From the IMG/VR virus record IMGVR_UViG_3300037137_001990, positions 1 to 24,920 of that record: DNA of 24,920 bases; one strand, written 5' to 3'. This document shows positions 1 through 24,920 of this stretch, in pieces. The notes under the pieces were generated by a model. That model saw nothing but the letters and a program-made list of their open reading frames with translations. It searched no databases and had not been told where the DNA came from. Position numbers and translations under genes: made by a program. Every line of letters begins with the position of its first letter. Position 1 is the stretch's first letter. Origin of the DNA: a virus.

Positions 1-582
1 TCGGTACATTCCGAACTTGGCGAAATTGGGTCCCGCGGTTTTGTTTTTGTTGGCCCCAACCCTGGACCAGTTTGCTATCTTGGTTCCCTTCTCGTTGAAA
101 ACCTGAACAGTAGTTTTCCCTAACGAAGATGGGGAGCCATAGACCGAGAGGACGACGTGGTGAGGAACTCCGTAGGGGATCCTCATTCTCCCGATTTCGT
201 ACCTCTTCACTGCGTTCCCCACCATCGCATAGAGTTCTGCTTCTGTGGGAAACGGTCTGAACCCAACGGCGTTGGTTGGGGAGTAGCCTTGGTTTTCCCC
301 TTCCCCCTTTGGCAACTCTGGGGTCTGGATGAAATACCGGTAAAGACCGGCGGATTCCGCCGTTTGCTTCGGGATGCTGAAGCCAATGGAGAGTCTGAAT
401 TTCGCGGGGAAGGGGGTCTTCAAACTCTTCTCAGCCCGAAATCCCGTACCCTCCATTGAGGCGATGAGGATTTTTCCTGGGGGATCAGATTCCTCAATGT
501 CAACAACTTCGAGTTCGGCATGGGGAGATATTTCCTCTGCCCCCAGCCAATCCTCTCCTGCTTTCCACTCTAACTTTTGCAT
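1..582 (-). CDS. Partial protein, possibly polysaccharide-lyase-like (C-terminus beyond window)
   Basis: The reading frame starts at ATG 582 (MQKLEWKAGEDW) behind an AAAGG site 8 bases upstream and stays open for 194 codons to the window edge, so the C-terminus is missing. There is no signal peptide or membrane segment. The segment around residues 140-194 reads VPHHVVLSVYG, then a V-x-V-F-N stretch, and ends KFGMYR. This resembles the end of the jelly-roll fold in heparin-lyase-like polysaccharide lyases, where a ligand-facing strand ends in K-F-G-x-Y-R. If right, it could act on host capsule or cell-surface glycan, but no catalytic residues can be assigned. It is the last gene visible in the replication arm, 14 bases after the DNA ligase, an odd place for a glycan enzyme. 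It could equally be an unrelated beta-sandwich protein. The ORF itself is convincing; the function is a guess. Confidence 0.6.
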   Translation of the reverse strand, partial: MQKLEWKAGEDWLGAEEISPHAELEVVDIEESDPPGKILIASMEGTGFRAEKSLKTPFPAKFRLSIGFSIPKQTAESAGLYRYFIQTPELPKGEGENQGYSPTNAVGFRPFPTEAELYAMVGNAVKRYEIGRMRIPYGVPHHVVLSVYGSPSSLGKTTVQVFNEKGTKIANWSRVGANKNKTAGPNFAKFGMYR

Positions 583-596
583 TGCTTGTGCCTTTC

Positions 597-1838
597 TTAT
601 GAGAGGTCATGTCTGAAACGAAGGAATCGTGGGAATCTCATTGCGCCGTTTGGAGTTAGAGATTGATAGGCAATTTCAACCTTTACACCTCCTCTAACTT
701 GGCTTCTGAGTTTCCAGATTTCCTTTCGTTCCAGGTCAGAAAACCCTGTTCCAACTCTGGTCTCGACAGATTTGTGCTTGATGATTAGAGCACCAAGGGA
801 ATCTGCGTATTTGCCTTTCCCCTCGACCAATCCAACCACAGCGCATTCAAGGGTCTGGGTTAGTTTGATCTTTACCCAGGCTGAAGAACGTCTGTAAGGA
901 TAGGCAATGTTGTTTTTGGCGACTATCCCTTCAAACCCCTCTCTCACTTTTTCTCTGTAATACTGTTCCAAGCAGTCCTCATCGGTAATCACTTCATGAG
1001 GAGAGAGCCTGATGGGTGTACTCCCAATTGTGACTCCTGATTTGTAGAGAGCATCTTGGAGGTGCTTCACTCTGTCGATGGTTGGTGATTGGCTTGGGGC
1101 TTGGCCTGGGGAAAGAGGGTAGAAGTAATCAAACACAACGAAAATGGCCAGTTCATCGCTCCTCTTCGTAGTGTGTGCTCGTCCAGCAACCTTGAAGAAG
1201 TCACCAGAGGCATCCAGGATTTCCCCGTCCAACCACATGGGTATTCGTATATGAGCCAGCGCCTTTTGGATGCCTTGGAACCCAGAGATCAGCCTGTGGG
1301 ACCGAGAGTACAACCCGAGGAATTGGTTGGATGTTTCGGAAAAACGAGCGATCGCTCTGACCCCATCATACTTTGGTTGGGCCAACACAGGGTACCGGAG
1401 TGTCTTGGTGTTGGCTGTGCAAAGACCAATTCCTTTTCCTGGGTTAACAAAGGTAGATCCAAGGAGAGGCTCAAGCAAACTAACCCCTACCCCGCATCGA
1501 AGGTCTTTTGTAATCAGCCTTTGAAGGATCCACCTTGCGGGCTTGAACTTTTCGTCAGTGAGGAGAATGAGGGCTGCCTCGTGTTTTGGGGTAGTAGTAA
1601 AAACTGCCCACACTTTCTCATAGTTATCTTCAAACCAAGTGCTACCAGAGACTGGGAGAATGTTGGTGGTCTGAACTTTTACCCCGAAGCGGTTGTAGGG
1701 TGAAAGGAACTGATGGAAAAACCCTACAAACCATGGTAGATCTTCAAACAGGTGTTTGAGAATCAACCTCTTCACTACAACAGAGTTGTCTGATGAGAGA
1801 CGTAGAAATGCTTTAGCAATTTTACCTTCTGGCTCCAT
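597..1838 (-). CDS. ATP-dependent DNA ligase
   Basis: This 413-aa protein seals nicks in duplex DNA using ATP through a ligase-AMP intermediate. The nucleotidyltransferase motifs appear in order: motif I K-Y-D-G-V-R with the adenylated lysine at K156, motif III LDGEIL, motif IIIa VFDYFYP, motif IV EGIVAKN and motif V WVKIKL. A C-terminal OB-fold-like region follows (AVVGLVEGKGKY, then VKVEIAYQSLTPNGAMRFP). An N-terminal extension of about 140 residues resembles the DNA-binding domain of larger phage ligases, so it is longer than the roughly 360-aa T7 type. The start is ATG 1838 with AAGGAG 9 bases upstream. It closes the replication and repair operon and would join Okazaki fragments and recombination intermediates made by the neighbouring polymerase and nucleases. 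The assignment is secure. Confidence 0.96.
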   Translation of the reverse strand: MEPEGKIAKAFLRLSSDNSVVVKRLILKHLFEDLPWFVGFFHQFLSPYNRFGVKVQTTNILPVSGSTWFEDNYEKVWAVFTTTPKHEAALILLTDEKFKPARWILQRLITKDLRCGVGVSLLEPLLGSTFVNPGKGIGLCTANTKTLRYPVLAQPKYDGVRAIARFSETSNQFLGLYSRSHRLISGFQGIQKALAHIRIPMWLDGEILDASGDFFKVAGRAHTTKRSDELAIFVVFDYFYPLSPGQAPSQSPTIDRVKHLQDALYKSGVTIGSTPIRLSPHEVITDEDCLEQYYREKVREGFEGIVAKNNIAYPYRRSSAWVKIKLTQTLECAVVGLVEGKGKYADSLGALIIKHKSVETRVGTGFSDLERKEIWKLRSQVRGGVKVEIAYQSLTPNGAMRFPRFLRFRHDLS

Positions 1839-1951
1839 CTTGTGTTACTCCTTTTTGTTCCTGCTTTCGGGTTCTTGTGTTGCCAAACACCGGCAGGCAA
1901 TGAGGCGTGCTAGTTTTCCGTGTGTATGAGTATACTCCAGTTCGCGTCTGA

Positions 1952-2203
1952 TTACCGTCGGTAATACCCAACATCGTAAGTTGAGTCAAACATATCCGGT
2001 TGAATCACTTTACAGCGATGAAAAGAGGGACCTGTGGGAGGCTCAGGGTTGCAGTCTTTTCTTAACAAATAAGCCTGCAAGACTCTCTGTCTATCTGCCA
2101 ATCCGAAATCTTTTGACCTAAACCAAAAGAGCGATCCTCCTCCCTTGTCAATGTAGGCCCGCATAGCAGCGGCTTGTTGGATTACTTCAGCGTCGGTCAA
2201 CAT
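1952..2203 (-). CDS. Hypothetical 83-aa protein
   Basis: This small protein starts at ATG 2203, overlapping the last 7 bases of the upstream AAA ATPase gene, which suggests coupled translation. The N-terminal half is predicted helical (LTDAEVIQQAAAMRAYI), followed by a glycine-rich turn (DKGGGSLFWFRSKD) and a second helix (ADRQRVLQAYLLRK). The C-terminal 30 residues are polar and probably disordered. There is no signal peptide, membrane segment or cysteine cluster. I do not recognise a family. Its place between a helicase-like ATPase and DNA ligase suggests an accessory role in replication, by context only. It ends 113 bases before the ligase start, the longest non-coding gap in this arm. Confidence 0.7.
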   Translation of the reverse strand: MLTDAEVIQQAAAMRAYIDKGGGSLFWFRSKDFGLADRQRVLQAYLLRKDCNPEPPTGPSFHRCKVIQPDMFDSTYDVGYYRR

Positions 2204-3549
2204 GGTGAGAGTAACTCTCCTTTTGATGGTTTTCGAGAACGAGCAGCAAACACTCGCTCCCGGTTTTTCAGAATCCCAGATAATTGGGTTTGAGTCATCT
2301 CGATAGGTTGGTCAAACAACCCCAACCTTTTTATCCTATTCAACATGGCCTCCTTGAAAAAATAGTAGGTTCCTCTCCTGCCTTTGCTGCCAGTGTACTC
2401 TGCTTGGAGAACACCGTTGAGATACAGGTCAGTGACTACTTGGTTAGTGGTGCTCCAACCGAGACGAGTGATGGGAAGAAGTTCTTTCAATGTTAGGAGT
2501 TGAATTCCCCCTTTGTCTTCTTGCTCTCTCTGAAGGAAATACAAACACTGAAGAACCCAAGCAACCACAGCCGGTAGTGTGTCCCTCAACAAGCGAGCCC
2601 CACCAAATTTCCACGCCTCTTCATTCACCTCACTGATCCCATTCAAAAGACAATACCCAACAACGGCTTGAGCCAACTGCGTTACAAGGCGAGTTCCAAC
2701 TTCGGGATTAGGGCATGAGGCGATGGCTTGGCTGGAATGCTCTCTTAAGACATGAGAGCGGCACGCTGCTATCAAATCTGCTCCACTGATAATTCGTTTC
2801 TTAAATTCAGTTGGCCAAACAACACTGGAAATTGAAATCCTGGGGATAGAGTTGATGAAGTCTCGAACGGCTGCTTTCAGGTCAGCCAGTTTCCTCTCGT
2901 TGTCTCCAGTGAACATGTTGTCAAAGGCGGCCATTGTGATTTTCCGACGATGGAGAGTGAGTTCTCTTCTGGTAATGAAACGTTCCCCCAATTGGGAAGT
3001 CACACTATGGAACCCGTCGATGATTGGGGTAACAGCGAGGAGCATGTTGAAATGAGCAACGTACTCTTTGAGACCGATGTTTCCGAGATGTCGAGAAGCC
3101 TTCCCATCAAAGATGTCGCGGAGTTGGCCAACGACAGAATCACGCTCCTCCCTTGGGCCTTGCAAAATGCAAGTAAAGTCTTTTACAATTAGGACCTTTG
3201 AATCCAACATGTTTAAGAGAGACGGATCATAGTCTGGTCTGGCATCTGAGCGGAAACCGCTGATGAGACTATTTTTGGTAAGCCTACTGAGGAATACAGA
3301 ACCATCCCACAAATCTAATAAACAAATGTGGGCTGTTTTCCCGCTACCTGGTGCTCCAATCAACTGACACCAAAGAGGGTTCTGTGATTTCCAGTGGATG
3401 GAGATAGCAGGGAGAAGCACAAAATCAAGGATAGAGGCTTCGGCTTCGTTCGGGTAGTAGAAGCAAGAAGAGGCTTGGAGTTTGATGTTGCTGAACATGG
3501 TGCGAATTACCCGTTGCCCCCGGGAATTCCATGGAATCGGGTTAGGCAT
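2197..3549 (-). CDS. P-loop AAA-type ATPase, probable replication or recombination helicase-like protein
   Basis: The 450-aa product has a clear Walker A, GAPGSGKT (residues 65-72), and a Walker B-like strand VLIVKDF ending at D124. A segment LRDIFDGKASR and an arginine-finger-like LGERFITRR follow. From memory, this order matches a phage and plasmid AAA ATPase family with a K-D-F-T Walker B, close to helicase domains but without a well-established activity. The C-terminal third holds a region reading LTLKELLPITRLGWSTTNQVVTDLYLNGVL, which looks like a winged-helix DNA-binding domain. The start is ATG 3549 with GGAG 9 bases upstream; a TTG five codons earlier overlaps that site and is less likely. 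It sits between the ssDNA-binding protein and ligase, and it is the only helicase candidate in the window. No primase domain is visible. Confidence 0.8.
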   Translation of the reverse strand: MPNPIPWNSRGQRVIRTMFSNIKLQASSCFYYPNEAEASILDFVLLPAISIHWKSQNPLWCQLIGAPGSGKTAHICLLDLWDGSVFLSRLTKNSLISGFRSDARPDYDPSLLNMLDSKVLIVKDFTCILQGPREERDSVVGQLRDIFDGKASRHLGNIGLKEYVAHFNMLLAVTPIIDGFHSVTSQLGERFITRRELTLHRRKITMAAFDNMFTGDNERKLADLKAAVRDFINSIPRISISSVVWPTEFKKRIISGADLIAACRSHVLREHSSQAIASCPNPEVGTRLVTQLAQAVVGYCLLNGISEVNEEAWKFGGARLLRDTLPAVVAWVLQCLYFLQREQEDKGGIQLLTLKELLPITRLGWSTTNQVVTDLYLNGVLQAEYTGSKGRRGTYYFFKEAMLNRIKRLGLFDQPIEMTQTQLSGILKNRERVFAARSRKPSKGELLSPC

Positions 3550-3615
3550 AAGGAAGCACTCCAAGTTGGGGGACTGCAGGTTGGCTACAGCCCCCCAAAC
3601 GATTGTGGGTAGAAA

Positions 3616-4245
3616 CTACCGTTTCCTGGGAGAAGCCCCTTTGCGGGAGGCTGCGCTGGCAGTGCGCTTTTTCGGTTTCTCCTCTTCCTCCTCCTCCTCC
3701 TCTTCTTCTTCCTCCTCTTCCTCTTCCTCCTCTTCGTCCTCGTCTTTCTTCTTCGAGGACTTTGCCGGCTTGTTCTCCTCCCCCTCCTCCTCTTCTTCCT
3801 CATCATCCTCGTCGACGTCGATGAGGCTGTTGATGTAGACGTTTTGGGAAACTCCGTCGGCACCGGTCTTGACCGTAACTTCGCAAGCCAAGCCTTGTGC
3901 GTCTTCCATCGCCTGTGGGATGCCGTCAGCAGATTCGCAATCGATCTCGAGCCGCTCAAACGCCGTCTTGAGCCATCCCAATTGGGTACCGAGGGCGGCT
4001 TCGTCAGCGGCTTGCAACCCGAATGAGGTGAACAACTGTCTCCCAGCCGATTCCCCGCTGAGAATCTTGAGGAAGAACGAGGCTTGGAGACGATTGTTCT
4101 TGCTGGTGTTGACGATTGCCTTGGTGATGCGGGTCTGGTATCTTCCGTCGGGAACGGGAGTGAATCCAGAACCACGGGATTCAGCAGACCTCCATGCTTC
4201 CTTGAGCCCTGAGAGTGCTGCCTTTGCGTTTGTCTTCTGTGCCAT
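3616..4245 (-). CDS. DUF669-like ssDNA-binding protein with long acidic tail
   Basis: This 209-aa protein begins MAQKTNAKAAL at ATG 4245, with AAGGAG 10 bases upstream; in-frame codons further upstream lack a site. Residues of about 25-110 (FTPVPDGRYQTRITKAIV, LQASFFLKILSGESAGRQLF) match the OB-fold-like pattern of phage DUF669 proteins, often encoded beside Sak4-type annealing ATPases and thought to act as single-strand-binding proteins. A first acidic patch follows SLIDVDEDD. Then come KKKDED and an uninterrupted run of 19 Glu (171-189), followed by a basic end (KPKKR to PRKR). Bacterial SSBs use short acidic tips to recruit partners; a 19-Glu run capped by basic residues is unusual. The neighbours are a Sak4-like ATPase upstream and an AAA ATPase downstream. 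The family call is likely but rests on pattern memory. Confidence 0.72.
   Translation of the reverse strand: MAQKTNAKAALSGLKEAWRSAESRGSGFTPVPDGRYQTRITKAIVNTSKNNRLQASFFLKILSGESAGRQLFTSFGLQAADEAALGTQLGWLKTAFERLEIDCESADGIPQAMEDAQGLACEVTVKTGADGVSQNVYINSLIDVDEDDEEEEEEGEENKPAKSSKKKDEDEEEEEEEEEEEEEEEEEEEKPKKRTASAASRKGASPRKR
3676..3735. repeat. 60-bp uninterrupted homopyrimidine/homopurine tract
   Basis: The plus strand is pure C/T for 60 bases, mainly repeats of CTC and TTC, so the coding strand is pure A/G. It encodes the last 18-19 glutamates of the ssDNA-binding protein tail plus one lysine codon. GAA and GAG codons are interspersed, so it is an irregular trinucleotide repeat rather than a perfect microsatellite. 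A second tract of nearly 30 pyrimidines lies close by, starting near 3775. Such tracts can slip during replication, and some adopt triplex structures. Confidence 0.9.
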
Positions 4246-4326
4246 TGGAACGATTCTCCTTGATGTTGGTGTGCCCATAAATGGGCCTGGTGGTCCTACG
4301 ATCAATCTGTCAATTTTTGTGGACGA

Positions 4327-5112
4327 TTACTCAGAGACCTCCTTTCTTTTCCCTCTGACGGCCCCCTGGAGAGCCGCATAGAACTCCTCGTAGTTGAGAG
4401 GAATTCGAGCCGGTAGTAGCCCAGTTCTATCCCCTGCCTCAAGATTCTCCCGGGCCTTGGTAATGATATACCGGCGTTCTTGGAAAGTCTTGTCCTGTTT
4501 GTTCCTCACCGCAACGGTGACCACAGGGAAAATGAAGTCTACAACGGCGTTGATGAGACGGTATGCCGTTTTTGGGAGAGCAGGTTCGGTCTTGGTGATT
4601 TGGATTGACCGAGAGATAATCTCTCGCTCGACTTGGTGAGCCACAAACGTGATTCCACACCCGAGAGATATCAATCTGGTAATCCAATGATGCCACTCGT
4701 CATAAGTGGCTTCCCACCCTTTCCCCCATTCTGCGTCAGAAGGGTGCTCGAACCCTTTGGTGGTGCACACATAGGTGAAACAGAATTTGTAGAGGTTATC
4801 GACTGTGTCTACTACAAACATCTTCACTTTGTGTTTATCGGTCCCGTGTTTCTCGAACGCAATCACGAGGCCTTGGAAATCCTCCCACCTCTTGATTACT
4901 GTCTTGCGTACTTTCAGAAACTTCAATCCTGGCTCTGTCTCCAGAAAGTAAGCCCCACTGAACTTGGACATGAGTTCAGACTTTCCGATCTTTGGCCTGC
5001 CATACAACAGGATCAAGAAGTCCTCCACCTTCGCTGTGGCCGTAGGGGAATCAGAAATCAAAACCTCTGTCGGTTCAGTCGCTGCTTGCCTTTTCTTCGA
5101 TAAGATCCTCAT
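4327..5112 (-). CDS. Sak4-like RecA-fold ATPase (single-strand annealing or recombination)
   Basis: The 261-aa product has Walker A GRPKIGKS (residues 38-45) at the end of a strand LILLYG, and Walker B MFVVDTVD with D102. A later strand GCGITFVAHQVE resembles the sensor or motif 3 position of RecA-like proteins. This layout fits the phage AAA_24/Sak4 family of short RecA-fold proteins that promote single-strand annealing with a phage SSB. The C-terminus is very basic (AVRGKRKEVSE). I chose ATG 5112 because AAGGAG lies 7 bases upstream; an in-frame TTG at 5136 would start upstream of that site. The gene overlaps the nuclease gene by 38 bases and is followed by the DUF669-like gene, the classical Sak4 partner. 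Together with the exonuclease it forms a phage recombination set. Confidence 0.85.
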   Translation of the reverse strand: MRILSKKRQAATEPTEVLISDSPTATAKVEDFLILLYGRPKIGKSELMSKFSGAYFLETEPGLKFLKVRKTVIKRWEDFQGLVIAFEKHGTDKHKVKMFVVDTVDNLYKFCFTYVCTTKGFEHPSDAEWGKGWEATYDEWHHWITRLISLGCGITFVAHQVEREIISRSIQITKTEPALPKTAYRLINAVVDFIFPVVTVAVRNKQDKTFQERRYIITKARENLEAGDRTGLLPARIPLNYEEFYAALQGAVRGKRKEVSE

Positions 5113-6079
5113 AAACCATCTCCTTTCTTTGCCCAAACATTTTCAACTCCCCAAGAGTTTCTCCGTATCGGCACAGTCGATAGAAGGGGCACTGCTTGTT
5201 GTAGTTGAAGCATGCCCTGGAGTTTCTGTACCAATGGTCAGCGTCCCGGATTTCTTCATCATCCAAAACCTCATGGTACATAAACATCTCATCGACGATT
5301 AGAGCCAAGTCGTTGAGGGTCCTCGTTTCTGCTCTCTTATCAAACAAAACCTCCTCCCTGAAGAAATATGATTCTGGTCTATCGAGCATGACTTGAACAA
5401 GGCGCTCGTGAAATTCGAGTTTGGTTTCGTTTTGCTTGATGCGAATGCGGGGCTTCACGCAAACATTATACCAGATACTGTGGAGAGGTTCTCCTAAACA
5501 CCGACTAACAATGGCCGGGTAAATACAAATCTGGAAATCCATCGGCAACCTGTCGATACTGGATTGGTAGAGTGCAGACCCTGTCTTATGCTCATGACAC
5601 ACCCACACCTTTCTCGACCCTCTCACAAAGCCCTTCGTCAGCAAATCAACAACTGCTACGAGAGGAACTTTGTGAACCCCAGTATCAAAGATGATTTTGA
5701 AGGGTTGCTCGACAAGAGTATCCTTCACGCCTTTTTGATCTCTCTTGTAGAAGACCATATAGGCGTTAAGCATAGACATGACGAGAACTTGGTAATACTC
5801 CAGGTCAGCGGGATTTACTAATTTGGTAGAAACGTCCTTGAGCAAGAGGTCTATGTATGCCTCCGCTGCTTCAAGGACATCTCCCGGCTTGGTCCCCGAA
5901 TAAAACAACGACAATCCTTTGTGGAATACCCCCCCCACAAAGAAGTCGTTATGGAAACTGATGGGAGAGAGTCTACGGATATATGTCCAGTAATACTTTC
6001 TCCTACACTCGATGAAGGTTTGCGCTCGGCTTACAGAGATCTGCCTGATGTCGGTGAGGGGAATAGACGCTTTGCCCAT
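5075..6079 (-). CDS. Cas4/AddB-like PD-(D/E)XK nuclease with Fe-S cluster
   Basis: This 334-aa protein fits the RecB-like nuclease superfamily. Motifs in order are an N-terminal QTFIECRRKYYW containing C25, an early histidine in GGVFHKGLSLF, the metal-binding Asp in AVVDLLTK, the E-x-K pair in CHEHKTG, and a helix MDFQICIYP carrying the Q/Y motif. Three further cysteines near the C-terminus (CFNYNKQCPFYRLC) complete the one-plus-three cysteine pattern of Cas4 and AddB 4Fe-4S clusters. Such enzymes resect DNA ends to give single strands for annealing. ATG 6079 is preceded by AGGAGG at 9 bases, a strong site. It overlaps the ERCC4 gene by 49 bases and the Sak4-like gene by 38, consistent with one tightly coupled operon. 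It is not evidence for a CRISPR system; no cas1, cas2 or array is present. Confidence 0.88.
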   Translation of the reverse strand: MGKASIPLTDIRQISVSRAQTFIECRRKYYWTYIRRLSPISFHNDFFVGGVFHKGLSLFYSGTKPGDVLEAAEAYIDLLLKDVSTKLVNPADLEYYQVLVMSMLNAYMVFYKRDQKGVKDTLVEQPFKIIFDTGVHKVPLVAVVDLLTKGFVRGSRKVWVCHEHKTGSALYQSSIDRLPMDFQICIYPAIVSRCLGEPLHSIWYNVCVKPRIRIKQNETKLEFHERLVQVMLDRPESYFFREEVLFDKRAETRTLNDLALIVDEMFMYHEVLDDEEIRDADHWYRNSRACFNYNKQCPFYRLCRYGETLGELKMFGQRKEMVYEDLIEEKASSD

Positions 6080-6564
6080 TGGTGTAATCCTCCTGTTGGA
6101 AATTCGAATAGACGTTTCTCTTTCCTCAAAGCAAGAATCTGGTCGAAGAGATTGACAATCAGTTGCTTACCGAATACCCCGCTTCCAACTGAGATGATAG
6201 GAATTCCGTACTCAAGGGTGATGGTGACGAATGTGTTGGAGGCGAGGATTACTGAGTTTTGGGGACCATACGATTTCGTCCACATCATCGACGAGACATC
6301 ATCACACACAACAAGAAAACGGATTGGAAATGCTTGCATCCGTTTGAGAAGGGCATTGAAGGCGATTCGTCTTTTACGACTACTGACATTCATGGCTATC
6401 TCCTCCCAAGACGCCTTTCTCTCAATGCACAAAATCTTCTCTAACCCTCTGATCGTATAGTCGCCCGTAGCAAGACGCCTATGGACAACATCGTAACGAT
6501 CGTGTGGAAACCTCCATGGCTTTTTCTCTCTGTCGTCACAAATAACCGTGCTCTTTGCGGTCAT
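6031..6564 (-). CDS. ERCC4-type (XPF-fold) structure-specific nuclease
   Basis: At 177 aa this is a stand-alone nuclease domain. The N-terminus STVICDDREKKPWRF gives the first acidic cluster (D10, D11). GDYTI places the metal-binding D35, and IERKA supplies E48, R49 and K50 of the ERK motif. Helices rich in Lys/Arg follow, then a strand IRFLVVCDD. XPF/Mus81-type domains cut branched or flapped DNA near junctions. In the family the motif reads ERKx3D; here the last position is Glu (E54), a conservative change. There is no helix-hairpin-helix domain, which is usual for the compact phage versions. The start ATG 6564 has GAGGA immediately upstream and a second GAGGA at -14. Lying between DNA polymerase and the Cas4-like exonuclease, it probably processes replication or recombination branches. 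Confidence 0.86.
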   Translation of the reverse strand: MTAKSTVICDDREKKPWRFPHDRYDVVHRRLATGDYTIRGLEKILCIERKASWEEIAMNVSSRKRRIAFNALLKRMQAFPIRFLVVCDDVSSMMWTKSYGPQNSVILASNTFVTITLEYGIPIISVGSGVFGKQLIVNLFDQILALRKEKRLFEFPTGGLHQWAKRLFPSPTSGRSL

Positions 6565-6586
6565 TCCTCAGGTCCTCGTTGAGAGG

Positions 6587-8650
6587 TCATAAAAACCAAT
6601 CAACCTTAGTTAGATTGTGCTTCACCACAACGTTTTTGTAAACCCCATGAAATCGCTGGGTTGCTTGTTTGATGGCCCGGCAAGAGATAGGAAATTTTTT
6701 CTTGTCTTCCCATGTTGTTTCAGCGTAAGAGACGTCAACTGTTAACTTCATTTTGTACTGGAGGACAGGGAGAATTTCCTCCATAGCAAGTTGAGCGATC
6801 GCTGCTACTTCTTCAGTGTACTTCTTTTCTACCTCGATGATTAGTTCATCGTGGATGGGAAGAAGGATGGAAGCATGCTTGTCTAATTTTAGAGCCAACA
6901 ACACTCTCCACAATTGGATCATCGCAAACTTCAACACCATGGCTGAAGAGCCTTGGACAAGAGGGTTAATGAGAACCCAAGACTTGTGAACAGAAACAGG
7001 GTAAGGACGATGGAACATATCTATTACGAATCCCTGTTTCAACACTAACTTCATTCCTCGTTGGGCTAACCTATGGATCCCAGGAAACTGAGTGTAATAC
7101 TCATTGAGAATTTCCCTTGCTTCAGCAAATGGAACTCCCAAAGAGGTGGCTAACAAGTGAGTCCCCATCCCGTAGATGATTCCGAAATTGATGGTCTTCG
7201 CTTCTTGCCTGTGCTTCTCATCCCCAAACACCCGGACCGAAGTCAACATGTGAAGGTCACGCCCTTCCTTAAGAGCCTTCAACATTTCGGTATCCTGGGC
7301 AAACAAGGCAAACATTTTTAACTCAATCTGTGAATAGTCAATGTAGAGATTGTTGTACCCAGGGCGAGGGATAAAGATGCTGCGAACGGATGGGATTCCT
7401 TTGATAATGGAGGTGGTTGGGCGAGGGATTCCTTGGAGAGGAGGATTCCCACAGGCAAACCGACCTGTGGCTGTATCTCCTACCTTTAGTTGACAATGGA
7501 TGATTGGATCATCGTCGGTAGACCGAGTTAGGAAACTCTCAAAATAGGTAGAGAGAAGTTTCCCACACACTCTCAAATCCAGTATCTGCGCGAGCAGAGT
7601 TATCTTTGGATGTTCTTTCTGAATGCGAGTCAGAACTTCCTTGCAGGTTGAGATCTTCCCTTTGTAGGTCATCTCCTTTGGTGAAATGTCTACCTCTCGA
7701 AGCAATTCCTTCAGTTGCAGCAGGCTGCGAGGATTGAAGGCATTGAAGCCGAGGGCTCTGGTTTTCTTGATGATGGATAAACGGAGAACTTTTTCTTTAG
7801 CCTTGGTGATTATGGTGGCTCTCTGACAAGCCGCCCTATCTATCATCAGCCCGCGATTCTCCATCCCATACGCCAAATATACACACTCCATCTCTACCTC
7901 CATCAACTTTTTTAGAGCCGGAGTAAGTCGTTCTTCCAACATCATGTAAACAACGAACTCCGCCCAAATATCGCTGAGGGCATAAGGAATCAGAACGTCA
8001 TCTGGGAGTGCGGAATAATTGATCCAGTCTTTAGGTTTACCGCTGCGGGTTGCTGCTGACTTTGCTCTTCGGAGCCATGTCTTCACTTCCAAATCATACT
8101 TAACGTCTTCTCCCCCCATTGAGAATAAGTGAAACAGATCCTTCAGTGAATGGCTTCTGAGAACTGGTTTGGCATCGCCCATGGTGCCCCACTCGGTAGT
8201 TCTGGGATAAACTAAACGGGAGGCGCTGAGAGTATCAAACCACGGAGTGGCAAGAGGAATATCGTGCTTCCTCAAAATCTGCGCATCAAACTTTATGTTA
8301 TGACCGATTTTGAGAAGGGGTCTTGCTAATAGAGCCCTGGCTTCTTCCAATCCTTTCGAATCCCACCATGGGATAAAGAGACAAGTCAGTTTGTCGATTT
8401 TAGGGTTATAGAAGCCAAGTTGGAGACTCACCAGTGCTGAGCCCCTAACCTCAGTCACCTTATTTTTGCGGGTGTCATGGAAATAAGTATGTCCACCATA
8501 CGCATCAAATCCCGATGTCTCTGTATCAACGTAGATAAAGTCTGGGTTACCGCATGTCTTTTGCAACCACTTTACCGAAAGTCTACTCCAAACAGAGTGG
8601 GTGAAAGAAACGTTGCTCTTGAAATAAGAACTGAAGAGTTTGTTTGTCAT
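6587..8650 (-). CDS. polA: DNA polymerase I (family A) with 3'-5' proofreading domain
   Basis: This 687-aa protein is the replicative polymerase of the phage. The exonuclease domain shows Exo I YVDTET (D42, E44), Exo II GHNIKFDAQ (D122) and an Exo III-like YALSDIWAEF. The polymerase domain shows motif A LYIDYSQIELK with catalytic D438, motif B RQEAKTINFGIIYG with K485, and motif C LPIHDELIIEV with D601. There is no 5'-3' exonuclease domain, as in T7-like and many siphovirus polymerases; the separate ERCC4 nuclease is not a substitute for that activity. Motif B has F in NFG, and the position that discriminates against dideoxynucleotides cannot be judged by eye. ATG 8650 overlaps the stop of the upstream methyltransferase (ATGA), so the two are probably translationally coupled. 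Confidence 0.97.
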   Translation of the reverse strand: MTNKLFSSYFKSNVSFTHSVWSRLSVKWLQKTCGNPDFIYVDTETSGFDAYGGHTYFHDTRKNKVTEVRGSALVSLQLGFYNPKIDKLTCLFIPWWDSKGLEEARALLARPLLKIGHNIKFDAQILRKHDIPLATPWFDTLSASRLVYPRTTEWGTMGDAKPVLRSHSLKDLFHLFSMGGEDVKYDLEVKTWLRRAKSAATRSGKPKDWINYSALPDDVLIPYALSDIWAEFVVYMMLEERLTPALKKLMEVEMECVYLAYGMENRGLMIDRAACQRATIITKAKEKVLRLSIIKKTRALGFNAFNPRSLLQLKELLREVDISPKEMTYKGKISTCKEVLTRIQKEHPKITLLAQILDLRVCGKLLSTYFESFLTRSTDDDPIIHCQLKVGDTATGRFACGNPPLQGIPRPTTSIIKGIPSVRSIFIPRPGYNNLYIDYSQIELKMFALFAQDTEMLKALKEGRDLHMLTSVRVFGDEKHRQEAKTINFGIIYGMGTHLLATSLGVPFAEAREILNEYYTQFPGIHRLAQRGMKLVLKQGFVIDMFHRPYPVSVHKSWVLINPLVQGSSAMVLKFAMIQLWRVLLALKLDKHASILLPIHDELIIEVEKKYTEEVAAIAQLAMEEILPVLQYKMKLTVDVSYAETTWEDKKKFPISCRAIKQATQRFHGVYKNVVVKHNLTKVDWFL

Positions 8651-9507
8651 TGGATGAGCATCTTCTTCCGGTATACAAACATAGTATGGGATCTTGATAT
8701 GGGGATGGAAGTTCGATAACCCGGAGGTAAGTATCCTGTGGGAATAGAAGACAGTACCCCACTGTGAATTGCCATGTGTAACCTATGGAAAGCAATTCGA
8801 AAGCCATGGGTTAGAGCAATCACAATGAGTACCCCAGATACATGGAGCAGAGGAAGAACGTCCCTGTTGAGAAAGGCCATTGTCTGCCTGAGGGTTTTGG
8901 TATGAAGAACCTCACTCAAAATCACGAATCCACAAGTTCCCTTGAATCTTTCCATTGCCTGTTCTGGGGTAAAGATATTCGGGCAATGTTGAAAAATTGG
9001 AGTCCGTTTATCTACTCCCCACACAGGAAAAGGGGTTCTGTACTGGTAGAGTTTTTCAACCAGCCATCCATTTCCACAACCGTAATCTATCCCATAGGGC
9101 TCAATCACTTCGTCCTTGATAGCATCAATATCCCAATCCTCAGTAACATGAAATGACTCGAGCATGTGGTCATAACTGGCTTCTACCTCTGGGGACCAAT
9201 CATGGGTGGAATCCATAGTCATTAGATGTTCACAAGTAGCCTTGGAATACAATTGGGAATCATGCTTTACGTAGGTGATAGCCCCAGAGTAATCCTTGAC
9301 TAACTGCAAGAGTTCTACCTCTGTCAGTAAACACCCTAACCCAGCCATGGCTTCAAGGATTTGAGTGCACAAGAAATGAGCCATACCTGTATTACCAGAA
9401 TCGATTGAGTCTTTGTAGAGGGTGATGGCTGTGGTGAGTCTATGACTCATCAGAGCCTTAATAAACATTTCACTATTTGATACGCTCGGCTTTTGCGGTA
9501 TGGACAT
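8647..9507 (-). CDS. Class I SAM-dependent methyltransferase
   Basis: The best start is ATG 9507 (MSIPQKPS), with AGGAGG 10 bases upstream, giving 286 aa. The first 135 residues are helical and unrecognised. The Rossmann domain begins with motif I GIDYGCGNG (139-147), followed by WGVDKR as the ribose-binding acidic strand (162-168) and FVILSEVLHTKTL at the motif IV position (194-206). There is no DPPY/NPPY motif of DNA amino-methyltransferases and no PCQ motif of C5-cytosine enzymes. The LSEVLH strand is typical of small-molecule or tRNA/ubiquinone-type methyltransferases. The substrate is unknown. The gene overlaps the UDG-like gene by 35 bases and the polymerase gene by 4, so it belongs to the same operon and may modify nucleotides or act with its neighbours on DNA bases. 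Methyltransferase fold fairly sure, role inferred. Confidence 0.78.
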   Translation of the reverse strand: MSIPQKPSVSNSEMFIKALMSHRLTTAITLYKDSIDSGNTGMAHFLCTQILEAMAGLGCLLTEVELLQLVKDYSGAITYVKHDSQLYSKATCEHLMTMDSTHDWSPEVEASYDHMLESFHVTEDWDIDAIKDEVIEPYGIDYGCGNGWLVEKLYQYRTPFPVWGVDKRTPIFQHCPNIFTPEQAMERFKGTCGFVILSEVLHTKTLRQTMAFLNRDVLPLLHVSGVLIVIALTHGFRIAFHRLHMAIHSGVLSSIPTGYLPPGYRTSIPISRSHTMFVYRKKMLIQ

Positions 9508-10120
9508 GATCGAGTATCCTCCTGAAATTGTTTTTCCATTCGGTTGTATCCGCATGGCTATACAGAAACGAGGCTGGGTGTCGAAGCCAGTAGAACCCAA
9601 CATGGAGCGAGCAAGCAGGGTTAACCCAGAACCCGGTATTGAACCATCTAACTCCCTCCTTAAGAGCCATAGTCATACCCATGCCCCGGAAAGAATTTCT
9701 GGCGTCTGCTCCTAAGGTTAGGATAATGTTGGGCTTAACGATAGCGAGTTCCTTTCTTAGCCAGTCCTGGCAATTCTCAATCTCGCCTGGAAGAGATGGT
9801 TTGTTTCCTGATGGGTGGCAATGAACGACGTTGGTAGTGAAGACATCGAATTTTGATAAGCCTTCCTCAATCAATACCTCATCAATCAGATCGCCAGAAC
9901 CACGAGTAAACGGAATTTGTGTTAGTTGGCATCGGGTACAAAGACTCTGTCCCACCAACATGATAGGCGAGCATGGATCACCAAACCCTGGGGCACTCAT
10001 GGTATTTGGTTGGTTGAGCCCAGAACACCGTCGACATTCTGCAATGGCTTTTCGAATGCCAACCAATTTCTCTGTCCTGCGATAGAAACGCTCGATGTAG
10101 GTTTTCATTACATGATTCAT
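9473..10120 (-). CDS. Family-4-like uracil-DNA glycosylase superfamily protein with altered motif A
   Basis: The 215-aa protein has the four cysteines of Fe-S family 4 UDGs: C29 and C32 (CRRC), C101 in NVVHCHP and C117 in EIENC. The 16-residue spacing between the last two is the same as in the thermophilic enzymes. Core segments match: FTRGSGDLIDEVLIEEGL, DVFTTNVV, PNIILTLGADA and the C-terminal HPASF with H181. Family 4 has motif A GEAPG, where Glu is catalytic; here it is GQSLC (57-61) with another Cys at 64. Ordinary uracil excision should therefore not be assumed; it might recognise another base or be a non-hydrolytic relative. ATG 10120 has GGAG 10-11 bases upstream. It sits in a cassette with dUTPase and U32-like genes. 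Fold confidence is high; substrate is unknown. Confidence 0.85.
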   Translation of the reverse strand: MNHVMKTYIERFYRRTEKLVGIRKAIAECRRCSGLNQPNTMSAPGFGDPCSPIMLVGQSLCTRCQLTQIPFTRGSGDLIDEVLIEEGLSKFDVFTTNVVHCHPSGNKPSLPGEIENCQDWLRKELAIVKPNIILTLGADARNSFRGMGMTMALKEGVRWFNTGFWVNPACSLHVGFYWLRHPASFLYSHADTTEWKNNFRRILDHVHTAKAERIK

Positions 10121-10125
10121 TTGCT

Positions 10126-10503
10126 TTACTCTCCATGAAACCCATTTTGGATGGGATTGAAGTGTTGTTTAGGGTGATGCCCTTCGTAAAACTCACACAT
10201 GGCTACATTGGATATATCTACCAAATGCTCCAGATTCCCGTCCTCCATATAGAGATCGAGTTTCTTCCTGATATACCCTACCCGGTCATATCTTAGTTTC
10301 GCAGGATCCCCGAGGAGGCCATATCTGAATGCCCCCTGGATCATTCGCCATAGCATGAGATTGATGTAGTCCTGAGGGACCTGAGTGCGTTTTAGTTCTT
10401 CGAGCGATGGTAAGCCGAACCGGATGGGCTTTTCAGGGAGGCCTGCCAAATCCTCCCACAAACTCATCAGGAAGGCCTTTTCAATCAGGCTAACATCAAT
10501 CAC
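10126..10503 (-). CDS. Conserved-looking phage protein of unknown function (125 aa)
   Basis: The frame opens with GTG 10503, overlapping the stop of the U32-like gene. An ATG at 10467 with AAGG 8 bases upstream is an alternative start that would give 113 aa. The protein is mostly helical. Its C-terminal half (RYDRVGYIRKKLDLYMEDGNLEHLVDISNVAMCEFYEG, then HHPKQHF) matches from memory a recurring small phage protein containing a 'GN-LVD-AN' helix and an 'H-P-x-x-H-F' ending, seen near nucleotide-metabolism genes. I know of no proven function. The conserved polar residues (D, N, E, H) look more like an active or metal-binding site than a structural protein. It is 5 bases upstream of the UDG-like gene in the same operon. 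Confidence 0.72.
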   Translation of the reverse strand: MIDVSLIEKAFLMSLWEDLAGLPEKPIRFGLPSLEELKRTQVPQDYINLMLWRMIQGAFRYGLLGDPAKLRYDRVGYIRKKLDLYMEDGNLEHLVDISNVAMCEFYEGHHPKQHFNPIQNGFHGE

Positions 10504-11587
10504 TGAGAGTCTCGAAAAGGTTGTCGCAGATTCGACAGGTTAATCCGCAATCTTCGGTTGAGCAGGAGTGAGGGTTCCCTGAGAAGTTGTCTACTGTACC
10601 TCGCCACTTATCGAGAATCCCAGAGGAAGCGATTGCCGAGGCAGAAAGATAGAGACCATGGGAGGAGATAACCTCTTCTTGTATTTGCCCGTAGATGGTT
10701 TCAAGTTGGGCCCACAAATCCAGAAGGTTCCCAGTCCATATCCTATGCATGTAACCGAAAACAATCTTCCGAATAAACTCACTCTCGTGAGTTCTCCCGG
10801 TTATCTTGAAGTGAGAAATCCCTTCGTCCTCGTAAGATTGAATCCATTGGGGGAGGATGAAGGGGGCCTTAATCCAACTGGATGGTTGACTCCACCTTGC
10901 CGCCATACACCGGCTCATCGGATAATTCTCAGCAACCATCCAATCGTTGTGGGAATGCCCCATGTAGCAGGAGTCACGGTAGATTCCATGGCAAGGAGCA
11001 CGACCTACCGTACAGAATTCATTGACGATGAGTTCTGCAATATCATTGTGCTTGGTTTTGACCAGAGCCCGAAGAAACTTGAAGTCTCGATTCTTCGTGA
11101 TCGGCAAGCACACTCTGACCAACCGTTCTCCTAATGTCCTCTTCCAGAAAGTGAAATGAGAAACTGAATCACAGTTGAGGATGGTGGAGATTTCAACAGC
11201 GATAGGGATGTGGTGTTTGACGATGGTCTCAGCGATGAGGGGGTGAGCAATGGTAATGATGTCGACGAAACCATTGAGAGAATTAAGGAACCTAACAAAG
11301 AGTCTCTCCATGGTACCCCATTGCTTCAGGGATCCCAAGCAAAAAGCGTTCGCTGTTAGATTTACCTTGTACCCAGCCTCATGGACCTGCTTGCAAATCT
11401 CGAAGAACTCTTCTCGTTCAATTTTCGGTAACCGCTCTATGGGACGAGCAGAACCGATCGGGTTGAATGTGGTAGACCAATATAACGAGCCAATACTGGT
11501 TCCATGCTCTAACCCCTCAACCTGCGAACTATTGAAGTCAGCAAGAAGTCTTACGTCCCCGTTGAATCCGACGTTGTAGATGGACAT
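10496..11587 (-). CDS. U32 / UbiU-YhbU-like Fe-S protein
   Basis: This 363-aa protein has the landmarks of the peptidase U32 family: a TIM-barrel-like order of strands (GYKVNLTANA, GFVDIITIAHP, IPIAVEISTILNC, RLVRVCLP), then a cysteine cluster C192, C199, C207 and C227, then the signature HFKITGR. The C192-x6-C199 spacing equals that of UbiU, whose cysteines bind a 4Fe-4S cluster. Despite the 'peptidase' name, characterised bacterial members (UbiU/UbiV, TrhP, RlhA) mostly take part in hydroxylation of ubiquinone precursors or RNA bases. ATG 11587 has GGGAGG 6 bases upstream. It overlaps dUTPase by 37 bases and the 125-aa gene by 8. C-terminal cysteines (CSTEDCGLTCRICD) form a possible second metal site. 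In this phage operon a base or nucleotide hydroxylase role is possible but unproven. Confidence 0.82.
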   Translation of the reverse strand: MSIYNVGFNGDVRLLADFNSSQVEGLEHGTSIGSLYWSTTFNPIGSARPIERLPKIEREEFFEICKQVHEAGYKVNLTANAFCLGSLKQWGTMERLFVRFLNSLNGFVDIITIAHPLIAETIVKHHIPIAVEISTILNCDSVSHFTFWKRTLGERLVRVCLPITKNRDFKFLRALVKTKHNDIAELIVNEFCTVGRAPCHGIYRDSCYMGHSHNDWMVAENYPMSRCMAARWSQPSSWIKAPFILPQWIQSYEDEGISHFKITGRTHESEFIRKIVFGYMHRIWTGNLLDLWAQLETIYGQIQEEVISSHGLYLSASAIASSGILDKWRGTVDNFSGNPHSCSTEDCGLTCRICDNLFETLSD

Positions 11588-12021
11588 GGCGATCCTCCCT
11601 TATTTGTGCTTCCTAAACCGTTTGTCTTCCTACTTGATTCAGGTAAAGCGTCGTAGGCTGCTTCTTGTGCCCCTCTATCGTACAATCTTATTGGAAGTAT
11701 CTGTGCTATTCTCATACCCGGGACAATGGTGAAGACATATCTGGAGAGATTCACTAAACAAACATGGATCTCTCCTCGATAATTCGAGTCCACAACATTC
11801 CCTATCGTAAACACCCCATCCTTATGAGCAAATCCTGATCTGCCTTGGATAAGGAAACAAATGTTCTTTGGTCCAGCCATTGCTATCCCAACCCCCACAC
11901 TAACGAAAGAGTTGGGAGATACGTTTACTGCCTCAATCGCAAACAGATCAAACGCAGCATCTCCATCAAAGGACTTGGAGGGGATAACTGCTTTCGGAGA
12001 GAGTTTTGCAAAATATATCAT
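11551..12021 (-). CDS. dut: dUTP diphosphatase (trimeric dUTPase)
   Basis: This 156-aa enzyme hydrolyses dUTP to dUMP and pyrophosphate, keeping uracil out of phage DNA and supplying dUMP. All five motifs are visible: I DAAFDL (21-26), II GRSGFAH (60-66), III GNVVDSNYRG with catalytic D78, IV GMRIAQI (102-108) and V RKTNGLGSTNKGG (131-143). Motif V has Leu where most trimeric dUTPases have the uracil-stacking Phe of GGFGST, a deviation. A short Ser/Thr-rich tail follows. The ribosome site before ATG 12021 is poor, and only 24 bases separate the start from the hairpin at 12046-12086, so expression may depend on transcript structure. It is the first gene of the metabolism and replication arm and overlaps the U32-like gene by 37 bases. 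Confidence 0.95.
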   Translation of the reverse strand: MIYFAKLSPKAVIPSKSFDGDAAFDLFAIEAVNVSPNSFVSVGVGIAMAGPKNICFLIQGRSGFAHKDGVFTIGNVVDSNYRGEIHVCLVNLSRYVFTIVPGMRIAQILPIRLYDRGAQEAAYDALPESSRKTNGLGSTNKGGSPCPSTTSDSTGT

Positions 12022-12045
12022 ACTGGTTCTTTCAGTACAGGATAA

Positions 12046-12086
12046 AGAGGTCAGCCGTTGACCTCATGCAGCAACGGCTGACCTCT
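12046..12086 (-). terminator. Strong hairpin, terminator or attenuator between late and replication arms
   Basis: A perfect 15-bp inverted repeat (12046-12060 with 12072-12086) encloses an 11-base loop. On the minus-strand transcript the stem is followed by TTTATCC, a short and imperfect U-tract. The 7-mer GAGGTCA at 12047-12053 can pair instead with TGACCTC at 12059-12065, making a 7-bp hairpin with a 5-base loop, so two folds exclude each other. It lies 41 bases after the Lys-rich protein gene and 24 bases before dUTPase. There is no room for a promoter after it, so it would be in the dUTPase leader or end the upstream transcript. Confidence 0.7.
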
Positions 12087-12127
12087 CCTCTTCTATGATC
12101 GGGAGGATCAGGGGGAAGACCTGGGAA

Positions 12128-12472
12128 CTACTCTCCGTCACCGTCGTCGTTGGTTGCGAGTTTCGCCTTGGCTTTACCCTTGGCTTTACCCTTGGCTTTG
12201 GCCTTGGCTTTGGGTTTTTCCTTCTTCTGGCGAACCGCTCGTGGGATGTCCATCCCGTCGGCGCGAAGCCGGTTGCGGTAATACGAAGCGTGAACCGGGT
12301 TGAACTTGGAGTCCGGGAACTGCTTCGTCACGAGGTCGACGAGTTCGGCATTGGATACGTCCGGGTTGCTTTCGAACTCGCTACGCACCAGCGCGGAGAT
12401 GGTTTCGCGAGGTTCCTTCGCTGGCTTCGTCTTCGCCTTCTGGGCGACTTTCTTCTTCTTTGGGGCACTCAT
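12128..12472 (-). CDS. Lys/Ala-rich histone-H1-like DNA-binding protein
   Basis: The 114-aa protein has three parts: a basic N-terminus (APKKKKVAQKAKTKPAK), a folded helical core of about 55 residues (ETISALVRSEFESNPDVSNAELVDLV, then FNPVHASYYRNRLRADG), and a basic repetitive C-tail of alternating Lys-Ala and Lys-Gly (KAKAKAKGKAKGKAKAK) ending in an acidic NDDGDGE. The core looks helix-turn-helix-like, and the tails resemble bacterial histone-H1-like proteins, so binding or compacting DNA is a reasonable inference. The gene has a strong site, AAGGAGG 8 bases before ATG 12472, and its own 105-base upstream gap, consistent with high expression. The tail is encoded by an imperfect tandem repeat of GGCTTTACCCTT-type units at about 12165-12215. 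The family name is not recognised. Confidence 0.75.
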   Translation of the reverse strand: MSAPKKKKVAQKAKTKPAKEPRETISALVRSEFESNPDVSNAELVDLVTKQFPDSKFNPVHASYYRNRLRADGMDIPRAVRQKKEKPKAKAKAKGKAKGKAKAKLATNDDGDGE

Positions 12473-12577
12473 TTGGTGACCCTCCTTTCTCGTTCGCTAT
12501 TTGCGACTTTGCTATTGTGCGATAGGCATAATTTGAATGATGCCCCAATTGTGCTTTTTTTCCCTATATGTTTTCCC

Positions 12578-13102
12578 TCAAATGTATGCCCTATTAAGCC
12601 AGCCTGCCAGGAACTTTTGGAGTTTAGGGTGCTTTGCTGCAATTACTCGGTAGTGCCCTGCTCTCTCACACTTGAAGGCGTTCAACAGTAGCATGGGGTC
12701 AGTGATACTATTTACGACAGCCAGCGTCAAAGTTCCTAACTTCCCATCCTCCGAAAGGGAATATCCGAATGCTCTCAATGCCCTTTGGAGAATGATGATG
12801 GAAGTCATGGGTCCCATGTTTACACCAGCATCAAACACCCGATTGGCAATAGCCTGACTGTTGATGGACTTGAGGCTATAGGGATCCCAATACAATTTCT
12901 CATAGACTACCATTTTTTGCTGGGCATTGAGAAGGAGAAGATCAGCATCCGTAATCACGCCGTCTTTGTTGAGATCAAACTCCAGGTCAAACTTTGTAAG
13001 GTCCCTAACCAGGAGTCCATCAACTGTAAATCCAGCATAGTCAGTAACTATACCAATCTCTCTCACTATCATAAAGAGATAAGCCGGAGGATACTCACTC
13101 AT
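12578..13102 (-). CDS. Endolysin, GH108-like N-acetylmuramidase with EF-hand loop
   Basis: This 174-aa protein resembles the N4 gp61-type muramidases (GH108 plus the predicted peptidoglycan-binding domain). The N-terminal helix carries E15, the expected catalytic Glu of this family. VVYEKLYW, ANRVFDAGVNMGP and IILQRALRAFGY match the conserved C-terminal half, and SEDGKLGTLTLAVVN matches the 'D-G-x-x-G-x-x-T' stretch. The usual D-GG-T segment is degenerate (YAGFTVDGLL). Inserted before the VVYEKLYW helix is a textbook EF-hand loop D43-x-N45-x-D47-G-V49-x-T51-x-x-D54, suggesting calcium binding. There is no signal peptide or clear N-terminal anchor, so a holin is expected elsewhere; none is recognisable here. 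ATG 13102 has CGAGG 7 bases upstream. Lysis role probable. Confidence 0.82.
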   Translation of the reverse strand: MSEYPPAYLFMIVREIGIVTDYAGFTVDGLLVRDLTKFDLEFDLNKDGVITDADLLLLNAQQKMVVYEKLYWDPYSLKSINSQAIANRVFDAGVNMGPMTSIIILQRALRAFGYSLSEDGKLGTLTLAVVNSITDPMLLLNAFKCERAGHYRVIAAKHPKLQKFLAGWLNRAYI

Positions 13103-13114
13103 TGAAGAACCTCG

Positions 13115-16100
13115 TTAGGAGTTCTTAAGTGCAGGCCAAAGACCTGCAACCATTGCTGGTTTAGAGTTTGAGAGATAGTTGTGGTCTATCTCCACAAAAA
13201 CGGTTCCGATTGTAATACCGCCTGCGCTGATTTTTCTCCCGGTGTAGGAAAAGGTTTTTACCAGCCCATCCTCATCAGTTACACCTGAGCACCCACTCAC
13301 CCAAGTCGATAAAAAATTGTGAAGGTCAGTAGTTCCTCCAACTTCAAAAGGTCCAGAAGGAACAAGACAAAGATAGTCTGTTGAAGAAAGAGGATTCTCA
13401 GCGAGGTACTTGGCAATGTCGGTGATGTTGAACATTCCATAGTAGGAATCTTCAATCATTTTCATCGAAGCCAGAGAACCAAAACCAAGAATGGAAGATA
13501 AGGTTGCTAAGCCAGTTTCATCAAGCACAAGTCTGGCCATGTGGATTCCCAACCCAGCAGAGAGAGGGTTGAGGACTGTTATATCAGACACAATTGGATT
13601 GTAATCGACTATCTCAAAATGGTGCTCTATGTAATATATTGGCCCACCAAACCTAATCCCAACATAGCAAGCCTTGATTGCGTCTGCCCGAAGAGGGATT
13701 CTGATTTGGAAACGAGGAGCACCAGCACCCCCGATAGCCCGCACCAAGTAAGGTACTGACCAGACATTCGCCCCAACCTCAAGCCCTCCGGGTGGAAGAA
13801 ACGAAGGAGCACACCAACCAACTTGGGTGGGAGTATAATCTGGCGGAGGAGGTGGTACATAAAGAGGTAAAGCAGACAATGAACCCCAGGAAAAATTCTT
13901 TGCTGTCCCGTAGTCTGGGGTACTAACTCCAGTTGTTGTCCACCCAATCGCCGAATGGTATTGCCCAAATGCTATCTGAAGACCTCCTCCAAGATTAGTC
14001 GGGGTGAAGGCAATCAATTTCCTGATTCCCTCTCTCAACCGAGTTACATGCTCTGCAGGGGGATTAGGCATCATGTCAAGGAAGTCCCCTTTGACTTGGA
14101 TGTCATGAAACTTAGTTGGATCCCAGGAAACAGAACTTATAGAAGCCCGACCTGATGGTCTGTCAATTGACAAGAGAACCGCAACTGAGTCGCTGTCTAT
14201 CGCTACTGGGCCTGATCTCACCAAGTGTCTGACTTCCACCATTGTAGTTGATTCTCCAAAGGAATCATCGACTTTTGCCTCATACTTTGGGGGGAGAACA
14301 CCGTCCATGTAGAACTCAAATCTCTGCTGGGCTCGTTGAGCAGAGGATAACCCTAAAAGGTAGTTTCCTAATTGGGTAGCAAGGGCCCCAGCCAACTCAA
14401 ACCAAACCTCGTCACATTTCCTTCGATAGTCTTCGAAGTCTGCCGGGTGGCCTAAGCCTTTTGGAGGCGTGAGTATATCAACAAGTTCAGCCCCGGTGTA
14501 GGTCAAAGTGTAACGGATTCGTCGGAACCATGTTGTGTTTGAGGGAGTGAGAAACCATGAGGCGTTCTTCTGGAAGAGATGGAATTTCCCAGGTGCAGCC
14601 AACATCATTTCAGGGGCTGCTCCATCCCTGATTCCATCATAGATTAGAGCCAGGGTAGACCAACCCTTAGTGGCATAATTGTAGACCTCGAAGGTAATGG
14701 GTTGTTCAACATCTGGGAGACCACGGAGAGGGATACAAGGGACAGATGGGAAAGCCCCACCCGCATATCCCTGAGAAACCATGTAGATGTTGGCATCTTC
14801 CTCTTGAGATGCTTCTCCTGTAAACTTAAACCTAACCTTCCACCCGAGGTCTGCCAGATTACCCGAAATTGCGTACTGTGCCCATGCTGCAGCCATTTTG
14901 GGGTTGTTCGGGATTAGAGGACCAGAGGTAGCACCTTGGCCGCTGCCGATTCGCCAGTGGGCATCGGCTGATTCGTTGAATTCAGTGGCATCAGCAGCCA
15001 CCTGCTCGATTCCAAGCAGCCAGGCTGGGGAGTAGTTATAGTTTACAGCCTCAACCAGGAATGAGGATTTGCCGCTGGAGGGGTACCACCCACCAGGACA
15101 ATCCATCTCCTTAGTTTCAACACCCGAGCCACCCAATGGAGGCCCACTGTAAATCTCCCCACTGTAGGCCTTGGCTTTGAGGACTGGTACTCGAATTTGG
15201 TTTAGAGGGTATGGGGCAGTTGATATACTTGCTGTACATCCTTTCCGTGCTTTGTAACACTGCCCGAAAAATGACCCCTCATTTGAGGTGAGACCATTAC
15301 GACTTTTTCGTTCGTCAACAGGATCAACAGTATGGCCTCCAGCCAAATACAAAGAATACCCAGTTTCATCTTGCCCAAGATAAAACTCACAAGCCTCAAT
15401 CCCTGGGGTAAATGCTACCTTAAGGATGTTTCCACCCACCATTGGAATCCTATACATTCTCCAAGCATATTTCGCCTGTTCTTGGATTCCGTTGAATGCT
15501 CCCAACGAAACGGCTCTTGGGGTTCTAATGGAAACAATGTCAATCAGATCACTCTTTTGATGGATAACTTCGCATCCACTTATAGTTTGGACCTGGTTGT
15601 ACAAGGATGGGGTAAGGTTGATGTTGCGGATAGGGAACTTCCGCTTTTTGATTCTCTGCACATATTTCTCTGTATATCCAAAGATCGGAGACTCAGGGTG
15701 AGGAGGAGTAAACGGATGCTCTCTGAAGCCAGGGAAGTAAGAAAAGATTTCTGCGTAGTCCGACCCATCATCAAAGACTTCACCTGAAGTGCCAGATTGG
15801 GGTTGTGTGCTTCCTTGCTGCAGAACACCTGTTTTTCCAGGAGCGATCGTTCCATTCTTTATTGTCCAATAAGGTTCGGTTGTTGTGTCGAGGTAACCGA
15901 AGATCCCATGTCCCAGCCTGGTGTACCTTGGAGAATAAACGTTCTGGCTGTAAGATGGTTGACCAGCCAACCAAGTCAAACTCGGTACACCCCCTGCCCC
16001 TCTCAACATAATCACAGTTGGATTCCCAGCCATGACTTGGCGAAAAACCAAGTTCTTCCCCATCAATAGGTTCTTGATTCCATCGAGGGAAATACGAGTC

Positions 16101-17377
16101 CCACCAGTTAGACTTACTGGAGAGTAGTATCTGCATCTCGTGTTGTTACAGAGAGCATGATATTGTTCTCGTTCTTGGGAATTTAGACCTTGAGCAATCT
16201 CGCAATACCAACTTTCTCCATTCCCATCGGTTTTTGCCCAAACCAGTTCTGTGAACTTGGTGATACTACCAGAGCCGTCTAACCTGTTGTGATTACAAGA
16301 AAGCAGGGAAGTAGAGTGTGCTATCCCAACCCACGCATTAGGATCATCAACCACTGCTCGGTATTCAACCTTGAACCACAGGTAAGGAGGACTTGTGATG
16401 TCGAACTTGAAGTATGACCGGAAGCCCTGAGATGGAGCCCAGGTGTTCCACAGTTTTGCGGTTGGAGATGGAAAGCTAGAAAGAAAAGCAGCAGTAACAT
16501 CGACGGCAACAGACGATGGGGTTAGTTTTGCCCAAACCCTAAACGTACCAGTGTAGTTTTCAGCATAGGGCAGTGGAAAAGCAAAATCACACGATCCTCC
16601 GTCTCTCCCAAAAAGTTCAATCGTCTTTGATGGGTCAAGATCAGCAATGCTCAGCCAGGCCGTGGAGACTGGGACAGAATACGCTAACCTGGAAGGGTTA
16701 CACTTTAGCCAGTGCTCTGGGTCTCCAATGTCATCAACCAAAGTAAACCCAACACCATTTGCGGTGGGCAACATGTTGGTGAGTTCACAAGTTATGAGGT
16801 TTGGACTGACGGAAGTTATTTTCCGAATGAGCGCCCGATTTACACCAGAAGGATCTATTCTAACTTCCATCCAAGGTTTGAGTCCAACAGTTGTTGAAGA
16901 CCAGGTTGGGCCGCCTTCATAGGCTGGAGTAAAACTAAGCTGGGTATAGAGAGCCCGAGGATCTACATAGCCAGGAGGTGGAGCAGTTGACAACACCAGC
17001 ACCAACCCAGACACCCACCCGTATACTGGGAACACGTGGGTGAAGTTCACACTATACAAACCTTGTGGTTGGAACCCAGGGGTGGCAGCAGGAAATCCCT
17101 CCCCAACCCAATGGAGGAAACGAAGGTCGCTCTGCATTTCATCAAACCACTTCACCCACAATGCTTTAGAGTATTCCCCAAGGTCTTTCCAGTTTCTTAC
17201 ATAATTCAAGTCCGTCCTGGCGTAGGAAACGTAGTTGAGTTTTACGGAGCGATTACTTTGGGGAGTAACCCCCTGGACTCTGGGGGTATAGTGATCAACA
17301 CGCTCCCAAGGGGCTGGCAAAACCGGATACCCAAATTCATCGAGGGTAGGAGTGACGGGCGCATTTGGGTATGTCAT
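13115..17377 (-). CDS. Giant tail-tip or receptor-binding structural protein (1420 aa), unrecognised
   Basis: I start this gene at ATG 17377, overlapping the upstream stop as TAATG, with GGAGGT 11 bases upstream; ATG 17398 is seven codons longer but lacks a site. The sequence is rich in Gly, Pro, Ser, Tyr and Trp with beta-strand periodicity throughout and has no membrane segment. Low-complexity linkers occur in the middle (LQQGSTQPQSGTSGE) and near residue 1150 (LYVPPPPPDYTP). A helical insertion lies in the segment DFEDYRRKCDEVWFELAGALATQLGNYLLGL. I do not recognise a Dit, Tal, gpJ or tail-fibre family, yet its position after the tape measure and two small proteins and before the endolysin is where siphoviruses place baseplate hub and receptor-binding proteins. 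A virion role is inferred from context and composition. Confidence 0.75.
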   Translation of the reverse strand: MTYPNAPVTPTLDEFGYPVLPAPWERVDHYTPRVQGVTPQSNRSVKLNYVSYARTDLNYVRNWKDLGEYSKALWVKWFDEMQSDLRFLHWVGEGFPAATPGFQPQGLYSVNFTHVFPVYGWVSGLVLVLSTAPPPGYVDPRALYTQLSFTPAYEGGPTWSSTTVGLKPWMEVRIDPSGVNRALIRKITSVSPNLITCELTNMLPTANGVGFTLVDDIGDPEHWLKCNPSRLAYSVPVSTAWLSIADLDPSKTIELFGRDGGSCDFAFPLPYAENYTGTFRVWAKLTPSSVAVDVTAAFLSSFPSPTAKLWNTWAPSQGFRSYFKFDITSPPYLWFKVEYRAVVDDPNAWVGIAHSTSLLSCNHNRLDGSGSITKFTELVWAKTDGNGESWYCEIAQGLNSQEREQYHALCNNTRCRYYSPVSLTGGTRISLDGIKNLLMGKNLVFRQVMAGNPTVIMLRGAGGVPSLTWLAGQPSYSQNVYSPRYTRLGHGIFGYLDTTTEPYWTIKNGTIAPGKTGVLQQGSTQPQSGTSGEVFDDGSDYAEIFSYFPGFREHPFTPPHPESPIFGYTEKYVQRIKKRKFPIRNINLTPSLYNQVQTISGCEVIHQKSDLIDIVSIRTPRAVSLGAFNGIQEQAKYAWRMYRIPMVGGNILKVAFTPGIEACEFYLGQDETGYSLYLAGGHTVDPVDERKSRNGLTSNEGSFFGQCYKARKGCTASISTAPYPLNQIRVPVLKAKAYSGEIYSGPPLGGSGVETKEMDCPGGWYPSSGKSSFLVEAVNYNYSPAWLLGIEQVAADATEFNESADAHWRIGSGQGATSGPLIPNNPKMAAAWAQYAISGNLADLGWKVRFKFTGEASQEEDANIYMVSQGYAGGAFPSVPCIPLRGLPDVEQPITFEVYNYATKGWSTLALIYDGIRDGAAPEMMLAAPGKFHLFQKNASWFLTPSNTTWFRRIRYTLTYTGAELVDILTPPKGLGHPADFEDYRRKCDEVWFELAGALATQLGNYLLGLSSAQRAQQRFEFYMDGVLPPKYEAKVDDSFGESTTMVEVRHLVRSGPVAIDSDSVAVLLSIDRPSGRASISSVSWDPTKFHDIQVKGDFLDMMPNPPAEHVTRLREGIRKLIAFTPTNLGGGLQIAFGQYHSAIGWTTTGVSTPDYGTAKNFSWGSLSALPLYVPPPPPDYTPTQVGWCAPSFLPPGGLEVGANVWSVPYLVRAIGGAGAPRFQIRIPLRADAIKACYVGIRFGGPIYYIEHHFEIVDYNPIVSDITVLNPLSAGLGIHMARLVLDETGLATLSSILGFGSLASMKMIEDSYYGMFNITDIAKYLAENPLSSTDYLCLVPSGPFEVGGTTDLHNFLSTWVSGCSGVTDEDGLVKTFSYTGRKISAGGITIGTVFVEIDHNYLSNSKPAMVAGLWPALKNS

Positions 17378-17976
17378 TAGTAGTAAGAACCTCCCCATCC
17401 AACATCCAAACCGATGTAGATGTCTCCATGATAGTGAGCATTGGCGAGATTTCCACCTTGGGAACCACTGCCAGTTGCGAACCTGCCTAAAACCAACGCA
17501 GTCCCGGACCCGTGTAAAACCTGAATAGGCCCAGTCTCTGCCAAAGTAACAACGTCACTGTCTGCAATTGGACTGGCATATAGACCCTCAGTTGCATCGG
17601 CTGCCATCCAACAAATCCCTTGGATACAGACTCTCCCAACTGTGCCAGGCAGGATTTGCTGAAGAGCAATAACCAGGAAGGTCATATCATCATTTTCCAC
17701 AGGGCGCCTGGTCGTCAGGATTACTTCTCGTTTACCCTCTGGAGAATCAGTGTAGGATTGACCGACAATTATTGCTGGAGAAAACGGTTGAACAGTTGCT
17801 ACTCCAGCATTCTCCGCAGCACATACCAACCCTGAACCCCAACCCCCAGCAAGGGCTGTCTTGGCTGTGGTAAACCTAACAGCAGGCTCTCTCCCAGCAT
17901 TATCAACCGCACGCTGGATCAAAGCCATGTCTTTAGCACGGATTGGGTTGCCTTTCTTCACGTACGAACTGAGCAT
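17377..17976 (-). CDS. Unknown tail-module protein (199 aa)
   Basis: The likely start is ATG 17976 (MLSSYVKKGNPIRAKDM), one base after the TGA of the preceding gene, with AAAGGA about 5-7 bases upstream. An ATG 19 codons earlier would overlap that gene by 56 bases and lacks a good site. The protein begins with a short amphipathic helix (IRAKDMALIQRAVDNAG) and continues as alternating beta-strands rich in Val, Gly and Thr (REVILTTRRPV, TFLVIALQQILPG, GRVCIQGICWMA). It ends with a Gly/Tyr segment (VGWGGSYY). This resembles small beta-rich tail or appendage proteins. There is no hydrolase motif or signal peptide. I do not recognise a family. Tight coupling to the 278-aa gene upstream and the 1420-aa gene downstream suggests that the three form one tail-tip assembly. 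Confidence 0.7.
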   Translation of the reverse strand: MLSSYVKKGNPIRAKDMALIQRAVDNAGREPAVRFTTAKTALAGGWGSGLVCAAENAGVATVQPFSPAIIVGQSYTDSPEGKREVILTTRRPVENDDMTFLVIALQQILPGTVGRVCIQGICWMAADATEGLYASPIADSDVVTLAETGPIQVLHGSGTALVLGRFATGSGSQGGNLANAHYHGDIYIGLDVGWGGSYY

Positions 17977-17977
17977 G

Positions 17978-18814
17978 TCATGGTCCTTTAAGATTGAGAT
18001 TTCCGAATTGCCCTTCAGGATACACTTTGGCAATATGGATGCTTTCGATTAGGGTCTTCTTTGTCATTACCCCACCCCCACTGTCAATCATGCGGCTTAC
18101 ATGCTTGAACCAAATATAATCCCAAGGGTTGGGGGTAATAACGACAGAACCACCATCAGCCAAATCTACCAAAGTCGTATCAGGCTCATTCCCAATCAAG
18201 AAGTTATACTCAACAAGGAAAGCCCCTCTTTTCTGAGGGCTAACGTTTGCACCCAGAAATAAGACCTGGCGTGGGGAATAATTCTCTCTTGACCAATACC
18301 CCCCGTTGACGTGAGAAGTCAGATTGACTATGGTTCTTCGTGCACCAGGGTTCATGGAAGCAAATCGCTTGGTTACCTTTAGGGAAATAGCAGGTCTGTA
18401 CACATCAACCCCATGTACTTCCTCGCTGTCCAACCCAACCGCTGTTCCAACATCGTAGGCAGCAGGGTAATGGAGTTGCATAGCAGCGGTTTTGACTGAG
18501 GTTATATGTACCTGATCAGCACCTAACCCCCACTCCCAAACTTCCCCATACTCATTTTCTCTTGGATCATTCTCATCCTCCCCATATATCACTGTCCCAA
18601 GGCATACCTCATCATCATCCGGTTTTGGGGAGGTGCTGACGGAAGTGACATGGAGAGTGGGGAGCGTTGGATGAGGATCATCGAAGGCTGGGAGAGAATT
18701 GATTGCTTGTTCAGGATCAGAGTTTGATACCTCGAATTTCCTGGTGATCTTTCTCCCAGTGTCAATCAGATCAACTGACCGACTGTCAAACATTTCCAAA
18801 ACTTCGTCAGGCAT
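17978..18814 (-). CDS. Unknown tail-module protein after tape measure (278 aa)
   Basis: ATG 18814 overlaps the end of the tape measure gene by 8 bases and has GGAG 7 bases upstream. The product is beta-rich with an acidic N-terminal half (DDDEVCLGTVIYGEDENDPRENEYGE). The second half holds segments such as TIVNLTSHVNGGYWSRENYSP, RQVLFLGANVSPQKRGAFLVEYNFLIG and WDYIWFKHVSRM. The position directly behind the tape measure is that of a distal tail protein (Dit) in siphoviruses, and the length fits. I see no sequence signature that proves it. The first visible domain is followed by an amphipathic region and a conserved-looking Trp/Tyr core, as in structural proteins that assemble into rings. Distal-tail-like is an inference from order and size only. 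Confidence 0.72.
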   Translation of the reverse strand: MPDEVLEMFDSRSVDLIDTGRKITRKFEVSNSDPEQAINSLPAFDDPHPTLPTLHVTSVSTSPKPDDDEVCLGTVIYGEDENDPRENEYGEVWEWGLGADQVHITSVKTAAMQLHYPAAYDVGTAVGLDSEEVHGVDVYRPAISLKVTKRFASMNPGARRTIVNLTSHVNGGYWSRENYSPRQVLFLGANVSPQKRGAFLVEYNFLIGNEPDTTLVDLADGGSVVITPNPWDYIWFKHVSRMIDSGGGVMTKKTLIESIHIAKVYPEGQFGNLNLKGP

Positions 18815-20420
18815 AGGTTGGCTCCATGGAATCAGTATTGTCTTCGATACTGCTGAGGGTAGTTGAAATCTTTCTCAGCAAATCGGTTTGCTTGCTGGCT
18901 TCGGTTTGGGGCATTCCCATTGACTCTCTAAAGTTCTGACCGAATGCCCCTATGACCCCGGTTTTTTCCTCCACCATCGGGGTTTTCATAGTTGGAATAG
19001 TTGGAATAGTTGGAGTGTTGACTTTTTGTTTGGCAAACAAAGCCTCAATGTCCGTGCCCATATAGTCTTTGATTTTTTTGCCTATCCCAGCCATGACTTC
19101 TGACAAACTGCTTTTCCCTTTGTTTGCCAAAGCCGACTCTTCATTCAGGTCATTGATTGCAGTAAAACGAGAGGTTAACTTTGCCCGTTGCTCATCGGTT
19201 TCTCCCCCCATACCTTTCTTAACATTCTCCCTCCCTGCCCTGAACTTGTTAAGAGTATCTTGAGAAACAGCATGGACTGCTCTTCCTGCTACCAACACTT
19301 TCTCCACAGCCCACATCATTGCGTCAACCATACCAGCCAATGCCGTTCTGACAACCAGAACAATAGCATCCCATACGGCCAATGTGTAAAGAGCGAATTT
19401 CTGCATCCATTGGTGAGCAGTGTTACCGTAGATAGTGAAGGAATTGAACAAATCGAAAACGCCGGTTTGGGTAATACCGAGGGTTTCAGCCACGACGAGA
19501 ATAGCAGTAGACAGCAAAGTAAGAACCCCCACTATTCCCGTTGACAGCATAATTACCAGCCCCAAAGCCCCTATCGATGCACCTATCGCTGAGAAGGCAA
19601 ACGCAATCTTTGTGACTGCAATCACAACGGCAGGATGGGCTTCAACTATGGAACGAAGCCCGGCAAACACTTTCATCAGTGTGTTAGAAACATTGATGGC
19701 AGATTGGGCAAGGATACTTCCAAATGCCATCCTCAACCCCTTCACAGATTCAGACACCCGCTCGAACTGGTCATTGAGTTCCTCTGCTTTCTTAGCAGCC
19801 TCCTCTGAAAATACCACTCCCAGAAACTTTGCTTGCTTCGCTACGCTGTCGAAGTTAACAGCGAGGTCGTCGAGGTAAGGGATGATGGAAGTTCCACTTC
19901 TCCCAAACAAATCCATAGCCAAGTAAGTTCTGGTGGCTACGTTCTGAACTTTATTCATGGCTTTCGCTACTACCATGAATTGTTGGTCTGGGGTCATACT
20001 TTCCAATTGCTCAACCGATAAACCAAGTGCATCAAATGAATCCTTGGCTTTTCCACCAGCAGTGGCTGCTTCCACAATCGAACGCTGAAGAAACTTATAC
20101 CCCGTCTCAATGACTGACAAGCCACTCCCAGCGAGTTTAGCACCATAGGATAGGATGGAGAATTGCTCAGCCCCTGCCCCTATCCTCTTTGCTGCCTTGG
20201 CTACCTCATCCCCAACATTGGAAAACAATCGAAGTGACGCCAGCATAGGGGCAACTATTACTGCCGTCGCAGCAGCAATCTTTGCCCCCAATACCACCAA
20301 GGTTTTTCCGAAATCAGAAACGCTTTTCTTCCCGCTTGCCAAACCCTTATTGAGTTTGGTGTCCTTGGTGTAAAGGTCTACGTATGCTCCGCCTGCTCTG
20401 ATGTCACTTTCGCTTGCCAT
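18807..20420 (-). CDS. Tail tape measure protein
   Basis: At 537 aa this fixes tail length; at about 1.5 angstrom per residue the tail would be near 80 nm. The N-terminus (LYTKDTKLNKGLASGKKSVSDFGKTL) is the usual tape-measure start. It is followed by a hydrophobic stretch (VVLGAKIAAATAVIVAPML) and the characteristic SILSYGAKLAGSGLSVIETGYKF, with DLFGRSGTSIIPYL as in the TP901-type tape measure core. Two or three long hydrophobic segments follow (IAFAFSAIGASIGALGLVIM, IVGVLTLLSTAILVV), suited to insertion in the host membrane on DNA ejection. The C-terminal third is charged and helical, with a short PTIPTIPT repeat. ATG 20420 has AAAGGA 7-8 bases upstream, and the gene overlaps the frameshift ORF by 17 bases. 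It is the standard neighbour of the chaperone pair. Confidence 0.93.
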   Translation of the reverse strand: MASESDIRAGGAYVDLYTKDTKLNKGLASGKKSVSDFGKTLVVLGAKIAAATAVIVAPMLASLRLFSNVGDEVAKAAKRIGAGAEQFSILSYGAKLAGSGLSVIETGYKFLQRSIVEAATAGGKAKDSFDALGLSVEQLESMTPDQQFMVVAKAMNKVQNVATRTYLAMDLFGRSGTSIIPYLDDLAVNFDSVAKQAKFLGVVFSEEAAKKAEELNDQFERVSESVKGLRMAFGSILAQSAINVSNTLMKVFAGLRSIVEAHPAVVIAVTKIAFAFSAIGASIGALGLVIMLSTGIVGVLTLLSTAILVVAETLGITQTGVFDLFNSFTIYGNTAHQWMQKFALYTLAVWDAIVLVVRTALAGMVDAMMWAVEKVLVAGRAVHAVSQDTLNKFRAGRENVKKGMGGETDEQRAKLTSRFTAINDLNEESALANKGKSSLSEVMAGIGKKIKDYMGTDIEALFAKQKVNTPTIPTIPTMKTPMVEEKTGVIGAFGQNFRESMGMPQTEASKQTDLLRKISTTLSSIEDNTDSMEPTYA

Positions 20421-20697
20421 CGACTTTTCCTTTCAACAACAACCTAAAATCCTCGAGAGTTACTTTCTTTTTCTTCTTTGCCTTTATTGCATGCATCGGG
20501 TGGAAGTGCTCTATGGTTAACCGCTCCTTCGATAACATGTTATGGAGAGTACAGAGCAAGGTTGCAGTGTGGTTCCATTGCTGCTCAACATTTGCTCTTG
20601 CTATAAACAACAAATCCCCTGGCGCCAAGAGAAACGCTGAACCTCCCATCCCCGAAACAGCAACCGCTTCTAACAGGTCTTCTGTCGTCAGCGGTCT
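20404..20697 (-). CDS. Tail assembly chaperone extension (T part of G-T fusion by -1 frameshift)
   Basis: This frame has no credible start of its own: the only ATG (20649) lacks a ribosome site, yet the frame is open and protein-like far upstream (RPLTTEDLLEAVAVSGMGG). Entry by a -1 shift at the CCCTTTA heptamer (20697-20703) would add 97 residues to the first 109 of the upstream protein and give a G-T fusion of about 206 aa. The last half is very basic (AIKAKKKKKVTLEDFRLLLKG), typical of tail chaperone T domains that bind the tape measure while G binds tail tube subunits. The frame ends within the tape measure start region (overlap 20404-20420). The call combines gene order, frame relation and heptamer. 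The downstream tail gene arrangement matches the lambda G/GT pattern. Confidence 0.85.
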   Translation of the reverse strand, partial: RPLTTEDLLEAVAVSGMGGSAFLLAPGDLLFIARANVEQQWNHTATLLCTLHNMLSKERLTIEHFHPMHAIKAKKKKKVTLEDFRLLLKGKVDGKRK

Positions 20698-21023
20698 AAA
20701 GGGCCTTTGACCCCGTCCCCCTCCTTCTCGGTGGTTTGAAGGATGCTGCCAAAGGCTTTTGTTATTTCGGCAACGATTGCCTCAAGAGCCTCCTTTATCG
20801 AATCGAGAGCAATGTGCTTCTCGAAGAACTCGTCGTGGGAGATCTTCCTAAGCCTGGCTTGCCGCTCGCAGGAAAACCACAGCAATTCGAGGATAGCCGA
20901 GAGGTTTATCTCGTGCGACATAAGAGCGGCAAGAGTGATGTTGGATTCACGACTGGCCTTAATGACTGCCAATGTGGTGACTAAGGGTTCCCAGTCAATT
21001 CCGAGGTGATCAGTGAACTTCAT
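20688..21023 (-). CDS. Tail assembly chaperone G
   Basis: This 111-aa helical protein starts at ATG 21023 behind AGGAGG 9 bases upstream. The sequence shows long amphipathic helices (INLSAILELLWFSCERQARL, FFEKHIALDSIKEALEAIVAEITKAFGSIL) and a charged, flexible C-terminus (TEKEGDGVKGPLDR). It sits between the tail tube gene and the tape measure, the place of lambda gpG or gp13/gp14-like chaperones, which hold the tape measure and recruit tail tube subunits. Its terminal codons GGC CCT TTA GAC CGC TGA contain the slippery heptamer, so most ribosomes would stop here and a minority would make the longer product. I assign it by context and the frameshift signal, since these proteins have little sequence conservation. 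Confidence 0.85.
   Translation of the reverse strand: MKFTDHLGIDWEPLVTTLAVIKASRESNITLAALMSHEINLSAILELLWFSCERQARLRKISHDEFFEKHIALDSIKEALEAIVAEITKAFGSILQTTEKEGDGVKGPLDR
20697..20703 (-). other. -1 programmed ribosomal frameshift heptamer CCCTTTA
   Basis: On the minus strand, zero-frame codons ...GGC CCT TTA... form C CCT TTA, a canonical X XXY YYZ slippery site where both tRNAs can re-pair one base back (CCC, TTT). Two codons later the zero frame stops, while the -1 frame is open to 20404. Directly downstream, ACCGCT (20695-20690) can pair with AGCGGT (20668-20663), with an inner ACAG/CTGT stem, a possible stimulator although only one base separates it from the heptamer. The position matches known tail chaperone frameshifts. 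Confidence 0.82.
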
Positions 21024-21060
21024 AAGAATGGCCCTCCTATGAGCCGTATGTGTCCGGGGT

Positions 21061-21468
21061 TTACTGCCAGGTAGGGGCGGTACTTCCGGACAATGTCAGT
21101 TTGGTGGTAACTGTTTCGTCAAGCGGTTCCCCTCTTCCGAAATCCACCACCGATACTGTACCCAAAACCCCGTTCCCCGTGGCTGATTCACCATCCAGCA
21201 CCTTGATGGAAATGGGGGTCTTGTTGAAGAAGGCTGCTCTTAGGACTTCCCACACCGGGTCATCTGGGTCATACACCATTTCCGTAGTGAGACCCCATTC
21301 ACCAAGACCTGCCTTCTTCGATTTCCACCCCCCGCTTGCGCGAGAAGTGCGGTCAACCTCAGAGCGAGATAGTTTCAGGTCAACGTCTTTCACCAACGTT
21401 GCTTCCTGGAAACTCCCTCCTCCAACATCAACCCAGAGTTTGCAGTCGCTGCCGACTTTGTCAGACAT
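21061..21468 (-). CDS. Major tail tube protein
   Basis: The gene encodes 135 aa from ATG 21468, which has AAGGAG 8 bases upstream; ATG 21474, two codons earlier, would leave only 2 bases and is less likely. The sequence has the beta-sandwich pattern of siphovirus tail tube subunits: KVGSDCKLWVDVGGGSFQEA, LVKDVDLKLSRSEVDRTSR as the tube-forming beta strands, WGLTTEMVYDPDDPVWEVLRAAFF, and a C-terminal FGRGEPLDETVTTKLTLSGSTAPTW. The subunit polymerises as stacked rings around the tape measure. Length is short (135 against about 150-250 typical) but within the small tail tube group. The gene order, with tail terminator upstream and chaperone pair downstream, supports the call. Confidence 0.88.
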   Translation of the reverse strand: MSDKVGSDCKLWVDVGGGSFQEATLVKDVDLKLSRSEVDRTSRASGGWKSKKAGLGEWGLTTEMVYDPDDPVWEVLRAAFFNKTPISIKVLDGESATGNGVLGTVSVVDFGRGEPLDETVTTKLTLSGSTAPTWQ

Positions 21469-21470
21469 GC

Positions 21471-21896
21471 TCATGTCTCCTTTTTCAGAAGTGTAGATTC
21501 CACCATCACAACGAATCCAGGTAGTCCGTTGGGTGTGGTGGTTTGTTGTGGTACTCCTGCCACCGAATAGTGGGAAGTATACCCTGGAACGGTCAACCTG
21601 ATTCGGTCTAACCTGGCTACAATCAGGTCTGCGAGGCTGCGTAGGTACCTCTGACTGAGCGACTTGTGCCCAACCAACGTTAGCCTGTGCGTTACTTTCT
21701 CAATTTTACCTCCTCTCAATGAATTCCTTATTCCACCATCTTGGGTGATGGTGATATAAGGCGCTGGCATTGACGGCAGCACATTCTCCTTCGCAAATAC
21801 ACAAGGTTCGTTTCCACTCCCAGGATTCCAGTATCCGAGTTTGGGTATCAACATTGGGTCTTGAATGAGATGATTGTGTATTGCTTTCAGCAGCAT
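21471..21896 (-). CDS. Tail terminator / tail-completion protein
   Basis: This 141-aa protein starts at ATG 21896, overlapping the previous stop as TAATG, with GGGAGA five bases upstream. Its features are an N-terminal helix (MLLKAIHNHLIQDP), MPAPYITITQDGG, VTHRLTLVGHKSLSQRYLRSLADLIVARLD, and a C-terminal FVVMVESTLL. That pattern of a strand, a helix of about 20 residues and a final strand is typical of DUF3168-like or gpU-like tail terminator proteins, which cap the tail tube and join it to the head. The call relies on the fold-like pattern and on gene order between the gp10-like protein and the tail tube. It is not a strong sequence match, so moderate confidence. Confidence 0.75.
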   Translation of the reverse strand: MLLKAIHNHLIQDPMLIPKLGYWNPGSGNEPCVFAKENVLPSMPAPYITITQDGGIRNSLRGGKIEKVTHRLTLVGHKSLSQRYLRSLADLIVARLDRIRLTVPGYTSHYSVAGVPQQTTTPNGLPGFVVMVESTLLKKET

Positions 21897-22345
21897 TATG
21901 ATCTCCCTGCTGGTGTTTGTTTTAGTTTGAGGTTTGCGAAGAGTTTCGGAAGTCTGGCTAAAGCGGCTTGTAGCGCTGGCTTCATGAATGGACGGGCTGG
22001 GAATGTAACAGTTGAAGAGCCAGTCTTTCCTGTCCTTGTAAACGTTCCTCCATGCTCATGGATTTTCCCATACCACGCGTGCGGGAGTGCTCCAACAATC
22101 GCCGAAGATCCTCTCCTCGTGATAGCATAGGAAATGCTCTCCTTCAAAACGCCTGTCTGAGAGAACGGTGGTTCCCCTGGCTTAGAATGAGCATCTCCTC
22201 CTTTTGGCCCCTTACCCCTTCCTCCAATCTTCAACAACCTCTTTGCTTCTCTCTCCACAGCCGCAGCAGCCAAACCAAGTCGTGGTGGTAAGGCTTGGCT
22301 TACCGCTCTTAGAACCTTTTGAGTGTCGAATTCTGCGTTGGCCAT
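21896..22345 (-). CDS. HK97 gp10-like head-tail or tail-completion protein
   Basis: I start at ATG 22345 (MANAEFDTQKV), which follows the stop of the upstream gene by one base; no strong ribosome site is visible, so re-initiation is likely. A TTG three codons earlier is possible. The 149-aa product carries the family hallmarks: a charged helix (LAAAAVEREAKRLLKIGG), the signature HSKPGEPPFSQTGVLKESISY, strand AIVGALPHAWYGKIHEHGGTF and FPARPFMKPAL. This is the HK97 gp10 or phage virion morphogenesis pattern found in neck proteins that complete the head-tail junction. The lysine-glycine segment GRGKGPKGGDAH is an unusual basic loop. Confidence 0.87.
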   Translation of the reverse strand: MANAEFDTQKVLRAVSQALPPRLGLAAAAVEREAKRLLKIGGRGKGPKGGDAHSKPGEPPFSQTGVLKESISYAITRRGSSAIVGALPHAWYGKIHEHGGTFTRTGKTGSSTVTFPARPFMKPALQAALARLPKLFANLKLKQTPAGRS

Positions 22346-22346
22346 G

Positions 22347-24107
22347 TTAGACAATCAGAGGACGATGGATTGATTCCAGAGTTAGAACCTTGAAGTTTTT
22401 CCCTGGGACGGCTGTTATTGAGATAACTTGGTAATACTGGTTATCGGTGTACAGTGGGTCTTCAACTATAAGCAAGGCCGAGACCGACTGCAAAACGCAA
22501 GACCCTGTTCCTTTGACAGTTCTCTTTACTGCCCCAGCAATACCTACCCTGCTGAATGTTGGAACACCCTCCTGGACTTGATACTCTGGATGCCCAACCC
22601 CACCCCCCTCAATCCGTTGAAACTGGATTGCCCCAGTTGATTTTCGAGTAAGGGCAATTGTACCACTGGCTGTCATTGTAGACAGAGAAGGAAGACCCAT
22701 TGACCTGAACTTCTCAACCACTACACCAGCAGCCTCCATGATTTCCAAAGTGGGTATCCCCACCGTCGTTGCCTCTCTAACGCTGTGGCCATTCGCTACC
22801 ATAGTACCTAATGATGTCTGGCCTATTCCTCCGATTACCCTGGTGGCCGAGCAGTAAACCGTGACGGCCGCCAGAGTTGCACTTCCAACTACGACAACTT
22901 TCTTCTTGCCCGCCCCAGCGGCCTGCCAGGATTTCATGAGAAGTACCCCAGACCCAGAGGTGTAGGCTTCTCTCCTAATGTATATGGAACCGACGATGGT
23001 CTGGGATTTGAATGAGATAGCCCCACTTGTCACTCTCTTGAAGTACACATGTATACTCCCAGAGGCAAGCATCGATTTGAAGGTACTTGCTCCAACAGCA
23101 GCCGTAAATCTATCGATTCCGATTGCTCCTGCCCCCTGCATTTTGGTAAACGATGGAGAGCCAGTTGCCTTTACGGTTTTCTTCCCGTACCCAGACCCAT
23201 ACCATTGTTTCCCAGCAATCCCTCCTTGCACCTGATGGAATCCGAGGTTGGTGAATCGGAATACACCTAAGGATGGATTCCCATATCCTTCAATCTTTTT
23301 CACCAAGCCCCCGAATGCAGTGACCCCAGAGAACGTTGCTGCCCCAGTGCAAGTCACAGTAACCAAGTGCCTAAACGCTACACCTGCTGCTGTCATCACT
23401 CCCAAACTTACAATCCCAATCCCTGTTCGTTTGGATTCGCCTGCACCTGCTCCAGTTACTCTGGAAAACTCCCACCCCGAAGTTGTTCCATCGCAAAGCA
23501 CCGTCTTATACCCAGCCCCATACCAATCCTGGACTTCAAGCTCAACTGGGCCATTGACTGTTACAACTCGAACGCCGATTCCTGCTGCAGTTTGGGATTG
23601 AAAGGTGAGTATTCCTTCTGCATACCAGTGGGGCTTGGGGGTGTATGTTACTTCACCCTCTCCAACCATCGCCTCAAACTCAGCACCACCAGAGCAAGTC
23701 TTAAGGTTTCCTCCTGTCCCCGTTGAAGTCATCACCTCAAATGTCACTACTCCAACGCAGAACCTCTTAATAACTGATACCCCAGCCCCAGTCATCCCTT
23801 CAAACGACACCACACCGACTGCCTCTGTATGCACCAAAACCACAGTCCCAGCAACAACCAGTATCTCAAACACCGCTGCTCCTCCAGTCGGTGTTTTGAT
23901 TGTGCGCTTAGCGAGACCGGTGGAAGTGAAGTTATTTAGAGATGCAGCACCAGTACACCAAAATCTCTTTTCCGCTGCCCCTGCCGCAGTTTGTGAGCCA
24001 AACGTAGCAGCCCCAGTTACTCCAACATACGGCAAAGCGAGGTAGTCCGCTGAGACGCTCTGCAGAAAGTCGGTTTGGGTGGTTGGAGAGTTTAGGCGCT
24101 CTGTCAT
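22347..24107 (-). CDS. Repetitive beta-solenoid-like tail fibre or virion-surface protein (586 aa)
   Basis: ATG 24107 follows the preceding stop by three bases, with AAAGAG 6 bases upstream. Residues 26 to about 540 consist of about 24 degenerate repeats of near 22 residues with a motif close to 'G-x-x-x-F-x-x-M-x-x-x-G-x-G-x-x-x-K-R'. Examples are VGVVSFEGMTGAGVS, AEGILTFQSQTAAGIG and STMTASGTIALTRKS. The register of small residues and alternating hydrophobic residues suggests a beta-solenoid or repeated beta-hairpin shaft. The C-terminal 45 residues (DNQYYQVISITAVPG to HRPLIV) are unique and may attach to the next component. There is no enzyme motif. Position between a coiled-coil protein and the gp10-like protein suggests a virion surface or fibre component, inferred from composition. 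Confidence 0.75.
   Translation of the reverse strand: MTERLNSPTTQTDFLQSVSADYLALPYVGVTGAATFGSQTAAGAAEKRFWCTGAASLNNFTSTGLAKRTIKTPTGGAAVFEILVVAGTVVLVHTEAVGVVSFEGMTGAGVSVIKRFCVGVVTFEVMTSTGTGGNLKTCSGGAEFEAMVGEGEVTYTPKPHWYAEGILTFQSQTAAGIGVRVVTVNGPVELEVQDWYGAGYKTVLCDGTTSGWEFSRVTGAGAGESKRTGIGIVSLGVMTAAGVAFRHLVTVTCTGAATFSGVTAFGGLVKKIEGYGNPSLGVFRFTNLGFHQVQGGIAGKQWYGSGYGKKTVKATGSPSFTKMQGAGAIGIDRFTAAVGASTFKSMLASGSIHVYFKRVTSGAISFKSQTIVGSIYIRREAYTSGSGVLLMKSWQAAGAGKKKVVVVGSATLAAVTVYCSATRVIGGIGQTSLGTMVANGHSVREATTVGIPTLEIMEAAGVVVEKFRSMGLPSLSTMTASGTIALTRKSTGAIQFQRIEGGGVGHPEYQVQEGVPTFSRVGIAGAVKRTVKGTGSCVLQSVSALLIVEDPLYTDNQYYQVISITAVPGKNFKVLTLESIHRPLIV
22490..24035 (-). repeat. About 24 degenerate 66-bp (22-residue) tandem repeats
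   Basis: The coding repeat in the 586-aa protein is diverged at DNA level but persistent at protein level, with a small residue, three hydrophobic or polar residues, an aromatic, then Met or Gln, then a G-x-G turn every 20-24 residues. The count is by eye and approximate; some units are 19 or 25 residues long. Confidence 0.75.
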
Positions 24108-24110
24108 CGG

Positions 24111-24302
24111 TTACTCTTTCGTAGCGGCCTCTGCTTTGTTGACTCTATCCAGACGACGCTTAATAATATCATCAAGAGAAGAATCCTGTTTGTCCAGCAT
24201 CTCTGCCTTAATGCGCAAAGCCCCAATAAGATTATTGATATTGGTTCTTTGAGATTCTCGGGCTTCGATCTCTGCGAGCAACTCGTCAAACGTGTCAAAC
24301 AT
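24111..24302 (-). CDS. Small coiled-coil protein (63 aa)
   Basis: The start ATG 24302 has AAAGGAG 8 bases upstream. The protein is a near-continuous charged helix with heptad-like spacing (FDELLAEIEARESQRTNINNLIGALRIKAEMLDKQ, then LDDIIKRRLDRVNKAE). There is no signal peptide and no membrane segment. It could be a small scaffold, chaperone or fibre-linker protein. The neighbours are the tail collar fibre upstream and the repeat protein 3 bases downstream, so a role in fibre assembly is plausible. I do not recognise a family. Confidence 0.68.
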   Translation of the reverse strand: MFDTFDELLAEIEARESQRTNINNLIGALRIKAEMLDKQDSSLDDIIKRRLDRVNKAEAATKE

Positions 24303-24328
24303 TGGAGTATCTCCTTTCTGAGTGAAAC

Positions 24329-24920
24329 TCAGTATTTGATGTAGTGGGCGATGTAGACATAAGGGGGTTCTGTTGGAACTGCGGTTGGAGTAGTCTGCCC
24401 AGCGTTACCAGTTGCTCCACCGTGATTGTGATTCCCATCCTCCCCAGTGTCAGAGTTAGTTAATCCAAACCCCGTACCTGTTTGTCCGCCTTCCCCATAC
24501 GCCCCAACAATATAGACGTGGGAGTGAACACCGCTGCCAGAGATGGAGTGAGCGTGTTCTGGCATGTAGTTAGTGGTTAGGGTGATGGAGGAGTTTCCAC
24601 CAGTTGTTCCGATATTAGGAGAACCACCTGTGGTTGCACCTTTGCTGAACTTACTGGTCATGTTTGGGAGATTGAAAGTCGTAGACCCATCCCCCACACC
24701 AAATGCCGTTGCGATCGCTGCGAACAAATCAGCATAAGTGGTTCTGGAAACAGCCGTCCCATTGCACAACAGAAACCCAGTTGGAGCGGTATTGCACCCG
24801 CTCATGATGATGGTTCCAATCGGCATGAAGAACTTACTCAATAACCTAATGGTTATCTTCCTCAACGCATTGGCTGCTGTTCCGATGATTCCACTATCAG
24901 CATCGGCAATGGATGAAGCA
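24329..24920 (-). CDS. Tail fibre with phage tail collar domain (N-terminus beyond window)
   Basis: The frame is open from the window edge (ASSIADADSGIIGTAANAL) through the collar domain, so the N-terminal part is missing; the TTG at 24865 is probably not the real start. The collar domain is textbook: MPIGTIIMSGCNTAPTGFLL, CNGTAVSRTTYADLFAAI, GVGDGSTTFNLPNM. The C-terminal third has three His-x-His pairs (HAH, HSH, HNH) with GTGFGLTNSDTG between, and ends TEPPYVYIAHYIKY. In T4-type fibre tips His-x-His motifs bind iron in the trimer core, and a similar trimeric tip may apply here. Distal end of a tail fibre or receptor-binding protein is likely. It is transcribed ahead of the coiled-coil and repeat proteins. 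Confidence 0.9.
   Translation of the reverse strand, partial: ASSIADADSGIIGTAANALRKITIRLLSKFFMPIGTIIMSGCNTAPTGFLLCNGTAVSRTTYADLFAAIATAFGVGDGSTTFNLPNMTSKFSKGATTGGSPNIGTTGGNSSITLTTNYMPEHAHSISGSGVHSHVYIVGAYGEGGQTGTGFGLTNSDTGEDGNHNHGGATGNAGQTTPTAVPTEPPYVYIAHYIKY

Follow-up and report, generated by a model that had tools for sequence, protein, structure and literature searches.

A phage gene cassette that may hydroxylate pyrimidines without a thymidylate synthase-family enzyme

What do five closely packed phage genes, set just ahead of a DNA polymerase, do together? The genes occupy the minus strand at 8647-12021 of the window, by which we mean the whole stretch of DNA that was analysed (24,920 bases), and precede a family A DNA polymerase. 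An initial annotation had taken them for a possible DNA-base or nucleotide modification cassette, and all of its open reading frames are present on that strand. The features of the region are:

12128..12472, minus strand: Lys/Ala-rich protein of 114 aa, upstream of the cassette
11551..12021, minus strand: dUTPase, 156 aa (Pfam dUTPase, 1.9e-21), ordinary and accessory
10496..11587, minus strand: U32-family protein of the phage type, 363 aa (Pfam Peptidase_U32; phrog_5757)
10126..10503, minus strand: 125-aa protein, accessory, from an uncharacterised family widespread in phages
9473..10120, minus strand: UDG-superfamily protein with an altered motif A, 215 aa (Pfam UDG, 9.7e-22)
8647..9507, minus strand: putative SAM-dependent methyltransferase of class I, N-terminal domain helical (frame open to 9603)
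6587..8650, minus strand: family A DNA polymerase (3.8e-72), directly downstream of the cassette

The dUTPase and U32 frames overlap by 37 bases and the U32 and 125-aa frames by 8, while 5 bases separate the 125-aa and UDG frames. The methyltransferase probably starts at residue 33 of its frame (base 9507), which by arithmetic gives a 35-base overlap with the UDG gene; its frame overlaps that of the polymerase by 4 bases. Neither thymidylate synthase (PF00303) nor chorismate mutase (PF01817) is found in the window record. Because the record is a linear fragment, genes missing there are not thereby missing from the phage.

By profile, the U32 protein belongs to the Peptidase_U32/U32 oxidase family. 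It matches Pfam Peptidase_U32 (1.4e-5; 25 bits against a cut-off of 22.4), phrog_5757 over residues 2-358 (1.4e-51) and, by hhalign, the E. coli U32 proteins (E 1.1e-10). The top PDB match of its predicted fold, a TIM barrel, is 5d88 (Z 13.2, rmsd 5.2, 219 aligned), with a mean pLDDT of only 58.8; the remaining matches, MTHFR and other barrels, lie no more than 1 Z unit away, and the model indicates a barrel only. The three core cysteines and GR motif common to E. coli UbiU, UbiV, RlhA and TrhP are mostly retained (C192, C207 and C227; GR at 264-265). These cysteines align with C169, C176 and C193 of UbiU and follow the spacing CX14CX19C, with no fourth cysteine after them; the published spacing of U32 Fe-S cysteines is CX6CX15CX3C, from which UbiU and UbiV depart too (PMC6747719). 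A C-terminal cluster (C342, C347, C351 and C354) has the form CX4CX3CX2C, which is kept across the phage U32 clade in our alignments.

Full-length relatives of the protein, at about 33% identity, occur in 218 of 50,697 phage records. In a phylogenetic tree it groups with the U32 protein of a second phage, L088 (96/95), within a phage clade (98/95), and arabinosyl-hydroxycytosine phages have U32 proteins of its clade; TrhP and RlhA of E. coli form a separate, well supported group. Scanning IMG/VR with a U32 alignment returned 11 loci, all T-even-type. Single-sequence scans with the window protein found no relative in IMG/VR or in genome contigs, a fixed-gap DNA pattern search gave 0 matches, and a plasmid search gave 0 of 72,556. 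With a threshold of E<=1e-20, 17 distant matches turned up, spread over 16 of the 687 genomes. The U32 proteins of this wider clade sit in natural-product-like neighbourhoods, including NRPS-like genes in Bacteroidales, so the substrates of the fold vary. No UDG lay beside the distant U32 genes in the 8 regions examined (4 from Planctomycetota), in 2 of which the U32 frame was missed, so that these 2 carry little weight.

The gene neighbours of U32 in T-even-type phages bear on its chemistry. All 17 T-even-type loci examined, which include the arabinosyl-hydroxycytosine phages RB69 and LC53, have a thymidylate-synthase (TS) relative within about 2 kb of U32, and 12 of the 17 have a chorismate mutase beside it, an enzyme whose product is prephenate. 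Pfam confirms CM_2 in Thanatos-1, LC53 and PM2, and the U32, chorismate mutase and TS frames overlap in LC53. Among nine records, the U32 profile was found in six (RB69, LC53, PM2, Marfa, F2 and Thanatos-1) and not in T4, RB49 or MTATph1. Because these neighbours coincide with a need of the U32 tRNA hydroxylase TrhP for prephenate (PMC6599085), hydroxylation is a well-motivated assignment for the U32 step. The initial annotation had cast the U32-like protein as a hydroxylase, and the clade shared with arabinosyl-hydroxycytosine phages and the mostly kept cysteines and GR motif favor this at the level of sequence. In these T-even phages, the TS relative is credited with making 5-hydroxy-dCMP at the mononucleotide stage, and the available text of that source does not mention U32 (PMC13390438); the role of U32 there therefore rests on gene association. 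Since the TS relative is missing from both the window fragment and the L088 contig, either U32 is enough on its own or another product is made. U32 was not named in connection with phage DNA modification in the literature searched, a coverage outside which most subscription papers fall.

The UDG had also been described as altered, and its motif A indeed reads VGQSLCT (VGQSLCTRCQLTQIPFTRGSG), against [VI]GE[AG]PG in all seven ordinary phage relatives aligned (VGEAPG in L008). Both the conserved glutamate and the PG of the family 4 signature GE[AG]PG are lost, and the Fe-S cysteines C29, C32, C101 and C117 and motif B HPASFL are kept. The protein matches the UDG superfamily (PF03167, 9.7e-22; TIGR00758 at 91.8 bits, under its cut-off of 125.3) and Thermus UDG 1ui0 (6e-18), and falls outside UdgX (TIGR03914, 71.5 bits against a cut-off of 189.95). 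The UDGs of the window and L088, 42% identical, have the motif VGQSLCTxC in common. Single-sequence scans of IMG/VR with the window UDG and polymerase found no relative. The lone locus from an altered-UDG scan of IMG/VR was dropped because the UDG it (L089) encodes is of the ordinary kind, has GECPGADED and forms a fusion with a polymerase. Phages commonly carry family 4 UDGs, often as fusions to polymerase A (30 of the 50,697 records).

We label the methyltransferase putative because its family identity comes from motifs (DYGCGNG, GVDKR, SEVLH and HMAIHSG), its best profile, Methyltransf_23, falling below the Pfam cut-off (0.001; 19.3 bits against 27). Its earlier description as a non-canonical class I methyltransferase is thus plausible by motif and weak by profile. 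GxDKR, ExLH and HMxxHSG recur in the gene at the same place in L088, where BLAST gave no match to the window protein. At E<=0.01 it matched 0 of 50,697 phage records, and a single-sequence scan of IMG/VR found no relative. Its structure model (pLDDT 41.5) is too poor for use.

L088, a phage contig of 45.5 kb from a Planctomycetota bin, is circular, and probably complete because its ends carry a 77-bp direct repeat. Its order of U32, UDG, methyltransferase and polymerase A is that of the window, with 29% identity between the two polymerases. A counterpart of the 114-aa protein also lies upstream (27% over 56 aa, a match that vanishes under low-complexity filtering). A ThyA-type synthase and a chorismate mutase are absent from the contig, and within the bin the synthase is found only on another contig. 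The two phages are distant members of one lineage rather than independent cases. A third non-T-even member, L087 from Phocaeicola, has its U32 gene next to two others, one encoding a fusion of kinase and methyltransferase, the other a protein that is weakly glycosylase-like; its methyltransferase is not close to that of the window (hhalign probability 2.8).

These comparisons divide the proposed cassette. The dUTPase looks canonical and, having no match in L088, was dropped as a part of the pathway. The 125-aa protein likewise has no match in L088, where a DUF6378/DUF1599-like protein occupies its place. It matches 1 of 50,697 phage records at E<=1 and no Pfam family at that threshold; the idea that it is a chorismate mutase was dropped for want of such a Pfam match. 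None of the 49 IMG/VR loci in which a relative of it occurs carries U32, methyltransferase or dUTPase. The initial annotation had made both proteins part of the cassette and had offered conserved co-occurrence as a check. Co-occurrence holds for U32, altered UDG and methyltransferase ahead of polymerase A in a distant phage and fails for the other two, so its interpretation stands in part, for the U32 hydroxylase and the three-gene core. Its suggestion of a route unlike classical hydroxymethylation agrees with the lack of a ThyA-type synthase in L088.

We give an even chance to the reading that the locus is a pyrimidine C5-hydroxylation cassette that works without a TS-family synthase and has U32, altered UDG and methyltransferase as its conserved core. 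The U32 protein would be a hydroxylase that works without O2, depends on Fe-S and probably on prephenate, and places a hydroxyl on pyrimidine C5, most likely on cytosine of the phage DNA or its nucleotide pool. That DNA bases are hydroxylated, with DNA as the likely target, seems rather probable. The methyltransferase would most likely cap that hydroxyl, by analogy with Bacillus, where U32 and TrmR together produce the 5-methoxyuridine of tRNA; a methoxy product (5-methoxypyrimidine) is a tentative proposal. Equally tentative is a role for the altered UDG-fold protein in handling the hydroxylated base, in which it may flip, read or clear that base or the 5-hydroxyuracil that arises from it by deamination. 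On this reading the dUTPase and the 125-aa protein would be ordinary neighbours.

A more specific version, in which hydroxylation is post-replicative and the three proteins give viral DNA a new base, either 5-methoxycytosine or 5-methoxyuracil, appears improbable. Here the UDG fold, its glycosylase acid lost and its base-pocket loop bearing the conserved CTxC pair, would flip a pyrimidine from DNA and perhaps activate it through cysteine, replacing the nucleotide-level TS relative of T-even phages; U32 would hydroxylate C5 within DNA, and the methyltransferase would then cap it.

The cassette might instead modify RNA, with U32 and the methyltransferase acting on host or phage tRNA or rRNA (ho5U/mo5U or ho5C) beside replication genes by accident. 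In the sources consulted, the nucleic-acid U32 enzymes whose products are proven, TrhP and RlhA, all act on RNA (PMC6599085, PMC11574389), and the methyltransferase domain of L087 has a match to a PHROG named tRNA methyltransferase (2.6e-8). We nevertheless consider this unlikely: the nearest U32 relatives sit in T-even DNA cytosine modification clusters, TrhP and RlhA group apart, and the UDG partner has a DNA-binding fold. Ordinary repair, in which dUTPase and UDG exclude uracil from phage DNA and the other two genes are unrelated passengers, is a still weaker candidate. It would suit the canonical-looking dUTPase and the family 4 UDGs common in phages, often fused to polymerase A, but not a motif A loss conserved between UDGs only 42% identical, nor a conserved U32-UDG-methyltransferase set that leaves the dUTPase out. 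Least probable is small-molecule chemistry, yielding a modified free nucleotide that serves as a decoy, inhibitor or signal and is not destined for DNA. In Bacteroidales, more distant U32 proteins of the wider clade do have NRPS-like and other biosynthetic genes as neighbours, but these U32 proteins fall outside the phage clade, and the Pfam and PHROG matches of the open reading frames include no gene for export or resistance adjoining the window cassette.

Together, these observations suggest a little-known phage lineage with an undescribed chemical marking of its DNA. If the hydroxylation cassette is real, it would be a 5-hydroxypyrimidine DNA route outside T-even phages that lacks the TS-family synthase thought to make 5-hydroxypyrimidine. 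It would also point to U32 and prephenate as the oxygen-inserting step in T-even phages, where the chorismate mutase in 12 of 17 loci is hard to explain otherwise. The conserved loss of a catalytic motif in the cassette UDG suggests that a glycosylase fold has been reused for a modified base.

Several known systems resemble parts of this arrangement. CmoA/CmoX of Synechococcus phage S-B43 shows prephenate-linked tRNA-modification chemistry reused for DNA, yielding carboxymethylcytosine; there a C5-methyltransferase relative places the carboxymethyl group straight onto C5, and U32 is not mentioned in the available text (PMC12783734). The window UDG has the fold, four Fe-S cysteines and motif B HPA of family 4 UDGs such as Thermus 1ui0, but replaces GE[AG]PG with GQSLC and adds CTxC. 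E. coli RlhA (ho5C2501, 23S rRNA) is a U32 enzyme that hydroxylates cytosine C5 and whose cysteines align with those of the window protein, although it is longer, acts on RNA and is about 19% identical in the alignment. In the Bacillus yrrMNO operon, two U32 proteins (TrhP1/TrhP2) and the methyltransferase TrmR make mo5U in tRNA (PMC6599085), so that a U32 hydroxylase is encoded with a SAM-dependent methyltransferase, as is proposed for the window; the substrate there is RNA, the U32 proteins are two paralogues, and their clade is another one (E. coli TrhP lies apart). The arabinosyl-hydroxycytosine cluster (RB69, LC53, Proteus PM2 and Thanatos-1) has a U32 protein of the same clade, with the same invariant residues, encoded near replicative polymerase genes as in the window. 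Arabinose-5-phosphate isomerase, NTP-transferase and arabinosyltransferase were absent from the Pfam and PHROG matches of the scanned open reading frames, in a window record that is a fragment. Unlike that cluster, the window and the L088 contig lack the TS-family 5-hodCMP synthase and chorismate mutase, and the window has the altered UDG and methyltransferase instead.

The window spans 24,920 bases, all of a linear IMG/VR virus record, and its main genes are on the (-) strand, with tail genes and an endolysin followed by replication genes. The five-gene cluster described in the initial annotation is confirmed: genes for a dUTPase, a U32-family protein, a 125-aa protein, a UDG-superfamily protein and a putative methyltransferase are packed together, followed by polymerase A. 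Further features of the window, of a phage contig in a Planctomycetota bin (L088; L097 is another handle in the same phage) and of a Phocaeicola faecalis locus (L087) are as follows.

Window 2197-3564: 455-aa protein, no Pfam or PHROG match; 29% identical (1.2e-60) to its counterpart in the Planctomycetota phage
Window 3616-4305: SSB-like protein; very long acidic run near its C-terminus
Window 10126-10503: 125-aa protein; its uncharacterised phage family is widespread (49 IMG/VR loci) and has the conserved signature GNxExLVDxxNxAMxEF...HPxxHF
Window 13115-17398: 1427-aa protein, no Pfam or PHROG match
L097:6490-7233: ThyX of the Planctomycetota phage (phrog_85, 5.9e-47)
L087:3044-7137: four-gene island (GP88, guanylate-kinase/methyltransferase fusion, weakly AGOG-like protein, phage-type U32) flanked by ordinary chromosomal genes

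A GPPGSGKS-type P-loop is visible in the Planctomycetota phage counterpart of the 455-aa protein, and the acidic character of the SSB is also present in that phage.

The phage U32 alignment, scanned against genome contigs, picked out two loci. The L088 contig, 45,546 bases long, has a 77-base direct repeat at its ends and carries phage genes throughout. Its genes run in the order Lys-rich protein, 142-aa protein, U32, DUF6378-like protein, UDG, methyltransferase, DUF4326, HNH, polymerase A, ERCC4-type nuclease, exonuclease, Sak4, SSB and ATPase. BLAST matches link the window to L088 through U32 (29% identity), UDG (41%), polymerase (29%), exonuclease (28%), ERCC4-type nuclease (34%), Sak4 (47%), SSB (34%) and the 455-aa protein (29%). 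Judged from these matches, the two phages are therefore one lineage, very far apart. The window methyltransferase has no BLAST match in L088; the L088 methyltransferase has an equivalent position and size, and the two have the motifs GxDKR, ExLH and HMxxHSG in common. The U32-UDG-methyltransferase block is thus kept together, in order before polymerase A, across two distant phages, and the proposed five-gene modification cassette is reduced to these three genes.

The phage-protein profile aligns with E. coli UbiU, UbiV, RlhA and TrhP (E 1.1e-10), and E185, C207, C227, G264 and R265 are invariant across all eight aligned U32 proteins. C192 aligns with UbiU C169. The cysteine spacing departs from the published motif, and a C-terminal CX4CX3CX2C is the phage clade's own feature. 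A structure model from 12 sequences (mean pLDDT 58.8) best matches the U32 protein 5d88. In a tree of 18 sequences, the window and L088 proteins cluster (96/95), L088 on a long branch and with a less sure placement. Phage-type U32s, including L087 and T-even proteins, group together (98/95); the four enzymes from E. coli form their own group (100/100).

A search of 50,697 phage records gave 218 matches to the window U32, every one below 60% identity and 217 covering at least 80% of its length; among the matches listed, the relatives are T-even-type phages. A U32 profile matched six of nine phage records, with no match in T4, RB49 or MTATph1. In Thanatos-1, F2, PM2, Marfa, LC53 and RB69, U32 sits among genes for sugar modification, a gene resembling thymidylate kinase and a relative of thymidylate synthase. 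The synthase relative accompanies U32 in all 17 T-even-type loci (Marfa, a duplicate genome, counted twice), and a chorismate mutase lies within the arabinosyl-hydroxycytosine cluster in 12 (L011:5884-6228, L004:8106-8492, L002:7134-7391 and nine others); none was detectable in F2, Marfa (twice), phiE142 or RB69. In LC53, U32, chorismate mutase and the synthase relative overlap end to end.

In RB69-type DNA, cytosine C5 is bonded through oxygen directly to arabinose, the precursor being 5-hydroxy-dCMP; Mahler et al. 2025 reportedly describe LC53 as an arabinosyl-hydroxycytosine phage. Prephenate is the product of chorismate mutase. PMC13390438, citing Lee et al. 2025, credits 5-hydroxy-dCMP to the synthase relative. 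Cellular U32s, according to passages in PMC6599085 and PMC11574389, hydroxylate tRNA U34 (TrhP), rRNA C2501 (RlhA) and precursors of ubiquinone; TrhP requires prephenate. Because the adjoining chorismate mutase would make that prephenate, gene association suggests that U32 in the 5-hydroxycytosine cluster inserts the oxygen or partners the enzyme that does.

The L087 U32 (34% identity to the window protein, 45% to PM2) follows the GP88 protein, the fusion and a glycosylase-like protein weakly resembling Pa-AGOG (Pfam 0.039, PDB 0.0035). A methyltransferase, not closely related to the window's, and a weakly called glycosylase-like protein thus recur beside U32. By eye, distant U32s in Bacteroidales (L115, L116, L117, L118) adjoin condensation-domain (NRPS-like), asparagine-synthase-like and arylamine-acetyltransferase-like genes, which suggests natural-product pathway use.

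Motif A of the window and L088 UDGs reads VGQSLCTxCxxTQIPFTxGSG. In seven ordinary relatives, among them the Bacillus phage SP-15 protein, the motif is [VI]GE[AG]PG, whose Glu is a catalytic residue, then an acidic pair or its like. The Fe-S cysteines and motif B are retained. That the acid is lost while the rest stays conserved between two UDGs with 42% identity speaks for a new role under constraint and against decay.

The 24,920-base window contains neither a ThyA-type synthase nor chorismate mutase; in the Planctomycetota bin each occurs only on contig C110, and neither on the phage contig, C75. The host could supply prephenate. The L088 phage has one putative Nudix-like and one putative MazG-like gene.

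Most likely, U32 would hydroxylate pyrimidine C5 and the methyltransferase would then cap the product. A possible role of the UDG-fold protein is to bind or flip the base, or to clear 5-hydroxyuracil produced by deamination; bases of this kind are substrates of UDG-family and HhH glycosylases. For capping, TrmR offers an analogy, capping ho5U (a passage in PMC6599085). The absent synthase relative and the DNA-binding fold lean, weakly, towards hydroxylation on DNA rather than on the nucleotide. The model of hydroxylation, alkylation and base editing or recognition is partly supported, for the three-gene core.

Because its synthase is missing, the window cassette falls outside the arabinosyl-hydroxycytosine system, and its UDG, missing motif A, is no proper family 4 enzyme.

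Follow-up and report, generated by a model that had tools for sequence, protein, structure and literature searches.

A phage-type U32-family protein encoded beside a methyltransferase and a candidate route to 5-methoxypyrimidine in phage DNA

A U32 gene in a nucleotide and DNA metabolism block

The window, by which we mean the whole stretch of 24,920 bases that was analysed, is a complete virus record and is itself a genome fragment. Its minus strand carries a block of genes that encodes, in transcription order, a dUTPase, a U32-family protein, a protein of 125 amino acids, a UDG-fold protein, a methyltransferase and a family A DNA polymerase (PolA):

11551–12021, minus strand: dUTPase, 156 amino acids (Pfam dUTPase, 1.9e-21), directly upstream of the U32 gene and overlapping its start by 37 bases
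10496–11587, minus strand: U32-family protein, 363 amino acids, predicted (beta/alpha)8 barrel
10126–10503, minus strand: ORF of 125 amino acids with no family assigned, between the U32 and UDG genes
9473–10120, minus strand: UDG-fold protein of the family-4 type, with four Fe-S-site Cys and motif A changed from GEGPG to GQSLC
8647–9507, minus strand: class I SAM methyltransferase that resembles O-methyltransferases of aromatic hydroxyls, with His234 (numbering of the longer ORF)
6587–8650, minus strand: PolA (Pfam DNA_pol_A, 3.8e-72), the last gene of the U32–UDG–methyltransferase–PolA block

Downstream of PolA lie a candidate ERCC4-like nuclease, a PD-(D/E)XK nuclease, an AAA_24 ATPase, a DUF669/SSB-like protein and, farther away, a DNA ligase. 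The DUF669/SSB-like protein (3616–4305, minus strand) carries a long, Glu-rich, acidic low-complexity stretch at its C terminus. No tRNA genes were found in the window, and a search of this 24.9-kb fragment for TS, chorismate mutase, dNMP kinase and sugar genes also found none.

The U32 reading frame that an earlier note had claimed from the sequence is present at 10496–11587; it runs from 11587 to 10496 and has GGGAGGA directly upstream of its ATG, and the plus strand over the same interval is interrupted by stops. The dUTPase, UDG-superfamily and methyltransferase neighbours named in that note are likewise present (Pfam). For the methyltransferase (METHYLTRANSFERASE), the most likely start moves from 9603 to the ATG at 9507, which is preceded by AGGAGGA.

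Four further contigs (L019, L023, L029 and L035) share the arrangement of the window. L019 is a contig of a Planctomycetota metagenome-assembled genome that reads as phage. The order common to all five is U32, a small ORF, the UDG-fold gene, the methyltransferase, PolA and the ERCC4-like nuclease, with insertions in L019 and L035. Because the U32 proteins of these contigs are only 29–33% identical to that of the window, the block has been kept over a long divergence; tree support for the five as a single clade is weak (80/47). In L035, the insertion between the UDG and methyltransferase genes encodes a B12-binding/radical SAM protein (12247–13368), and a further methylation is possible there. 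Another contig, L026, has the order dUTPase, U32, P-loop protein and methyltransferase. TS and chorismate mutase genes were not found in the window-type virus records, all of which are contig fragments; the assembly that contains L019 has both, only on other contigs.

In three syntenic contigs, the slot of the 125-amino-acid ORF holds a protein of the DUF6378/nucleotide-modification-associated domain 1 type, and the window ORF has no sequence similarity to the DUF6378 protein in that slot of L019. The family-4 motif A with its catalytic Glu is missing from the UDG-fold protein, and Gln or Ile stands in place of the Glu in the homologues from window-type contigs. The GQSLC motif itself is common to the window and L019 and is altered in L023, L029 and L035. 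The window protein may be a glycosylase fold that has lost catalysis or been turned to another target, and it might sense uracil or the modified base. UDG domains are also fused to the C terminus of PolIII-alpha (L020, 3476–6643) and to the N terminus of PolB (L030, 606–3722) in two other U32-bearing viral contigs.

Family, fold and conserved residues of the U32 protein

Membership in the U32 family, which the earlier note had proposed, is borne out by several searches. The protein matches Pfam PF01136 above the cutoff (E = 1.4e-5; 25 bits against 22.4) over residues 108–151 only (44 residues), and phrog_5757, named ‘peptidase’, matches it end to end (residues 2–358; E = 1.4e-51). Structure prediction, one of the checks that the note had suggested, gave a U32-type barrel: an AlphaFold2 model computed from the window protein and 19 relatives (from viral contigs and two cellular assemblies) has eight barrel strands, a pLDDT of 85.7 and a pTM of 0.88, and is uncertain at residues 194–201 and 333–349. 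Among solved structures, its best match is 5D88, of the U32 family (Foldseek, 4.4e-6; VIA-align, Z = 16.8, rmsd 3.3 over 224 residues, with the next row at Z = 12.1), which both programs ranked first and clearly over other barrels. A profile of 20 sequences also found 5D88 in the PDB (E = 0.0016), whereas the window protein alone (phmmer) and a five-sequence profile gave no PDB match. NCBIfam had no match for the protein, and a scan of viral contigs with the single window sequence recovered no relative, although alignment queries did.

The more specific description of the protein as UbiU-like does not stand. Of the four U32 proteins of E. coli, TrhP obtains the highest score from the family profile, which also places RlhA above UbiU and UbiV. 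UbiU and UbiV belong to the same family as the window protein and carry one [4Fe-4S] cluster per subunit (PMC6747719), but they are its weakest profile matches, form a heterodimer and act on a quinone precursor. In a tree that took in TrhP, RlhA and UbiU, with UbiV left out, the phage-type U32 proteins form a fully supported group separate from all three, and orthology to any of them is not seen. The U32 ORF of L030 was left out of the analysis because the gene caller gave no clean reading of it. For the window protein, the U32 family, the barrel fold and the setting among DNA-modification genes are well supported.

All of the motifs listed in the earlier note (C192 and C199 with x6 spacing, C207, C227 and HFKITGR) are found in the protein, and the cysteine pattern is no product of chance, as it is conserved across 20 aligned homologues (28–36% identity to the window protein). 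Without exception they have N189-E190-F191-C192, C207, C227 and G264-R265-T266, and each of the 20 has a further Cys between C192 and C207, at variable spacing. The note was right about these four core cysteines and overlooked a second invariant set, C342-x4-C347-x3-C351-x2-C354, that closes the protein; the eight positions are kept in 20 of the 20 relatives. In UbiU, four cysteines bind a [4Fe-4S] cluster (PMC6747719). C192, C199, C207 and C227 are probably Fe-S ligands, and the C-terminal set suggests a second metal site.

The resemblance to RNA hydroxylases extends to the catalytic residues. TrhP requires E162, C170 and C177 for C5 hydroxylation of U34, and RlhA requires E161, C169 and C176 for that of C2501 (PMC6599085). 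By motif (a Glu before the first Cys, and Cys-Tyr-x2-His), these correspond to phage E185, which is at least 90% conserved, and to C192 and C207, which are 100% conserved among the 20 homologues. An HMM places C176 and the CYxxH of RlhA on the phage CYxxH, and the local Glu region is gapped in the alignment. Judged by motif, the catalytic Glu and Cys residues are retained in the window protein. TrhP (YegQ) and RlhA share its barrel signature, and a prephenate link would be expected. They differ in substrate (tRNA ho5U34 and 23S rRNA ho5C2501, respectively), in cysteine spacing of the CX6CX15CX3C type, in their separate branch of the tree and in lacking the C-terminal CX4CX3CX2C of the phage clade. 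The window protein is probably an Fe-S protein and a hydroxylase of the O2-independent type.

Its database label would instead make it a peptidase, a reading that we consider hardly credible. The Pfam and PHROG names speak for it. Against it, the U32 ‘peptidase’ name is historical, the hydroxylase Glu and Cys residues are invariant or nearly so, and the characterized U32 proteins that we considered are Fe-S hydroxylases (PMC6747719; PMC11574389).

Relatives with sugar genes, chorismate mutase and the TS homologue

The earlier note had regarded the use of a U32 protein on a nucleotide or DNA base as new. A tblastn search does not support this: 218 INPHARED phage records, nearly all T4-like, hold a homologue, nearly always full length and at about 33% identity, among the genes for arabinosylated 5-hydroxycytosine DNA (PMC13390438). 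The hosts of the U32-positive T4-like phages are Escherichia, Klebsiella, Proteus, Serratia, Yersinia and Shewanella. These proteins (phrog_5757; RB69ORF050c-type) share the eight conserved cysteine positions and the DNA-modification context of the window protein. Their neighbours are a TS homologue, arabinose or nucleotidyl-sugar genes and usually a chorismate mutase, whereas the window has a UDG-fold protein and an O-methyltransferase-like protein instead. In each of four T4-like neighbourhoods, the U32 gene lies beside genes for an arabinose-5-phosphate isomerase and a nucleotidyltransferase and genes of the TS/dCMP-HMase type; Thanatos and Mosigvirus are among the phages with this arrangement. 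Near the window gene, we found none of the genes of the arabinosyl-5-hydroxycytosine pathway (sugar isomerase, nucleotidyltransferase, DNA arabinosyltransferase and TS homologue). Phage U32 genes are already known, and the window, with what would be a variant of phage DNA hypermodification, does not hold a first phage U32. What looks new is its context, in which U32, UDG-fold, methyltransferase and PolA genes stand together in five divergent contigs.

Chorismate mutase, the product of which is prephenate, recurs at these loci. In Thanatos, Proteus PM2 and a Klebsiella phage, the small ORF that follows U32 encodes a chorismate mutase of type II. The CM_2 domain occurs in 13 of 16 U32-positive T4-like genomes compared with none of four U32-negative genomes that have the TS homologue (one-sided Fisher P of about 0.007, calculated by hand and a guide only, as the genomes are related). 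We know of no other reason for a chorismate mutase to adjoin U32. No CM_2 match was found in the Mosigvirus or Marfa genomes. ORF 229 of Mogra, which occupies the chorismate mutase slot, has no detectable chorismate mutase match, and KARL1_208 was ruled out as a U32 protein. L034 encodes a fusion of DAHP synthase and chorismate mutase (7302–8357; Pfam) two genes from U32, which puts the entry enzyme of the shikimate pathway in a phage operon; L031 (8405–9427) and L033 (3–971) are likewise positive for chorismate mutase, their fusion being judged from the chorismate mutase match and size.

Prephenate is needed by TrhP and RlhA (PMC6599085) and, according to a review, is the oxygen source of anaerobic ubiquinone synthesis (PMC11574389). 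Cx-SAM synthesis likewise consumes it (PMC12783734), and no CmoA was noted at the loci with chorismate mutase and U32. Through this linkage in its relatives, use of prephenate by the window protein is supported indirectly. 

The DNA of Thanatos and of the Mosigvirus group carries a pentose that is O-linked to C5 of cytosine (PMC12838424; PMC13390438). The authors of the Thanatos study had ‘no valid hypothesis’ for the origin of the hydroxyl (PMC12838424), and the Durham paper attributes the 5-hydroxy-dCMP of Mosigvirus to a 5-hydroxy-dCMP synthase of the TS superfamily, which its authors cite (PMC13390438); given this attribution, the U32 protein of Mosigvirus may act in an assisting or backup capacity. 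The two genes occur together in many T4-like phages. The TS homologue and sugar genes occur without U32 in JS10, KARL-1 and Serratia 4S, and four contigs of 49–86 kb (L024, L031, L032 and L034) combine U32 with genes of the sugar type and gave no match to TS; L028 resembles these four but is only 20 kb in length. Incomplete as the contigs are, this distribution suggests that U32 and the TS homologue replace each other and that U32 may be an alternative, perhaps anaerobic, route of hydroxylation. A counterpart pair acts on tRNA, namely O2-dependent TrhO and prephenate-dependent TrhP.

Phage-type U32 proteins also occur in Bacteroidales (L072, L073, L074 and L075), where their neighbours are B12-radical SAM proteins and NRPS/PKS-like ORFs of very large size, or else a protein of the arylamine N-acetyltransferase type; these are probably natural-product hydroxylases. 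An operon of Phocaeicola faecalis (L018, 2984–7077), which may be a prophage remnant or serve defence or metabolism, combines a phage-type U32 protein with a GP88-like protein, a guanylate kinase–methyltransferase fusion and a weak AGOG-type glycosylase match.

The methyltransferase and the proposed product

A profile of six U32-linked methyltransferases has members in the window, L019, L023, L026, L029 and L035 and found none in any sugar-type or T4-like locus searched. Identity across the family is 13–21%. Against the PDB, the profile matches an O-methyltransferase of the Photorhabdus Plu4890 type (9e-7) and isoflavanone 4'-O-methyltransferase (2.7e-5); its lower-scoring matches include N-methyltransferases as well as DOT1L and PRMTs, with which only the SAM core is shared. 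His234, a residue of the catalytic type, is invariant in the six homologues and aligns to the VLH-motif His of Plu4890, a protein that is also represented in the PDB entries by an H229N mutant; by hand count, the aligned His is residue 230 of the deposited chain, off by one. The model of the window methyltransferase is weak (pLDDT 66), and its structural neighbours in the PDB are mostly phenolic O-methyltransferases (Z of about 13). In Pfam, the window protein gets no further than a match to Methyltransf_23 below the cutoff (0.0008), and the L026 homologue matches Methyltransf_2 at the cutoff. A classical DNA N6A/N4C or C5 methyltransferase was considered and rejected, as no such Pfam model matched and no [DNS]PP[YF] motif stands at the expected place. 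These profile and model matches support, but do not prove, action on an aromatic hydroxyl.

We propose that the window U32 protein is a prephenate-dependent, and probably O2-independent, pyrimidine C5-hydroxylase, which would draw its prephenate from the host because the window contig has no chorismate mutase. Its product would be a 5-hydroxypyrimidine for phage DNA, 5-hydroxycytosine being likelier than 5-hydroxyuracil. The SAM methyltransferase encoded two genes downstream would then methylate the new hydroxyl to give a 5-methoxypyrimidine, whereas the T4-like relatives would cap the same hydroxyl with arabinose. In this nucleotide and DNA operon, the substrate is likely to be a nucleotide or DNA base, a possibility that the earlier note had raised. 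Computation gives the family and fold of the protein, its retained catalytic residues, its gene neighbourhood and the partition of tailoring genes; from these we infer hydroxylation, prephenate use, the identity of the base, O-methylation and presence in virion DNA. That U32 is a pyrimidine hydroxylase in these phages is likely. For the complete sequence of steps, from C5 hydroxylation through O-methylation to a 5-methoxypyrimidine in phage DNA, we see the chances as evenly balanced; a 5-methoxypyrimidine as the product of the window phage is plausible, with an even chance at best, and the replacement of a DNA pyrimidine by 5-methoxycytosine or 5-methoxyuracil through these two enzymes is put forward tentatively, at somewhat less than an even chance. 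We know of no report of either base in DNA and of no DNA modification in the phage group of the window.

The methyltransferase and the UDG-fold protein could be otherwise employed, with the DNA hydroxyl left bare or decorated by genes beyond the contig. Most of the phages that we found pair U32 with sugar-tailoring genes, and the window is only a 24.9-kb fragment. Wherever sugar genes are present, however, they lie no more than a few kilobases from U32, and the five window-type contigs have no such genes near U32, the methyltransferase being in the same block in each; we judge this possibility to be fairly unlikely. A more distant departure is that RNA, whether of the host or of the phage, is the substrate of U32, as it is of TrhP and RlhA; U32 would then give ho5U or ho5C in tRNA or rRNA, and the methyltransferase would produce mo5U, as YrrN/YrrO plus TrmR do in Bacillus. 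The characterized pyrimidine-hydroxylating U32 proteins do use RNA (PMC6599085), and tRNA mo5U sets a precedent for hydroxylation followed by O-methylation. The gene company points elsewhere, to dUTPase, UDG, PolA, nucleases and SSB with no tRNA genes found, the relatives of the protein sit in DNA-modification operons, and in the tree the protein falls outside the group of TrhP, RlhA and UbiU, so that action on RNA seems improbable.

It is quite improbable, in our view, that U32 leaves the base alone and either helps another hydroxylase, for example as an activator that depends on prephenate or on Fe-S, or modifies a precursor such as a sugar or small molecule. All U32-positive T4-like loci examined also hold the TS homologue that is credited with 5-hydroxy-dCMP (PMC13390438), one record labels U32 as part of UDP-arabinose biosynthesis, and related proteins lie in the NRPS/PKS-type clusters of Bacteroidales. 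Against these roles stand contigs that have U32 and sugar genes without TS, and the window type, which has neither TS nor sugar genes.

Two known systems come close to the proposed hydroxylation and O-methylation of DNA. In Bacillus, YrrN/YrrO and TrmR make tRNA mo5U34 by U32 hydroxylation before SAM-dependent O-methylation (PMC6599085); their substrate is RNA, whereas DNA is proposed here, and the comparison is one of pathways. In phage S-B43, CmoA and CmoX, which make 5-carboxymethylcytosine, are RNA-modification enzymes reused on DNA with a link to prephenate (PMC12783734), but they comprise a C5-methyltransferase that uses carboxy-SAM and involve no U32 hydroxylation.

Because U32 and the TS homologue appear to replace each other, the enzyme assignment is directly testable in phages such as RB69. 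If the proposal is true, the 5-hydroxypyrimidine chemistry of phage DNA would gain an O2-independent enzyme family and a source in prephenate, and the window would hold the counterpart, for DNA, of the pathway to mo5U in tRNA. This suggests a modular rule, in which a common hydroxylase would be combined with exchangeable caps: a sugar in T4-like phages and a methyl group in phages of the window type.
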